Assembly: GCF_010091945.1 (NCBI RefSeq)
Contig: NZ_WVIE01000016.1
Coordinates: 62,001 to 126,000, forward strand
DNA: 64,000 bases
Source of the DNA: Myxacorys almedinensis A
GTDB lineage: Bacteria > Cyanobacteriota > Cyanobacteriia > Leptolyngbyales > Leptolyngbyaceae
Direction: 5' to 3'
The notes under the pieces were generated by a model. The model saw nothing but the letters and a program-made list of their open reading frames with translations, was not told the DNA's origin and made no database searches. This document shows positions 1-64,000 of the stretch, in pieces (the stretch's first letter is position 1; each line of letters starts with the position of its first letter). The position numbers were made by a program, and so were the translations under genes.

Positions 1-120
1 GAAACTGTCCGGCGTCACATTGAGAACGCCCATAAGATAGGTTTGCTGCCCCCACAAGAAGGTGCGCTGAGCGCCATCACGGGGAGTAGAGCCGCGTAAC
101 GACCCAGAAGATGTTGACAT
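1..120 (-). CDS. folP: Dihydropteroate synthase, N-terminal fragment (runs off the left edge)
   Basis: Only the first 40 codons are in the window. The reading frame ends at the edge in MGVLNVTPDSF, the family signature at the first beta strand of the TIM barrel that binds the pterin substrate. The enzyme joins p-aminobenzoate to hydroxymethyl-dihydropterin pyrophosphate in cytosolic folate synthesis. The ATG is preceded by a textbook AGGAGG Shine-Dalgarno six bases upstream, which fixes the start. It is divergent from psaK. The fragment is too short for the ORF track; the rest of the protein cannot be judged here. Confidence 0.85.
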   Translation of the reverse strand, partial: MSTSSGSLRGSTPRDGAQRTFLWGQQTYLMGVLNVTPDSF

Positions 121-277
121 ATGCGCCTCCTAATATTGTGATTTGTCAGCCGTCACAGGTCACTTGCTGAGAGCAATCTCTCACGGGATAGAGCCAGAAC
201 TACCACATAGGAAGGACGTTGGATACTAGCAAACACGAAACACTAGAAAGCAAATAAACGGTTTGGGAGTAAACGCC

Positions 278-553
278 ATGCTAACTTTGTTTGCCGCTAC
301 ATTTCCAGAAGCTCCATCTAGTGCGCTATTTAACTGGCAGGGAACCCCTCTAATTATCGGTTCATGTTTGCTTGTATTGTTTATCGCTAGCCGTACAATT
401 AAATATCCTCAGGTTGGTGCCAGAATGCCACTGCCGTTTTCCAAATCTTTATTCAACAACATTAGTGTTGCTGGATTTTTAGCATCCATGAGTTTCGGTC
501 ATGTGATCGGTTTTCTGTTGACGCTAGCGATCGCGAATACAGGTCTGAAGTAA
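278..553 (+). CDS. psaK: Photosystem I reaction centre subunit X (PsaK)
   Basis: A 91-residue protein with two hydrophobic helices (about residues 22-38 and 63-85) joined by a short basic, polar loop, the PsaK topology. PsaK sits at the edge of PSI in the thylakoid membrane, binds antenna chlorophyll, and in known cyanobacteria helps couple phycobilisomes or IsiA to PSI. The ORF track begins at an upstream TTG, but GGGAG lies just before the internal ATG, so I start at the ATG. A short leader before the first helix is normal, since PsaK is made with a small cleaved prepeptide. It is monocistronic, followed by a strong hairpin. Confidence 0.92.
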   Translation: MLTLFAATFPEAPSSALFNWQGTPLIIGSCLLVLFIASRTIKYPQVGARMPLPFSKSLFNNISVAGFLASMSFGHVIGFLLTLAIANTGLK

Positions 554-573
554 TTCTTATACACTAAGCTAGG

Positions 574-599
574 GCAGGGATATCCTCTAGTATCCCTGC
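574..599 (+). terminator. Hairpin after psaK, probable terminator
   Basis: A perfect 9-bp stem (GCAGGGATA / TATCCCTGC) with an 8-base loop lies 20 bases after the psaK stop. There is no clear U-run, so it may be a weak terminator or an mRNA 3'-stabilising hairpin. It also lies downstream of the oppositely oriented branching-enzyme gene. Confidence 0.5.
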
Positions 600-688
600 T
601 GTGGAGCAATCCTGAACAAACAAAGCAAAAAAAAGAACGGATAAATCAATGGCTTGACAGCTTGTAGCGCATCGTGAAAACACGTTTC

Positions 689-2278
689 TTACAGCGGTCG
701 ATAAACTCGGTAATTAATATTTGGAAAAATATTGTCGATCGTTTCGACCTTTTCTAGCCAACCCGAATCGACTTTGCCAATATTGAGATCTTCGTAGAGT
801 TTATTGAAGCGCTGGAGATGCGATCGCGTTCTTCTCACCGCATACGGAACCATCGTCCCCGTCCGCATAATAAATGCCCAGTCCGACGATTGCGCCAACA
901 GCACCTCTCTCGCGGCTTGGTTCAAGGCTCGCCATTCCAACTCATCCGCTGGTTCGCGTTTGCCTAGCTCGATCATCCGCTCTGCGGCTTTGTGCAAGTG
1001 TGGATAAATCCAAGCGTTCGTATCATTGAGCCAGTATTCATGAAAGCCCTTATAGCCCCAGCTTGACTGGGAGGGGCGGCAAACTTGCTGAGTCGGCTCT
1101 GCCTTCAAGTAATCTGCCAGGTGGGTCATCGCAAACGTGTCTTGATCAAACCAAGACTTGCGGAACAAATAGTCGATAAACCATGGACCCTCATACCACC
1201 AGTGACCAAAAAGCTCTGCGTCATAAGGCGAAACCACGAGGGGTGGACGATGCATCATGCCGTAGAGGTTCTCAATTTGCCGCTCTCGGTTATACATAAA
1301 GTTTGCGGCATTCTCGGCAGCCTTTTCCTTCGCCCAGTATGGATCGTAGAGTTGCTTGTCTGACAGACCCAGCCCTTTTCCAGTGATCCGATGATATTTG
1401 ATGCCCACATTCTTACGCTGACCGTTGGGCATAATGTAAGGCTTAATGTATTCGTACTCGGCATCCCAGCCCAGATCGCGGTAAAACTCCCGATACTCTA
1501 CCGAGCCAGGATACCCCACTTCCGATGACCAAACCTGCTGCGACGATTCATGATCTCGCCCAAAGGCGGCAACCCCCGACTCGGTGAAAATCGGCGCATA
1601 GCTGCCAAAGCGAGGACGAGGACGGGCGTAGAGAATGCCGTGCCCATCGGTCAGAAAATAGCGCAACCCAGCGTCAGCAACCATGCGTTCTACCCCTTCG
1701 TAGTAAGCGCATTCTGGTAGCCAGATTCCTTTGGGTGGGCGTCCAAAGGTCTCTTCGTAGTGCTCGCACGCCACCTGAAGCTGTGCCCAGACGGCTTGCG
1801 GATACATCTTCATCAGTGGCAAATATCCATGCGTCGCGCCACAGGTAATAATCTCAAGATTGCCGCTATCCAGGAACTGCTTGAAGGCTTTGATCAAGTT
1901 GCGATCGTACTTCTCCCAGGTCTGTCGCACCCCGTTAAACTCTTTAGCATAGTGTTCTGCCAAATACTTCATGTGCCCGTTGTGGGCGTGGCGCTCGACT
2001 TCTAGTTCGGTCAATTCTTCTAGCTGAGCCAGATGCTCATCGTAGCGCTCTTGCAAGAGAGGATCGAGCAGCATCGACACCAAGGGCGGCGTCATGCTCA
2101 TCGTCATTTTAAAATCTATTCCATCGCGCTTGAGTCCCTCAAACACTTGGAGTAATGGGACATAGGTTTCTGTAATCGCTTCATAAAGCCATTCTTCTTC
2201 CAGCACATAATCGCTTTCGGGGTGCCGCACGAAGGGAAGGTGAGCGTGCAGAACGAGGGCAACATATCCAATACTCAT
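689..2278 (-). CDS. GH57 1,4-alpha-glucan branching enzyme (DUF1957)
   Basis: A 529-residue protein, matching the usual size of the cyanobacterial GH57 branching-enzyme family. It starts with the N-terminal (beta/alpha)7 barrel signature (YVALVLHAHLPFVRHPE), carries the GIWLPECAY block containing the expected catalytic glutamate near residue 190, and later VSPYDAELFGHWW with the acid/base aspartate region. The predicted reaction is formation of alpha-1,6 branches in glycogen. The ORF track begins 17 codons earlier, but the internal MSIGYVALV start places the barrel strand at the N-terminus as in relatives. It is convergent with psaK and far from other glycogen genes. Function is by family; branching activity is known for some members only. 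Confidence 0.88.
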   Translation of the reverse strand: MSIGYVALVLHAHLPFVRHPESDYVLEEEWLYEAITETYVPLLQVFEGLKRDGIDFKMTMSMTPPLVSMLLDPLLQERYDEHLAQLEELTELEVERHAHNGHMKYLAEHYAKEFNGVRQTWEKYDRNLIKAFKQFLDSGNLEIITCGATHGYLPLMKMYPQAVWAQLQVACEHYEETFGRPPKGIWLPECAYYEGVERMVADAGLRYFLTDGHGILYARPRPRFGSYAPIFTESGVAAFGRDHESSQQVWSSEVGYPGSVEYREFYRDLGWDAEYEYIKPYIMPNGQRKNVGIKYHRITGKGLGLSDKQLYDPYWAKEKAAENAANFMYNRERQIENLYGMMHRPPLVVSPYDAELFGHWWYEGPWFIDYLFRKSWFDQDTFAMTHLADYLKAEPTQQVCRPSQSSWGYKGFHEYWLNDTNAWIYPHLHKAAERMIELGKREPADELEWRALNQAAREVLLAQSSDWAFIMRTGTMVPYAVRRTRSHLQRFNKLYEDLNIGKVDSGWLEKVETIDNIFPNINYRVYRPL

Positions 2279-2622
2279 AAGACGGTTGAGAGGTAGTTGG
2301 CGGAATCGATTGCCAAAATTGTAAAGCAAATTGGTAGAGAAAAAGTCGTATGGGGATCAGATTACGACCAAAGCGATCCCTCGCATTCACAAATTAAATT
2401 CAAATTAAGGTGAGATGAGATAAGCGGGATGACGATCAAAAAAAGCAATCCTATCCGAGCATTATCCGAGCCACATTAGCGGGATGCTCTCTTGATGAAA
2501 CCGGTTCAGAAACGCGGCTCAGAAATGATTAAACAGACTGGAGAAGCGCGATAGGATGAGACAGCCATTTCTTGCAATCTATTCCTTGTAATTTATAGGC
2601 TATACCCTAGCTGCCTTATCTT
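2279..2622. other. Intergenic region between branching enzyme and hisA
   Basis: 344 bases separating two divergent genes, so it should hold both promoters. It is A-rich around 2440 and contains repeated GCGGGATGA/GCGGGATGC words near 2424 and 2480. I see no RNA gene, ORF or convincing operator. Confidence 0.4.
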
Positions 2623-3396
2623 ATGGACGTTATTCCCGCGATCGATTTACTGGACGGCAAATGCGTTCGTCTTTACCAAGGAGATTACAGTCAATCGCAG
2701 GTTTTTGATGACGACCCGGTGGCGGTGGCGCGGCAATGGGTAGAAGACGGAGCCACGCGCCTGCATTTGGTTGATTTAGATGGGGCAAAGGCAGGGCATC
2801 CGGTAAATTTGGCGGCGATTCGAGCCATTGTACAGGCTGTAAATGTGCCTATTGAAGTGGGGGGTGGATTGCGCGATCGCACCAGTGTTGCCAGCCTCCT
2901 CGCTACGGGAGTGCGTTGGGCAATTTTGGGCACGGTTGCCGTTGAGCAGCCGGATCTGGTAGCTCAGCTTTGTGGTGAATTTCCGGGGCGGGTAATCGTC
3001 GGGATTGATGCACGAAATGGCAAGGTCGCGACGAAGGGATGGCTAGAAACCTCCGAGGTGTTGGCGACCGATCTGAGCGATCGCATGGCAAAACTGGGAG
3101 CCGCCGCCATTATCTACACCGACATTCACCGAGACGGAACGCTTCAAGGTCCCAATTTACCAGCATTGCGAGAAATTGCCTCTGTGGTAAACATTCCGGT
3201 GATCGCATCAGGAGGCGTCAGTTCGATTACCGATTTGCTGAGTCTGCTGGCGCTAGAACCCCAGGGCGTTACGGGTGCGATCGTAGGTCGGGCGATCTAC
3301 ACCGGAGATGTCTCTCTCAAAGAAGCCGTGCGGGCAGTCGGTCAGGGTCGCTGGCAAGACATTCCACCTGACTTTGGTTCCTCTGCCTTGGCGTAA
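2623..3396 (+). CDS. hisA: Phosphoribosyl-formimino-AICAR-P isomerase (HisA)
   Basis: A 257-residue (beta/alpha)8 barrel enzyme of histidine synthesis, converting ProFAR to PRFAR. The two catalytic aspartates are visible at D8 (PAIDLLDG) and D129 (VGIDARNGK). The half-barrel phosphate-binding motifs are present (VGGGLRD about 80, IASGGVSS near 195). Full length for the family. No obvious Shine-Dalgarno sequence precedes the ATG. No other his gene is adjacent, which is normal in cyanobacteria where his genes are dispersed. Confidence 0.95.
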
Positions 3397-3563
3397 AGCA
3401 AGCGTTGAACCAGTAAAATCGGGTCATCCAGACTTCTGCTATGCCATGCGTTGCCATCAAGATTCTCTCGCCGCACCCTCGTTAAAGACAACGGTTGTCC
3501 CCACGGTTTTCCCAGGACTTTCACAGTAAACTGTCTGATGATGTCCATTGCAAGTCACGCTCT

Positions 3564-4795
3564 ATGGCAACGATTAACGACCATTATTTAAAGCTCAAAG
3601 CGGGCTATTTGTTTCCTGAAATTGCCCGTCGTGTCAGTGCCTTTGCTGCCGAGCACCCCGATGCGCCGATTATTCGACTTGGCATCGGAGATGTCACCGA
3701 GCCATTGCCCCAAGCCTGCCGCAGTGCGATGATCCGTGCGGTTGAAGACATGGGCGATCGCGCTCACTTTAAAGGCTACGGCCCAGAGCAGGGATATGAC
3801 TGGTTGAGAGGCGCGATCGCAACCCATGATTTTCAGTCTCGCGGCTGCCCCATCGAGGCATCAGAAATTTTTATTTCCGATGGCTCAAAATGCGATACTG
3901 GCAACCTGCTCGATATCTTTGGCAATCACAATGTGATTGCTGTCACCGATCCGGTTTATCCCGTGTATGTCGATACAAACGTCATGGCAGGGCACACCGG
4001 AGAAGCAAACGAGAAAGGTGAGTATGGCGGCTTGGTGTATTTGCCCATCACGGCTGAGAACCAGTTCACCGCGCAAATTCCATCGCAAAAGGTTGATTTA
4101 ATTTATCTCTGTTTTCCCAACAATCCAACCGGTGCCACAGCGACCAAAGCCCATCTCACTGCCTGGGTTGACTATGCCAAGGCAAATGGCTCGATTATCT
4201 TTTTTGATGCCGCTTACGAAGCCTTCATTACCGATCCGAGTGTGCCCCACTCCATTTATCAGATCGAAGGCGCGCGAGACTGTGCGATCGAGTTTCGCTC
4301 GTTCTCCAAAAACGCAGGCTTTACCGGAACTCGCTGTGCCTTTACCGTTGTGCCGAAAACGCTGACGGCTAAAGCTGCCGACGGCTCTGATGTCGAACTG
4401 TGGAAACTGTGGAACCGTCGCCAATCTACCAAATTTAACGGCGTCTCTTACATCGTGCAACGGGGAGCCGAAGCCGTCTACTCGCCCGAAGGTCAAGCCC
4501 AAACAAAGGCGCTCGTAGACTTTTACATGGAAAATGCCAAGATTATTCGCGAACAGTTGGCGGCGGCAGGCATTCAAGTCTATGGCGGAACCAATGCGCC
4601 CTATGTGTGGGTAAAAACGCCGAATAATCTATCGAGTTGGGATTTCTTTGACAAGTTGCTAAACGTCTGTAACGTAGTAGGTACACCAGGTTCAGGTTTT
4701 GGTGCGGCAGGCGAAGGCTATTTCCGTATTTCCGCGTTTAACAGTCGCGAGAATGTGAATGAGGCGATGAGGCGGATCACAGAAAGCTTTAAGGT

Positions 4796-4799
<4 letters not shown>
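3564..4799 (+). CDS. dapL: LL-diaminopimelate aminotransferase
   Basis: A 411-residue fold-type I PLP enzyme. The pyridoxal lysine is K249 in [17 protein letters not shown] (184-190) and the C-terminal arginine region FRISAF are present. DapL converts tetrahydrodipicolinate directly to LL-diaminopimelate, the lysine and peptidoglycan precursor route used by cyanobacteria and plants. The ORF track starts 23 codons upstream, but [20 protein letters not shown] matches the conserved DapL N-terminus, so I start there. The stop overlaps the end of the opposite-strand PIN remnant. Confidence 0.94.
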
Positions 4800-6003
<1,204 letters not shown>

Positions 6004-6064
6004 CGTGGGACGGGCATGGCTGAATCTCGGTAGAAATCGCGGCTTGCTTCGATTTTTTGTAATG

Positions 6065-6100
6065 CCAGAATTCCGATCTTTAAAGAACTCGGAGTTCTGG
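6065..6100. terminator. Bidirectional hairpin between fabG and moaE
   Basis: A 12-bp stem (CCAGAATTCCGA / TCGGAGTTCTGG, one T-G wobble) with a 12-base loop, followed by GAATTTTGG on the plus strand. It sits between two convergent genes and is well placed to end transcription from both. Confidence 0.65.
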
Positions 6101-6150
6101 GAATTTTGGTGTGCCATAGAGGAGTGAAGCGTGCACAGGCTTCTTCTCCC

Positions 6151-6630
6151 TCAACAGCACTTGACCCATGTGGCTTGAATGCCGCCATCTTGCCCTACAA
6201 AATACTCTTTCTTCCAAATCGGAGCGTTCGCCTTCAGCGTATCGATCGCATACTGGCAGGCGGCAAATGCATCGGCTCGATGGGGACTGCCGATCGCAAT
6301 GAGCACGCTAAGTTCACCAATTTCTAGTCGCCCCGTCCGATGGTGAATCACAACATGGGTAACGCTGCCCCAAGTGGCGCGAATCTGCGCGGCAATCTGT
6401 CGAAATACCTGGAGTGCCATCGGTTCATACGCTTGATATTCCAGAGCAATCACAGCGTTACCATTTGTGTTGTTGCGAACCATGCCGCTCATCGTTACGA
6501 TCGCACCATTGGCGGCAGCGTCTGCTAAGCGATGGGCTTCGTCAAATGCCAAGGGCGCAAAGGTAATTGCAAGGTGATCCCCTGGATGAGTTGAGAGCGA
6601 CTGAGCCGGTGTAAGCGAGGTTGAAACCAT
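6151..6630 (-). CDS. moaE: Molybdopterin synthase catalytic subunit
   Basis: A 159-residue MoaE. The block VIHHRTGRLEIGE and the two lysines expected in the active site (K133 and K140 in TLKANAPIWKKE) are present. It transfers sulfur, carried by MoaD, to cyclic pyranopterin monophosphate to make molybdopterin. MoaD is not adjacent in this window. It lies at the 3' end of the potB-potC strand with a 39-base gap to potC. Confidence 0.93.
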   Translation of the reverse strand: MVSTSLTPAQSLSTHPGDHLAITFAPLAFDEAHRLADAAANGAIVTMSGMVRNNTNGNAVIALEYQAYEPMALQVFRQIAAQIRATWGSVTHVVIHHRTGRLEIGELSVLIAIGSPHRADAFAACQYAIDTLKANAPIWKKEYFVGQDGGIQATWVKCC

Positions 6631-6669
6631 GAGATGTCACCGCAAAGAACTCATCCTCTATTGTGCATC

Positions 6670-7506
6670 TTATTGAAATCGTTTTTTCTCACTGCGATGC
6701 CGCATCAGTTCGGCAACGATGGCGATCAAGCCCGATGTCACCATCAAAAAGACGCTCAGCGCGTTAATGTCTGGTTTCACGCTAACTCGAATGCGGCTGA
6801 AAATCTCCATTGGCAAGGTTGCAACCCCACCTCCGGCTGTAAACTTCGAGATCAAAAAATCATCCATGCTCAGCACAAAGGCAAGCAGGCAGCCTGACAC
6901 GATCGCGGGCATCAGTTGGGGCAAAAGAACAGTAACAAGCGCCTGAAGCGGTGTTGCACCCAAGTCTAGGGCGGCTTCTTCTAGGTGAGGATTGATATCG
7001 ACTAACCGAGTAGACACAGACAGCGCAATGTAAGACAGGCAAAACACCACATGAGCCGCAATCACAGTCCACAAGCTCAGCGGAAGTGCGATCGCGGCGA
7101 GAAATACCAGGGTTGCCACCGCGATCGCAATGTCTGGAATAATCAACGGCAAATACGCGACTCCCTGATACAGCCCTTTTCCTAAGAACTGATATCGCGC
7201 TAAGCCAATCGCCATCAAGGTTCCCATCACTGCCGCGATCGCAACGGCGCTCAGCGACACGGTGAGGCTATCGGTCAGGGCAGAAAGAATTCGCCCGTCT
7301 TGGAAGAATTTGACATACCACGAAAAGGTGAATCCTGTCCATGCGGCACTATTGGGTGCTTCGTTGAAGCTGTAAAAGCCTAAAACTAAAATGGGCAGAT
7401 ACATAAAGCCGAACATGCCTGCCGTAAATCCGGCTTGCCAGGAAAATTTGGCTTGACTTGGCTTAGATTGACTTGGCTTAGATTGACTTTGCATGGTTGT
7501 CGCCAT
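6670..7506 (-). CDS. potC: Spermidine/putrescine ABC transporter permease PotC
   Basis: A 278-residue inner-membrane permease with about six helices and the cytoplasmic EAA loop (EAALDLGATPLQALVTVLLP) that contacts the ATPase. It pairs with PotB just upstream; their genes overlap by 29 bases, implying translational coupling. The N-terminus is odd: a repeated S-Q-S-K-P unit encoded by a 15-bp tandem repeat. ATGs at codons 1 and 5 are both possible starts. The matching binding protein and ATPase are at 36-38 kb. Confidence 0.87.
   Translation of the reverse strand: MATTMQSQSKPSQSKPSQAKFSWQAGFTAGMFGFMYLPILVLGFYSFNEAPNSAAWTGFTFSWYVKFFQDGRILSALTDSLTVSLSAVAIAAVMGTLMAIGLARYQFLGKGLYQGVAYLPLIIPDIAIAVATLVFLAAIALPLSLWTVIAAHVVFCLSYIALSVSTRLVDINPHLEEAALDLGATPLQALVTVLLPQLMPAIVSGCLLAFVLSMDDFLISKFTAGGGVATLPMEIFSRIRVSVKPDINALSVFLMVTSGLIAIVAELMRHRSEKKRFQ
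7453..7490. repeat. 15-bp tandem repeat at the potB/potC junction
   Basis: TTGACTTGGCTTAGA occurs twice head-to-tail (7453-7467, 7468-7482), followed by a partial third copy. It encodes the SQSKP repeats at the PotC N-terminus, and the potB stop codon lies inside it. Its copy number can change in steps of five residues without shifting the potC frame. Confidence 0.8.
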
Positions 7507-8368
7507 ATTTGATTAGAAGCGCGATCGCAAGACTCACCAGCATAATTAGCACCATACTCAGCGCTGACCCAAAGCCCCAGTTCTGCGTCGCACCGAGAAA
7601 CTGGTTATAAATCAATCGCGCCGCTGTCATGCTAGACGTTCCGCCTAACAGTTCTGGATTGATAAAATCCCCTAACCCATTGATAAACACAAGCAACATT
7701 CCCGCTGCAATTCCGGGCAAGGTCTGCGGCACCGTGACGCGCCAAAAGGTTTGTTGAGGCGTTGCGCCCAAATCTGCCGATGCTTCGAGCAGCCGTCGAT
7801 CAAGCTTTTCGAGCGAGGCGTAGAGAATCAGCACCATGTAAGGCAGCAGGCTATACGTCATGCCGATCACAACCGCCGCGGGACGATTGAGCAGATCGAG
7901 CGTTGGCAGCCCAATGCTCGATAGAACAGTGTTTAGAACGCCCGTGGGTCGAAGAATCGTAATCCAGGCGTACGATCGCAGCAGCGAAGATGTCCACAAC
8001 GGCAGTACGAACCCAAGCAGCAGTAAGTTTTGCCATCGTTTGGGCGCGATCAGCGCGAGCCAATATGCCACCGGAAACCCCAGCGCCAAGGTTAACACCG
8101 TGGTTCCGATGGCAAGAAACAGCGATCGCGCAATAACTTGAAGCGCGATCGGTTGAAAAATGCGGAGGTAGTTGTCTAGCCCTGATGGATTGACAATGCC
8201 TCCAGGATTGATATTGGGAACTAGGCTTAGCTCAAAAATTAGCAGCGTCGGAACGACCAGCAGCAAGAGTAGCCACAGTCCTGCTGGAGCGAGCAGCAAC
8301 ACAGGCTGCACCCAGTTAGGAGCCGTTGTCGTAGTAGGTTTAGGCTTAGAAACAAAAGGGACAGTCAT
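7478..8368 (-). CDS. potB: Spermidine/putrescine ABC transporter permease PotB
   Basis: A 296-residue permease with a long first helix, then five more, and the EAA loop EASADLGATPQQTFWRVTVPQ. It forms the PotBC heterodimer with the downstream gene product, with which it overlaps by 29 bases. Polyamine specificity is inferred from overall PotB/PotC resemblance; related permeases for other small cationic substrates cannot be excluded. No Shine-Dalgarno is visible upstream of the ATG. Confidence 0.86.
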   Translation of the reverse strand: MTVPFVSKPKPTTTTAPNWVQPVLLLAPAGLWLLLLLVVPTLLIFELSLVPNINPGGIVNPSGLDNYLRIFQPIALQVIARSLFLAIGTTVLTLALGFPVAYWLALIAPKRWQNLLLLGFVLPLWTSSLLRSYAWITILRPTGVLNTVLSSIGLPTLDLLNRPAAVVIGMTYSLLPYMVLILYASLEKLDRRLLEASADLGATPQQTFWRVTVPQTLPGIAAGMLLVFINGLGDFINPELLGGTSSMTAARLIYNQFLGATQNWGFGSALSMVLIMLVSLAIALLIKYGDNHAKSI

Positions 8369-8515
8369 GAAGGAGCGATGAAGGGGAGTCTCATAGGCAG
8401 AGTACCCAAAGTGTAATTCGTAATCTGTAATTAGTGGCTCGCTATTTTGGTCGGCGAAGTTATCGAGATACCAGAAAATTAGGCAAGCACCTCGATCGCA
8501 GCAGATAAACCAAAT

Positions 8516-8542
8516 ACTCCCCCAAGTTAAACTCAGGGGAGT
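8516..8542 (-). terminator. Hairpin downstream of the glycosyltransferase gene
   Basis: ACTCCCC / GGGGAGT, a 7-bp perfect stem with a 13-base loop, 58 bases past the glycosyltransferase stop. Read on the minus strand it is followed by ATTTGGTTT. It probably separates that gene from potB downstream. Confidence 0.5.
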
Positions 8543-8599
8543 AGGAGTGGAGTATAACGATCCACATTACCTACCGTGCTGTGGGACTCTTTCTAGAAG

Positions 8600-9733
8600 C
8601 TAAGACTCAACAGCAGTAGCAATCTTACCTAAGGCAGGAATCTCTACAGGAGCTACTGAGGAGCGGGAAGGAACCCCAAAACGAGACGTTAGCGCATTAG
8701 CAAATGCATGAATAAAGACATTGTGGTTGTGTTGATTCATCACAAAGTCGTAGCCTTTTTGGGCAAGAGCTTCAGCCTTCTCAGGGTGATCGAGCAGGTC
8801 TGCGATCGCGGCTTTCATTCCGGTCGGGTCATTGGGCTTTACGCCGATCATATACCCTTGATCAATCAGATCTTCAACCAATCCGGGAGTCCGGGTCATA
8901 ATGACAGGTCGCCGACACGCGAAGGCTTCAAACAAGGTTGTCAAGCCTGCCTGATAGTTGTGATCTTGTAAGCTGATGACCACAACATCAGAATCTCGGT
9001 AAAGCTGACGCAATTCCCGAAAATCGTGGTAGCGACACACCATATTGCTTGGCAACACACTAGGCATAACGCGCGAAGACGCTTTGGCATCGGGAGACAC
9101 GGCTGACACGCGGACATCTACATCCAAATCTTGAACTGCCGCCGCTAGGGTGTGATAGTCTCGGCTTTCTAGACCACCGCTTCCAATTAAAGGACGTTTC
9201 TTTTCGGTTGATAAGGACTGACTTGGCGTAAAGAACCGAATATCTGTGTGCTGCTCTAAAAACAAAGAGACTCGCTCAGGGGGCAACTGCAAATAATCTT
9301 TTAGAAACTCAGCTTTGCAGGCTGTATTAGTCATAAACACATCAATCCGATGCTTGAGACCAAACGTTTTTAGCGCCAATCTTGCTCTCGGTCGGTCGGG
9401 GTTGTGCATGAAGACGACAAGCTTTGGTGCATTCTTGGGGTCGCGCAGAAATGCGATCGCATAGCCAACCGTCTCCCCAATGCAAAACACAACGTCGTCG
9501 CGAGTCAACTGAGGTGCAAGGCGTCGCGCTAGGGCCCAATCTTGAGGACGCCCCACCAATTTTGAGCACACTTTATCAGCAATGGAAACAGGATCATGTC
9601 CTGGTAGATGAATGGTTGCATCCAGAAGTAGGGCTGAATCCGACATACAGTGCCTCGGACGCCGATCATTATCCGCATCTTGGGCAATTTTGTCGAGTTC
9701 AAATGGGTGATTTAAAACGATATGATACCGCAC
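8600..9733 (-). CDS. Glycosyltransferase, GT4-like (GT-B fold)
   Basis: A 377-residue protein with two Rossmann halves. The C-terminal half carries the GT4 hallmark: DVVVISLQDHNYQAGLTTLFEAFACRRPVIMT, with the E of the E-x7-E region and the GL-TTLFEAFA donor-binding block. Sugar donor and acceptor are unknown. The start is a GTG with GGAGGA seven bases upstream, a convincing ribosome site. No polysaccharide cluster is nearby. A terminator-like hairpin follows. Confidence 0.75.
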   Translation of the reverse strand: MRYHIVLNHPFELDKIAQDADNDRRPRHCMSDSALLLDATIHLPGHDPVSIADKVCSKLVGRPQDWALARRLAPQLTRDDVVFCIGETVGYAIAFLRDPKNAPKLVVFMHNPDRPRARLALKTFGLKHRIDVFMTNTACKAEFLKDYLQLPPERVSLFLEQHTDIRFFTPSQSLSTEKKRPLIGSGGLESRDYHTLAAAVQDLDVDVRVSAVSPDAKASSRVMPSVLPSNMVCRYHDFRELRQLYRDSDVVVISLQDHNYQAGLTTLFEAFACRRPVIMTRTPGLVEDLIDQGYMIGVKPNDPTGMKAAIADLLDHPEKAEALAQKGYDFVMNQHNHNVFIHAFANALTSRFGVPSRSSVAPVEIPALGKIATAVES

Positions 9734-10096
9734 CAGTTTCTCCTCCCAAGTAACAATTGAGGTTAATAGTTCGCAGGATTTTTATTCTAAGGAGGCTATT
9801 TCACCTAAAGGCGAATATCCAGAGCCGCTCTTTACCCTTTGAATGAACCCAAATAAGTCTTTAAGTACCGCACAGTGCAATCGCTATGTTGTGGCTAGTA
9901 TATAGGTATATTCAAGTACAACTGTTGCTCATACATAAGCTTTACAGAAGCCTGTACAGAGGTAAAGTTTCGGCAAACCCAGAAAGCTGACTTCGGAATA
10001 TACGCAACAGATTATTGCTTGACAAGCTAAGACCCTTAACAACTAAAGCTTTTAGTCACACATATGAGCCAATGGCAAAAGCTTTGAAATGAATGG
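9734..10096. other. Intergenic region between glycosyltransferase and NicO genes
   Basis: 363 bases, AT-rich, holding the glycosyltransferase promoter and the 3' end of the NicO gene. No ORF, tRNA or strong hairpin seen. Confidence 0.35.
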
Positions 10097-11722
10097 TTAT
10101 AGCGTATGACCCAACAAAGCCTTCGTTGTGATGCCTAAACCAACCAGAGTGATCAACAAGGCACTCGCGGCTGGAACCAAGTTGCTTTGGGGTGTTTGAA
10201 GAGGCAGCCGTTCAAATAAATCCTTAGCGTAAACCAGCAGCAGTCCGACTCCAGTCAGTACGGCGGCTAAGCCCAAACTGAACGCGGACACTAAAACAAG
10301 CCCAAAACCTACCCGACCTAGCGCGATCGCACTCAGCAATACCACTAAGGCTGAGGGACAGGGCAATAGCCCGCCTGAAATTCCCAGCGCTAGAATGCTA
10401 GACCAGGTGATGCCAGCATCAGCCCCCAGTGGCAAATGAGAATGAGTCTTGTGCCCATGAATGAGGTCATCGGGATGATCGAGATCACAGGGATGGATCG
10501 GGGTGTCGCGATCGGGGATATGGGCGTGCTGGGGATGGTGAAGAGTGAGTTGCTCATGGCTGTGGTCATGAGCAGCTTGATCCCGACTACCACCACGGGC
10601 ATGGTTAGCCTCGCCCTGTCTGCGTATCCACGGCAAGACTTGAGAACGACGCAATTGATTGATGCCCAGATTCACTCCGATTCCGGTCATCAGCATTCCA
10701 GACAGTCCACTTAGCCAGGGGTACAGTTGCTCGGTCAGCATAAACTGAGACGTGCCAAGCATCACCAGCCCTAGGGCAAAGATCCCTGCGGTATGAGTCA
10801 GCGTTATGGTTAGCCCCAGAAACAGAGCATGATGCGCTTTGCTACGCGATCCCACCAGATAAGCACCCACTACGGTTTTGCCATGCCCTGGGGACAACGC
10901 GTGCAAGCCACCCCACACAAACGCGATCGCTAGCGCCAACAAGAGTGCAGAAAAATCGTATTCTTCTGACGTAACCAAGCGCGTGAAAGCATCGTTGTTT
11001 CTGCCTATCCACACCTGCCTTAAGCGCTCCGATGGTGTAGCTGCTTGCACGGTCGATTGAGACGGCAGAGACGGATTGATCTCAAAAGAGGCGCGTCGTT
11101 GATCTAGGAGATGACTGGGAAACTCGTTGGGATACTCAGTCAAGCGTTTTGTGATGCTAGAAGCAGAGGCATTGCTTTTGAGGGAACCATGATCTGCGGC
11201 TGTGACCACAACCTCGCGCCAGCCCAAACGCTGAGGGTAGACATTATCTTCAAATTCAATCAATTGATTTGCCTCGACTGATGGGCTGCCGTTTGCGATC
11301 GCGCGACTACTCTCGCTCCGAAAGCCGCAGGTTAAACGCAGGGTCGCTAAGCCGCCCATACCTGGAGGAAATTCAACGCTCGCCGTGTTGAGTGACAGTG
11401 CCAACGGCTGGTGGTTAACCTGCATCCGCAACTGAGAATTAACCTCGCGACATTTGCGATCGGGGTAGTTAACCGTTTCCGCAGGTTCAGCGTTGCGGTT
11501 GTGGTTGCCATCCATCTGGTTAATTTCCTGAAACGCTGGAATCTCAGCCATATCCAGAATATATTCCATCTCCACTGCCCCATCGTGTGCAACGTGCACG
11601 CCTGCGTAGTGATTGATGGTGAAATTGCCCAAAGGGTGAGCATCTGCGGCTGGCATCCATAGAAATACTGCCACGATCGTAGCTATCCAGGTTAAGCGAT
11701 GCAGCAGAGTTCTCATCATCAT
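10097..11722 (-). CDS. NicO-family nickel/cobalt transporter with periplasmic domain
   Basis: A 541-residue protein. After a signal peptide (cleavage expected after PAADA) comes a roughly 240-residue extracytoplasmic domain, then about six helices. Membrane motifs HALSPGHGKT (274-283) and GLLPCPSALVVLL (about 455) are the NicO signatures. Between them is a cytoplasmic histidine- and aspartate-rich loop (about 375-435) likely to bind Ni2+/Co2+. NicO/RcnA relatives export excess metal, so export is more likely than uptake. Single gene, no metal-responsive riboswitch recognised upstream. Confidence 0.82.
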   Translation of the reverse strand: MMMRTLLHRLTWIATIVAVFLWMPAADAHPLGNFTINHYAGVHVAHDGAVEMEYILDMAEIPAFQEINQMDGNHNRNAEPAETVNYPDRKCREVNSQLRMQVNHQPLALSLNTASVEFPPGMGGLATLRLTCGFRSESSRAIANGSPSVEANQLIEFEDNVYPQRLGWREVVVTAADHGSLKSNASASSITKRLTEYPNEFPSHLLDQRRASFEINPSLPSQSTVQAATPSERLRQVWIGRNNDAFTRLVTSEEYDFSALLLALAIAFVWGGLHALSPGHGKTVVGAYLVGSRSKAHHALFLGLTITLTHTAGIFALGLVMLGTSQFMLTEQLYPWLSGLSGMLMTGIGVNLGINQLRRSQVLPWIRRQGEANHARGGSRDQAAHDHSHEQLTLHHPQHAHIPDRDTPIHPCDLDHPDDLIHGHKTHSHLPLGADAGITWSSILALGISGGLLPCPSALVVLLSAIALGRVGFGLVLVSAFSLGLAAVLTGVGLLLVYAKDLFERLPLQTPQSNLVPAASALLITLVGLGITTKALLGHTL

Positions 11723-11975
11723 TTACTTACCAGAACCAAAGGTGCAGGGGCAAAGGGGAGCCAGCTTGCTTAGAACCAGTCAGATCCTGGTCAGATCTAA
11801 GGTCTGCTTGGCTACCTCCTCATGAGCTCCTCATCATCGTCGTAGTTGAGCGCCATTATACTGTCATACATTGGAAAGGCTAGCCTGAATCACAGACAGA
11901 AACGCTACCAAGCGAGCGGCATCTGCGATACCCTGTGAGCGCCCGTAAAACGTTCCTGTTGAACCTGCTAATTAT

Positions 11976-14027
11976 TTATGATGTCTGAGATGGTACGCGA
12001 TCTAAGGCGTCGAGGGCAGTTCTGATCAGATCGTAGTAGGGCTGCTGAGAAACATCGGTCTCTTGAGGTGGATGATTGTTCTTGCTCAGCGTCCCGATCT
12101 TTTGCCCCTTTTGAATTGCTAAAATTTCACCTCTAGCATTGCGGATTCTTAATTCTTTCAAGTTGCCCCGCTCTTGCATGATGCAGGTATAGGGACGCTG
12201 CTCAAACAGAAATTCGGTCTCAGCATTAAACTGCTGGGGTAATCTGACGCCGACAACTTCTAACTGGATCGAGATGTCGCCGTTCCATTCATTGGTTTGT
12301 AGCCGATAGGCAATATCTAAACTCTTGGGTAACGGATAATATTCTCCCCAACGCCATGCGATCGCTTGAATCTTTCGAGGAGATGGGGTGCTGGCATCCT
12401 CCTGACTGACCATAAACTTGAGATGCCCTTTGCCCATCAGTTTTTGATCGCTGATCCGAACATTGGGCGTCCAGAATACTGGGTTAGGATTTTCCATCCC
12501 GCAAGGGTGGAGCGCGTCAAGCTGAGCGTGCAGATCAAAGTCAAGCTGAGCCAGATTAGCCTGAGCATCGATAGTTACCAACGGTCTCAGGTGTTCGGGT
12601 TTCAGGCATTGATGGGCAAATTGTCGGAGGCGCGATCGCACGTCGTCAAGCTGCGCGCCCTCAAACGAAAATCCGCCTGCTGCTCTATGCCCACCATGTC
12701 GAAGGAGCAAATCTTTAGTGAATTCTAACGCTTCAAACACATTGAATTCCGGAATACTTCGAGCCGATCCACGAATATGTTCTTGCTGTTCATCTTCATA
12801 AGTTCCAATAAACACCGGAACTCCATATCGTTCGACTAACCGGGATGCAACAATGCCAATCACGCCGTGATGCCACTCCGGTTGCACTAAAAGCAACACA
12901 TGATCTTCTTTTGCATTAATAGAACTATTTTCGTAAGCGTTAATAGCTTCTTTCTCAATACTTTCACATAGCTGTTGGCGATGTTTATTAATCTGTTCAC
13001 ATTGCATTGCCCGTTCCAAAGCAACGCCATGATCATCAGTAATTAATAACTCAATTACAATTTGTGGATCAGCCAAGCGACCAACCGCATTAATTCGAGG
13101 CCCCAAGCGAAACCCGATCGCTTCTGGTTTCAGGTTTTTCTCGCCGCTTAAACCTGCCACTTGAATTAACGCCTGAATTCCCTCTATCTCGGATTTTGGT
13201 AGGCGCTGTAAGCCTCGACGCACCCATCGGCGATTCACCCCTGTAAGCGGCGCGAGATCAGCGATCGTACCTAGCGTAAATAGCTCTAGCAGCGTATTTT
13301 GTAGGTCTTGCGTCTGCCCAAAACCCTGAGCTAAGCTCCCAAAACTTTGAGCTAAGCTCATTGCCAAAACATAGGCAACGCCAACGCCTGCCATGGTGCG
13401 ATAAGGCGACGTTTCAGCAATCAGCTTGGGATTGAGGATGGCGTTGGCGTTGGGCAAGATGGGCGGTAAATCGTGATGATCTGTAATGATCACGGTCAAT
13501 CCTAATTCGCGAGCACGCTCAATCGGTCGATGCGCGGCGATGCCATTATCGACGGTGAGAATCAGACCAACGCCTTCGCTGTGAAATTCTTCGATGATCC
13601 GCTCGTTAATGCCGTAGCCTTCGTTCATGCGGCTCGGAATGGCGTAGTCTACCCGTGCGCCGAGAGAGCGTAATGCCCGGAGGAGAAGGGCTGTGCTGGT
13701 CATGCCGTCTGCATCATAATCGCCACAAATCGCGATCGCTTGACGGTCATGAATCGCATTGATCAGCAACTCCAAGCTGAGGGGCAGATCGGGAAAGTCT
13801 TCTAGGGGAGACGGCAACGTTTGAGAGTCGGGATCGAGAAAAGCCTGCGCTGCCTCTGGCCTATCAAGTCCTCGGTTGAGCAGCACTTGGGCAAGCAGCG
13901 GCGACACCTGGGTCGCTTGAGCTAAGGCTAAGGCTTGTTTTGTTTGAACGGGTAGCAGATTCCAGCGTTGGTCGGGAATGCCAGCGCGTTTGGGTGGCGG
14001 GGATGGGGGAGTAGGAAGCTCAAGCAT
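11976..14027 (-). CDS. recJ: Single-stranded-DNA-specific exonuclease RecJ
   Basis: A DHH-family 5'-3' exonuclease of recombination and mismatch repair. Motifs in order: AICGDYDADGMTST (motif I), LTVDNGIA, VIITDHHDLP (the DHH motif), GVGVAY, then the DHHA1 part with GGHRAAGGFSF. An OB-fold and C-terminal extension follow. The ORF track starts at a TTG; I prefer the ATG ten codons later, giving 683 residues, but neither has a good Shine-Dalgarno. Full length for cyanobacterial RecJ. Confidence 0.9.
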   Translation of the reverse strand: MLELPTPPSPPPKRAGIPDQRWNLLPVQTKQALALAQATQVSPLLAQVLLNRGLDRPEAAQAFLDPDSQTLPSPLEDFPDLPLSLELLINAIHDRQAIAICGDYDADGMTSTALLLRALRSLGARVDYAIPSRMNEGYGINERIIEEFHSEGVGLILTVDNGIAAHRPIERARELGLTVIITDHHDLPPILPNANAILNPKLIAETSPYRTMAGVGVAYVLAMSLAQSFGSLAQGFGQTQDLQNTLLELFTLGTIADLAPLTGVNRRWVRRGLQRLPKSEIEGIQALIQVAGLSGEKNLKPEAIGFRLGPRINAVGRLADPQIVIELLITDDHGVALERAMQCEQINKHRQQLCESIEKEAINAYENSSINAKEDHVLLLVQPEWHHGVIGIVASRLVERYGVPVFIGTYEDEQQEHIRGSARSIPEFNVFEALEFTKDLLLRHGGHRAAGGFSFEGAQLDDVRSRLRQFAHQCLKPEHLRPLVTIDAQANLAQLDFDLHAQLDALHPCGMENPNPVFWTPNVRISDQKLMGKGHLKFMVSQEDASTPSPRKIQAIAWRWGEYYPLPKSLDIAYRLQTNEWNGDISIQLEVVGVRLPQQFNAETEFLFEQRPYTCIMQERGNLKELRIRNARGEILAIQKGQKIGTLSKNNHPPQETDVSQQPYYDLIRTALDALDRVPSQTS

Positions 14028-14158
14028 CGTAGAGTCAGCCGTTAAATCAGACGACAAAAAAGAGCAAGTTTAGAATTGCTGCGATCGCAGACCCTAATGC
14101 AAACGTACTCTCGCTAGGGGAGCATTGTACCCTCTCTTGCCAACTCTCTCTGCCGACT

Positions 14159-14632
14159 TCACGGATGACTTAACATCTCGAAAAACCCATCGTCTAGCTC
14201 GTAGCCCAACAGTTGCGTCATGGCTTTGAGGCGAGACGGGCTTTCGATGCCCAAATCCTTGAACCAATTGAGCAAGACAAACGTTTTATGCATCACATAA
14301 ATTTCCAGGGCTTCTGGGTTAAATTGGATGCCCTCTTTTGAAAACTGATGGGGCACCAGCATAGCTGTGTACCGGGCAAATTCTCCAGATTTCCAGTTCA
14401 GCACAAAAGGTAGCCATGGATAGAGCGCGTCTAGGCGAATAAACCAAAGCCTCACCTCTGGAACCTCCGGCAACTCTCGTGGATCGTCAGGTTCTAGGGG
14501 ATAGGTGATCGCAAACTCGATTTGCTGCTCGTAGTCTTTGATCTGAGGGAGCAACGGTGCGATCGCGCGAATGGCAGGCGATAAATCCAAAGCGTTAATT
14601 TGGTCAACATTAACTGAAATAATCGAAGACAT
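14159..14632 (-). CDS. CRR6-like protein (DUF1817), NDH-1 assembly factor family
   Basis: A 157-residue soluble protein with no signal or membrane segment. The sequence RLDALYPWLPFVLNWKSGEFARY and the MLVPHQFS block match my memory of the cyanobacterial DUF1817/CRR6 family, whose plant member is needed to assemble the NDH subcomplex that contains NdhI. Residues 53-70 are rich in proline and acidic residues (EPDDPRELPEVPEV). Stand-alone gene between recJ and a kinase. The family call rests on recognition, not a search. Confidence 0.7.
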   Translation of the reverse strand: MSSIISVNVDQINALDLSPAIRAIAPLLPQIKDYEQQIEFAITYPLEPDDPRELPEVPEVRLWFIRLDALYPWLPFVLNWKSGEFARYTAMLVPHQFSKEGIQFNPEALEIYVMHKTFVLLNWFKDLGIESPSRLKAMTQLLGYELDDGFFEMLSHP

Positions 14633-14739
14633 AGATTGGGAATGAGCGTTTAGAAAACGCGAACGAAACGGTTTCGGTTCTCGTCTGAGGAAGAGCAGAT
14701 TCCCTTTAATCTTATAGCAACCGCTATCTAGGTGAGGAT

Positions 14740-14785
14740 GGGGTGCAGGGGTAAACCCTTGGCTGAGGGTAAAGCCCTACACCCC
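14740..14785. repeat. Palindromic intergenic repeat
   Basis: GGGGTGCAGGG at the left pairs with CCCTACACCCC at the right (one mismatch), with an inner ACCCT/AGGGT stem. It looks like a REP or small MITE-type element of the sort scattered through cyanobacterial intergenic DNA. It also lies just after the kinase stop and could end its transcript. Confidence 0.6.
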
Positions 14786-14829
14786 TCTATTTCAATCTCT
14801 CTAGTCATTGGGGGCAATAGCTCATTTTT

Positions 14830-16356
14830 CTAATCGCGCTCTACCGTGACTTTGTAGATGGGTAACAAAACTGTAAAAACAGACCCTTCCCCCATTCGGC
14901 TTTTTACCGAAATTGATCCGCCGCAGTGGATCAGGAGTTGCTGTACAACCGTTAGCCCCAACCCTGCCCCATCGATTTCATCTTCTACGACTTGCCGCAC
15001 CCGGTAAAACCGATCAAAGATTCTGGGGATCTCATTGGTCGGAATTCCAATGCCCGTGTCTTTAAATTCGAGATGAACAAAGTCATCTTGCTGTTTGGCT
15101 CTCACCCAGACCTGCCCACCTCTGGGCGTAAACTTGATGCCATTGTGCAGCAGGTGAATTACGATTTGTTTGAGCCAGGTGTTGAGACATGCGATCGCGG
15201 GTAAATGTTCGGGCACGGTATACGCCAACCGCACGCCTTTCTCTTCTGCTAAAGGTTGGTAGGTGCTGACCACGCCAGGCACAATATCCATCAGTTTCAA
15301 GGCTTGAATACTTGCTTGATCTGCCATCTGATCAAGACTGACGAGATCCAGTAAGCTGCTGATCAGGGCAGTCTGGCGATCGCACTCTTTCACAAGCAAA
15401 TCCATGTAGCGTTGGCGTTGAGGCAGTTTTAAGCTAGGAGAATTGAGTAGCGTGATCGCTGTTTTCATCGTCGTCAGCGGCGTCCGGAGTTCCTGCCCCA
15501 CCGTATGCACAAACTCATCTTTTAGCCGAATCGCACTCACTAACTCTTCATTTTGAAGCTGTAGAAGATTTGCCAGTTCGGCTTGGCGGCGATAATGACT
15601 GCCGCGTTGCCACAGGTCTTCTTGGCGCTGAACTTGGCGGATCAGAAGTTGCTCAAGAAAGGGCGAACTCGCTTGAACAGGCTGAACCTTAGCGAGGGCA
15701 GCCTCCCATCGGCTAGAGAACGATTCTAGAGCAGGGTCGATAGAGATCGGCAACGCACTAATTGCCCGTCGTGTGGTTGCTTGCTCTAGGGCTAAAAAGG
15801 TCATGAGCGACGGTCGCTTTTCGGTTGCATCCTCTTCTGGCACGAAGGTTGTTTGCAGATCATCTGCCTTAGACGGGACAACGATTTTTGAGCGGTGAGC
15901 AACCAATACTCCGCAAAACTGCGCCGACCAGATGAGCAGAAAATACTCCCGTCGCAGGGGGCTATCTGCGGCAAGTTGAATTGATATAGGAGACGATGGA
16001 TGAAGCAATGGCTGGTTTGAGATCGTTTGAGTCCCACCATCTACGCTGCCCGATAGCGATTTGTGATTGGCACTGAGAGAATCTTCCAAGGCTTCATCTC
16101 GTTGGTTCTTAAACAAGTAGACGCCTTGCGCGACATCAGCGAGTTTGATATAGCGATCGAGTTCGATTTGCCAGGCGTCCCCGCGAGGCAGCTTTGCCCA
16201 AATTTGGGCAGGGATTTGTTCTTCAACCAGCACATCTAATAAGCTGTTCATCAACGATTTAAACGTCACCGGGCTGATTTGCAGAGCCGAAGGTGACGCG
16301 GCTGAGTCAGCTACGAGGCTATAGAGAGAAGGGGCAGAAGCGATCAGGGACGTCAT
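14830..16356 (-). CDS. DICT-domain sensor histidine kinase with Gln in place of the H-box His
   Basis: A 508-residue soluble protein: DICT-type sensory domain (about 30-160), linker, helical dimerisation region (about 270-340), HATPase_c (about 375-500). The ATP-binding boxes look intact: HLLHNGIKFT (N), DTGIGIP (G1), FDRFYRV (F), GAGLGLTVVQQL (G2). The H-box, however, reads TVGQELRTPLT: Q288 occupies the usual phospho-histidine position; the nearest histidine is H284, one helical turn earlier. Either the protein uses H284, phosphorylates nothing, or acts as a pseudokinase partner. No response regulator is adjacent. Confidence 0.85.
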   Translation of the reverse strand: MTSLIASAPSLYSLVADSAASPSALQISPVTFKSLMNSLLDVLVEEQIPAQIWAKLPRGDAWQIELDRYIKLADVAQGVYLFKNQRDEALEDSLSANHKSLSGSVDGGTQTISNQPLLHPSSPISIQLAADSPLRREYFLLIWSAQFCGVLVAHRSKIVVPSKADDLQTTFVPEEDATEKRPSLMTFLALEQATTRRAISALPISIDPALESFSSRWEAALAKVQPVQASSPFLEQLLIRQVQRQEDLWQRGSHYRRQAELANLLQLQNEELVSAIRLKDEFVHTVGQELRTPLTTMKTAITLLNSPSLKLPQRQRYMDLLVKECDRQTALISSLLDLVSLDQMADQASIQALKLMDIVPGVVSTYQPLAEEKGVRLAYTVPEHLPAIACLNTWLKQIVIHLLHNGIKFTPRGGQVWVRAKQQDDFVHLEFKDTGIGIPTNEIPRIFDRFYRVRQVVEDEIDGAGLGLTVVQQLLIHCGGSISVKSRMGEGSVFTVLLPIYKVTVERD

Positions 16357-16770
16357 ATCAAGGGTTCACAGGTAAAGGGATTGAGAAACTTGTGCTAAAA
16401 AATAGCCATTTTTTTAATGAGGCGTGTCTTTATAAGGGATAAAAGGATAAGGGATAAAAGGCGGATGGGTTGTAAGGAAATTACCAAGTTTTTAACAATT
16501 TGACACTAGGATTTTTACGGGAGTCTACAGATAACGAGAACATCAGATATTTCTACGCTGATAATTTATGTCTTTCGGTGACGCTTGGTATCCAATTCTA
16601 CATATTTTTGAAAAAAGGGCACGTAGAAGCTGAAAGTCGATCGGCTACCAGTTAAGCAGGTGGCATAATTTGATACTTGCTCCAAACGGTTTATGCGAAG
16701 TTAAAGGTAACTTCCGTAGTCTTGCGGTTTCGCTTCATCCAACTCCTATTGAGTTAGGGAGTCCTGTTTT
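16357..16770. other. Intergenic region with a 15-bp tandem repeat
   Basis: 414 bases upstream of both the kinase (minus) and the DUF2157 gene (plus), so a shared promoter region. It contains ATAAGGGATAAAAGG twice in tandem (16432-16446, 16447-16461). GGGAG nine bases before 16771 is the DUF2157 ribosome site. No ORF or tRNA. Confidence 0.5.
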
Positions 16771-18267
16771 ATGTCTTCTGAAAAGTTTCGATATCAGCTT
16801 CGTCAGGAAGCACAACGTTGGCGATCGGAGGGATTGATCAACGGGACACAATTTCAGCAATTGAGCGATCGCTATCGCTTTGACCATCTAGATACACAAG
16901 CCAAAAATCGGTTCACCCTGGTTCTGCTGGGGCTGGGTAGCGTCTTGATTGGCTTGGGTGTAATTACATTTGTGGCAGCAAATTGGCAAGATATTCCTCG
17001 TCTAGTCAGAGTGGCGCTGTTGCTGGGCACGTTTATCGGCGTCAGTGGGGCAGGCTTTTTCCTCTGGAGGCAACCGACCAGCGAGCCAAGCCAAACGTCT
17101 CCACAAAACTGGCAAAGCCAAGCTCCGCAAGAGCGCTGGCAGTCTCGCTTGGGTCAGATGCTTTTACTGCTCGGAGGGTTAATTTTAGGAGCAAACATGG
17201 CGCTTATGGCGCAGATGTTTCACATTGGCGGCTCTTCCTATGGGTTGTTCCTGCTTTGGGGGTTGGGCGTCTTGGTCATGGCATACAGTCTACGGTTGAC
17301 CTCGTTGGGAACGTTGGCAATTGTGTTGATTGTCATTGGCTACTGGCATGGCTGGATGGACTATATGCAAATAGGGCAACGCGAGGATGGGTCGCTGTTG
17401 AGTTTTCTGGTGCAGCAGATGCCGATTCTGATCAGCGTGCTGTTTCTGCCTTTGGCCTATTGGTGCCGCTCAAAGGCTCTGTTTACGGTGCTCGCGATCG
17501 CAGTGGCTGTCTCGCTGATCAGCAATCCGTTTAACCTTTCTAGCAGCCAATCGGGGTTGTTTTCTGCGGTGGTAGCGGTGCTTCCGGCAGCGTTGCTGTG
17601 GAGCTACGACGATACGCTGTGGAGTCGGATCTTTCGGAGGACGGCAGCAGAGCCAACTGGAGAGCGTTCAGCGTCTTTGGTGCGACCCTTTCAACCGATT
17701 GCTCGGCGGTTGGCGATCGCATACCTGGGTGGAGCGTTTTTCTGGCTATCGTTTGGATGGATCTGGAATGACAATAGTTGGCTGTATATCCTGAGAACCC
17801 CTTTAGAGTGGCGATCGCAGTTAAATGTTGCCATTTTGGGAAGTGTGGCGATCGCGCAGTGGCTTTACCTGCTGAGGTTTGCCCGGACTCGTTCCGGTCG
17901 ATTTTATCTCAATGTCAATACCAGCGCCGTTCTTCTATTTATTGGCATCACTGCCTTGGTCATTTTTTGGGACATTCAGGTGCAGTCATTGCCCGTTGTT
18001 GCGCCGTTTGTCTTCAATGTGCTGATGGCGGTTCTGGCAATTGGGGTGGTGCGGGAAAGCGTGGCGATCGCTGATCGATCTGCCTTTTGGTTTGGGATTG
18101 TGTTGCTCATTTTGCAAATCTTTAGCCGCATGCTGGAATATGACACGGGCTTGCTGCTTAAAGCGTTGGCGTTCGTTCTCTGTGGTGTGGGTGTGATTGG
18201 GGCAGGTCTCTGGTTCGAGCGATATGTCCGGACGTTGAATCCCGTATCTGCCAACGGTGAAGAATAA
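16771..18267 (+). CDS. DUF2157 domain membrane protein
   Basis: A 498-residue integral membrane protein. An N-terminal cytoplasmic segment of about 50 residues (LRQEAQRWRSEGLIN, then a linker) is followed by 10-12 hydrophobic helices. The segment FTLVLLGLGSVLIGLGVITFVAANW is the conserved DUF2157 first helix pair. Function of the family is unknown. It precedes a GDYXXLXY-type gene on the same strand after 93 bases, a pairing I associate with DUF2157 proteins in cyanobacteria, suggesting an envelope role. Confidence 0.8.
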   Translation: MSSEKFRYQLRQEAQRWRSEGLINGTQFQQLSDRYRFDHLDTQAKNRFTLVLLGLGSVLIGLGVITFVAANWQDIPRLVRVALLLGTFIGVSGAGFFLWRQPTSEPSQTSPQNWQSQAPQERWQSRLGQMLLLLGGLILGANMALMAQMFHIGGSSYGLFLLWGLGVLVMAYSLRLTSLGTLAIVLIVIGYWHGWMDYMQIGQREDGSLLSFLVQQMPILISVLFLPLAYWCRSKALFTVLAIAVAVSLISNPFNLSSSQSGLFSAVVAVLPAALLWSYDDTLWSRIFRRTAAEPTGERSASLVRPFQPIARRLAIAYLGGAFFWLSFGWIWNDNSWLYILRTPLEWRSQLNVAILGSVAIAQWLYLLRFARTRSGRFYLNVNTSAVLLFIGITALVIFWDIQVQSLPVVAPFVFNVLMAVLAIGVVRESVAIADRSAFWFGIVLLILQIFSRMLEYDTGLLLKALAFVLCGVGVIGAGLWFERYVRTLNPVSANGEE

Positions 18268-18360
18268 GCTGCGATCGACTCGATGGTCTTCTGCCTCATG
18301 ACCTCCGACGATTTTTGCTCTCTCAGACCTCACTCTTGTCTTTAACTTCCTGTACTTCCT

Positions 18361-18924
18361 ATGACTCTCCAACCGTTGCGATCTCGACGATTTTGGATTC
18401 CTCTCCTCGTGCAACTGGCACTCATTGCCGCCGTACCTGCCCAAGCCGTTTATACCCACCTGACCGGACGAACGGTTGTCTTGCAAACTGCACCCATTGA
18501 CCCCTACGACTTGCTGCGGGGTTATTCGCAAACCTTGGGCTACGATATTTCTACTGTAAATACCCTGAAAAAACTGCCAGGAGGTGCGATCGCGCAGGAA
18601 ACTCCAATACTCTACGTAATTTTGCAAAGACCTGCTGCTCAAACATCAGGGCGTCCGGCAGCTTGGAAACCGATACGGGTGAGCCGCGATCGCCCAGACG
18701 CTCTACCCGATAACCAAGTTGCGCTCAAAGGCAAAGTGCAATATGGACAGGTTGATTATGGACTCAGCACCTACTACTTACCCGAAACGCGGCGCGATGA
18801 AGTAAACACCGCGATCGTAGAGAGTCAGCGAAAGCAATCGTCGGTGGTTGAAATTAAGGTAGATGCCCAGGGTAATGCGGTTCCGCTTCGGCTTTGGGTC
18901 AGCGATCGCGCTTACGAATTTTAG
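18361..18924 (+). CDS. GDYXXLXY-domain envelope protein
   Basis: A 187-residue protein with an uncleaved-looking signal or anchor helix (about 11-33) and an extracytoplasmic domain containing IDPYDLLRGYSQTLGYDIS (about 45-63), a variant of the GDYxxLxY motif. Likely partner of the DUF2157 membrane protein immediately upstream. Biochemical role unknown. Confidence 0.75.
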   Translation: MTLQPLRSRRFWIPLLVQLALIAAVPAQAVYTHLTGRTVVLQTAPIDPYDLLRGYSQTLGYDISTVNTLKKLPGGAIAQETPILYVILQRPAAQTSGRPAAWKPIRVSRDRPDALPDNQVALKGKVQYGQVDYGLSTYYLPETRRDEVNTAIVESQRKQSSVVEIKVDAQGNAVPLRLWVSDRAYEF

Positions 18925-19013
18925 GCAAAATTCAACTCTAGGTAACTCTTAAGATCTGGCATAGACCCCAACCCAAGAAGGAGAGATGATCACCTCCTCC
19001 TCGCCCTCCAAAT

Positions 19014-19122
19014 TGTGGGTCTATTTCTTGCTTTTGTAAGACCACATAGAGACGTAGATCCCATAAAGAGTAGATCCCATAAAGAGTGTGGGTCTATTTC
19101 TTGCTTTTGTAAGACCACATAG
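19014..19122. repeat. 36-bp direct repeat around a 16-bp tandem repeat
   Basis: A 36-bp sequence (starting TGTGGGTCTATTTC) occurs at 19014-19049 and again at 19087-19122. Between them TAGATCCCATAAAGAG is present twice in tandem (19055-19070, 19071-19086). The right-hand 36-mer is the 3' end of the small gene at 19094-19336; the left is a copy outside it. This looks like a local duplication of the gene's tail. Confidence 0.85.
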
Positions 19123-19336
19123 CCCCGATCGCTGCCCCCATACCCGCTAACAAGCCCGTTCCCATCCCTTCAACAGTCTTGGTCGCTGGATCTTGAACCA
19201 GGCATTGATTGGTGACGACTTCTTGCTGCAAACACTGATTGCTCTCTGCCCAGCTTGATGTTCCGCCTAACACAACACCCACCGCACTGCACATCACAGC
19301 CATTAATAAAAATGGACGACTCGTTTTTTTTCCCAT
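19094..19336 (-). CDS. Small exported protein with a C-terminal glycine-rich helix
   Basis: An 80-residue hypothetical protein when started at MGKKTSRPF; the ORF track starts nine codons earlier. It has a signal peptide (LLMAVMCSAVGVVLGGTSSWA), a short region with two cysteines in a repeated QCL motif (NQCLQQEVVTNQCLVQD), and a hydrophobic glycine-rich tail (GMGTGLLAGMGAAIGAMW) ending in lysines. I do not recognise the family. Its last codons are duplicated downstream. Confidence 0.55.
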   Translation of the reverse strand: MGKKTSRPFLLMAVMCSAVGVVLGGTSSWAESNQCLQQEVVTNQCLVQDPATKTVEGMGTGLLAGMGAAIGAMWSYKSKK

Positions 19337-19493
19337 AACGCAATAGCAGATTGAAGACGCCATTGATTGTGTACAACCTAATCTATCCCCATCCCGGACT
19401 TCGATTCACGATCTCCGTAAAGCTTTTGTGTGAATCTTGCTATTTTTTGAAGCGAATATACTTATACCAAATTAATCTGTAAATGCTACAGAC

Positions 19494-19590
19494 CTGCGAC
19501 CTCCCCCAACCCCTCCTTAGTCAAGAGGGGAGCCGGAAAGTCCCTCCTGACCAAGGGGGGATGCCGTAGGCAGGGGGGATCTTGTCGCAG
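19494..19590. repeat. 97-bp palindromic element (MITE/REP-like)
   Basis: Outer arms CTGCGAC ... GTCGCAG bound an imperfect palindrome rich in C on the left (CTCCCCCAACCCC) and G on the right (AGGGGGGAT), with an inner CCCCTC/GAGGGG hairpin. It lies in the 399-base gap between the small exported protein and the 58-residue gene. The rest of that gap shows nothing I can name. Confidence 0.65.
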
Positions 19591-19735
19591 TGAAAAATCA
19601 ATTGGGTATTAGAGCCGTTTTGGGGCTAAAAACAAGTGGTTTGTCAGACGCCCATGCTCTCCACATCTGATTAGAATGAAATAGCGCTTAATAATTGGAA
19701 ATATTCTAGTTCTAACTAGTGTTGAGGCAGAGACT

Positions 19736-19912
19736 ATGGACACAGAAATGATCAAAGAACGGATTCGGTTGATTGAGAGCAAGCGAGACTCGCTGCTGCG
19801 CCTGCTAGAGCAACCCGACTTGGGGACGCTGCGAATTGATGTCAATCAAGCGCTAGAAGAGATGGATGATTTGATCGACGAATTTAGACGGACGTTTCCT
19901 CAAGTCGATTAG
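19736..19912 (+). CDS. Small acidic helical protein, 58 residues
   Basis: Too short for the ORF track. It reads MDTEMIKERIRLIESKRDSL..., and ends FRRTFPQVD. It is predicted almost wholly helical, with heptad-like leucines and isoleucines, a short PDLGT turn, and then a second acidic helix (EEMDDLIDEF). The coding bias and charge pattern look like a real gene. No cysteine motif or signal. Function unknown; a small helical adaptor or regulator is possible. Confidence 0.6.
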   Translation: MDTEMIKERIRLIESKRDSLLRLLEQPDLGTLRIDVNQALEEMDDLIDEFRRTFPQVD

Positions 19913-19981
19913 GGGAGGCTGACCTGGAAACCGGGAGTTCTTGGGAAACGTTCATCGCGTTTTCGACGGAGATCAGGAAAA

Positions 19982-20893
19982 CTACTCGGTTTCTTCGGTG
20001 GCTTTGAGTTGCCAATAGACGAGCGCGATCGCAGCTATCAGCAATAGGGTCGCAGCGGCGGCAGCGTAGCCAAAATCGAACTGGGCAAAAGCCTGCTCAT
20101 AAATGTAATACACCATCAAATTTGTTGAGTTGAGCGGTCCTCCGCCGGTGATCACGTAGACCTGCTCAAAGCTACGGAGGGTAAAGATCGCCGTTGTGAC
20201 TGCTGCAAAAATTAAAGTTGGGCGCAATCCGGGTAGGGTGATATGCCAAAATTTTTGCCAAGCCCCGGCTCCATCAAGTTCGGCAGCTTCGTAACGACTG
20301 GTTGGGATCGTTTGCAGCCCTGCTAGAAAGACCACCATGTTAAAGCCAAGCTGCTTCCAAATGCTCAGCAAAATCAGAACAGGCATTGCCCAAGTGGTAT
20401 CTTGCAACCACGGAATCGGCGCGATGCCGAAGAGGGTTAGCCCTGCGTTGATTGCTCCATCCGTTTGAAACAGCCACCGAAACCCTAGCCCTGCCGCCAC
20501 CAACGAGGTGATCGACGGAATAAAGTAAGCGGCGCGGAGCCATCCTCTCAGGGCTATGGCTCGATCGAGCAGTACGGCAAGGGCAAGCGGAATGAGCACG
20601 CTGGGAATCAGTGTTGCAACGGTGAAATAACCGGTGTTGCCCAACACTTGCCAAAAATCAGGGCTGAGGAACAACCGCCAATAATTTCGCAACCCGACCC
20701 AATGCACCCCTTCGCGGGTAAAGCTGCCACTCGTAAAGCTGAGATAGCAGAGATAGCCGATGGGATAGAGCACAAATAGACTCAGCAGACTTAAGGCAGG
20801 TAACAAAAATAGCCAAGCCGAGATCGCATCACGATCCAACAGCCGCGAGAGCCGACCATCTGACGGAGTGTTCTTAAAAGAATCGGAAGGCAT
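19982..20893 (-). CDS. Sugar ABC transporter permease (MalF/UgpA type)
   Basis: A 303-residue permease with six helices and the EAA loop EAAELDGAGAWQKFWHITLPGLRP, typical of the CUT1 family. N-terminal helix region AWLFLLPALSLLSLFVLYPI is characteristic. The second permease, binding protein and ATPase are not in this window, so the substrate (for example maltose-type sugars, glycerol-3-phosphate or osmolytes) cannot be assigned. Confidence 0.85.
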   Translation of the reverse strand: MPSDSFKNTPSDGRLSRLLDRDAISAWLFLLPALSLLSLFVLYPIGYLCYLSFTSGSFTREGVHWVGLRNYWRLFLSPDFWQVLGNTGYFTVATLIPSVLIPLALAVLLDRAIALRGWLRAAYFIPSITSLVAAGLGFRWLFQTDGAINAGLTLFGIAPIPWLQDTTWAMPVLILLSIWKQLGFNMVVFLAGLQTIPTSRYEAAELDGAGAWQKFWHITLPGLRPTLIFAAVTTAIFTLRSFEQVYVITGGGPLNSTNLMVYYIYEQAFAQFDFGYAAAAATLLLIAAIALVYWQLKATEETE

Positions 20894-20966
20894 GAAGCGT
20901 AAAAGATTGAGTTGAATTAGCGTTATTCTAGTGCAGTTTATTTCTCGAATTGGGCCTCGCTCTTAG

Positions 20967-21623
20967 ATGAATACCTCTCTGTTATCAGATTCATTGGTGT
21001 CGCCTCCTGGGTCGTCTATTCCTCAACCGGGTGCCCCCTTAAAGTTGGGCATCATGGCGTCGGGCAGTGGGAGCAACTTTGAAGCCATTGCCCAAGCGAT
21101 CGCCGATCGATGCCTCAATGCCCAACTTCAGGTTCTGATTTACAACAATCCGGGGGCAACCGTGGTGGAGCGCGCCAAACGGTTTGATGTGCCGAGCGTG
21201 TTGCTCAACCACCGAGTGTTTGACAGCCGCGAACAGTTGGATCATGCGATCGTACAAACGCTGCGGCAGCATGAGATTGAGTGGTTGGTAATGGCGGGAT
21301 GGATGCGGATTGTCACCCCCGTGCTCATTAATGCCTTTCCAAATCGCATTCTCAATATCCATCCCAGCTTATTACCCAGTTTTAAAGGACATCGCGCGGT
21401 GGAACAAGCCTTAGCCGCAGGCGTCAAGATTACAGGATGCACGGTTCATGGGGTGGTTTCAGACGTTGATAGCGGAGAAATTATTATGCAGGCGGCGGTT
21501 CCGGTTCTACCTACCGATACAGCAGAAACGCTACAAAGCCGCATTCACGTACAGGAGCACCGGATTTACCCCAGTGCGATCGCACTTGCCGCCCACTCTT
21601 GGAAAGAGCGATCGAAACTATAG
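20967..21623 (+). CDS. purN: Phosphoribosylglycinamide formyltransferase
   Basis: A 218-residue 10-formyl-THF-dependent enzyme of purine synthesis. Visible motifs: GIMASGSGSNFEA (phosphate loop), and NIHPSLLPSFKGHRAVEQAL containing the catalytic N-x-H. HGVVSDVDSGEII follows with the conserved D. The first 25 residues are a Ser/Pro-rich extension before the core. Divergent from the sugar permease. Confidence 0.93.
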   Translation: MNTSLLSDSLVSPPGSSIPQPGAPLKLGIMASGSGSNFEAIAQAIADRCLNAQLQVLIYNNPGATVVERAKRFDVPSVLLNHRVFDSREQLDHAIVQTLRQHEIEWLVMAGWMRIVTPVLINAFPNRILNIHPSLLPSFKGHRAVEQALAAGVKITGCTVHGVVSDVDSGEIIMQAAVPVLPTDTAETLQSRIHVQEHRIYPSAIALAAHSWKERSKL

Positions 21624-21669
21624 ATGCAATCATCCAACCGATCTCAACAAATTGGTCTAATATGACACT

Positions 21670-21830
21670 AGTAGTCACCCTTAACTGGTGTACCACAACT
21701 TAAGAATTACCAGCGGCATCTTTCTCTGGGATGATGTGCCTTCTTGCAACGTTAAGGCATCATACAAGCAGATTGAGAAGCTCATCGTCTAACACAAGGG
21801 CAGTCCAAACCGGGTAGGGACTGCTTTTTT
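21670..21830 (+). ncRNA. Structured RNA candidate: 6S-like RNA or transcription attenuator
   Basis: About 160 bases between purN and livH with rod-like folding potential. The 5' segment AGTAGTCACCC can pair with GGGACTGCT at the 3' end. Inside, CTTTCTC (21720) pairs with GAGAAG (21775), and ATGA+TGCCTT pairs with AAGGCATCAT (21731-21763, two-base bulge). The 3' end is also an intrinsic terminator, GCAGTCC/GGACTGC then T6ATTTT, which excludes the closing stem. This fits either a 6S-like RNA or an attenuator leader for livH. No clear promoter -35 box was found. Confidence 0.45.
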
Positions 21831-21835
21831 ATTTT
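21800..21835 (+). terminator. Intrinsic terminator between purN and livH
   Basis: Seven-base stem GCAGTCC / GGACTGC, 11-base loop, then TTTTTTATTTT. This is the clearest rho-independent terminator in the window. It ends either purN or the RNA candidate that contains it. Confidence 0.75.
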
Positions 21836-21911
21836 AAAGCTTTGCGCCGCATCTCTTTTCAAATTTTCTCAATTCATGCACAATCAGAGCGATAGATCTA
21901 TGGACGCCTGA

Positions 21912-22781
21912 ATGGATTTCACTCAAATCGCTCAGCTTATCGTTAACGGACTTTCAGTCGGTAGCATCATTGCATTGTCTTCTGTGGGGCTGACGCTCAC
22001 CTACGGAATTTTGCGCTTATCAAACTTTGCCCACGGGGACTTTATGACTCTGGGAGCCTATTTTACCCTCCTGTTGAATGCGGCAGGGCTAAACATTTGG
22101 CTGGCAATGGCAGGCTCAGCGATCGCAACGGTGGGCGCTGTATTTGTGAGTGAAAAACTGTTGTGGTCGCCTATGCGGGCAAAACGCGCTAACTCTACCA
22201 CCCTAATTATCATCTCGATTGGGTTGGCACTGTTTCTTCGCAACGGCATTATCTTGATTTGGGGCGGCGGTAATCAACGGTATGATCTCCCGGTTACTCG
22301 CGCCATCCCGATGGCAGGATTGTTGATTCCGTTCTACAAACTGTTGGTGATTGGCATGGCGATCGCGGCGATCGCGGCGTTGCACTATCTATTGCAAAAT
22401 ACAAAAATTGGCAAAGCGATGCGAGCCGTTGCAGATGATATTGATCTGGCACGAGTGACGGGCATTAATGTGGAGCGCGTCGTGCTCTGGACGTGGGTAA
22501 TCACAGGAGTCTTTACGGCATTGAGCGGCAGCATGTTGGGCTTGATCGAGGTAGTACGCCCCAACATGGGGTGGTTCTTAATTTTGCCATTATTTGCGGC
22601 GGTGATTTTAGGCGGTATTGGTAATCCTTACGGCGCGATCGCAGGGGCACTGACAATCGGCATTGCCCAAGAATTGAGCACTTATGTGCTGCGTCCAGAA
22701 TATAAACAAGGCGTTGCGCTTTTGATCATGGTCTTGGTGCTATTGGTGCGACCGCAGGGATTGTTTAAAGGAACGATCTGA
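21912..22781 (+). CDS. Branched-chain/neutral amino-acid ABC permease (LivH/NatD type)
   Basis: A 289-residue LivH-family inner-membrane permease with about eight helices. Signatures are GLTLTYGILRLSNFAHGDFM near the N-terminus and the cytoplasmic loop KAMRAVADDIDLARVTGIN that docks the ATPases. C-terminal LLVRPQGLFKG is typical. Cyanobacterial relatives include NatD of the N-I neutral amino-acid system. LivM, LivG, LivF and a binding protein are not adjacent. Its 3' end overlaps the opposite mtnX-like gene by 42 bases. Confidence 0.87.
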   Translation: MDFTQIAQLIVNGLSVGSIIALSSVGLTLTYGILRLSNFAHGDFMTLGAYFTLLLNAAGLNIWLAMAGSAIATVGAVFVSEKLLWSPMRAKRANSTTLIIISIGLALFLRNGIILIWGGGNQRYDLPVTRAIPMAGLLIPFYKLLVIGMAIAAIAALHYLLQNTKIGKAMRAVADDIDLARVTGINVERVVLWTWVITGVFTALSGSMLGLIEVVRPNMGWFLILPLFAAVILGGIGNPYGAIAGALTIGIAQELSTYVLRPEYKQGVALLIMVLVLLVRPQGLFKGTI

Positions 22782-23411
22782 GGCTTGAAGCCGCGCTGCC
22801 AACTGCCTCTGCACGTCGGTAAAATCGTTCCAAAGATGGTAGGGCTTATGGTGTTCATCTAAATAGCGGCTTAATGGGGGACGAGCAAAAACAATCGGCG
22901 CAGCTAAGGCCAAATTGAGATCGGTGATTGAGTCGCCAATGGCGATCGCTTCGTCAGCTTGATACTTTGTCATAATTCTTGCTTTTGCCACCAGTTCGGT
23001 ATCGCTTTCCCACGCTGAATGGGGCTGTAAATATTCGTCTCGGGTCTCTACCTCGACAGCATGAATTGCTGCGATTTGCGGCAAAAAGGGCTGCACGACC
23101 GATTCCACCATGTCCCGCAGTCCGCCGGAAATAATCACAAACGGAATCTTCTGATCTTCTAAGAAATCGAGAAATTCTGGCAACCCTGAGTGAATCGGTT
23201 GTTGTTGAATAGATTCGATCATGTCAGGATATCGTTCCGACGGAATGGATTCTAACAAGCGTCGAACCCCTTCGCGCAGCGTTACCCGCTTGGCGGAGAT
23301 TTCGGGCAGTAGCTGAGTTGCCAGATCGGGTGTAAATCGCTTTAACGTAGCGACGAAGGTTTCTTCAATGGTAATCGTGCCATCAAAATCGCAGAATACT
23401 ACTCGTTGCAT
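22740..23411 (-). CDS. HAD phosphatase, MtnX-like (methionine salvage)
   Basis: A 223-residue HAD-superfamily phosphatase: motif I FCDFDGTIT with D8 and D10, motif II VIISGGL, motif IV AIGDSITDLNLA. Best fit is 2-hydroxy-3-keto-5-methylthiopentenyl-1-phosphate phosphatase of methionine salvage, by size and overall sequence; a general phosphoserine-type phosphatase is the alternative. The 3' end overlaps livH convergently. Confidence 0.75.
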   Translation of the reverse strand: MQRVVFCDFDGTITIEETFVATLKRFTPDLATQLLPEISAKRVTLREGVRRLLESIPSERYPDMIESIQQQPIHSGLPEFLDFLEDQKIPFVIISGGLRDMVESVVQPFLPQIAAIHAVEVETRDEYLQPHSAWESDTELVAKARIMTKYQADEAIAIGDSITDLNLALAAPIVFARPPLSRYLDEHHKPYHLWNDFTDVQRQLAARLQASDRSFKQSLRSHQ

Positions 23412-23634
23412 ATAGCTCCCTCAACCCGCCGATTAGATGATCGGCTCTGTTGTTCTGACTGTTTGTTTCGGCTTTAGTTGTTTGACTCAGGTTTTCGATC
23501 TAGCGATCGCAGTAGGCAAGGAGCGCTAAATTTATTTCAGCATACGAAGGTACGATTCGCTGTCGTGAGTATGTCAAGCGTTAGATAAGTTCGTGACTAG
23601 ATTCAGTTATGATGCAAGAAATAGGAGAAATCTC

Positions 23635-24642
23635 ATGGTTTCTCAAACAACACAACAGCGATTTGTCATGGCAATTTCTACACAGCCGCGAGTAAAAGAA
23701 ACAACGCTAGGTGACTTTGCTTATGCAGCAGTTCAAAAACACTATCAGAAATCAATTAAACACGAAGCGGATGTTTTAACCGATCGCGATCCAGAACCGT
23801 TGCACCAAATGCGGGTTGGGTTGCGACGTCTGCGAACTGCCCTACACGTTTTCGATTTTGCCCTCTGTTTGCCCAAATCAACTGATGTTAAGCAGATTCA
23901 GAAATTTGCCCACGTTTTAGGCGATGTCAGAGATCTAGATATCTTAGAAGCAAAATTGCATGGGAATGATGCCCTGTCTAAAACCGAGCGAAAAACCCGC
24001 GATCGCATCCTCAAGCACGCCAAAAAAGAGCGATCGCAAAAGTTTGAGACGCTCGAAAAAACACTACATTCCAGCAAATATGACAAGTTTAAAGCAGGAT
24101 TTGAAGACTGGTTACATTCGCCTGAATACAGCGACATTGCTGCTCTGCCAATTCAGCATGTCCTAGCTGATCTCCTGCTGCCTCTGATCAGCAGTGTCTT
24201 TCTCCATCCCGCATGGCTGTTCGGAACGCACATTAAATCAGGGCACGTTTCGTTCGATTTCCTCAGCGATGACAAGCTTCGATCTCTACTGACGCAGCAG
24301 GGGCATAGTCTCCATGATCTGCGAAAAAAGATGAAGCAAGTTCGCTACCAGACGGATCTATTTGTTGAGTTGTATGGCGACGATTATGCGGCACAGGTTA
24401 ACGAATTTAAGGAAATTCAAGATGCGTTGGGCGAAATTCAAGACAGCGTTATCTTGAATGATTTTCTTGAGTCTCAGCTAGATGACGATCCGCAGACAGC
24501 CTGCCCTATCCTCTGGGCGCAGCTTGACTACGATAGAAATCAGGCGTGGCAACAGTGGCGATCGTTTCAAAAACAATATCTGCAAGCTGAGGTTCGGACA
24601 AAGCTACGGGTACTCCTTTGCACCCCGTCCAAGAACCCTTGA
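23635..24642 (+). CDS. CHAD-domain protein
   Basis: A 335-residue helical protein. HQMRVGLRRLRTALHVFDF, near residue 60, is the conserved basic CHAD helix with histidine and arginines that bind polyphosphate in characterised members; a second basic helix (DLRKKMKQVRYQTDLF) lies in the C-terminal half. No CYTH phosphatase domain. The ORF track begins 14 codons upstream at an unlikely start; GGAGAA six bases before ATG 23635 decides the start. It is convergent with map. Confidence 0.85.
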   Translation: MVSQTTQQRFVMAISTQPRVKETTLGDFAYAAVQKHYQKSIKHEADVLTDRDPEPLHQMRVGLRRLRTALHVFDFALCLPKSTDVKQIQKFAHVLGDVRDLDILEAKLHGNDALSKTERKTRDRILKHAKKERSQKFETLEKTLHSSKYDKFKAGFEDWLHSPEYSDIAALPIQHVLADLLLPLISSVFLHPAWLFGTHIKSGHVSFDFLSDDKLRSLLTQQGHSLHDLRKKMKQVRYQTDLFVELYGDDYAAQVNEFKEIQDALGEIQDSVILNDFLESQLDDDPQTACPILWAQLDYDRNQAWQQWRSFQKQYLQAEVRTKLRVLLCTPSKNP

Positions 24643-24718
24643 TCCCAAGTTGGTGTTCTTGCGTAGGGACGAATTGCGGGGTGGAGAATTCTACGAACAA
24701 GGCGCAGAACGGGGACTT

Positions 24719-25483
24719 TTACGGCAGCGTGAGAATTTCATAGCCGGAATCAGTAACAGCGATCGTATGCTCGCACTGAGCCGAAAGCTGCCGATCTTTT
24801 GTGACAGCCGTCCACTTATCTTTGAGGACTTCTACTTCATAAGTGCCCTCGTTAATCATTGGCTCGATCGTAAACACCATGCCCGGACGCAGTTTCTTAC
24901 CCGTCCCATACGTGCCATAGTGAGCCACCTGGGGAGCCGTGTGAAAAATATTGCTGATGCCGTGCCCTACAAAATCGCGAACCACAGAAAACCCTTGCGA
25001 CTCTGCGTAATCTTGAATCGCTGCGCCAATGTCGCCCAGTCGCGCCCCAGGTTTCACTTGCTCAATGCCAAGCTGGCGACATTTATCCGTAACCTCAACC
25101 AGCCGACGTGCGATCGCAAGAGGTTCTCCAACAAAATACATTTTAGAGGTATCGCCGTGATAGCCATCCACAATTAAGGTGACATCGATATTAATAATGT
25201 CGCCATCTCTAAGAATTTGCTTCGCGTTGGGAATGCCATGACACACCACTTCGTTAACGCTAGTGCAGATCGATTTTGGAAAGCCCTTATAACCCAACGG
25301 CGCACTTTTCGCGCCATGGGCTTGTGTCCAGCGTTCTGCCTCGTCGTTGAGTTCTAACGTGCTAACACCAGGGGCAACAAATTGATCAAGATGCTGTAAA
25401 AGTTGTGCGGCAAGCTGTCCGGCTCGGCGCATTTTTTCAATCTCTCGGCGAGAGAGGAGAGTGATGACTTCGCTATTATCCAT
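24719..25483 (-). CDS. map: Methionine aminopeptidase, type I
   Basis: A 254-residue cytosolic metallopeptidase that removes initiator methionine. The dinuclear metal ligands are all visible: D100, D111, H174, E207 and E238, with substrate H82 in CHGIPN. It lacks the N-terminal SH3-binding or zinc extension, so it is a type Ia enzyme. Cyanobacteria often carry several map paralogues. Confidence 0.94.
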   Translation of the reverse strand: MDNSEVITLLSRREIEKMRRAGQLAAQLLQHLDQFVAPGVSTLELNDEAERWTQAHGAKSAPLGYKGFPKSICTSVNEVVCHGIPNAKQILRDGDIINIDVTLIVDGYHGDTSKMYFVGEPLAIARRLVEVTDKCRQLGIEQVKPGARLGDIGAAIQDYAESQGFSVVRDFVGHGISNIFHTAPQVAHYGTYGTGKKLRPGMVFTIEPMINEGTYEVEVLKDKWTAVTKDRQLSAQCEHTIAVTDSGYEILTLP

Positions 25484-25651
25484 AGGTATCCATTTTAGCT
25501 CTGATGCGAAGCAACGAAGCTGTTACTTCCAACTAAAATCTAAGATGAAATCCTAAAAAATGGGGCAGCCGCGATCGCGCCAAATAGCGATCGTCTTTGA
25601 TGGGGTAACAACGATAGTTTAGCGTTTGCCCTCTCCTCTCCGGGGCAAGAC

Positions 25652-25900
25652 TTAGCCTGAAACCGCAGCAGGTTGGGCACTGCTTAGGGAATAGGCTTGA
25701 GCAGTAGGAACCAGCGTCCAGCCTGCTTTGTAAAGCTTTTGATAGGTTGTCCAACCCTTAGATGCTCCCTTAATCTGAAGGTCAGGAACGCGGTGTACCG
25801 ATGAGGTATAAGGCTTCCAGGGCTGATGGGGAGCGTCTCGTAGATGAAGGATTTTATTGACATCGCCAAAACTTGCTAACCAACACATTTGTCCTTTCAT
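25652..25900 (-). CDS. Small hypothetical protein
   Basis: 82 residues, no signal peptide or membrane helix, rich in Trp, Tyr and Lys in the middle (GASKGWTTYQKLYKAGW). AGGAGG nine bases before the ATG supports translation. I do not recognise the family. It lies between map and a small membrane protein, all on the minus strand. Confidence 0.6.
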   Translation of the reverse strand: MKGQMCWLASFGDVNKILHLRDAPHQPWKPYTSSVHRVPDLQIKGASKGWTTYQKLYKAGWTLVPTAQAYSLSSAQPAAVSG

Positions 25901-25949
25901 TGTTTGTGCCTCCTAGCTTAAGAGAACGTAGTCATACCCACAAAAAATG

Positions 25950-26192
25950 CTATTGCTCTGTGACACTGCGATGCTTTTTGGGTTTGAGATCGGGTTTGAG
26001 AAGCAGCCAGCATACGAGAAAGAAGGCAGCAATCAAAATTTGAATCACATCCGCGATCGAGAGGAAGTGATCTGCTATGGCGGTTGCTCCTCGTTCGACG
26101 ATGCCAAAAAGCCATGCTGGAATGCAAAGAATCCAGATGCCCAGCTTGAGCGACGCTATAAACGCAGCGGCTGAGGAGGGAAGGCTGTTCAT
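25950..26192 (-). CDS. Small two-helix membrane protein
   Basis: 80 residues from ATG 26192 (the track uses a TTG two codons earlier). Two hydrophobic helices (LKLGIWILCIPAWLFGIVE and ADVIQILIAAFFLVCWLLL) and a basic tail. A plausible AGGTAA ribosome site precedes the ATG. Family unknown. Confidence 0.5.
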   Translation of the reverse strand: MNSLPSSAAAFIASLKLGIWILCIPAWLFGIVERGATAIADHFLSIADVIQILIAAFFLVCWLLLKPDLKPKKHRSVTEQ

Positions 26193-26428
26193 GAGCAAGT
26201 TACCTGTGGGTCAAAAGCGTGGGTTAAGAGAGTAGGTCAAGAGAGTTGCTTCATTCTTCATCATGAAGAACTGAATTACGCTCAGAATAAGTAACTCTTT
26301 CTAAAAATCCATTGATAAAAAGACAGACTTATGCATCGAGTTATTCGTTTCCAAAGAGAGAGGTAAGCGAAGAGATCACAGATGCTTTCGCTCTCGTGGG
26401 GGAGAAGTTTTTTATAAAAAAAGATTAC

Positions 26429-27175
26429 TTAATTCTTGCGTTCTCCTGATTTTGGCGCGGGTCGTCCGACGCTCGGATTGCCTTCTTTTGAGCGCGGTAC
26501 TTGAACCTGAACTTGGGGCTTAGCCTGAGCTTGGGGCTGATTAATTTGCAACTGCTGCCGCCCATTGCGGACGATTCTCAGCATCTCGCCCATCTGCGCT
26601 TCCATGTCTCGCAACACGCGATCGGCGTAGCGATCGGCTCCTGCCTGAATTTCTTCACTCTCCTCGATCGAGATGCGCCGCATCTCTTCAAGATCTTGTT
26701 GCGCTTGCCGCCGAGTCCGCTCAATTTCTGCGATCGTTTGTTGCTGCACGGCTTCGCACTCTTGTTGCACCTGCTGGCGAATCTGCTGCGCTTCCATCTC
26801 TGCTTGGCGCAAAATGCCTGACTCGTTCATGATCTGAGCCGCTCGATGTTCTGCCGCTTCCACGACTTCTTGGGCATACTGCTCTGCTTGATCTAAAATG
26901 GCATCTTTTTGGTGGACAATCTCTTCTGCCTCATGAAACGCCTCTGGCAGACTGAGGCGAATGAGATCAAGCTGATCGAGAAGCTGTTCTTCATCGACCA
27001 TGGTGCGGCGCGAGAGCGGAATTCTCGGACTGTCGAGGATCAGTTCCTCCATCCGATTAAGCTCCCGTTGGATGTCTACGCTGCCTACTCGTGCAGCATC
27101 CGCATGGGCGGCTCGACCGCCGCTTTGGGTGTGGATTCCGTCAGGGCTGATACTGGATGAGTCTTGGCGTAACAT
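26429..27175 (-). CDS. Cdv3/DivIVA-like coiled-coil protein
   Basis: 248 residues: an N-terminal segment with [26 protein letters not shown], a Q-, E- and R-rich coiled coil (about 75-210), and a disordered Gln/Pro tail. This matches the cyanobacterial DivIVA-like division protein Cdv3, which I recall as commonly next to coaD. The start lies 91 bases inside the upstream coaD gene. A later ATG with GGGAG at 27052 exists but would remove the conserved VDIQRELNR segment, so I keep the upstream start. Likely role: cell division or polarity scaffold at the membrane. Confidence 0.65.
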
Positions 27176-27636
27176 CGGTATATACTTTCGGCAACGTGTT
27201 TGGGAACCAGGTGGTCGATGGGACCTCCAAAGCGGGCGATCTCTTTGACGACACTACTACTGAGAAAACTATACTCGTTTGAGGTGGCCAAAAAGACAGT
27301 CTCTAGTTGAGTAGACAGGGTTTTATTGGTGTGCGCCATTTGCAACTCCATCTCGAAGTCTGAGACGGCTCGAAGACCTCTCAGGAGAACCGTTGCGCCG
27401 CGCATCTGAGCGTAGGTAACGGTTAATCCTGCAAAACTGTCTACCTCAACATTGGGCAGTGATTGGGTGGCTAACCGAATCTGGTCGAGCCGTTCTTCGA
27501 CGGTGAAGAGCGGAGTTTTGGTGGGATTGCGAAGCACGGCAACGATGACGCGATCGCAAATATGTGCCCCTCGTTTAATAATGTCGAGGTGCCCAAAGGT
27601 AATCGGGTCAAAGCTTCCAGGGTAGATCGCAATCAC
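27085..27636 (-). CDS. coaD: Phosphopantetheine adenylyltransferase
   Basis: Penultimate enzyme of coenzyme A synthesis. The nucleotidyltransferase motif TFGHLD with H16 and the ATP-binding block [14 protein letters not shown] are present. At 183 residues it is about 20 longer than usual; the extra C-terminus after SIYRCYAK overlaps the start of the downstream coiled-coil gene by 91 bases. The catalytic core itself is complete. Confidence 0.93.
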
Positions 27637-27846
27637 AAGCTATGGGGTCAGTGGAAGGACTGATCAAATGAGATCTTCTTACTTTAGCAAGAACCTCTGC
27701 TTCGCGGGCGATCGGTTGAATACTTTGTCGCATTTGAGGCGACGAGTACTTCTTGATTAGGATAAAGCATGAAGCGGATTTTTCTAATTTTGTAAAGAAA
27801 AAATGCCAAGAGGATTAATGATTAATTAATGCACGTCAGGTCAGGA

Positions 27847-29019
27847 CTATTGCTGAGAGAGCCGTTTCACTGCTTCGCCGCCTAGCAGTTTATGAGTTTC
27901 GCGCAACACCTCTAAAATTTTGTCAGCAAAGGGGCTGTTGTTTAGACAGGGGCGCAAGAGGTCGAGATCAATTTGGTCGATCCGGGCACCCGGAAACCAA
28001 TGATCAGCTTGACCTAAAAGGTTGTATCGCATCTTGGCGTAGTCTACCAGGTCGTAAGCGATCGCTAGGTTTCGCAGCCACAACACTGCCGAAAGATTCA
28101 ACCGTCCTGGCGTTTCATCAATGGTGGGAAGCCCAGTTTGCCAGTTAAAGTACCAATCTTTGCCCAATCGTGCGATCGCGGCGTCTTCCAACCGTTTGAG
28201 AATTGGCGGTAAGATTTCATCCGCCCGATCGAGGAGAGGCAGCGTTTTTAGATGCTCATCAAAATCAGTCGGACAAGATGCACCAATGCTGAGGGTCTGC
28301 ACTGGCGGATGACTCAGGCAAAACAAGTCGTTAAACACAAGCGGGCTGAGGGGCGCGCATAGATCAACGAGCCGTTGAGGTGGAGCAAACAGATTTCCCC
28401 CCTTGTTAGACGGGCTGATGATAAAGATGCCCATATCATGGCGTTGGGCGGCTGCGATCGCGGCCCAATTTTGCTGGTTGATATAGTACCAGTGCAGGTT
28501 TACGTAATCGAACTGATTCGTCTCGATCGCCCGCACAATCGTCTCTGTCGAGCCGTGGGTTGAGAACCCGACAAATCGAACTTTGCCTTGCGCTTGCAAC
28601 CTACGAACAACATCAAGGCATCCCTTCGACCATTCCAGATGTTGATCGGTGTTCACGCCATGAATGCCGAGTAAGTCAACATAATCGAGCTTGAGAAGAC
28701 TCAGCGATCGCTCAAAGATTTGCAAAAATTCTTTAGGATTTTCTTTCGGTGAAATCTTGGTTTGAGCAATCAGTCTCTCGCGGGGGAGCGCGGGGAGAAT
28801 TTTGCCGAGTTGCTGTTCTGAGGAGCCATAACCGCGTGCCGTTTCGATGTGATGAATGCCTAGATCAAAGGCGCGGCGAACTGTGGCTTCCAGATTAGCT
28901 TGGTTATCAGCAGGAATTTCGCGATCGGGCACATCTTGCCATTTATATTGATAGCGCATTCCTCCGCACGAGAAGACGGGCATCTGAAGATTAGTGCGTC
29001 CAAAGCGGCGATACAGCAT
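27847..29019 (-). CDS. Aldo/keto reductase
   Basis: A 390-residue AKR: (beta/alpha)8 barrel with catalytic Tyr in HIETARGYGSSE, Lys in QTKISP and His in LGIHGV. NADPH-binding segment near IISPSNKGG. The C-terminal 100 residues are an extra helical domain as in AKR proteins that often carry a 4Fe-4S ferredoxin-like tail, but I see no Cys cluster here. Substrate unknown. Confidence 0.85.
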   Translation of the reverse strand: MLYRRFGRTNLQMPVFSCGGMRYQYKWQDVPDREIPADNQANLEATVRRAFDLGIHHIETARGYGSSEQQLGKILPALPRERLIAQTKISPKENPKEFLQIFERSLSLLKLDYVDLLGIHGVNTDQHLEWSKGCLDVVRRLQAQGKVRFVGFSTHGSTETIVRAIETNQFDYVNLHWYYINQQNWAAIAAAQRHDMGIFIISPSNKGGNLFAPPQRLVDLCAPLSPLVFNDLFCLSHPPVQTLSIGASCPTDFDEHLKTLPLLDRADEILPPILKRLEDAAIARLGKDWYFNWQTGLPTIDETPGRLNLSAVLWLRNLAIAYDLVDYAKMRYNLLGQADHWFPGARIDQIDLDLLRPCLNNSPFADKILEVLRETHKLLGGEAVKRLSQQ

Positions 29020-29761
29020 TTGTCAGATGAAGATTGATTACATTACAAAGAACTATTTTAATAGCTCAATTCTTCTACCAGGAAGTGCTGTGTCCTCATC
29101 AAGTGTGAGTTAAAGCTGAAGTGGTCTTCTGGTAAAGGGACTTAATTAAACAGGAGACGCCTTGGGTTGCCCTCACCTTAGCCCTCTCCCCAAGAAGAGT
29201 AAGCAAAAGTTCGGTTGCCCTTTCCAGGAAGAAGAGAAGCTAGGAAGGTCTTTAGGTTAACTACGCCTACTGAGTTAACTCTGGTATTTTTTGATACTGA
29301 AATTCAGGATTCATCAATTACTGTAAATGGTGATCACACTAACAACTTTTCCATTAAAAACATGAGTATAGTTGGCATTCTTTACAGCTTTATCAACCTA
29401 ACTGCGCTCTCTAAATAAACTTTGTATGAAAAGATTTTGATGAGAGTTATTTAAACAATCATCAATTCAAACCGTAATGTTCATGTGCCCAGTCTACTAT
29501 TTGTGTACAAATTTATATCAAGAAAAACTCTTGAAGCTTCCACTATGGCGCGATTTTCTAATGGAATTACGCTTATAGGTTCAATGATTGGTATAAATAG
29601 CCGTAGGGTTTTTGGTACCTTCGGTAGGGTGGGTAATGCATGTGACCTGTCTTAAAAAGATGGCTACATTTAGTAGGCTAGTCTTAGTTCGAGGACAGGG
29701 AGCGGTAAATTTTTAACTGCGAATCTTTCAACCATTGGAGACTCTAACAGATGGAGGTCAT
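29020..29761. other. Long AT-rich intergenic region before the GMC gene
   Basis: 742 bases with no convincing gene. A remnant of a common cyanobacterial repeat (GCCCTCACCTTAGCCCTCTC near 29170) and GGTAGGGTGGGTAATGCATG near 29624 are visible. The 67-residue ORF 29215-29418 lacks a ribosome site and coding character. GGAGGT just before 29762 is the GMC ribosome site. Confidence 0.45.
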
Positions 29762-31288
29762 ATGATTACCGATATTCTCGAAATGGGTGAGCAAACAAAG
29801 CTGCGGGGGCAGGTGGTTGTACTCGGCTCTGGGATCGCAGGTGCTGAGGTGGCAATGTACCTTGCGCGTCATGGTCGAGAGGTAGTGCTTGTCGAAAGCG
29901 GGCGCGATCAATTCGACCCATCAATCCAGGCATTAAACGATGTGATCTTTCTTGGTAAACGCCATCGCGAACTCAATCCAGACTCGTACTACCATCAATA
30001 CCTGCCACGCGAGTTACGTGGAGTCAGTCGCGTGCGTCAGTTCGGTGGTACAAGTAACATCTGGACAGGCAAGTGGAAATACTTACAGCCCTTAGAGTTT
30101 GAGGGTAGACCTTGGATTGCCAACAGTAGCTGGCCAGTAAACTTCGCTGATCTTTTGGAGCACTACCGTTCGGCAGCAAAAGATTACGGCTTCGGTGATT
30201 TAGAGGCAGAAGCCATACGTCCTGAAATTACGGCTCTTCAAGCAAAGCTCGCCACAGGCGGTTTGAAAATGAGCAGCTTTTACTGGGAGCAAACACCCAC
30301 GCGCACGGCGGTACGCTTTGGTGAAGAGATGCGCCGCTCAAAAAACTTGCACGTCGTGCTGGGCGCGACCGCAACAGAGTTAAGACTCGACGATTCCTGT
30401 CAACGCGTGACCGCAGTTGTTTGCCGCTCCCTCGAAGGGCGAGAACTTATGGTCGAAGGCGACGCAGTTATCATTGCAACTGGGGCATTTGAAACCGCGC
30501 GCCTCCTACTGGCCTCAAGCGGTCAACTCCCTAGTGGAATCGGCAATGCACACGACCTCGTCGGTCGCTTTTATAGTGACCATCCTAAACACCCTACTGG
30601 AAGACTACAGCCAGGCCCTTTAACGCGACAATATGCCCGCGAGATGCAACACGACCCAAAACCACGTTTCTGTGTATGCTTTGCGCTTGATAACGCAACC
30701 CAGCGAGAGCAAGAGTTGCTTGAGCATATCGTGAACCTGAAGCCGATCTATGAGAAGCGAACGGATCGCCTGTGGCGAACCTGGCGACGCCGTCCTGCTT
30801 GCCAAGACGATAATGGCACAGTTGCTACCTACCGAGTCCTGTTTGCGACCGAGCAGGTTCCCTATAAGGACAGTCGCATTAAGCTAGGAACGGAATACGA
30901 CGCACTAGGACAACGCAAGTTGGAGGTCGATTGGTGCTTCACCGATCATGATCGGCGTTCGATGGCGAAGACGCTACAACTCTTGACGCAGCGGTTTGCA
31001 CAGGTCGGGCTTGGAACTCTTGACTTCGAGGACAATCCGCCTAGCTTGGAGACAATGACTGACGCAGCCCACCACATGGGTACCACTCGTATGGCTAGCA
31101 GACCCGAAGAGGGTGTCGTTGATACGAATTGTCGAGTGTTCGGTACCGACAATCTCTATGTGGCTGGTTCGGCGGTGTTTCCAATCGGTTCGTCATACTC
31201 ACCTACCTTCACCATCCTGGCACTCGCGCGCCGCCTCGGTCAGCATCTGCTTCAAACAACTCCAACAACAACACAACTTCATGTTTAA
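29762..31288 (+). CDS. GMC-family FAD-dependent oxidoreductase
   Basis: 508 residues from ATG 29762, which has GGAGGT four bases upstream; the track's TTG start is nine codons earlier. FAD dinucleotide fold VVLGSGIAGAEVA then VVLVESG; GGTSNIWTGK binds FAD; the C-terminal GMC signature HHMGTTRMA ... NLYVAGSAVFPIG is intact. Expected to oxidise an alcohol or sugar-type substrate. I see no GCGATCGC octamer in its 1.5 kb, unlike neighbouring genes, and an alcohol-dehydrogenase remnant follows; both hint at transfer. Confidence 0.82.
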   Translation: MITDILEMGEQTKLRGQVVVLGSGIAGAEVAMYLARHGREVVLVESGRDQFDPSIQALNDVIFLGKRHRELNPDSYYHQYLPRELRGVSRVRQFGGTSNIWTGKWKYLQPLEFEGRPWIANSSWPVNFADLLEHYRSAAKDYGFGDLEAEAIRPEITALQAKLATGGLKMSSFYWEQTPTRTAVRFGEEMRRSKNLHVVLGATATELRLDDSCQRVTAVVCRSLEGRELMVEGDAVIIATGAFETARLLLASSGQLPSGIGNAHDLVGRFYSDHPKHPTGRLQPGPLTRQYAREMQHDPKPRFCVCFALDNATQREQELLEHIVNLKPIYEKRTDRLWRTWRRRPACQDDNGTVATYRVLFATEQVPYKDSRIKLGTEYDALGQRKLEVDWCFTDHDRRSMAKTLQLLTQRFAQVGLGTLDFEDNPPSLETMTDAAHHMGTTRMASRPEEGVVDTNCRVFGTDNLYVAGSAVFPIGSSYSPTFTILALARRLGQHLLQTTPTTTQLHV

Positions 31289-31303
31289 TTGCGGCTTCCA
31301 AGT

Positions 31304-31698
31304 CTAGGGCGTAGCGTTTTGATGCACAAATGGTGCGTCCCTTGAAAACAAAGATTTATACTCAGGGCATTGACCTAAAAATTTAGCTTTTTCGCTGCGA
31401 TCGCTCCTGGTAACTTGCACCTGCGATCGCAGCCCAAAACTGAGGTAAATATGTAAAGCTTTGTGTTCAATCAAAACAACATTACCAATTATCAAGGACG
31501 GAGCAATTTCGCCATTCTGAACCCGTTCTAGCAGAGGACGCAGGTATCGGTGAACGTGAGTCTGACCCATTTTGAGCGTCAAGCCTTTACTAAACGCCGC
31601 CCCAAATGGAACTTTATCCAATCATCCACCATAGACTCCCGGAATCGAAACAGTGCCACCTTTGCTACATTCGATCCATGCCAACAAACCGCTTTCAT
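31304..31698 (-). pseudogene. Zinc-dependent alcohol dehydrogenase, internally deleted
   Basis: On the minus strand from 31698 it begins MKAVCWHG, the N-terminus of formaldehyde-dehydrogenase-like zinc ADHs. After about 10 codons it jumps to the C-terminal region, SKGGTVSIPGVYGG, then an in-frame TGA, then [14 protein letters not shown] and [22 protein letters not shown]. Roughly 300 residues, including both zinc sites, are missing. The last part drifts from the family. A deletion plus a stop codon make this a dead gene; the ORF-track 105-residue line is its 3' fragment. Confidence 0.85.
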
Positions 31699-31740
31699 CT
31701 ATGAGTCTTCCTGTAAATCATGGATAGCAAAATTGAAGTT

Positions 31741-32196
31741 CTACTGCGGGTTCTGGTAATAGCCAGGTTCTCCTTTAGAGCGCCCTAAAGTTTCATTCGC
31801 CTTGCTCTTCAGATCGTTTCCAAAGTCTTTTGTGCTTTGAGGAATTGGCTCATCAAGATTGAGCTTTTCTTTGACATTTTCAGCAAATTCTTCGAGCTTG
31901 TTTTGGGTGTGGCTAACGAGCGGATCTCTGCGATCGCTTTGGTTAGCCTCAAACCGATCCGTCACCTCTTCCGCCGTATTTAATGCCTTGCGATCGCGAA
32001 CTTTCTCAAACGAATCTGAAGATTTCAGCCTTTGACCTGCCTCCTGAGCGCTATCAGAATTATTGATAATATTCTGTGCTTCAGGAGGAGTAATAGCTGC
32101 AAGGCTGACAACGCTAACGTCATTACTAAAGGCAATGCTGCCAAACAGGCAAAAACTAAGGAAAAGAATCGTTAAAATGCTACGAAGTTGGATCAT
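31741..32196 (-). CDS. Exported hydrophilic hypothetical protein
   Basis: 151 residues with a signal peptide (ILTILFLSFCLFGSIAFS) then a charged, disordered or helical, Asn/Glu/Lys-rich body (for example NKLEEFAENVKEKLNLDEP). It resembles hydrophilic stress-protein-type sequences in composition. It leads downstream from an SRPBCC gene on the same strand. No family recognised. Confidence 0.6.
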   Translation of the reverse strand: MIQLRSILTILFLSFCLFGSIAFSNDVSVVSLAAITPPEAQNIINNSDSAQEAGQRLKSSDSFEKVRDRKALNTAEEVTDRFEANQSDRRDPLVSHTQNKLEEFAENVKEKLNLDEPIPQSTKDFGNDLKSKANETLGRSKGEPGYYQNPQ

Positions 32197-32248
32197 AGGT
32201 TTAATCGCTGCAAAATTGGTGAATAAAATTTAAGAGTTCGAGCAGTAT

Positions 32249-32953
32249 CTAGCCCTTTGGCTGACCCTCTGTTGTTGCAATCTCCCCTGCTTCCATGAGT
32301 TGTTTAAAGCGGTTTAGGTCATCACCGATTTGCTGTTCGGGTTCTTCGCCAAAAAGTTTTGCAACCGCGGCTGTGAGTGCCCCACCCGGAACGTTATATT
32401 CCAACACGACTTTCACTTCAGTTCCGCGATCGCCAGTGGCAGGCTGAAATCTCACAAATCCAGAATTATCAATATCTGCCCCCTCAACCGAAGCCCACGC
32501 GATCAGATGGTTTGGCAGGTCGTTAATGATGTCGGCATCCCATTCAACCGTTTGCCCTAGGGGGGCAGTGGCAACCCAATGGGAACGGCGAACATCTACC
32601 ACCGTCACAGACTGGAGGTGCTTCATAAACGTCGGCAACCGCTCAAAATCATGCCAGTAGTTGTATAGCTCTTCTGCCGATTTGTTGATAGTGACAGTTT
32701 TCTCAACTTTAATAGCTTTGTTTACGCCCACTGCTTCCCCCACTTTGTTAGTCAAACTTTTCTCAGCCGTTGCCCCATGATAGGCAAGCCCACCTCCTGC
32801 GATCGCAGTCAAAATTCCCCGTAGCGATCGCTGCTGCAACCCTGCCAACACCATCGCACCGCCGCCAATGATCGATGCCCACTTCTCGGTCTCAGATACC
32901 TCCGCCTGCTGAGCGTCAGTAGAATTCGTAATTTTATCAGACTGAATTTCCAT
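32249..32953 (-). CDS. SRPBCC (polyketide cyclase/dehydrase) protein with membrane-associated N-terminus
   Basis: 234 residues. Residues 24-65 form two hydrophobic glycine-rich helices (IIGGGAMVLAGLQQ, GILTAIAGGGLAYHG) like DUF2892. From about 80 an SRPBCC fold follows: VEKTVTINKSAEELYNYWHDFERLPTFM, a typical opening for the family that binds hydrophobic ligands. GAGGTG seven bases before the ATG is a good ribosome site. Often associated with envelope stress genes; ligand unknown. Confidence 0.78.
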   Translation of the reverse strand: MEIQSDKITNSTDAQQAEVSETEKWASIIGGGAMVLAGLQQRSLRGILTAIAGGGLAYHGATAEKSLTNKVGEAVGVNKAIKVEKTVTINKSAEELYNYWHDFERLPTFMKHLQSVTVVDVRRSHWVATAPLGQTVEWDADIINDLPNHLIAWASVEGADIDNSGFVRFQPATGDRGTEVKVVLEYNVPGGALTAAVAKLFGEEPEQQIGDDLNRFKQLMEAGEIATTEGQPKG

Positions 32954-33058
32954 GATTCTTCACCTCTAAACAGACTCCAGATATGCTCGCACTTCCTAAA
33001 AAACGGATAAGTTGATCATTCCATCCGTTCTGCCGAGACGTCAGCTACTCCGCCAACC

Positions 33059-34162
33059 TTATCCCGCCGTAACAGAAGGGCTGCTCGATGGCTTCGGAGA
33101 CTGAGGAGTGCGTTCTCCTAGGCGATCTTTGTACATCTCAGCAAGGCGAGACTCGTCTCTAGATAAAACGATCTCCATCTGATCAAAAATGGCAACGGTA
33201 GCAGGATCGGTAAGCTTATTGCGTAGGGTATAAATATCAACAACGCCAGTTTGCATATCACCTAATGCTCGTCGCAACACGTCAATATCGCTACGATTAT
33301 TTTGGAAAAATGCTTTGATATCGGCATAGAAATTGCTAATTGAGGCGGGTAAAGAGGGCTTTTCTTCCAATACGTCTAGACGAGACTCAAGCGATTGGAT
33401 GTGCTGCTGTTTGTGGGCGCAAATTTCCTGGAAGAGTTCGCGCATTGCTTCGTCAGAGGCATTATCGAGATAATGTTGAAAGGCTTCAAGACTATATCGC
33501 TCACCTGCGATCGCGGTATTGATGCCATTGACAATTTCGCTCTTACTTGAGCCGCCCCACGCTTCTCCGAGTTTCCACCAGCCTGCATCAACATCACCAA
33601 CATTGGGCAAGCTCGTATCGGGAACGTTGAGATCTAAAGATTGCAAAATAGCGGTGGTAAAAATCGGCAAGTCTCCTGGGCGGCGAGAGGTGATCAGGTT
33701 GTCGTCGATCACGAGAGGTTCATCCACAAAAACGGCTCCAGCGTTTTGCATATCTTTGCGAATGGCGCGAAAGCCTGTGGCTCGCACGTTTTCAAGCATG
33801 TCACCTTCGATCAAAACTTGAGGACCATGGCACACCGAAGCAACCAAAATTCCAGCATCCAGGGCTTCTTTCACGAAGTTGACGGTTTTTAGGTTAGTCC
33901 GCATTTTGTCGGGCGCTTGCCCCCCTGGAATGATCACTGCATCAAAATCTGCTGCGATCGCTTCGCTGGTGGTAGCATCGGCTTTGATCGATAGTTTATT
34001 CTGTTTGCCTTTGTACTCCTCATTCATGCGCGAACCCAACACAACCACATCGGCTCCCGCTTTCTTTAGTGCATTGTAAGGAAGCTGAAACTCTGCATCC
34101 TCAACCCCTTGCTCTATCAAAATTGCGACTCGCTTTGCCCCCGTTTGGCTTGTCATTACCAT
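33059..34162 (-). CDS. PfpI/DJ-1 protein fused to a C-terminal four-helix (DUF2383-like) domain
   Basis: 367 residues. Residues 10-185 are a PfpI/DJ-1 class I amidotransferase-like domain: acidic EDAEF at 21-25, nucleophile elbow ASVCHGPQVL with C111-H112, and SRRPGDLPIF. After a linker (VGDVDAGWW), residues about 205-345 are helical with ferritin-like spacing (AGERYSLEAFQHYL ... EICAHKQQHIQSLESRLD), as in DUF2383/PA2169-type bundles. The tail is Pro/Ser-rich. Likely a protein or metabolite repair and stress function. M1 and M3 are both possible starts. Confidence 0.75.
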   Translation of the reverse strand: MVMTSQTGAKRVAILIEQGVEDAEFQLPYNALKKAGADVVVLGSRMNEEYKGKQNKLSIKADATTSEAIAADFDAVIIPGGQAPDKMRTNLKTVNFVKEALDAGILVASVCHGPQVLIEGDMLENVRATGFRAIRKDMQNAGAVFVDEPLVIDDNLITSRRPGDLPIFTTAILQSLDLNVPDTSLPNVGDVDAGWWKLGEAWGGSSKSEIVNGINTAIAGERYSLEAFQHYLDNASDEAMRELFQEICAHKQQHIQSLESRLDVLEEKPSLPASISNFYADIKAFFQNNRSDIDVLRRALGDMQTGVVDIYTLRNKLTDPATVAIFDQMEIVLSRDESRLAEMYKDRLGERTPQSPKPSSSPSVTAG

Positions 34163-34457
34163 TGCTCTCCGTGTTGTAGGTGCTAAATGTTTGATTTAGT
34201 GTTTGGTATTAAGTGCTGCGTTTGTAGTTGCGATGCTACAAAATTTTCTATGCATCACCAATCACGATAAGAGTTCTTGCGATCGCGCTCCTCAATCTGG
34301 AGTGATAAGCCGCCCTCGCTCTTACGGCGGATTCATGGCGCAGAAGGGCTTGATCTATCTATATGAAGATTTGATACTTTCCTGAAATTCGCTACCGTGC
34401 AGTTAATTCAGCAAACAGGCAAAACCTTAGCCGTCTTTTTACGAGGAAGGATCAATC

Positions 34458-35003
34458 ATGAGCAACACAGGATATAGCAAAGATAGTTCTGGCGCTAGAA
34501 ATCCTACCGACGAAACTGATTTAGCAGCTTCTCTCCACAATTCGGGTAGGGCTACAGAAGAGGATGGAGATCTCGATGATGCTCTACCCACCGCAGAAAT
34601 TGATGGCGCTTTCAGCGAGGATGGAGAGGAGTTGCCTCAGGACATTACAGAGTCTTATGGAACCGGCGTCCATGAGCTTCCGGGCTACACCTTGGGTGGT
34701 CGAACGATGCGCGATCGCGCCCAAGACCTGAACGAAGCGACTCCAGAACTGACAGGCGGCGATATTGATGCCAACTACGAGCAGGCAAACGCTGTGGGGG
34801 ATGAATCTGTAGGAGGAACCGTTTCAACTCCTGATATGGATATTGTCGATGACTTGGGGAAAGCAGTTGGTTTGGAAATGGACGACGCCAACTTTTTACA
34901 CACCAACGACATTTTGGAACAACGCGATGATCATCGCTGGGAACTAGAACCAACGTCTTCGGAAGATTATAGCGAAAGACGAGAGCTTGCTGAAGATGAG
35001 TGA
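34458..35003 (+). CDS. DUF6335 family protein
   Basis: 181 residues, very acidic and largely disordered at the N-terminus, with the conserved core GTGVHELPGYTLGGR, LTGGDIDANYEQA, VGDESVGGTVSTPD and RWELEPTSSEDY. The family is cyanobacterial and of unknown function. GGAAGG lies upstream of the ATG. It precedes an SDR by 54 bases on the same strand. Confidence 0.8.
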   Translation: MSNTGYSKDSSGARNPTDETDLAASLHNSGRATEEDGDLDDALPTAEIDGAFSEDGEELPQDITESYGTGVHELPGYTLGGRTMRDRAQDLNEATPELTGGDIDANYEQANAVGDESVGGTVSTPDMDIVDDLGKAVGLEMDDANFLHTNDILEQRDDHRWELEPTSSEDYSERRELAEDE

Positions 35004-35057
35004 ATGCTAAATTAACATTGAAGTAAACACAAAACACATCGCAAAAGAGAAAAACTA

Positions 35058-36065
35058 ATGAATCTTAAACCAATTGATCAACAAGTCGTTGCTGTGATGG
35101 GAGCTTCGAGCGGAATTGGGCGAGATGCTGCCCTGAGGTTTGCTCAAAAAGGCGCAAAAGTCGTTGTTTCTGCTCGCAGCCAAGAGGGGCTGATGAGCCT
35201 GGTTGAAGAAATTCGGCAAGCGGGCGGAGACGCGATCGCAATTCCAGCAGATGTTGCCCAGTTTGAGCAGGTGAAAGACGTTGCCGATAAAACGGTTGAG
35301 CACTTCGGGCGGTTGGATACGTGGGTTCATGTTGCCGCGACAGGCATGTTTGCCACGTTTGATTCGCTTACACCAGAAGAATTTAAGCGGGTGATTGATG
35401 TCAACCTAATGGGGCAAGTGTATGGCGCGATGGCAGCATTGCCTCACCTCAAGCGCGAAGGGCGGGGTTCGCTAATTCACATTACCTCTGTCGAAGCACG
35501 ACGAACTGTGCCGTTTCAGAGTGCCTATGCGTCGTCTAAGCATGGCGTAGAAGGCTTTATTGATGCCATGCGGCTGGAACTGAAACACGAAGGTTACCAG
35601 ATCAACGTGGCAAACATTTTGCCTGCGGTAATCAACACACCGTTTTACAACAAAGGCAAGACAAAATTGGGCGTTAAACCAACGGGTATTCCGCCTTACT
35701 ACAATCCAAGTCTGGTGTCAGATGCAATTTTGTATGCTTCTGAACATGAAGTTCGCGATTACATTGTGGGGGATATTGGTCGCATTCTCGATATCGCACA
35801 AAAGATTTCTCCTGCATTAGTAGATGCCGGATTGTTATTGATTGGGTTTAAAGGGCAAAAAACTCAGGAATTTAAGGCAGAAGAGCCAAACAATCTGTAC
35901 GAACCGATTGAAGGCTTTGACCGGGTAGAAGGAGATTTCAAGAGCTTGGAGATTCCGAGCTTCCTGGATGCGATTGATAAAAACCCGGCGGCTACCTTTG
36001 GGGCACTTGCGATCGCAGTCCTCGGAGGTCTAGCGCTACTGGGTGGGTTTGGTGGCGAGCGTTAG
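35058..36065 (+). CDS. Short-chain dehydrogenase/reductase with C-terminal membrane anchor
   Basis: 335 residues. GASSGIG at 15-21, catalytic S144, Y157 and K161 are present. The first 250 residues are a standard SDR; the C-terminus ends in one hydrophobic helix (AATFGALAIAVLGGLALLGGF), suggesting membrane attachment. Substrate unknown. Probably co-transcribed with the DUF6335 gene. Confidence 0.85.
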   Translation: MNLKPIDQQVVAVMGASSGIGRDAALRFAQKGAKVVVSARSQEGLMSLVEEIRQAGGDAIAIPADVAQFEQVKDVADKTVEHFGRLDTWVHVAATGMFATFDSLTPEEFKRVIDVNLMGQVYGAMAALPHLKREGRGSLIHITSVEARRTVPFQSAYASSKHGVEGFIDAMRLELKHEGYQINVANILPAVINTPFYNKGKTKLGVKPTGIPPYYNPSLVSDAILYASEHEVRDYIVGDIGRILDIAQKISPALVDAGLLLIGFKGQKTQEFKAEEPNNLYEPIEGFDRVEGDFKSLEIPSFLDAIDKNPAATFGALAIAVLGGLALLGGFGGER

Positions 36066-36091
36066 CGCAGCTTTTTTGGCACCCCTGGATC

Positions 36092-37201
36092 TTAGCTGCT
36101 CGTTAGCTTAGTCCAGTATTGATCATAGAGTTCTAGGATCGGCTTTTTGATGGGTGCGATCGCTTCCGATTGACCGATATCGGCTGGGGAAGGAAACAGA
36201 CTGACATTTAGGCGCAAGGCTTCAGGTAACTGCTGAAACGCTGCCGAATTGGGCGTCGCAAAAAACAATCGTTCAGTTACGGTGGCGGCAACCTCAGGTT
36301 GCAGCATAAAACTAATCCAAGCGTAAGCTGCCTCTCGGTTAGGAGCCGTTTTAGGAATCACCATCGTATCGCTCCAAATCGATGTGCCGCTTTTAGGAAT
36401 TACATACCTCAGCGCTTTATTTTGCTCCATCGCGTTGACGGCATCGGCTGAGTAGCACATCGAGATTAGCAAGTCACCCGCCAAGATCTGATCGCGCCAC
36501 GCATCGGTGGTGAAAGTTGCGATCGTAGGTTTCAATTCTTGCAGCCGTTCATAGGCTTGCTTAATTTCAGTAGGATTGGTGGAATTATAGGAAAACCCTA
36601 GCGATCGCAAGGCGGCTCCCATCACTTCTCGCACGTCATCCATCAGCGTGATGCGGCGCGTTAGCCTGGTTTTGTTGTCCCAAAGATACGTCCAATCCGT
36701 CGGAGCGTCAGTTAGCTTTTCGCTGTTATACAACAACCCGGTCGTTCCCCAACTCACGGGCACACTGTAGCGATTTCCCGGATCGTGAACCGACTGCTGA
36801 AAGCGGGGTAGAAGATTGGTCAACCCGTCTAGCCGCGATCGCTCTAGCTCGCTGAGCAGCCCTAGCTGGATCATCTGACTCACTTTATAATCCGAGGGGT
36901 AGATAATGCTGTAGAGGCTGCCTTTGCCCGCTTGAAACGTCGCCAGCATTGTTTCATTAGAATCGAAAATATCGAAAACCACGTTAATGCCGGTTTTCTC
37001 TCGAAAGGCATTGACGAGTTCCTGATCGATGTAGCTTGACCAGGTGTAAATATGCAAATCGCCAGAGCTATCTTGCGCCACCTGCTCGGTCTGAACTTTG
37101 GCTAACGTCCAGCCACACCCTGATAGGGCGGCTCCAGATGCGCCTGCGATCGCATGGTGCAAAAACCGACGGCGGGATAACTGAAAAGCTCGATTTGACA
37201 T
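36092..37201 (-). CDS. potD: Spermidine/putrescine-binding protein, Tat lipoprotein
   Basis: 369 residues from ATG 37201; the track starts 34 codons earlier inside potA. The N-terminus has a twin-arginine motif (SRRRFLHH) and a lipobox-like LSGC at C29, so an exported lipoprotein is likely. The mature part opens LHIYTWSSYIDQELVNAF, typical of PotD. It captures polyamine for the PotABC transporter. It lies 16 bases after potA on the same strand. Confidence 0.87.
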   Translation of the reverse strand: MSNRAFQLSRRRFLHHAIAGASGAALSGCGWTLAKVQTEQVAQDSSGDLHIYTWSSYIDQELVNAFREKTGINVVFDIFDSNETMLATFQAGKGSLYSIIYPSDYKVSQMIQLGLLSELERSRLDGLTNLLPRFQQSVHDPGNRYSVPVSWGTTGLLYNSEKLTDAPTDWTYLWDNKTRLTRRITLMDDVREVMGAALRSLGFSYNSTNPTEIKQAYERLQELKPTIATFTTDAWRDQILAGDLLISMCYSADAVNAMEQNKALRYVIPKSGTSIWSDTMVIPKTAPNREAAYAWISFMLQPEVAATVTERLFFATPNSAAFQQLPEALRLNVSLFPSPADIGQSEAIAPIKKPILELYDQYWTKLTSS

Positions 37202-37204
37202 AGC

Positions 37205-37226
37205 ATTCACCCCTGATTCACCCCTG
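37205..37226. repeat. 11-bp tandem repeat at the potA-potD junction
   Basis: ATTCACCCCTG twice head-to-tail. On the coding strand this duplicates AGGGGTGA, so it covers both the potA stop codon and the potD ribosome-binding region. Confidence 0.7.
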
Positions 37227-38345
37227 CTCCGGTAGCGCCAAACCTGCTTCTGCGCCCCAAAAAAGATAGATGGGCGTCTCCGCACTTGGCACAGCCGCCC
37301 CATTGGTTTGACGGACGGTGATGCGATCGCCAGAACTCAACACCACAAAATAATGCACATGAGTTCCGAGATACATCACATCTTGAAGCCGACCCTCAAA
37401 ACTGTTGCCCGGCTCGTGGGGGGTCAGGCTAACCTGAATATTCTCAGGACGCACACTCACCACCACCCGCCCCGATGTGAGCGGCTCCCGTGTATGGGCA
37501 GGCTGTACCTTCATTTTCAAGCCGCTTTCGGTACGAATCCACAGCATAGAGGGGTGTGCGCCCTCAATTCTGCCACGAAATAGATTAGTATCGCCAATAA
37601 AGCTAGCGACAAACGCCGTTTGGGGACGTTCATAAATCTGATCGGGTGTGCCAATTTGCTCGACTTGCCCCGCATTCATCACCGCGATGCGATCGGATAG
37701 GCACAGCGCTTCTTCTTGATCGTGCGTCACCATAACAAACGTGACGCCCAACTCGCGGTGCAGCAACGACAGTTCAACCTGCATCTCTTTGCGAAGCTTA
37801 AGATCCAACGCGCCCAACGGCTCATCGAGCAACACCACAGTAGGACGGTTGACCAACGCCCGCGCTAAAGCAACCCGCTGCTGCTGCCCCCCTGAAAGAG
37901 ACGCCGGAGAGCGCTTGGCAAAGCCTTCCATTTTCACTAGTTTCAGCGCTTCCTGTACCCGAGTTTGAATCTCGGAGCGCGAACATTTCTGAATCCGCAA
38001 CCCAAACGCAACGTTTTCCCACACCGATAAATGACCAAACAGCGCATAGCTTTGAAACACTGTATTCACTGGTCTGCGATAGGGCGGCACATGATTTATC
38101 AACTGCCCACCAATCACAATCTCTCCTGCGGTCGGCGTCTCAAATCCGGCAATCAGGCGTAATGTTGTGGTTTTGCCGCACCCCGATGGACCGAGAATAC
38201 TAAAAAACTCACCTCGCTGAATACTAAGATCAACGCTGCGTACCGCCGGTTCACCATGATAAACTTTAAACACTTTCCGCAGTTCAACATCAAATCCGAC
38301 GTTGACGCCTGTTGAAAGCTGCTGGTGTGCTGCCGTTTGAGACAT
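37218..38345 (-). CDS. potA: Spermidine/putrescine ABC transporter ATPase
   Basis: 375 residues. Walker [10 protein letters not shown], signature [15 protein letters not shown], Walker B VVLLDEP, H-loop [10 protein letters not shown], and a C-terminal TOBE domain (about 285-365). Couples ATP hydrolysis to import through PotBC, whose genes are at 6.7-8.4 kb. In an operon with potD immediately downstream. Confidence 0.88.
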
Positions 38346-38854
38346 AGTTTCGGTTCCCTACGGTGATTCTTTCCTAGCCAGGAATATAGGGCTTTCTGCC
38401 AAAAGGTAGAGAGTCGCCGTGACCTGTCTGATTTATTTTAGAGGATGAGACGAATTTGGAGCCTGTTTTCGAGCCGCTGATCGGCATCAGGCAAGTCAAG
38501 GTTAAAAAATCATTTAACAAATTGGGTGTATTCGATCGTAGTCTTCGCTGGTTCTGGGTTTAGGTTGCCCAGAGGTATGCCGAAACTCCCAGACAGAAAT
38601 TCTTAGCAAAGCCCTGATAGCGTTGCACTCTAGTGGTCTGTCAAGATTGAACTGATGGACTGGGAATCGATGAGTGGAGGAGTAGATGAGTGGATGGGTT
38701 GGTCAGTAATCAAATCCATCGGCTCATGCACCCTCTCACCCCTCTACCCTCTCACTCATCAACCCATCCACTCAACGTTGACAATCTACCAGGTTGCTCT
38801 GATGCAAGTTTGTAGCGTTATGCAGAGATTCTGCGTCCTTTTAGTTGTTGATCT
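38346..38854. other. Intergenic region upstream of potA and PBP2, with palindromic element
   Basis: 509 bases between divergent genes; both promoters should lie here. The 38669-38773 segment is a palindromic repeat listed separately. The 67-residue plus-strand ORF over it (38655-38858) is the repeat being read, not a gene. No tRNA seen. Confidence 0.4.
38669..38773. repeat. Palindromic intergenic repeat with 13-bp perfect arms
   Basis: GAGTGGATGGGTT (38688-38700) is the exact reverse complement of AACCCATCCACTC (38761-38773). Further out GATGAGTGG and CACTCATC words extend the symmetry. The interior is CT-rich. It resembles a short non-coding mobile or REP-like element. Confidence 0.65.
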
Positions 38855-40663
38855 ATGACCCTACTTCGATCTCTTTCTACACCCACGCTGCCCCTGCAAA
38901 CGGCTCGAAGTGTAGGACGCCAAAACCAGGCAATTGTGCTGATGGTGCTGCTGTCGGGGATAATTATCGGTGGTTTGGGCGGGCGGTTGGTTCATTTGCA
39001 GTTGGTGGACGGCGATCGTAATCGTCAATTAGCAGAAACCAACCGAATTCGGCTGATTCCCAAACCTCCAGAGCGGGGCAAAATCTTCGATCGCAAGGGC
39101 AGAATTTTAGCCGGAAGTCGGCTGTCTCATTCCGTTTATTTGCAACCCCTAACTCAGAAGAAAGCAGACTGGCATAAAACCCGTCAGCGCCTCGCCGACA
39201 TTCTCAACATTCCGGTGCAAGCTATTGAGCGGCGATTAGCCGAAGAAGGCTACAGATCTCCCTATATGGTGCGGATTGCCCGGGGGGTTAGCCCACAAAA
39301 AGTGACTGCCCTAGAAGAATATCGCGCTGAGCTAGAGGGGGTAGAGGTGGATGCAGAAGCCATGCGCGACTATCCCCACGGCGACTTAGGAGCGCATGTC
39401 ATCGGCTATACCGGGGAAATGAATGACCAAGAGTTGCAACGTCGCCAAGGCAAAGACTATCGGCTAGGCGATGTGATCGGTCAGATGGGCATTGAGGCTG
39501 CCTTTGAGCAGCAACTGCGGGGCGAATGGGGCGGTCAGCAAGTTGAGGTGGATGGGGCGGGGACTGTGTTAAACGTCTTGGGTGAGAAAGAAACTCGCGC
39601 TGGGAAAGATGTCACGGTAACGCTCGACTTAGAGCTTCAAAAGGCGGCTGAAGCAGCGCTGGGAATCCAAAAAGGTGCGATCGTAGCCCTCGACCCAAAC
39701 ACGGGTGCCATTCTGGCGATGGTCAGCCGCCCTGGATTTGACCCCAATCTATTCACCACGCATATGTCAGACGAGAAGTGGAAACAGCTTCAAAGTCAAG
39801 ACCAGCCGTTTTTGAACCGGGTTCTGCAAAGCTATCCGCCTGCCAGTACCTTCAAGATTGTGACAACTACGGCAGGCTTAGAGTCTGGCAAATTTTCACC
39901 GCAGACCGTTCTCAACACTTATCCATCGCTCCATGTCAGCGGCGTTGATTTTGGTGAGTGGAATCATGCTGGCTTTGGTCCTCAAGGCTTTGTAGGGGCG
40001 ATGACGTGGAGTAGTGATACGTTCTTTTATCAAATCGGGCTAGGGATGGGGGAAAAGCCCCTCATCGAGTGGACGCGCCGCTACGGATTTGGGCAGAAGA
40101 CGGGCATAGAACTGAGTGCTGAAGAATCACCTGGACTTGTTCCTGATGCGCTGTGGAAGCAAAAACAGGTGAAGCAAGCGTGGTTTGTTGGCGACACGGT
40201 AAATATGACGATTGGGCAGGGCTATCTTGAAGCAAGCCCGTTGCAAGTGGCAGGGATGTTTGCGATCGCGGCGAATGGTGGCTATCGGGTCAAGCCGCAT
40301 CTGCTTAAAGAGAACGCAACTGCCCAAGCTTGGCGCCAGCCGCTCAATCTGAGGTCGGATACAATCCGGCTACTACGAGAAGGTCTGCGGGGCGTAATCA
40401 GCACCGGAACAGGGCAAGCCCTGAACATCCCAACGTTGCCCCCCGTGGCAGGCAAGAGCGGCACGGCAGAAGATATGGGGCAGGGGTCTCATACCTGGTT
40501 TGGAGCTTTCGCGCCCTACGATAAACCTGAAATTGTCGTGGTTGCAATGGGTGAGTTTTCTGGGGGAAGCGGCGGTTCAGTGACGGCTCCCATGGTGCGC
40601 CAGGTCATGGAGGCGTATTTTAAACCGAAGCAGACAAAAGCCAAAGCACAACAGCATCGCTAA
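38855..40663 (+). CDS. mrdA: Penicillin-binding protein 2, peptidoglycan transpeptidase
   Basis: 602 residues: one N-terminal membrane helix (27-48), a PBP dimerisation domain, and a transpeptidase domain with active-site S331 in PPASTFKIV (K334), second motif WSSDTFF, and KSGTAE near 541. This is a class B PBP of the elongation type rather than FtsI by overall sequence, cross-linking septal or side-wall peptidoglycan in the periplasm. Its stop overlaps the convergent DUF3318 stop by four bases. Confidence 0.85.
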   Translation: MTLLRSLSTPTLPLQTARSVGRQNQAIVLMVLLSGIIIGGLGGRLVHLQLVDGDRNRQLAETNRIRLIPKPPERGKIFDRKGRILAGSRLSHSVYLQPLTQKKADWHKTRQRLADILNIPVQAIERRLAEEGYRSPYMVRIARGVSPQKVTALEEYRAELEGVEVDAEAMRDYPHGDLGAHVIGYTGEMNDQELQRRQGKDYRLGDVIGQMGIEAAFEQQLRGEWGGQQVEVDGAGTVLNVLGEKETRAGKDVTVTLDLELQKAAEAALGIQKGAIVALDPNTGAILAMVSRPGFDPNLFTTHMSDEKWKQLQSQDQPFLNRVLQSYPPASTFKIVTTTAGLESGKFSPQTVLNTYPSLHVSGVDFGEWNHAGFGPQGFVGAMTWSSDTFFYQIGLGMGEKPLIEWTRRYGFGQKTGIELSAEESPGLVPDALWKQKQVKQAWFVGDTVNMTIGQGYLEASPLQVAGMFAIAANGGYRVKPHLLKENATAQAWRQPLNLRSDTIRLLREGLRGVISTGTGQALNIPTLPPVAGKSGTAEDMGQGSHTWFGAFAPYDKPEIVVVAMGEFSGGSGGSVTAPMVRQVMEAYFKPKQTKAKAQQHR

Positions 40664-41274
40664 AAGTCTTGTTGCCGCATTGATTCTGGAATACCAACTG
40701 GGGAAAGACCCGCGATCGCACGCAACGCTTGGCATCTCAACAGTTCAGTAAAGGTCAGCGATCGCCCTTCGTTTTGGGCAACAGATGCGATCGCAGAGAG
40801 CAGATGTCCGGCAGCGTCGGTTTCGGTATAGCCCCGCCGTTGGGCAATTTGTAGGGCTTTTTCGTCAGCGTCGAGGTCTTTACGAGAGCTACGATTGCTG
40901 CGCCAGATCTGAGTCAGCGCGATCGCGCCGAGGGCGGTTGTGGCTGCTATTCCAACCGCATCTTGCTGCAATACCTCAAACCCCAACCCTGCAACCCCCG
41001 CAACTGCCAAACCCAGCGACAGATTGGGTTGGAACCATCTCACACCTGCTAGCCAACATACCGTCCGCAACATCAGCAAGTCTCGCTGCGGACGAGAAAG
41101 GCGACTCCACAGATCAAAATTAATATAGACACTGCGATCAATTCTCCAAGGCAACGGAAAGGGAGCATCAATCACAAGCCTTTGGTCTGGCTTGCTGACC
41201 AGTTTGGTGAACATTCGCCCAGAGGCAGGCATGATGTCCAAAAGCCGGCGGACTTCAAGTTCGTAATCAAGCAT
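40660..41274 (-). CDS. DUF3318 domain protein
   Basis: 204 residues from MLDYELEVRRLLDIMPASGRM; the track starts 13 codons earlier. The N-terminal half resembles DUF3318 (PFPLPWRIDRSVYINFDLWSRLSRPQRDLLMLR). Two weak hydrophobic segments (LSLGLAVAGVAGLGFEVL, VGIAATTALGAIALTQIW) follow. Cyanobacterial family of unknown function. Convergent with mrdA. Confidence 0.72.
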   Translation of the reverse strand: MLDYELEVRRLLDIMPASGRMFTKLVSKPDQRLVIDAPFPLPWRIDRSVYINFDLWSRLSRPQRDLLMLRTVCWLAGVRWFQPNLSLGLAVAGVAGLGFEVLQQDAVGIAATTALGAIALTQIWRSNRSSRKDLDADEKALQIAQRRGYTETDAAGHLLSAIASVAQNEGRSLTFTELLRCQALRAIAGLSPVGIPESMRQQDF

Positions 41275-41370
41275 AAACCAGTGGGCGATGGAAGGATACG
41301 TTCTAGCGTACAAGCTTCAGAACCGCAATTGAAGCATTTTCCACCACCCACACCGCTTTATTCAGTTGGT

Positions 41371-41496
41371 TTATTCAGCCAAAAACAACAGATCGGGCGA
41401 AACCCAATTAATTAGCATGAAAATAGTAAACGCAACACTAACTGAAACGACAGCTAGCATTGGGGCACTCGAAAGATAGCGAGGAAAACCAGTCAT
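41371..41496 (-). CDS. Second, divergent PsaJ-like protein
   Basis: 41 residues, too short for the ORF track. It begins MTGFPRYLSSAPMLAVVS and ends NWVSPDLLFLAE, with one membrane helix. The RYLSSAP and PDLL blocks match PsaJ of photosystem I. It lacks the EFNRF block and the C-terminal His of PsaJ, residues expected to ligate chlorophyll. GGAG seven bases before the ATG is a good ribosome site. It lies downstream of psaF-psaJ on the same strand, beyond a terminator-like hairpin. Confidence 0.72.
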   Translation of the reverse strand: MTGFPRYLSSAPMLAVVSVSVAFTIFMLINWVSPDLLFLAE

Positions 41497-41633
41497 AGCT
41501 AAACTCCATAAATTTACTGTTGATGAGTTTTAGGTTAGAAAAACCATGCTGAGGTTCTCATCATTCTTAAGAGTCACTTTGCTAAGGCAGTCTCAGCGTT
41601 AAGAAATAATTCGATCGCTCGATCTTTACACAA

Positions 41634-41670
41634 AAACTCGCGACCTTCTAAAAAGAGCGATCGCGAGTTT
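41634..41670 (-). terminator. Terminator after psaFJ
   Basis: On the minus strand AAACTCGCGA ... TCGCGAGTTT is a 10-bp perfect stem with a 17-base loop, followed by TTG with T-rich sequence. It separates psaF-psaJ from the second psaJ-like gene, which therefore may be expressed at a lower level by read-through or from its own promoter. Confidence 0.7.
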
Positions 41671-41739
41671 GATCAATATTCTTAACTAGCGTCTAGAGAT
41701 ATTCTGAGGGTTGCTGCAAGCGTTCCTCATTCGCTATCC

Positions 41740-41859
41740 CTAATTGAGGGGATGCGAGAGCAAATCGGGAAAGAACCGATTAAACTCGATCAACATGCCA
41801 GCCGTAAAGGTTAGCCAAAGCGCAGTCAAAACAGGAGCAGAAGACAGATAACGAGCCAT
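41740..41859 (-). CDS. psaJ: Photosystem I reaction centre subunit IX (PsaJ)
   Basis: 39 residues, below the ORF-track cut-off. [20 protein letters not shown] ... [17 protein letters not shown] is a canonical PsaJ, with one helix, the conserved IEFNRF Glu and the near-terminal His. PsaJ stabilises PsaF in the PSI membrane core. GGAGG five bases before the ATG. It is 43 bases after psaF, the usual psaFJ operon order. Confidence 0.93.
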
Positions 41860-41902
41860 GAAATCCTCCAGAATTTAGGCAAAACAGTTAGATAGGAAAC
41901 CC

Positions 41903-42406
41903 CTAGCGCGGAGAAACCGGAATACCGTTGGTCACGTTAGTAATTTTGCCCACCACAAGTTCACCCGATGTCAATTCTTTGACTGCCAAGAGCGGCCAAA
42001 AGGCAGCACTCAACATGCATCTGATTGCCAACGGTACATTGATAATGACTTCTTGCTCTTCGGGGTTGCCGCTCTTCTTCACCGCTTGGAGATAAGAACG
42101 ACCTGCCCAGCCGATCCAACCTGTGATCAGCAAGAACAAGATTCCTGGAATCGTGAATTCACCAACGTGAGCTAGATTGCCATCTACAATTAAGTGGGGC
42201 AACCCATCGTCTTTACCGCACATCAAGTTTGAGCGAGAGTATTGCTCAAACCGACGGGCTGCTGACTTGCTCACCGAGTCTTGGGCACGTTGAGCAAAGG
42301 CAGCGCTTTCGCTACACGGAACCAAGTTGTAGGCATGGGCTGGCTCTGGGGCAACAAAGCCAAACCACAAGGAGAAAACTAGAACTAGAGCAAACAATCG
42401 TCGCAT
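41903..42406 (-). CDS. psaF: Photosystem I reaction centre subunit III (PsaF)
   Basis: 167 residues with a cleavable lumenal signal (LFALVLVFSLWFGFVAPEPAHA), then a lumenal domain and the membrane segment TIPGILFLLITGWIGWAGRSYL. Contains the two Cys expected in the lumenal part (VPCSES, NLMCGKDD). PsaF helps dock plastocyanin or cytochrome c6 and binds antenna pigments. Divergent from tsaD, a familiar cyanobacterial arrangement. Confidence 0.94.
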   Translation of the reverse strand: MRRLFALVLVFSLWFGFVAPEPAHAYNLVPCSESAAFAQRAQDSVSKSAARRFEQYSRSNLMCGKDDGLPHLIVDGNLAHVGEFTIPGILFLLITGWIGWAGRSYLQAVKKSGNPEEQEVIINVPLAIRCMLSAAFWPLLAVKELTSGELVVGKITNVTNGIPVSPR

Positions 42407-42599
42407 GGAATTGTTTCCCTTTTTTACAAATTGCGAAGGTTATGAGGGCAAAAAGGGTTGTACTTTCTGCCTTACAAAAATAGACGAAACTGAGTAGCGC
42501 GATAAACTTTTTATTAGCGTTACCCAATTGGGCTTTAGCTACACCATGCAGGTTTTAGCCGTGCTGGGGTAGCCTATACTTTCAAAAACGTATCAGCAA

Positions 42600-43667
42600 A
42601 TGGCAACGGTTTTAGCAATTGAAACAAGTTGTGACGAAACGGCAGTAGCGATCGTCAAAAATCGTAACGTTTTGAGCAGCATTGTGTCGTCTCAGGTGGC
42701 GATTCATCAGCAATACGGCGGCGTTGTGCCAGAGGTGGCATCTCGTCAGCATGTGGAAATTGTCAATCATGCGATCGCACAATCCCTTGAAGCGGCACAC
42801 CTCGACTGGTCAGCGATCGATGGCATCGCTGGAACCTGCGCTCCTGGCTTGGTCGGCGCGTTGCTTGTCGGCTTGACGGCAGCCAAAACCTTGGCGATGC
42901 TCTACCAAAAGCCATTTCTTGGAATTCATCACTTAGAAGGGCACATTTACGCCTCTTATCTCAGCGACCCAACCTTAGAGCCGCCGTTTCTCTGCCTCCT
43001 CGTTTCGGGTGGGCATACGAGTTTGATTTACGTTAAAGATTGTGGACGGTATGAGGTGTTAGGGCAAACCCGTGATGATGCCGCCGGAGAAGCCTTCGAT
43101 AAAGTGGCGCGGCTGCTGGAGTTGGGCTATCCGGGTGGTCCTGCTATCGATCGCCTCGCGCAAGTGGGCAATCCAAAAGCGTTTGCTCTGCCCGAAGGTC
43201 AAATTTCCCTGCCCGGAGGCGGCTTTCATCCCTACGATTCTAGTTTTAGCGGGTTAAAAACGGCGGTTCTACGGCTGACTCAGAAGTTTCAGCAGAGCGG
43301 GGAGCCATTACCGATCGCAGATCTAGCGGCGAGTTTTCAAGAAACGGTAGCCAAGTCGCTGACCAAACGCGCGATCGCAGGTGCGCGAGATTTTGGCTTA
43401 GATGCGATCGCGATCGGGGGTGGGGTGGCTGCCAATCGGGGTTTGCGTCAGCATTTACAAGCAGCGGCTGAGCGTCACAATTTGCGGGTTATCTTTCCCC
43501 CGATGCAATTTTGTACGGACAATGCAGCAATGATTGCCTGTGCAGCGGCTGAACATTTGGAGCGTGGGCATACCTCGCGGCTGACCTTGGGGGCGCAGTC
43601 TCGGCTATCGCTTAACGATGTGATGACGCTTTATCAAACTCAACAAACCGTTCTACCCACATTATGA
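42600..43667 (+). CDS. tsaD: tRNA N6-threonylcarbamoyladenosine transferase
   Basis: 355 residues, ASKHA fold. Metal site HHLEGH gives H111 and H115; other conserved blocks are [32 protein letters not shown] and [11 protein letters not shown]. It makes t6A at position 37 of ANN-decoding tRNAs with TsaB and TsaE. Full length. Divergently transcribed from psaF across a 193-base shared promoter region. Confidence 0.95.
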
Positions 43668-43686
43668 AAGAGTGCAGTCATATTCT

Positions 43687-44058
43687 TTAAGATCTACGGT
43701 GAATGGGACGAGATAGCGCCCGACGAGATTCGATCGTTGTAAGTGCACCCAACAAAGACACAGGCAAACGGTTTTTTAGAAGTTCTAGAACTTTTGCATT
43801 AACGGTGTTGGTAGGAGTATCGTTAACAAGATTGATGAAAATCACACCTGCGGTAAATCCTTCAGCCCAGTTTTTAGGATTCGTAAATCCGCGATCGCGG
43901 GTGATGATAATTGCATCGGTAGCGATCGCGGCAGCCATCACCTCTGTATCGGGATGTCCGCGCAGTCCAATATCGCGCACGTCTTGAACGGAAAAACCTA
44001 GTTCCGCAATTTGAGGCGCAAGGGAGCGTGGCATGTTTTCATCGACCAGAATATTCAA
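43687..44058 (-). CDS. DUF5615 PIN-like toxin
   Basis: 123 residues. MNILVDENMPRSLAPQIAELGF carries the first conserved Asp, and IITRDRGFTN the second acidic block of DUF5615/PIN-like nucleases. The start is a TTG three bases after the antitoxin stop; the next ATG would delete the D-E-N motif, so TTG is preferred. Expected RNase toxin of a two-gene module. Confidence 0.83.
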   Translation of the reverse strand: MNILVDENMPRSLAPQIAELGFSVQDVRDIGLRGHPDTEVMAAAIATDAIIITRDRGFTNPKNWAEGFTAGVIFINLVNDTPTNTVNAKVLELLKNRLPVSLLGALTTIESRRALSRPIHRRS

Positions 44059-44061
44059 GAC

Positions 44062-44289
44062 TCAAGCTTCCAAAGCCACAACCTCAGTTTGTTTGACCAA
44101 ATCGGCTGCATACGAGAGAGCAGCCTCAACTTGCTCTTTGGTGAGTTCGTACTCTTGCATAACTTCCTCTTTATTCATGCCGCTTGCGAGGGAACCGACG
44201 ACGATCGAGACCGGAACCCGTGTTCCACTGATGACAGGTGTACCGTGATGAATGGCTTTGTCCACGCTGATTTGCCGCGCAATTTCCAT
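44062..44289 (-). CDS. DUF433 antitoxin
   Basis: 75 residues from MEIARQISVD; the ORF track starts 27 codons upstream in basic non-family sequence. GTPVISGTRVPVSIVVGSLASGMN is the DUF433 DNA-binding signature, followed by the EEVMQEYELTKEQVEAALSYA helix pair. It precedes its DUF5615 partner by three bases, so the two are translated together. Confidence 0.85.
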   Translation of the reverse strand: MEIARQISVDKAIHHGTPVISGTRVPVSIVVGSLASGMNKEEVMQEYELTKEQVEAALSYAADLVKQTEVVALEA

Positions 44290-44623
44290 CGTGTTTCTCC
44301 GCGATCGCTTTTCCCTACTATTCTGCCTTAGATTCCTGTTTGGCAATGGCAGTGCTATAGGTTTTCTCAAGTTCAGCTTCCCTAGATTTAACAGTGCTCA
44401 AGAGGTTTAGTAGACAAAATAGTTCTTAAGTACTATTCTTGTGAAGGTTGCTCTATTAGGTCGTAAAAGATTTGAGCTTTTGCCTTTAGATAGAAGATTA
44501 AATAGATTGTCGTCACTGAAATCCAATAACAACTTCCCTTATGAATCTAGAGTTTGGTGACAAATAATTCTCCAAACTTGGGGATAGCTCTGCGTATAGA
44601 GAAAGGTTATTGAGGAACAGTAT
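44290..44623. other. Intergenic region before the epimerase gene
   Basis: 334 bases, AT-rich, containing the promoter of the antitoxin operon (minus) and of the small ORF/AGE pair (plus). No RNA gene recognised. GAGGAA at 44613 is the ribosome site for the small ORF. Confidence 0.4.
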
Positions 44624-44722
44624 ATGTCAGAGTTATCCGAGATTAGACAGCGTAAAGAGCGATATGATGCTACTGCATTGTTGTTGAGAATGAATTCGTG
44701 GAGCAAGACTTTAGAGCCTTAG
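44624..44722 (+). CDS. Possible 32-residue leader ORF overlapping the AGE gene
   Basis: ATG with GAGGAA six bases upstream, reading [20 protein letters not shown] and ending SKTLEP. It ends 25 bases inside the AGE reading frame, whose GTG start has no good ribosome site of its own. Translational coupling of AGE to this ORF would explain that. No family recognised; it may instead be a remnant. Confidence 0.4.
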
Positions 44723-45909
44723 CAAACCTTTACAAGACTGCTCTCCTCGATGATGTCTTGCCGTTTTGGGAGCGGCATTCGATCGATTGGGAGCAGGGCG
44801 GCTATTTCACCTGCCTCGATCGCAACGGCAAGGTGTACGACACCGACAAATTTATCTGGCTGCAAAATCGCCAGGTATGGACGTTCTCGACCTTTTATCA
44901 CCAGATAGAACCGCGCGAAGACTGGCTTGCGATCGCGGCAAACGGGGCTGATTTTTTGGCGAAACACGGTAGAGATGCAGCGGGAAACTGGTACTTTGCC
45001 CTCGATCGGTCTGGAAACCCGCTCGTGCAACCCTACAATATTTTCTCTGACTGCTTCGCCGCAATGGCGTTTAGTAAATATGCGCTCGCCTCTGGCAAAG
45101 AGTGGGCAAAAGATATTGCATTGCAAGCATATGACAATGTTTTACGCCGCAAAGACAATCCTAAAGGTGACTACAACAAAGCCTATCCGGGCACTCGCCC
45201 TATGAAATCGTTAGCTGTGCCGATGATTTTAGCTAATTTGACCCTAGAAATGGACTGGCTGTTACCAAGCAACACCCTTGAACATGTGCTGAATGCAACG
45301 GTTGAAGAAGTGATGACTGACTTTCTCAGCGACGCTAGCTTTGCTCCATATAGCGATCGCAAGCTTATGTATGAAAACGTTGCACCTGATGGATTGCTGA
45401 TCGATTGTTTTGAAGGACGATTAATTAATCCGGGTCATGGCATCGAAGCAATGTGGTTTATTATGGATATTGGCAATCGTCTAGGTGATTCCAAACTAGT
45501 CCATCAAGCAATCGAGATTGTATTAAATATCCTTGATTTTGCTTGGGATCGAGAGTATGGCGGATTGTATTATTTTATGGATACGAAAGGACATCCACCC
45601 CAGCAGTTGGAATGGGATCAAAAACTGTGGTGGGTTCATCTAGAATCGCTGGTGGCGCTATCGATGGGATATCGGTTGACGGGTCGCCAAGAATGTTGGG
45701 ACTGGTACGAAAAACTCCACGAATACTCATGGTCGCATTTTGCCGATCCGCAGTGGGGCGAATGGTTTGGCTATCTCAACCGCCAGGGAGACGTGCTGAT
45801 AGATCTTAAAGGCGGCAAATGGAAGGGATGTTTTCATGTGCCGCGATCGCTTTACCTCTGTCATCAGCAATTTGATGCCCTCAGCGCAGCGCAGGCTTAC
45901 CCTTACTGA
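44698..45909 (+). CDS. N-acylglucosamine 2-epimerase family protein (AGE)
   Basis: 403 residues, (alpha/alpha)6 barrel. Family features: [42 protein letters not shown] at the N-terminus and the catalytic-His regions [10 protein letters not shown] and [10 protein letters not shown]. It interconverts N-acetylglucosamine and N-acetylmannosamine, or epimerises related sugars such as cellobiose. The start is GTG. Its last seven bases overlap the convergent cax gene. Confidence 0.85.
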
Positions 45910-46967
45910 AAATAGAACGCCGCCCCAAGAATAATGTAAGTCGCTAACAACAGTACCCCTTCTAACCAGTTTGATCGCCCATCTAAACTGATCAGATTTG
46001 CCACAACAACCGCCACTGTAACCGCCACAACCTCAAACAAATTGAAACTTAAATCCATGGGTTGCCCAATCGCTTGCCCAACAATAACCAACAACGGAGC
46101 CATTAACAACGCAACTAACAAGCTCGATCCCATCGCTACAGAGACCGACAAATCCATATTATTTTTAACAGCAACACCAACGGCTGTCACATACTCTGCC
46201 ACGCCACCGACCAACGGCAAGAGAATCACTCCAGTAAACAGCGGTGTCAATCCTAATCCTTTCGTTGCTTCTTCAACGACTCCAACAAAAATCTCAGATT
46301 CGTAGGCAACTGCAAGAGTCGATGCGACTAATACTCCGAGCCACAGCCACAGATTAGGTTGGTGGTTGCTTTCTTCCTCTAACTCTGCCAAACTAACTTC
46401 ATAAAGGTAGTTATGAGTTTTCAATGAAAAAATTAATGTCATGATGTACACGGCAATCAACACAATTGCTACAGTAATCGAAAGCTTTTCAATCGCAGGA
46501 GTTTCAATTTTTCCAGAAGTATAAAATGCTAGCGTAGGCAGCAAAATGGCAATCACAGCAAGTGTCATAGATGAGCCATTAACTCGCGCGACGATCGGCT
46601 TAAATTCTTGCTCTTTATACCGCAGCCCACCAAAAAACATCGAAAGCCCCATCGCTAGTAACAAATTACTGATAATCGTTCCGGTAATACTGGCTTTAAC
46701 GATATCGATCAATCCGGCTCTCAGAGCAACTAACCCAATGATCAGTTCTGTGGCATTGCCAAAGATCGCGTTGAGCAACCCACCGATCGAAGGTCCCGTA
46801 ACGATCGCAACTTCCTCGGTTGCCGTGCTCAACCAGATTGCCAGGGGTACGATCGCGCAGGCAGAGGTGATGAAAACGGTCATCGTGCCCCAGTGCAACA
46901 GTTCAGCCGCAATCGAAATTGGCACAAAAATCAGCATTCCGATCGAAACAATCTTTTTGATGGACAT
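45903..46967 (-). CDS. cax: Calcium/proton exchanger (CaCA family)
   Basis: 354 residues with about 11 helices in two repeats. Repeat 1 has the classic [16 protein letters not shown] motif. Repeat 2 reads [17 protein letters not shown] where GNAAEH is usual; position-equivalent E is kept. An acidic loop ([10 protein letters not shown]) divides the halves. Exports Ca2+ in exchange for H+ across the plasma or thylakoid membrane. Confidence 0.85.
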
Positions 46968-47104
46968 AAAAGGCTCTAGCGTAAAAAAATCTATAGCAAT
47001 CCTATGTCAATCAAGAGGCAACGGCTCAGAAAACTATTGAATGTGCGATCGCGCGCATGCGTCACGGCAAGCTTGTTCAAAGGGATAATTTTTACTTCTT
47101 ACGG

Positions 47105-47734
47105 CTAAGAAACAGAGTGAGCACGGCTTTCAGGCTCAGAACGCTGAATTTGAGCGCGAATTGCGGATAGATCAATAAAGCGATCCGCCACATCAATCAG
47201 CCCGTCATTCGTCATTGCTGGGAGACTTACCACTTCGACACAGGTGCCCTGATATGCCACATGATTGACAACATACGCGAGATCACCATCACCACTGAGT
47301 AAGACTGCAACATCACAATGCTTGGCTAGCATTACCATATCCACAGCAATTTCAACATCTAAATTCGCTCGCTTAGAGCCATCCGGATACTGCACCAAAT
47401 CTTTAGTGACGACGCGGTAGCCATTGCGGCGCATCCAGAGTAAAAAGCCTTGCTGTTTCTCATTGTGCCGATCAACGCCTGTGTAAAAATATGCCCTTAA
47501 CAATCGCCGCTTACCGGTAAGATAACAAAGCAGCTTTGCATAATCAATCTCTAAACCAAGCTGCATGGCAGCATAAAATAGGTTAGAGCCATCAATAAAA
47601 ATAATCACGCGATCGTCAGTTTCAGAGGGTGATCTCATCTCTTCAACAACAGACGAAGTCGGCTCTTGAGCACAATCTAATGGCTTTGGAGAAGACTGAT
47701 TCCAATCAGGACGGGGAACGAGTTGCATAATCAT
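47105..47734 (-). CDS. LabA-like NYN-domain protein (first of two)
   Basis: 209 residues (ATG 47734, GGAG four bases upstream; ATG 47728 is an alternative). NYN/PIN-like RNase fold: VIIFIDGSNLFYAAMQLG with the first Asp, then FLLWMRRNGYRVVTKD, VEIAVDMVMLAKHC and LLSGDGDLAYVVNHV with the other acids. Similar in kind to LabA of Synechococcus, which acts on circadian output. The first 40 residues are variable. A paralogue lies 1.1 kb away, oriented divergently. Confidence 0.8.
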   Translation of the reverse strand: MIMQLVPRPDWNQSSPKPLDCAQEPTSSVVEEMRSPSETDDRVIIFIDGSNLFYAAMQLGLEIDYAKLLCYLTGKRRLLRAYFYTGVDRHNEKQQGFLLWMRRNGYRVVTKDLVQYPDGSKRANLDVEIAVDMVMLAKHCDVAVLLSGDGDLAYVVNHVAYQGTCVEVVSLPAMTNDGLIDVADRFIDLSAIRAQIQRSEPESRAHSVS

Positions 47735-48323
47735 TCGGCTCCACAAAATTTATTTTCTATAACCGAGCTATAACCGATGTTTTCAGAGACCGTTGCTGCT
47801 CACTCTATTCAATCATCTAGCCTAAAAAGGTTTGTAAAAAAACAACACAAAGCTTGAGAAGAGAGGCAGCTTTCAACCAAGCTAAAACGGTGGTAAGAAT
47901 GATGATATAGCGTGATTACACCTGAAGGGCGCTTTCATATCTAAAGGTCTGTGTCTAGAGGAACTTGATATTCACTTCAGGTTTACCGCGCTTTTTTGAA
48001 ATTGGATAGAGAGCCGTGATAAACGATATAAACTGTGATATTTGTTTGTCAATTTTGCTAAAAAAACATGGTGCCGTAATTTTGGTTGAAGCGGTATGCT
48101 CAGAGTCTAGACTTAATTTCTATACCTATTGAACTGTGCGATCGTAAGTTCTGTAATGTTACTTCAAAGAATCACGAACTAATCTTTCGACTTGTTAAAA
48201 AGATGAAATTTCTTTATAATACGCTCAATGTTTTAGCGGCTTACCGCATTCATAACTAAAAGAGGCTCGACATTTATTAAGAGAGACTCCAGCACTTTTT
48301 GCTCAAGGCATTGAGGGTTCAAC
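47735..48323. other. Intergenic region between the two NYN genes (left part)
   Basis: 589 bases, AT-rich. Contains the structured element at 47909-47997, otherwise no tRNA or ORF. Together with the DNA up to 48808 it forms the divergent control region of the two NYN paralogues. Confidence 0.35.
47909..47997 (+). ncRNA. Possible small RNA or terminator-like structure
   Basis: AGCG and ACCTGAAG at the left (47909-47927) pair with CTTCAGGT and CGCT at the right (47975-47992), separated by an internal loop, followed by T6. An 8-bp perfect stem plus a 4-bp outer stem and a U-run is what a small terminated RNA would show. No clear promoter was identified. Confidence 0.3.
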
Positions 48324-48539
48324 ATGGTTGGATATGGCGTCTCTCCAAAGAATGCGACAACAAACCAGTGGGGTGATCAGGCAATTTCTACTGAACGCAA
48401 CCCAGGTAAAGTCGCCCTAGCCCTGGAGGGAAATTTATTAATTGGTAGACAAAAATGGCAACTCGCCGCGCTAGAGAACGCATTGCTAGAATATAGGGTA
48501 AGAAAGCGTAGTATTCCTCGATACATAAATATTCAGTGA
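48324..48539 (+). CDS. Small hypothetical protein between the NYN genes
   Basis: 71 residues. GAGGG eight bases before the ATG is a fair ribosome site. The C-terminal half (QKWQLAALENALLEYRVRKRSI) is a basic amphipathic helix. No family recognised, and composition is only weakly gene-like. Confidence 0.35.
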   Translation: MVGYGVSPKNATTNQWGDQAISTERNPGKVALALEGNLLIGRQKWQLAALENALLEYRVRKRSIPRYINIQ

Positions 48540-48808
48540 CAGTGGGTGCTCCTTTCTATGTGTAGGAGTAAGTCTAGATTTAAAGCCTTTGTTATAAAGC
48601 AACCAATCTGCTTAAGCTTTTTAACAAGCGATCGCAAAATGCCAAATTACGAGTGATTCTCGTAGGAGGTAGAAAAATTGAGTTCTTCTATCTCCCCATA
48701 AAATAGCCCGCAATCCTTTAATAAACTTCCATCAAATCAACACTTCTAGATCAATGCTTGGGTTGTCCTCCCACATTGCATCACTGTTTTAGACTAAAAA
48801 CTCTATTC

Positions 48809-49465
48809 ATGCTTCAGCCAATTCCAAAGAAGCCGGTCGGGGAGAAGACTACGCTTCACCTTGAACCGATTCATTTTCCTGAACACCAGTTACCTATACC
48901 ATTTTCTGAGCAGATTGGCGACCCTAATGTGCTAGAAGACGATCGCAACCCTTTAGAGCCGCGTGATACAAATCGCGGTCGAGTAATCATGTTTATTGAT
49001 GGCGCGAATCTGTTTTATGCGGCGTCTCAGATGGGAATTGAGATCGACTACGCAAAACTGCTCCGCTATTTTCGCCACAATAGCCAACTCGCCTATGCTT
49101 TTTTCTACACCGGTGTTGATCCAACCAATTCGAGACAGCAAGCGTTTTTAACCTGGATGCGTCGCAACGGCTATCGGGTGGTCACAAAAGATGTGGTGCA
49201 TAACGCAGCAGGGACAAAACGGGCGAGCAGCATGAATGTTGAAATTGCCGTGGATATGGTGCGGATGGCTTCGAGTTGTGATACTGAAGTGGTGATTAGC
49301 GGTGACGGAGATTTGTCTTATGCGGTAAATGCGGTGAGCTATCTTGGAGCGCGGGTGGAGGTATTTGCGCTGCGATCGATGACTAGCGATCAGCTTATCC
49401 ATGTGGCGAACAATTACATTGATTTGGCAACCCTTCGCGAAGAGATCCAAAAAGCGCCCAGGTAG
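48809..49465 (+). CDS. LabA-like NYN-domain protein (second of two)
   Basis: 218 residues from MLQPIPKKPVG; the track starts at a TTG 17 codons earlier. Same blocks as the paralogue on the other strand: VIMFIDGANLFYAASQMG, FFYTGVDP, FLTWMRRNGYRVVTKDVV, ISGDGDLSYAVNAV, so a complete set of NYN acidic residues. The two proteins share most of the core and differ mainly at the N-terminus, a pattern of local duplication and inversion. Confidence 0.8.
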   Translation: MLQPIPKKPVGEKTTLHLEPIHFPEHQLPIPFSEQIGDPNVLEDDRNPLEPRDTNRGRVIMFIDGANLFYAASQMGIEIDYAKLLRYFRHNSQLAYAFFYTGVDPTNSRQQAFLTWMRRNGYRVVTKDVVHNAAGTKRASSMNVEIAVDMVRMASSCDTEVVISGDGDLSYAVNAVSYLGARVEVFALRSMTSDQLIHVANNYIDLATLREEIQKAPR

Positions 49466-49492
49466 CTGACGATCTAAAGCGGTTGAGATGGC

Positions 49493-50356
49493 TCAGTCTT
49501 CGCGTTCAAGGACTTTTTTTGCCTCTAAAAGTTCTTGCTGATGCTGCTTACTCACGGTTGGATATTGTAGATTTAGGGACTCTAACTTACTGCAAATAAT
49601 GTTTGCCACCGCCAATCGCGTAAACCATTTATGGTCTGCTGGAATAATATGCCAGGGTGCCCAGGGGGTGCTGGTATGGGTAAACACGGCTTCGTAGGCG
49701 CGCATATACTCATCCCAAGCCGCCCGCCCTTTTGCATCAGACATCGAAAATTTCCAATTTTTCTCTGGCTTATTGATGCGATCGAGGAAGCGTTTTTTTT
49801 GCTCTTCTTTTGAAACATTGAGAAAAAATTTGAGCACAATGATGCCATTGTTGGAAAGATATTTCTCAACGTTGTTGATGTCCTCAAAGCGCTGCTCCCA
49901 AATCTGGTCGTGTATCAACTCAGGCGGCAGTTGTTGCCGTGCCAGAAACTCTGGATGGACGCGCACAACCAGCACTTCTTCGTAGTGGGATCGATTGAAA
50001 ATGCCAATCCGACCCCGTTCGGGTAAGGCTCTCATTGATCGCCATAAATAATCATGGTCAAGTTCTTCTTCAGATGGCGCTTTAAAGCTAAACACCTGAC
50101 AGCCTTGAGGGTTGATCCCCGACATAACGTGTTTGATCGTGCTATCTTTTCCAGCCGCATCCATTGCTTGAAAAATAATTAGAAGCGCATACGAGTTTTG
50201 AGCGTACAGAACATTTTGATAGTCAGCAAGGCGTCCGATTCCGGTTTGTAACTCAACTTTTGCTGCTTTTTTATCCAACGAACCTGTGTATTTTGGGTCG
50301 TAATTTTTGAGCTTGATGATGGAATTTGGGGCAGCAATAAACTGTTCGTGATTCAT
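49493..50356 (-). CDS. ppk2: Polyphosphate kinase 2 family protein
   Basis: 287 residues. Walker A FQAMDAAGKDSTIKHVM, then GINPQGCQVFSFKAPSEEELDHDYLWR and the Walker B/lid block GRIGIFNRSHYEEVLVVRVHPE, all characteristic of PPK2. It transfers phosphate between polyphosphate and nucleotides; the class (NDP-, NMP-, or AMP-phosphorylating) is not decided. Directly downstream of the Ap4A phosphorylase gene (24 bases). Confidence 0.9.
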   Translation of the reverse strand: MNHEQFIAAPNSIIKLKNYDPKYTGSLDKKAAKVELQTGIGRLADYQNVLYAQNSYALLIIFQAMDAAGKDSTIKHVMSGINPQGCQVFSFKAPSEEELDHDYLWRSMRALPERGRIGIFNRSHYEEVLVVRVHPEFLARQQLPPELIHDQIWEQRFEDINNVEKYLSNNGIIVLKFFLNVSKEEQKKRFLDRINKPEKNWKFSMSDAKGRAAWDEYMRAYEAVFTHTSTPWAPWHIIPADHKWFTRLAVANIICSKLESLNLQYPTVSKQHQQELLEAKKVLERED

Positions 50357-50380
50357 GGTTCAACTCTGTCGTCGATCCAT

Positions 50381-51304
50381 TTAACTTAACGGAAAGGCAA
50401 CCTGTCTCAAAAGATTCATTGGACGTATTTTTGTAAGGAGATTCAATTCTGCCTCGCTACGCACCAGTAGTGCGCCAGCAAAGCCGAGAGAATTGACGGA
50501 AATATTGTGTGTACTTTCGCGCGATCGCGGCACAACTAGCATCCAGTCCCGTGTCATCAGCAGATTGTATGCCCCAGACTGCATGGGGGTATTTCCAGTG
50601 CTGGGCTGCCATCCTAGCGATTGAAACAGCCTGTTGTAGCAACTTAACGTGAGGTCAGCCGCTTTGGCAGGAGAGCGTGCCCAACTGGGATCAAGGGGAG
50701 CAAAAGCATGGAGGAAGGGCAACCCAGGAACATTGTTAGGCGGCGTCAGCGTAGCAGACGAGAGCAAGCATGCGATCGGGAGTCGGCTTTCTGGTACGAG
50801 CGGAAAGGGCACGAGTTGCAGATGTTTGTGGCGCTGGCTAGCTCCTGCGGTTTTGCCACCGTTGTAAAAGGCTAGCCCATCAAATTCGGCTAGGCAAGCC
50901 CACAGCGCGGCAAAATCGTTGAACGTCAGCCACGATTCTTGTTCTTCAAAAGCGCGCGTAATCACCAATAAATGATGATCAGCAACGTTGAATTTATTTA
51001 ATAAACACACATGAGTCGGAGAGACATCAACCACAAACAAATCGTCTTCGTAGGGTAAAAAAGGATTAAACGATTTACCAGTGGTTGTTTCTGCCGTAAT
51101 TTGCGCTTGAGTTGCGGCGTCTTTGCGGATCAGATTCGTGAGAACCCGTACCAAAAACTGAACCCCCTCATCGTGAATAAACCCCCGTTCGGTAGGAACA
51201 GAGCGCAACGCACCCGATGCGATCGCAGAGCGGGTTTGCGCGATCGCCCGTTCCCAAAGAATGCCAGGATGAGTCAGGAGGGTGAGTTGAGGAGGCTCAA
51301 ACAT
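50381..51304 (-). CDS. Ap4A phosphorylase (ATP adenylyltransferase)
   Basis: 307 residues of the HIT-superfamily ATP adenylyltransferase type. FNPFLPYEDDLFVVD and the nucleotide-binding HxHxQ motif QRHKHLQLVPF are diagnostic. It splits Ap4A with phosphate to ADP and ATP, or makes it in reverse. Upstream of ppk2 in an apparent two-gene operon that links polyphosphate and diadenosine nucleotides. Confidence 0.87.
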   Translation of the reverse strand: MFEPPQLTLLTHPGILWERAIAQTRSAIASGALRSVPTERGFIHDEGVQFLVRVLTNLIRKDAATQAQITAETTTGKSFNPFLPYEDDLFVVDVSPTHVCLLNKFNVADHHLLVITRAFEEQESWLTFNDFAALWACLAEFDGLAFYNGGKTAGASQRHKHLQLVPFPLVPESRLPIACLLSSATLTPPNNVPGLPFLHAFAPLDPSWARSPAKAADLTLSCYNRLFQSLGWQPSTGNTPMQSGAYNLLMTRDWMLVVPRSRESTHNISVNSLGFAGALLVRSEAELNLLTKIRPMNLLRQVAFPLS

Positions 51305-51554
51305 TTTACAATTTTACATTTTCTACTTGCTCGCTCTGCCTGAAGCATTCTAACGTCTCTAGCCTTGTCTCTCACCAGTCGCCGCACCAGAATTGCTGAA
51401 CAAACGCTGAACAAACATCGCCAAACAAGCGTTGCCCAACACAACAAAATTCCCACACCCTGCAACTGTAACGAAGGCAAGGGATGGGAATTAGGCTAGC
51501 GGTGCGGAGACAGGGCAGGTGGGCAGGGTACGACCCAACCGCTACCCAAAGATT

Positions 51555-52268
51555 TTACTGAATCAAGCCCGTACGAAGCGCGCGGACGGCAACCTGCGTG
51601 CGATCGTCGGCACAGAGCTTATTCAAAATGTTTCTGACATGGGTTTTAACTGTGCCAACCGTAATGTAGAGTTGTTCAGCGATCTGAGCATTGCTGCATC
51701 CATCCACAATCAGCTTTAGGACTTCTAGCTCGCGCTCAGTCAATGGGTACGCAGGAATGAAATCTTCGTCGGTGATCCGGTTGATGGCAATGGTGGTCGG
51801 CTCAACATTCTGAGTTGAGGAAACGTAAGATTTTTGGGTCTGGTGGAGGACGATGCGAGCGATCGCAGGATCGATCCAAGCATTGCCTTCAGAGGTGACG
51901 TTTAGCGCCTGCGCTAGCTTATCGATGCTGGCATCTTTCATGCAATAAGAATCGGCTCCGGCAGCAAACGCCGCGAGAACAGTCTCTTCGCTATCTTGCA
52001 GCGTCATGATCAAAATCTTGGTGTGGGGCGACTCCCCATCGGCTTGGCATTGTTTAAACTCTTGAGTGAGTTCAATTCCGGTCATGTCAGGCAAGCCCAC
52101 ATCTACGATCGCAATGTCGGGCTGTGCCGATTTCAAAAGCTTTAGACCGGACTTGGCATCTCTAGCGTCTCCGACGACTTCAAAGCCTTCCCGTTGTTGT
52201 AGCGCTGCCCGAATCCCAACCCGCGTGAGGTCGTGGTCTTCGATTAAAATTACTCGGATCTTACTCAT
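51555..52268 (-). CDS. NarL/FixJ-type response regulator, Rre1/Ycf29-like
   Basis: 237 residues from MSKIRV, with GAGG seven bases upstream; the track adds two codons. Receiver with acidic pocket ED at 10-11 and phospho-acceptor D56 in VDVGLPDM, then a LuxR-type helix-turn-helix (LTERELEVLKLIVDGCSNAQIAEQL). Sequences such as AFAAGADSYCMKD and GNAWIDPAIARIVL match my memory of Rre1, the stress regulator paired with Hik34. No kinase is adjacent. Confidence 0.78.
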   Translation of the reverse strand: MSKIRVILIEDHDLTRVGIRAALQQREGFEVVGDARDAKSGLKLLKSAQPDIAIVDVGLPDMTGIELTQEFKQCQADGESPHTKILIMTLQDSEETVLAAFAAGADSYCMKDASIDKLAQALNVTSEGNAWIDPAIARIVLHQTQKSYVSSTQNVEPTTIAINRITDEDFIPAYPLTERELEVLKLIVDGCSNAQIAEQLYITVGTVKTHVRNILNKLCADDRTQVAVRALRTGLIQ

Positions 52269-52574
52269 TACCAAGCCTCAGACGTTGTGGAACAGTTGTG
52301 AATTGTGAAACAGTGTTAGGTATGAAAAAAACAGTAGAGAGGTGTGTAAAACGCTATTCGAGTTTTCCCTTTAGTAAACCACTGCTTGAGAAGAATTGAC
52401 TTATCAGAGAATTTTATGCTGACTCTCCTAAAAAATTGATCTACCTTTAGATATTTCTATTGCCCAAAAACCTCAGTCTTCAGACAGAGATCTGCGTCAA
52501 CAGTGCAGAAAAGCGGCGGCTCTCTCTTCTAACTGAAGACAGACTTCTTACAATTGTTAAGGTTTGCTTTTTGA
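52269..52574. other. Intergenic region upstream of the response regulator
   Basis: 306 bases, AT-rich. TCTTCAG (52478) and CTGAAGA (52531) make a loose inverted repeat that may end the DUF885 transcript. No ORF or tRNA. Confidence 0.35.
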
Positions 52575-54365
52575 CTAAGAAATCCTTCGACCGACATTGA
52601 ACTTTTGAGAGACAACTTCTTGTAACATGCGTTGAGATAAAAAGCCTTGAGACAGAATGAAATCGTGAAATTCTTGAGCATTAAACCGGCTACCCAGAGC
52701 CGTTTCAACCTGCGATCGCAACTCCATTAATCGTTGATAGCCATAAAAATATCCTGGAGCATGACCAGGCAATCGGGTGAGATATCGCTGAATTTCTTGC
52801 TCGGCAAAAAATCGAGAAAACCCAGCATCCTGAGTCAACACTCGAATCGCCTCCGCCGTCGTAATTTTACCAAGCTGAAGCTCTGGTTCTAAAAACGCAC
52901 GAGCCGCACGAAGCAACTGAAACTGAAGGGAAATAAAGCGTCCTTCAAGCGGCATATAGGGTTGCAAAACCTCTTCTGCGTAAGTTGCCCAACCTTCGTG
53001 ATTGGCAGCATTGTAGGCAAACTTGGTGCGCGCGTCGGATAAGCCTTGGTCTTGAATGGTGGTGAACTGCAAGTCGTGTCCGGGTCTGCCTTCGTGGGCG
53101 GTGAGCGTCCAAGCTACGGCAGGGTGAGTGAAATCGTTGTAGGGACGCGATTCTGTTTTGGGTTGCAGCACCGGCAAGATGAATGTGCCACCCTGCTTGC
53201 TGTTGGGCGAGGATGCTGGACGATATTGCGGAACAGGGAACGACGCGTTTTCTTTGGCGCTAGCAAGGCGAATTTTTAGCGATCGCTTGGGTAAGGTCAC
53301 GAGCCGTTCGCGGCGAATAATCGCTTCGATTTCTTTCTCGCGTTGCTGATAATAATGCAAGGCTTCATCGGCAGAAAGCTGGTCTTGCTTGAGCGCTTGG
53401 ATCACCGCGCGATAATCGGTGGCGTTGAGCCGTTTTTGCTGGGCAACTTGGGGCGCGATCGCGTCCATTTTTTGCTGGACTTGCTCAAACGCTGCGTGAG
53501 CTTGCCTAATCAAATCCTCAACCGGAATCTCAATCCCTTTTTCTTCAAGCTTGAAGGCATAAATTTCAGCAGGGAGGCGAAAGCGGCTTCTGGCTTTGGG
53601 TAAGACCTCGCGCCGAATAAAGGTGTCGTACTCTAAAAGTTGAGTTTTGAGCGTGGCGTAAGCGTCCTCATATTCTGATGATTGGTGTTGCCCAAAGATT
53701 TTTTGCAGCGTGTCGAGGTGCGATGTTATATTTTTCAGATCGGATTCTAGTTGCGATTTCTCTGGAAAGTAGATGTCTGATTGTTTGAGACGATCGCGGA
53801 TCTGTTGTTCGGTTAGCGCTACTAAGGATGGCTTTCCAGTTTCTTTGCCTGCATATTGCTTGAGTTCTACCAGTGCAAGTTGCTTTGTCTTTAACGAACT
53901 TGATTCTCGAAAAGTTTTGCTAAAGCTGTTGGCAATTTCTCTGCCAAGATTAACGTAGGGCAGGTTGTGTTTTTGCTCAAGGGCGCGCGATCGCAACTCT
54001 CTTTGCCCGGCTTGAATTAGAATTGCCAAATCTACCCGCAGTGCATTATCTTTCTCTTGAGATAATTTTTCTTCTAACGTGTGTATGGTTTGACGAATGC
54101 GTTGCTGTTGGCATTCTACAAAACTTGGATTTAGGTTTAGCAATTCTTTGGTTGCCAAAAATTCTCCGCGACACTCTTTTCCCTCTTCTGCTTTTGTCAG
54201 TAATGCTGCATATTCGTTGCTGCGCGTAATCCACGGTGATGTAGCAACGGCAGGACGCCGGACAGAATATATTAAAATGCACGCCACACAGGTTAGTAGT
54301 GAGAGCGCTGTAAATCCGATTCTATGAACTTTAGCCGATCGCAACCTGTTAGGAACTCGAAACAT
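52575..54365 (-). CDS. DUF885 family protein (putative metallopeptidase)
   Basis: 596 residues with an N-terminal hydrophobic anchor or signal (about 17-36). The C-terminal region has TAHEGRPGHDLQF, an HExxxH zinc-type motif, followed by NHEGWATYAEEVL with the third acidic ligand, and GYQRLMELR, all standard for DUF885. Probably an envelope-facing enzyme of unknown substrate. Monocistronic. Confidence 0.82.
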   Translation of the reverse strand: MFRVPNRLRSAKVHRIGFTALSLLTCVACILIYSVRRPAVATSPWITRSNEYAALLTKAEEGKECRGEFLATKELLNLNPSFVECQQQRIRQTIHTLEEKLSQEKDNALRVDLAILIQAGQRELRSRALEQKHNLPYVNLGREIANSFSKTFRESSSLKTKQLALVELKQYAGKETGKPSLVALTEQQIRDRLKQSDIYFPEKSQLESDLKNITSHLDTLQKIFGQHQSSEYEDAYATLKTQLLEYDTFIRREVLPKARSRFRLPAEIYAFKLEEKGIEIPVEDLIRQAHAAFEQVQQKMDAIAPQVAQQKRLNATDYRAVIQALKQDQLSADEALHYYQQREKEIEAIIRRERLVTLPKRSLKIRLASAKENASFPVPQYRPASSPNSKQGGTFILPVLQPKTESRPYNDFTHPAVAWTLTAHEGRPGHDLQFTTIQDQGLSDARTKFAYNAANHEGWATYAEEVLQPYMPLEGRFISLQFQLLRAARAFLEPELQLGKITTAEAIRVLTQDAGFSRFFAEQEIQRYLTRLPGHAPGYFYGYQRLMELRSQVETALGSRFNAQEFHDFILSQGFLSQRMLQEVVSQKFNVGRRIS

Positions 54366-54721
54366 GGCAGTTTGTGATGAGTAAGGGCATTGTTACACAA
54401 ATCTTTTCGCGGTTGCTTGGGGTGTGTCCGCTAAAAAACGGTTTCTACAAAGTGGTTCCTAAATGTGTGAGATCCGGTTTAATTTCTGCATTGATTTGTA
54501 ACTGCTGTTTTAGGTGATCTGCAATACAAAACAATGGGCTTTCTATTAGCAAATATCAGGGTAAACCTCGTGCGATCGCAGAGCCAACACACTTCCGAGA
54601 TCCGAGCGGGATCATCTATTTGGTAGACTTATACCAATTTGTAGACCTATGCCAATTTAGCGATCGCTATTTAAAGCAGTGTGCCTACACCTTAGCTTCT
54701 GTCGTTTTTCGAGAGCCAACC
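54366..54721. other. Intergenic region upstream of the DUF981 gene
   Basis: 356 bases between the divergent DUF885 and DUF981 genes. It holds the 18-bp tandem repeat noted separately and otherwise no recognisable element. Confidence 0.35.
54623..54658. repeat. Two 18-bp tandem repeats upstream of the DUF981 gene
   Basis: GTAGACTTATACCAATTT and GTAGACCTATGCCAATTT sit head-to-tail with two differences, 64 bases before the DUF981 start. Position suggests a duplicated promoter element or regulator site. The track ORF starting at 54620 reads through this repeat. Confidence 0.65.
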
Positions 54722-55324
54722 ATGTTTATCGATTACATCACGTTGATGCTGATTAACTTAGCCGCCGGTCTCTTTTTGCTGGCAGCTTATGTCTATCAAG
54801 GCTTAGATGATCCGATACAAAAACGGTGGGTGCCGGGATTTGGCGTTGTTGGCGCGATCGCACTTGTCACAGGACTGCACATGACTTTCACTTGGGCAGT
54901 TCCTGGCAGCTACAACATCGCTTTTGGGGAAACGTCGGTGATGTTTGGCATTCTCTTTACGGCGACAGCATGGGCATTAGCCGTCGGCTGGGAACTGATC
55001 ACGCTGGCAATTTATGGGTTTTTCGCAGGCTTAGCGACGCTGGTGATTGGCATTCGCCTGATTAATCTGGGCTTAACTCAAATGCCGCTTGTTTCAGGTG
55101 CAGGGTTCATTTTAACGGGGCTAGGCGGCATTTTTGCAGTTCCGACATTGCATTGGAAATCGCAGCGATCGCTGAGAATTGTAGGAGCCATTATTTTAGT
55201 TCTAGCCGCTTTAATCTTTGCTGTGATTGGCTTAAGAGCCTACTGGTCGCACCTGGAAGGATTCTCAACTTGGAAACCATTGCCGATGCGATTAGTTCCA
55301 CCAAGCTCTCCAGGATCGCCCTAA
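54722..55324 (+). CDS. DUF981 membrane protein
   Basis: 200 residues from MFIDYITLML; the ORF track starts 34 codons earlier in non-conserved sequence. About six hydrophobic helices; TGLHMTFTWAVPGSYNIAFGE with conserved His and Pro-Gly, and the FGILFTATAWALAVGW helix fit DUF981. Function unknown. The C-terminus is Pro/Ser-rich. Confidence 0.72.
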   Translation: MFIDYITLMLINLAAGLFLLAAYVYQGLDDPIQKRWVPGFGVVGAIALVTGLHMTFTWAVPGSYNIAFGETSVMFGILFTATAWALAVGWELITLAIYGFFAGLATLVIGIRLINLGLTQMPLVSGAGFILTGLGGIFAVPTLHWKSQRSLRIVGAIILVLAALIFAVIGLRAYWSHLEGFSTWKPLPMRLVPPSSPGSP

Positions 55325-55366
55325 TGTGTGCGCTTCGCTTGGGCTACATCAAGCCTTAAAGACATA

Positions 55367-55624
55367 CTAATAGGGCTGCCCATCTACGATCGTGAGTGCG
55401 ATCGGGCGACACCGTTTCACGCTCGACTGCACCCCGATCGCACCTTCGCCATCGAGATCTTCTATATAGCCAGGACAAGCTGCCTCAGCTTCATTCGAGC
55501 GAGCAAAAGGGCCAAAATAATAGAGGCATTGAGGCTCATGAGTAGAAATTTCTACCCACCAAGCTTGTTTTGCTGCCTGAAGAAATCCGCTCGCAAATTC
55601 TTTAACTGCTTTTAGTAGAAACAT
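55367..55624 (-). CDS. DUF1816 domain protein
   Basis: 85 residues. The core AWWVEISTHEPQCLYYFGPFARSNEAEAACPGYIEDL is the DUF1816 signature, also found attached to phycobilisome linker-like proteins. Ends in KRCRPIALTIV. Cyanobacterial and of unknown function; possibly antenna-related. Single gene. Confidence 0.82.
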   Translation of the reverse strand: MFLLKAVKEFASGFLQAAKQAWWVEISTHEPQCLYYFGPFARSNEAEAACPGYIEDLDGEGAIGVQSSVKRCRPIALTIVDGQPY

Positions 55625-55923
55625 GATTGAGATTTAACACCAAATAAATTAAGAACGGCAGTTTTTTAGGGTTCTAAAGCCACGCCAAATGTTAGCTAAA
55701 AGGGTTACTCCAACAGGCGCGATCTACATCTAAAAAGCGTCTCAACCTATTAGTAGCGATCCCCTTTATGTAAAGAAGTATCGGAATCAACACTTTGATG
55801 ACTTTTTAATCATGTTTTTAATCATGGTGTATGAACGAATGCGGCAATCCTAAAATGATAAGCGTGAAGTCGTAGCTGTAATTATTGCTCTAGAGATTGC
55901 TCCACCAACAGAGGAGAACAACA

Positions 55924-56094
55924 ATGATTCAGCCCAAAAGAATTTTAGGATTAATGACCGCAGTTTTATGCTTTGGATTTGCCCTTGGGTTACTTGTGTA
56001 TCCTGCAATTCCTAGACCTGCGATCGCGGCTAATTTGCTGATCAGTCTGGGTGCTGTGCTCACCCTGATCAGTACTCCATGGCATCCACGATAA
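55924..56094 (+). CDS. Small membrane protein, 56 residues
   Basis: GAGGAGA six bases before ATG 55924 decides the start (the track starts nine codons earlier). Sequence MIQPKRILGLMTAVLCFGF with two hydrophobic stretches and a short WHPR tail. Probably a thylakoid or plasma-membrane microprotein; family not recognised. Confidence 0.55.
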   Translation: MIQPKRILGLMTAVLCFGFALGLLVYPAIPRPAIAANLLISLGAVLTLISTPWHPR

Positions 56095-56101
56095 GCATGA
56101 T

Positions 56102-57766
56102 TTAAGTTGGGTTTAGCACAAACCAATAAAATCCGTAGGGCGCAAGAGTCAGAGAATAGGGGGCATCTGCGGTTCCATCAGGGGCAAGTTTCGCGTTAAT
56201 GGCAGGAAACTCGGTCTGTCCAAACATTTCGGTAGGGACATGATTTGCAAACAGCGAAAGATCGAAGGTTGCCGTCTGAGCAGCAGCAGAGAGGTTGGCA
56301 ACTACCAATACGTTGATCTGCTCGTCAGCCCGCACGAAGGCTAGAATTTTGTGATTGGAGGAGGGCAAAAACTTAAAGTCGCCGCTGCCAAACACAGAAA
56401 ACTGCTTGCGGAGAGCAATGATTTGCTTCATCCACGATAGTAGAGAATATTGATTTGCACTCTGGACTTCAACATTTGTGGTGACATAGTGATATTCAGC
56501 ATCTACAATCACTGGAAAATATAACCGTTGGGAGGCAGCGCGGCTAAACCCAGCATTGCGATCGCTACTCCACTGCATCGGAGTTCTCACGCCATTGCGA
56601 TCGCCAAGATAGACATTATCGCCCATGCCAATCTCATCGCCGTAATAAATTACAGGTGTGCCTGGCAGCGAAAATAATAGGCTGTTGAGCAGTTCAACCT
56701 GGCGTCGATCGTTGCCCAGCAAGGGCGCTAGTCGGCGGCGAATGCCCACGTTAACCCGCATCGCTGGATCTTGGGCGTAGGCGTTGTACATGTAATCGCG
56801 ATCTTCGTCTGTCACCATTTCCAGGGTCAGTTCATCATGATTTCGCAAAAAGATTGCCCACTGGCAGTTGTCTGGAATTGGCGGCGTGTGCTGAAGAATA
56901 TCCACGATCGGTAAACTGTCTTCCATCCGCAGCGACATAAACAGGCGAGGCATGAGCGGAAAGTGAAAATTCATATGGCATTCATCGCCATCGCCGTAAT
57001 ATTTCACAGCATCTTCTGCCCACTGATTTGCTTCGGCTAGCAGCATCCGATCAGGATATTTGTGGTCAATGTGCGATCGCAAGGATTTTAGATATTCGTG
57101 GGTTTCAGGCAGGTTTTCGCAGTTTGTGCCCTCTCGCTCGTAAAGATAAGGCACAGCATCCAATCGCAACCCATCAACTCCTAGCTCCATCCAAAAATCC
57201 AACACTTCAAACACAGCTTGGCGAACGGCTGGGTTGTCATAATTGAGATCAGGCTGATGATGGTAAAAACGATGCCAATAAAACGCTTTAGCAATGCCAT
57301 CCCATGACCAATTTGACGTTTCAAAGTCTTGAAAAATAATTCGCGTGTCTGAATATTTCTCTGGCGTATCGCTCCACACGTAAAAGTCTCGCTCTAAGCT
57401 GCCTTCTGGGGCACGCCGCGCCCGCTCAAACCAGGGATGCTGATCAGAGGTGTGGTTAATAATCAGTTCAATAATGACTCGAATTCCGCGCTGGTGAGCA
57501 GCTTGTAAGAAGGTCTTGAAGTCATCCAGCGTTCCATAAATTGAATTGACGCTCGTGTAGTGAGAAATATCATAACCATCATCTCGAAGCGGGGATGGAA
57601 AAAAGGGCAGCAGCCACAGGGCAGTTACACCCAACTCTTGCAAATAATCGAGCTTTTGGGTTAATCCTACGAAATCGCCAATGCCGTCTCCGTTGCTATC
57701 TGCGAATGCTCGAACTGATAATTCGTAAATAATTGCGTTTTTGTACCACAGGGGGTTAGTGGTCAT
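56102..57766 (-). CDS. treS: Trehalose synthase (maltose alpha-D-glucosyltransferase), GH13
   Basis: 554 residues. GH13 catalytic residues: nucleophile Asp in GLRLDAVPYL, Glu in LLAEANQW, transition-state Asp in RNHDELTL. IIELIINHTSDQHPWF and GIGDFVGLTQKLDYL are typical of TreS, which interconverts maltose and trehalose. There is no C-terminal maltokinase domain. Alternative: another alpha-glucosidase-like GH13_16 member. Confidence 0.88.
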   Translation of the reverse strand: MTTNPLWYKNAIIYELSVRAFADSNGDGIGDFVGLTQKLDYLQELGVTALWLLPFFPSPLRDDGYDISHYTSVNSIYGTLDDFKTFLQAAHQRGIRVIIELIINHTSDQHPWFERARRAPEGSLERDFYVWSDTPEKYSDTRIIFQDFETSNWSWDGIAKAFYWHRFYHHQPDLNYDNPAVRQAVFEVLDFWMELGVDGLRLDAVPYLYEREGTNCENLPETHEYLKSLRSHIDHKYPDRMLLAEANQWAEDAVKYYGDGDECHMNFHFPLMPRLFMSLRMEDSLPIVDILQHTPPIPDNCQWAIFLRNHDELTLEMVTDEDRDYMYNAYAQDPAMRVNVGIRRRLAPLLGNDRRQVELLNSLLFSLPGTPVIYYGDEIGMGDNVYLGDRNGVRTPMQWSSDRNAGFSRAASQRLYFPVIVDAEYHYVTTNVEVQSANQYSLLSWMKQIIALRKQFSVFGSGDFKFLPSSNHKILAFVRADEQINVLVVANLSAAAQTATFDLSLFANHVPTEMFGQTEFPAINAKLAPDGTADAPYSLTLAPYGFYWFVLNPT

Positions 57767-58090
57767 ACCTTAACTATTGAGAAATTTCTCATACATTGTA
57801 GTTTCCAATCGGCTCAGCAGCACAAGCAGACTCGCGTTCTTGATAGTTCCCAAACAAAGTCCCCCGCCGTTTGTGAAGAAGAGGAAAGAAGAGTGTTCGT
57901 CCTTACCATCTTCGGTCGGGGGAATAAGTGTGATAGCTTCCTTTCAGAAAAAAGATTGGCAAAGATTTTTGATCTGCTTTACCAGGAGAGCAAACGCTTT
58001 AGTTGCTTGGATCAATTGCTTAGATCAAGTGATTTGCAAAGTGCCTCCCCTACGGAGTTTTGTTGCCGAAGGGTGAGACCCCTAAATAGC
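57767..58090. other. Intergenic region after the treS start
   Basis: 324 bases upstream of treS. A self-complementary GAGAAATTTCTC lies at 57779, close to the treS start, and CCCCCG/CGGGGG words at 57861 and 57917 could form a long hairpin. The plus-strand ORFs here are shadows. Confidence 0.4.
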
Positions 58091-58441
58091 TTATTCTTGA
58101 CCTGCGACTTTTTTCACGGCTTCTTTAGCGCTATCTACGATCGTATTTTGCTCTGGGTTCTCTTGTTTGAAAATTTTCAAATCCTTCTCATACGCTTTCT
58201 CGACGCCCTGAGGGTTGTTCACCGCTTCGACTGCCTTATCATACGCCTCTTCCCGCGAACCATAGGACTCGCTATCAGGGCTGATCACTTCTTCCTGCCC
58301 AACGGCTTGCTTTGCCGTCGGGGATGCCAAACTCGACTCCACCGCGATCGCGCTCATGCCAACCCAGCTAAGCAACCCAATTACCGCGACAAGTACGCCC
58401 CGATAAATGCTCTGGCGTAGTGCTGATAGTAAACCTTTCAT
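58091..58441 (-). CDS. Exported hydrophilic hypothetical protein
   Basis: 116 residues from MKGLLSALRQ; GGAG nine bases upstream decides against the track's earlier start. Signal or anchor (GVLVAVIGLLSWVGMSAIAV) then a highly charged, repeat-free body (YDKAVEAVNNPQGVEKAYEKDLK). Composition resembles the exported protein at 31741-32196. No family recognised. Confidence 0.62.
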   Translation of the reverse strand: MKGLLSALRQSIYRGVLVAVIGLLSWVGMSAIAVESSLASPTAKQAVGQEEVISPDSESYGSREEAYDKAVEAVNNPQGVEKAYEKDLKIFKQENPEQNTIVDSAKEAVKKVAGQE

Positions 58442-58545
58442 ATAGAAAATCTCCTTGAACAATCACTAGAGTGCGATCGCATGAAGCGCGATCGCAGCCA
58501 TCTTAGGGGATCAGTTCTAGAGAATCCTTCTATCAGAAGTTATAT

Positions 58546-59940
58546 TCATGAGGCAGGCGGCTCGGTTCCGCCGTAGGGCTTAGGTTGAAGCTGAAGCTGC
58601 TTTGAAATAGCATCAAACAACCGATTGGACAACGATGCATTTGCCGCATCCGTCAGGTGAATCGCATCTTGGAACGCTTCTCCTTTAAAGTCAGCATAGG
58701 CATTGTAAAAATTGAATGTTGTCACCTGCGGCACTTCTTTTTTCACCTGGTCAAGCGATCGCTGCAATCCTGAATATCCCGCCTTCACCTGCTGCGGGTA
58801 ATTGGCACCGAGTTGATTGAGAATCTCTTTCTCGCGGGGCGTGTGTTGGCTGGGATCGCGCCCTGTAATTTCGGGCTGCATTGCCACAATTAGAGGAATT
58901 TTTGACGCACTGGTTAACCGAGCAAATTGCTGCATGTTTTGACGATAGCGATCGACGCGGCGGCTCAATTCGTCTGCTTCTGTGGGTAACCGTTGCGCTA
59001 GGGGGGCATCTCCCTCAACCGGAGGAACCACTTGCTTCAACGCATCTTGCGGCTGCAACACCCAATACTGAAAGGCTTTGACGAGAAACAATTGGGAAAT
59101 TAACGTTTTGACTTGCTCGGTTATGCCCATGAGCAAATGGCGAGGTGCGCTTTCGAGCAGCGTCTCTGTCCCCGGAATGTCGCTGCCTTCTTGCGTACTT
59201 GGCACTAGCAAATCAGCATAGCCATTTAGAACGACGATAAAATCTGGCTTGTAAGACAGCACATCAAACGCCAGTTTAGACAACTCATTGCCAGAAATAT
59301 ATCCCGGCACCGCCGCATTGATCACCCGATAGCGGCTGTCTCGAATTTGGGCAGGCAGTGCCAAGGCTTTGTCTAACTCGTCGGCAAAGTAGGGCAAAAT
59401 AGCTGGACGAAACTTTCCAGGATTTTCTTTTTGAGCCACAACCTGCTGATTTAGACGGTCTTCTAACTGCTTGGTAAAGGTGGTTTGGTTAGTAGAACTT
59501 AGCTGCCCAAACGCGGTTGAGCCACCAAGAACAAAAATGCGGACTTCATCTTTGGGCTTGTCAGGCGCGATCGCTTGATCACTGCGAAACCCTTGTTCGT
59601 TAATCGCCCAGTCTTGCTGCTGCTGATTACCCATCAACCGATAACCCATCACTGGGCTTTGTTTTACCGTCAGTTGTCCTTGGTTCGAGAGTCCGTCATA
59701 CAGCTTGCCTGATCGATCGAGATACTTCAGGCGATAGGCGCTGACCTTGAGGGGTTCCCCCTGAAACACAGCTAGCTCATCTGTTTTTCCGCTCACGCCC
59801 ACGAGCAACCGCACCAGCAGTTCTAACCCAATCAGCACGAGCGGAATTGAGAGCAAAATCCATTTGCGGGGTAACGGCTTTTTCTTTTGGTATAACGAGC
59901 GGCTAGACCTGTAGGAGAGTTTGCGGCTAGACCTAAACAT
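58546..59940 (-). CDS. Membrane-anchored SGNH/GDSL hydrolase family protein
   Basis: 464 residues. A basic N-terminus and one membrane helix (27-48) lead into a periplasmic or lumenal domain. SGNH blocks: FVLGGSTAFGQLS with nucleophile Ser, VLNGYADLL with the Asn, and DAIHLTDAAN with the Asp-x-x-His pair. Substrate unknown; related proteins act on esters or on cell-surface polysaccharide acyl groups. Confidence 0.78.
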   Translation of the reverse strand: MFRSSRKLSYRSSRSLYQKKKPLPRKWILLSIPLVLIGLELLVRLLVGVSGKTDELAVFQGEPLKVSAYRLKYLDRSGKLYDGLSNQGQLTVKQSPVMGYRLMGNQQQQDWAINEQGFRSDQAIAPDKPKDEVRIFVLGGSTAFGQLSSTNQTTFTKQLEDRLNQQVVAQKENPGKFRPAILPYFADELDKALALPAQIRDSRYRVINAAVPGYISGNELSKLAFDVLSYKPDFIVVLNGYADLLVPSTQEGSDIPGTETLLESAPRHLLMGITEQVKTLISQLFLVKAFQYWVLQPQDALKQVVPPVEGDAPLAQRLPTEADELSRRVDRYRQNMQQFARLTSASKIPLIVAMQPEITGRDPSQHTPREKEILNQLGANYPQQVKAGYSGLQRSLDQVKKEVPQVTTFNFYNAYADFKGEAFQDAIHLTDAANASLSNRLFDAISKQLQLQPKPYGGTEPPAS

Positions 59941-60466
59941 TCAGCTTGTCCTCAAACGATCGCGACATATAGCGGGATTGCCTTCTCTCGGTTTCTAACA
60001 CGATTGGATTGCACCCAGAAAACCGAGTATCGACTGCCAAAGAATAACTTTCAAGAATGGTTTGTTGAGAAAATTTGAGTAGATTATCTATCATTCATAA
60101 ACCAGTTTTGCATCTTACTATCAAATGGCTCTCTATGTTGCCTTTCAAACATGTTTCTCAATAAGCTACGAAAAAAGACTTAGGAGAAAGCGGATGGTCG
60201 GTATGAGCGGGTCTGTATTTAGGTTCCTTATTCAACACTCCTGAGATAACTTACCACGGTGTCTTCTCTGCCGAATAAATCTGATCGCCCAATCCAGAGA
60301 GTTGGTTAAATGCAGACAAATTTGCTCTGGCTCACAAATTGTCTAAGCCCACAGATTGCTTAAATTTAATTCCCGGATGCATTATTTCCGGAATCCATTG
60401 GGCTGTGCTAGAACATTGTGACTAAAACTATGATGAGCGTAATATAATGACGCTTAAACTCTTCCC
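59941..60466. other. Intergenic region upstream of the P-type ATPase
   Basis: 526 bases between divergent genes. It contains the ATPase promoter listed below; the rest holds no ORF, tRNA or clear repeat. Confidence 0.4.
60416..60454 (+). promoter_or_regulatory. Putative promoter and operator of the P-type ATPase operon
   Basis: TTGTGA and TAATAT separated by 18 bases fit -35 and -10 boxes. AGCGT (60436-60440) and ACGCT (60450-60454) form an inverted repeat with nine bases between, straddling the -10, a typical place for a repressor site. The ATG follows 12 bases later, so the leader is very short. Confidence 0.45.
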
Positions 60467-62887
60467 ATGACACAGGTACAGGGACTTAGCGATCGCGAAG
60501 TCAACGCCCAAATCCTTGCAGGCAACACAAATAATGTCAAGTTGCCAACAAGCCGTTCGTATTGGCGTATTTTTCGTGAGAATCTGTTCACCTTTGTCAA
60601 CGCTGTATTTTTGGTGATTAGCGGCGTCTTTATTTTGATCAGGCGTCCCAGTGATGCGGTGTTTGTAGCAGCCGTTATTTTTAGCGGCGTTATTATTGGC
60701 ATCGTTCAAGAGATTTGGGCGAAACGCAAGTTAGACGAAATCGCCTTGTTATCTCGCCCGCAAGCTACCCTGATTCGCAACGGCAACCCGATCATCTGCG
60801 ACCCCACCGACATCGTGTTAGGAGACAGTCTCCTCGTTCGTCCGGGAGATCAAATTTTGGTCGATGGCAGAGTTTGCGACGGACGTATTGAAGTGGATGA
60901 ATCGCTGCTGACTGGCGAATCAGACCTGATCCCCAAAACGGTTGGAGATCAGGTATATTCGGGTAGCTTTTGTGCTAGTGGACAGGCGCATTATGAAGCA
61001 CAAAAAGTTGGAACAGAAACAGTCGCTTATCAGCTTGTGGTAGGGGCAAGAGAATTTCGGCAAGTTTATACGCCGTTGCAACAAGAGATTAATTTAATCA
61101 TTCGAGTTTTGTTGCTGGTAGCGTTGTTTCTTTGGTTGCTCGTCAGTATTGGGTTTATTAGTCGTTCTCAGCCCTTTAATGAAGTGATTCAGCGAGTAGC
61201 TGTGATTGCTGGCTTGGTTCCTGCTGGGTTGTTAATTGCCATCACCTTAGCCTATGCAACAGGTGCGGTGAGAATGCTGGGAGAGAATGTTTTAATTCAA
61301 CAAACCAATGCGATCGAGTCTCTGAGCCATGTCGATGTGCTGTGTTTAGACAAAACCGGAACCTTGACGACCAACCAGATCGAACTGCAAGCAATCTATC
61401 CAATCGAGCGCTCTGAAGCCGAATTGCACACGCTTCTGGGAGACTATGCGGCGAGTACGCGGTCGGGAAACAAAACCAGTGACGCGATGTTGATTCGGTG
61501 TGCGGGGTATCAGCGATCGCTGCGATCGGAAGTTCCGTTTTCCTCAGAACGTAAGTGGAGCGCTATCTCCTTTCAAGACAGTCCCGGAACCTACGTTCTT
61601 GGCGCACCCGACGTTCTGACAAAATGCTTCACCCTTGACCCCTCTGTGTCAACGTACATTGAAAAATTGACCCATCACGGGTTACGGGTGGTTTTGTTTG
61701 CCCACAGCCTAGATGTTGTGTCTGCTGAAATCCCGTTTTTGCCAGCCGCATTAACGCCGCTTGGCGTCTTGAGTTTTAGCGATCAGTTGCGTCCCTCTGC
61801 GAAGGAGACGTTACAAGGATTTGTGCAAGCAGGGATCACGATCAAGATTATTTCGGGAGATCACCCTCAAACGGTGGCCGCTTTGGCCACCCAAGCCGGA
61901 TTTGCCGACGACATTAGGCTGATTTCAGGAGCAGAACTGGCTCAGTTAGACCCTGCCCAATTTGCTCAAGCTGCCCGTCAGTGCAATGTGTTTGGACGCA
62001 TTACGCCCCAGCAAAAAGCCAAATTGGTCAGAACTTTAAGAGATGCAGGGCATTATGTTGCCATGACCGGAGACGGGGTGAATGACGTGCTTTCTCTGAA
62101 GCAAGCCAATCTAGGCATTGCGATGGAAAGCGGCAGCAAAGCCACACGGGGAATTGCGGATGTGGTGTTGCTCAAAGATTCGTTTGCTTCTCTGCCGCAT
62201 ATGTTTTTAGAAGGACAACGCATTCGCAACGGTATTTTAGATGCGCTGAAGCTGTTTATGGTGCGCTTATCGTGCGTGACGCTGTTGATTTTTGCCACTG
62301 CGATCGTTGCCGACAGTTTTCCTCTGATGAATAAACACAGTGCGGTCGTGACCCTGATCGGCGTTGGTATTCCGACGATGTTTATTCCCATTTGGGCACA
62401 ACCGGGCGAACAGCCGAAACGAAGTCTTGTGCGCTCGTTGCTTCATTTTGTGTTGCCTGCAACGTTGACGATTACGTTGGTTGCGCTGATCATTTATCTG
62501 TTTTACTTTGTCAGTGCTGCGCTCGATCTACCCCTCAATGTCACCATGACCGAACTCGACTTTACCCTGCCTCGAACAGCGCTAGTTACCACATTGGTGT
62601 TTTGCGAATTGCTCCTCATTCCGTTCCTTAAACCTCCGACTAGGGCGTGGGTTGGCGGAGAGCCGCTGAGCGGAGATTGGCGCTATACGTTGGTTGCCGT
62701 GGTGCTAATTTTCGTGTACTTGTTGATTTTATTAGTTCCCCCCGTTCGGATCTTTTTTGAGTTGTCGGCTTTAGAGACTGCCGATCTCCTCTTTTTAGGA
62801 TTGGCTGCGATAGAGTGGTGTTTTATGGCGCGGTGGGTTTGGCGATCGCGCTTCTTCGATCGGTTCTTGGGAGTCAGTTTAGAATGA
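60467..62887 (+). CDS. P-type cation-transporting ATPase, CtpE-like
   Basis: 806 residues. TGES at 149-152, phosphorylation site D295 in CLDKTGTLTTN, the hinge TGDGVNDVLSLK, and about ten helices. The intramembrane motif reads VPAGLL (251-256), not the CPC of heavy-metal pumps or the PEGL of Ca2+ pumps, and it lacks N-terminal metal-binding domains. Closest in style to mycobacterial CtpE, a Ca2+ uptake ATPase; the ion is not certain. Its stop overlaps the next start (ATGA). Confidence 0.8.
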   Translation: MTQVQGLSDREVNAQILAGNTNNVKLPTSRSYWRIFRENLFTFVNAVFLVISGVFILIRRPSDAVFVAAVIFSGVIIGIVQEIWAKRKLDEIALLSRPQATLIRNGNPIICDPTDIVLGDSLLVRPGDQILVDGRVCDGRIEVDESLLTGESDLIPKTVGDQVYSGSFCASGQAHYEAQKVGTETVAYQLVVGAREFRQVYTPLQQEINLIIRVLLLVALFLWLLVSIGFISRSQPFNEVIQRVAVIAGLVPAGLLIAITLAYATGAVRMLGENVLIQQTNAIESLSHVDVLCLDKTGTLTTNQIELQAIYPIERSEAELHTLLGDYAASTRSGNKTSDAMLIRCAGYQRSLRSEVPFSSERKWSAISFQDSPGTYVLGAPDVLTKCFTLDPSVSTYIEKLTHHGLRVVLFAHSLDVVSAEIPFLPAALTPLGVLSFSDQLRPSAKETLQGFVQAGITIKIISGDHPQTVAALATQAGFADDIRLISGAELAQLDPAQFAQAARQCNVFGRITPQQKAKLVRTLRDAGHYVAMTGDGVNDVLSLKQANLGIAMESGSKATRGIADVVLLKDSFASLPHMFLEGQRIRNGILDALKLFMVRLSCVTLLIFATAIVADSFPLMNKHSAVVTLIGVGIPTMFIPIWAQPGEQPKRSLVRSLLHFVLPATLTITLVALIIYLFYFVSAALDLPLNVTMTELDFTLPRTALVTTLVFCELLLIPFLKPPTRAWVGGEPLSGDWRYTLVAVVLIFVYLLILLVPPVRIFFELSALETADLLFLGLAAIEWCFMARWVWRSRFFDRFLGVSLE

Positions 62888-63471
62888 CCCGAATTCCTCA
62901 CTATAAGGTCACAATTTGGGAATCTGTTGCTGTTTTAGTTGGGGCGATCGCGCTGATTGGGGTTGGTCTATTGGGGCTGACGATGAAATTTATCGCCAAT
63001 GCCCAGCGCCCCCAGCAAGCTGACGCGATCGCAAATAACATTATTAAATATGACCTTCCCAATGCCCAAAGTGTCTTGGGCTTAAACTTTGTGGGAGCCA
63101 GAGTAGCGCTGATCACAAACGATGCAGAGCAGCCTGATATTCAGCTATTGGCAGCACGGATGAAGGTCGATCAAGCCATCGAACAACGGAGAATTGAGCG
63201 ATTTTTAGACACGGTTTCCCTAGGGGATGCGGGAGACTTTAAGGTCACAAAAGAACGGATCGAATTGCAAGAATTTTGTGGGCAAACCGTGCCAGTAACG
63301 ATTGGCGAAGGGCGAACAAAACGCTCTGCATCAGAGTCGATCGTCAGCGTTACTTATCGAGCCAGTGTCACTCTCAATCGCGATCGCTACATCATCAGTT
63401 TGCTCGCCAGCGGACAAGACGCCCGAGAAAAAGCCGCTGCCGTATTTGATTCGCTGCAATGTCAGCAATAG
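62884..63471 (+). CDS. Membrane-anchored hypothetical protein coupled to the P-type ATPase
   Basis: 195 residues from ATG 62884, which overlaps the ATPase stop in ATGA; the track's upstream start lies within the ATPase gene. One N-terminal helix (SVAVLVGAIALIGVGLLGLTMKFI) and an exported domain with a RIELQEFCGQTVPV segment and FDSLQC end; two Cys could pair. No known family. Coupling to the ATPase suggests a subunit, chaperone or sensor for it. Confidence 0.7.
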   Translation: MTRIPHYKVTIWESVAVLVGAIALIGVGLLGLTMKFIANAQRPQQADAIANNIIKYDLPNAQSVLGLNFVGARVALITNDAEQPDIQLLAARMKVDQAIEQRRIERFLDTVSLGDAGDFKVTKERIELQEFCGQTVPVTIGEGRTKRSASESIVSVTYRASVTLNRDRYIISLLASGQDAREKAAAVFDSLQCQQ

Positions 63472-63693
63472 CCATGTCTCGGCAATCGCTAACGAACTGT
63501 CAAGCAGCACACATTTTAGAAACAGTGGGCGATCGTTTGGAATTTCGCGGAGTGCATCGTATCCCTATCCCAGAATAGGGAGCAGTGTACTGAGTCAGGA
63601 ACTCATGAACAATTGCGGGTCAAGAATGGCACTGATGTAACCTTTGAAAGGTACAATCAGGAATAAATCTCATTAATTCATCTCCTGATCACC

Positions 63694-64000
63694 ATGACCA
63701 TTACGATTTCTGAGCGAGACTGGGCAGAGTGGGAAGAAGAACGATCGCACTTGCTTGAGTATCCCGATCCGGATGATGAGTGCGATGTGCTGATGCCGCA
63801 ACCGACTTGGCTGGCACAAGGGTATACACGAGAAGTAACCTTGCGTGAAGGGCTGTTTGTGCGAGTTGAGGACTACCAGATGCGCGATCGCTGTGAGCAG
63901 TCATGGTCAGGAGGAGAAGAAGAGGTGCGATTTCACTGCCATCTCTCTGGTGATCATCAAGATTTTAGTACAGAGGTTGGCAATCTGGAGTATGCCCTAT
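63694..64000 (+). CDS. AraC-family transcriptional regulator, N-terminal fragment (runs off the right edge)
   Basis: 102 codons of an open frame starting MTITISERDWAEWEEERSH. The sequence ...GEEEVRFHCHLSGDHQ fits the variable ligand-binding N-domain of cyanobacterial PchR-like AraC regulators, often upstream of siderophore receptors. The helix-turn-helix is beyond the window, so the call is provisional. Confidence 0.55.
   Translation, partial: MTITISERDWAEWEEERSHLLEYPDPDDECDVLMPQPTWLAQGYTREVTLREGLFVRVEDYQMRDRCEQSWSGGEEEVRFHCHLSGDHQDFSTEVGNLEYAL

Follow-up and report, generated by a model that had tools for sequence, protein, structure and literature searches.

Why does a cyanobacterium carry a second psaJ-like gene behind psaF and psaJ, and could such a gene contribute a working part of photosystem I (PSI)? 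The question is raised by a locus of Myxacorys almedinensis A that lies in the window, by which we mean the whole stretch of 64,000 nucleotides that was analysed. The gene is referred to here as psaJx, and a paralogue that is not linked to psaF as psaJ3; both names were coined in the present analysis.

The psaJx gene and its locus

A sequence-only reading of the window had described a tandem second psaJ-like gene behind psaF-psaJ, and we confirmed its presence. On the minus strand the order is psaF, psaJ, psaJx and a gene for a DUF3318 protein, with tsaD upstream and divergent (Table 1). The psaJx ORF encodes 41 amino acids (MTGFPRYLSSAPMLAVVSVSVAFTIFMLINWVSPDLLFLAE, with the C-terminus PDLLFLAE), starts with ATG and has GGAG 7 nt upstream of the start codon. 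In most relatives a (T)GGAG or AGGA motif occupies the same position. The protein matches Pfam PSI_PsaJ (PF01701) with 36.5 bits (curated cut-off 22.4) and thus belongs to the PsaJ superfamily, although some other psaJx members fall below this cut-off (e.g., G006 and G253). Against the NCBIfam equivalog model for canonical PsaJ (PRK02733, cut-off 69) it scores 23.6, far too low for a canonical PsaJ, whereas the neighbouring psaJ passes with 80.2. The two share length, a single helix, the RYLSSAP start, N30, the PD motif and a place behind psaF. Genome-wide, we identified two PsaJ genes and one PsaF gene. A DUF3318 gene lies 3' of psaJx in 13 of the 14 carriers of the window's family, and none adjoins psaJ in the canonical-only loci inspected.

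Table 1. Features of the psaF-psaJ-psaJx locus, in coordinates of the window.
Feature	Position	Strand	Basis
DUF3318 gene, 3' of psaJx	40660..41313	minus	
psaJx, 41-aa PsaJ paralogue without Thr22, Glu28 and His39	41371..41496	minus	ORF, Pfam match, homologues
GGAG motif resembling a ribosome-binding site, 5' of the psaJx ATG	41504..41507	minus	
Hairpin and T-run resembling an intrinsic terminator, psaJ/psaJx gap	41626..41670	minus	
Canonical psaJ, with counterparts of Glu28, His39 and Thr22	41740..41859	minus	
psaF, sole copy in the genome	41903..42406	minus	

Chlorophyll-ligand residues

In T. elongatus, the ligands of the three PsaJ chlorophylls are Thr22, Glu28 and His39 (PMC7002129). When psaJx of the window is set against canonical PsaJ in an ungapped register, Ala, Leu and Leu stand at these positions. 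The absence of the Glu of EFNRF and of the C-terminal His had already been noticed and holds; the change of Thr22 to Ala is a third ligand loss. In this register Thr22 is found in one of 20 psaJx proteins, and Glu28 and His39 in none of the 20. The corresponding counts for canonical PsaJ are 43, 47 and 40 of 47. Because all three ligands are lost, psaJx is predicted to carry fewer chlorophylls, and from its residues we infer that it lacks the three of PsaJ. Chlorophyll can also be bound via water, lipid or backbone. Searches of PDB sequences returned PsaJ chains, one designed helix protein and one PsaJ-PsaF fusion, with the Glu kept in the alignments shown, and no solved psaJx was recognised among them.

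A pigment-free PsaJ has precedents. The far-red isoform PsaJ2 binds no chlorophyll and is without Thr22 and Glu28 (PMC7002129). An engineered PsaJ-PsaF fusion of the cyanophage type, which is a fusion protein whereas psaJx is a separate gene, yields functional PSI and wild-type growth although the pigments of PsaJ and PsaF are untraceable (PMC3903132). Partial losses are also found. In Acaryochloris one PsaJ chlorophyll disappeared together with the counterpart of His39 (PMC8058080). Picocyanobacterial PsaJ has likewise lost His39 but, unlike psaJx, keeps Glu28.

Distribution and loss of canonical psaJ

The sequence-only reading had named a lack of homologues and transcripts as the mark of a chance or decaying copy. 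Homologues do exist: psaJx was found in 20 of about 300 sampled cyanobacterial genomes (the window's included), in five families. Eighteen of these carriers come from a class sample of 291 genomes, where they score at least 66.9 bits for psaJx with a gap in scores beneath, and two (G002 and G008) from family searches. Within the window's family, psaJx is present in 14 of 42 genomes. Named carriers include Myxacorys californica WJT36-NPBG1, of the same genus as the window, as well as Phormidium tanganyikae FI6-MK23, FACHB-63, LEGE 13415, Leptolyngbya sp. Prado105 and Leptolyngbyaceae cyanobacterium CSU_1_3. Linkage to psaF is complete, as psaJx lies directly 3' of psaF or of psaF-psaJ in all 20 loci.

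Six genomes have the psaF-psaJ-psaJx tandem (the window, G008, G029, G033, G273 and G290). The other 14 carriers, Myxacorys californica among them, have psaJx without canonical psaJ, and in their whole genomes a lax Pfam search detected no further PsaJ that clears the family cut-off. Each of these 14 has a single psaF, as do 19 of the 20 carriers overall. Some psaJx-only assemblies are good (G058 is one contig and G006 five contigs), and for several carriers the assembly is a draft or comes from a metagenome. Direct comparison of the window with Myxacorys californica (G001) shows that psaF and psaJx are kept and that the stretch with canonical psaJ is gone. Of the 14 psaJx carriers in the window's family, eight are without canonical psaJ, which all 28 other genomes have (Fisher p 2.5e-5, kinship ignored). 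On both the TsaD and PsaF trees, psaJx-only genomes fall in several separate lineages.

Between the window and Myxacorys californica, psaJx has a dN/dS of 0.034 (about 22 synonymous and 8 nonsynonymous changes). For most other psaJx pairs the ratio lies between 0 and 0.18; two outliers near 0.33 involve few changes each. For canonical psaJ, the pairs G029/G273 and G000/G029 were excluded, being misaligned through unequal C-termini. Six residues (Ser9, Ser20, Phe26, Ile29, Asn30 and Pro34) do not vary among 17 aligned psaJx sequences. Since the gene is conserved, and since several relatives kept only psaJx, it is probably a working part of the photosystem and not a decaying copy.

Terminator and control of expression

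A terminator between psaJ and psaJx, and with it separate control, had been proposed for this locus, and both proposals gained support. A hairpin with a run of T's behind it lies at 41634-41670. Its stem length, together with a T-rich tail, was reached in two of 500 dinucleotide shuffles and in four of 526 tiles of the same size from the window. The hairpin is missed by a terminator scan with a loop limit of 8, and the fold of the whole region lies only 1.5 standard deviations below shuffles. Five of the six tandems (the window, G029, G033, G273 and G290, four of them from one genus) have a stem of at least 11 bp with a T-rich tail between psaJ and psaJx, and in each case the observed stem was reached by 0 to 3 of 500 shuffles. 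For the tandem of G008 just a six-pair stem was reported. The tandem hairpins contain a palindrome of the GCGATCGC type, which is common in cyanobacteria.

In psaJx-only genomes, psaF and psaJx are separated by 30-215 nt. The hairpin finder detected no stem in this gap in 11 of the 14 genomes, and stems of 9-11 pairs occur in G006, G072 and G085. Given this difference, tandem genomes probably have psaJx as a unit of its own, and in the other carriers it probably belongs to the psaF operon.

Co-variation with PsaF

The type of PsaJ follows PsaF more closely than it follows TsaD, requiring four changes on the PsaF tree versus 12 on the TsaD tree, although both trees are built from few columns and the association is confounded by descent. 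There are two groups of PsaF with psaJx, one of them native to the window's family. The other (G002, G004, G020, G050, G053, G151, G058, G072 and G085) stands beside the PsaF of f5 genomes, contrary to the TsaD tree, which suggests either that psaF was transferred with psaJx or that change was convergent. PsaJ types separate more cleanly in the membrane and C-terminal half of PsaF than in its N-terminal half. At PsaF position 131 (numbered as in T. elongatus), 93% of canonical genomes have Ala, whereas none of the 20 psaJx carriers does; 16 of these have Glu instead. No correlated change was seen at PsaF Trp76, which lies beside one PsaJ chlorophyll and is invariant in 61 sequences. In five psaJx-only genomes, Tyr stands in place of PsaF Trp79. 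Eight genomes (G050, G053, G058, G072, G085, G151, G128 and G137) share an insertion of about 23 residues within the N-terminal region of PsaF; six of these are psaJx-only, and the other two are f5 genomes with a Glu28-bearing PsaJ.

A probable alternative subunit IX and competing explanations

We consider it probable (roughly 0.7) that the product of psaJx is an alternative PSI subunit IX, placed at the PsaJ site beside PsaF without the PsaJ chlorophylls, expressed separately in tandem genomes and serving elsewhere as the sole PsaJ. The psaJx protein would form a single membrane helix in the place of PsaJ against PsaF. With Thr22, Glu28 and His39 replaced, it would be unable to hold the three chlorophylls. 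PsaJ contacts and stabilises PsaF (PMC11449065; PMC8689207), and its chlorophylls have been suggested to form an energy bridge to a neighbouring antenna (PMC7002129). By keeping the contact and dropping the peripheral chlorophylls, psaJx may preserve PsaF and remove a possible bridge of this kind. In the window and its five tandem relatives the protein would be made separately and be exchangeable for the canonical subunit, as canonical psaJ precedes its gene, in most cases with a terminator between the two. In several lineages the canonical gene is gone, and psaJx directly behind psaF would be the only PsaJ. Incorporation into PSI and conditional expression are inferred, and stress or high light as the trigger is our guess.

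PsaJ is dispensable in laboratory mutants, so loss of psaJ does not by itself prove that psaJx replaced it. The alignments are short and the trees weak.

The serious rival is lineage-specific drift or transfer, by which psaJx would be the ordinary, constitutive PsaJ of certain lineages, drifted or acquired with psaF, and the tandem of the window a temporary stage following acquisition, without conditional use. We regard this as somewhat doubtful. It would account for psaJx-only genomes being commoner than tandems (14 versus six) and for the PsaF group in which psaF and psaJx occur jointly in lineages that stand apart on the TsaD tree. It fits less well with the six genomes that keep both copies near-intact and constrained, five of them with a terminator between, or with psaJ3, the closest relative of psaJx, which many genomes have alongside canonical psaJ.

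The sequence-only reading had offered both an alternative PSI subunit and an assembly factor. The subunit is favoured by the place of the gene behind psaF, purifying selection, the 14 genomes with psaJx as sole PsaJ and the correlated PsaF changes. A transient role in PSI assembly or stability, or in partnership with PsaF without becoming a permanent subunit, would be compatible with loss of the pigment ligands and with the terminator that sets psaJx apart in tandems. We consider such a role unlikely, because psaJx-only genomes would then have no PsaJ at all; in these 14, psaJx is the sole PsaJ-family gene and lies mostly within the psaF operon without a terminator. It also keeps the helix register of PsaJ free of gaps, with N30 and P34.

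Identity with PsaJ2 of far-red light photoacclimation (FaRLiP), or origin as a relic of its cluster, is very improbable. PsaJ2 is also an alternative PsaJ without Thr22, Glu28 and pigment (PMC7002129), and in PMC10694217, an analysis of 696 PsaJ sequences, it is reported to cluster with visible-light forms from Leptolyngbyales. However, the window genome has neither psaF2 nor a far-red cluster (one psaF and two psaJ genome-wide, no PsaJ2), most other carriers likewise have one psaF, and psaJx is without the C-terminal insertion with Tyr40 described for PsaJ2, so identity with PsaJ2 was rejected. Unlike PsaJ2, psaJx occupies an ordinary psaF locus and replaces canonical psaJ outright.

A chance ORF or decaying psaJ duplicate, as the score below the NCBIfam canonical cut-off and the missing ligands might suggest, has a negligible probability and is ruled out by low dN/dS and by conservation in 20 genomes with six invariant residues, and psaJx is moreover retained where canonical psaJ was lost.

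If psaJx is an alternative subunit IX, evolution has removed the three PsaJ chlorophylls several times, sometimes with both versions in one genome. The repeated loss, and the presence of both versions side by side, make the role of these chlorophylls and the swapping of subunits in visible-light PSI testable in culturable strains. Annotation and structural work that assumes one PsaJ per genome can overlook an isoform. A broader proposal, which we advance tentatively, is that chlorophyll-free PsaJ isoforms (psaJx and psaJ3) are widespread and are swapped into visible-light PSI under stress, severing a peripheral antenna link, and that they have displaced the pigment-binding PsaJ for good in several lineages, with PsaF adapting.

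We found no description of a second visible-light PsaJ of the psaJx type that displaces the canonical gene, in a search that covered mainly open-access papers and no bioRxiv preprints. The type is thus provisionally regarded as undescribed, and the visible-light Leptolyngbyales forms of PMC10694217 may include psaJx or psaJ3.

The paralogue psaJ3

psaJx and psaJ3 form one group (93/100 support) on a long stem, with the divergent psaJx of G053 apart. psaJ3 was identified in about 19 of 291 sampled genomes, which are Leptolyngbya-like, f24 and f32 genomes. In no genome searched were psaJ3 and psaJx seen together. psaJ3 differs from psaJx in its longer N-terminus, its location away from psaF and its presence alongside canonical psaJ. 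Thr22 and Glu28 are absent from 17 of 17 psaJ3 proteins, and the C-terminal His (His39) is kept in 12 of the 17. The loci (L041-L043, L046-L048, L050, L051, L079-L085, L088 and L089) encode 47-69 aa. In G011 (L185:8501-11738), psaJ3 lies downstream of a psaB gene; a possible partner is the third psaB paralogue that PMC10694217 relates to Leptolyngbyales sequences. Four genomes have a DUF4383 gene near psaJ3, one an HLIP-like gene and one a gene with a YflT stress domain (L193:5645-6748, L194:3791-4261, L199:6240-7339 and L200:6267-8607), neighbours that hint at a stress setting.
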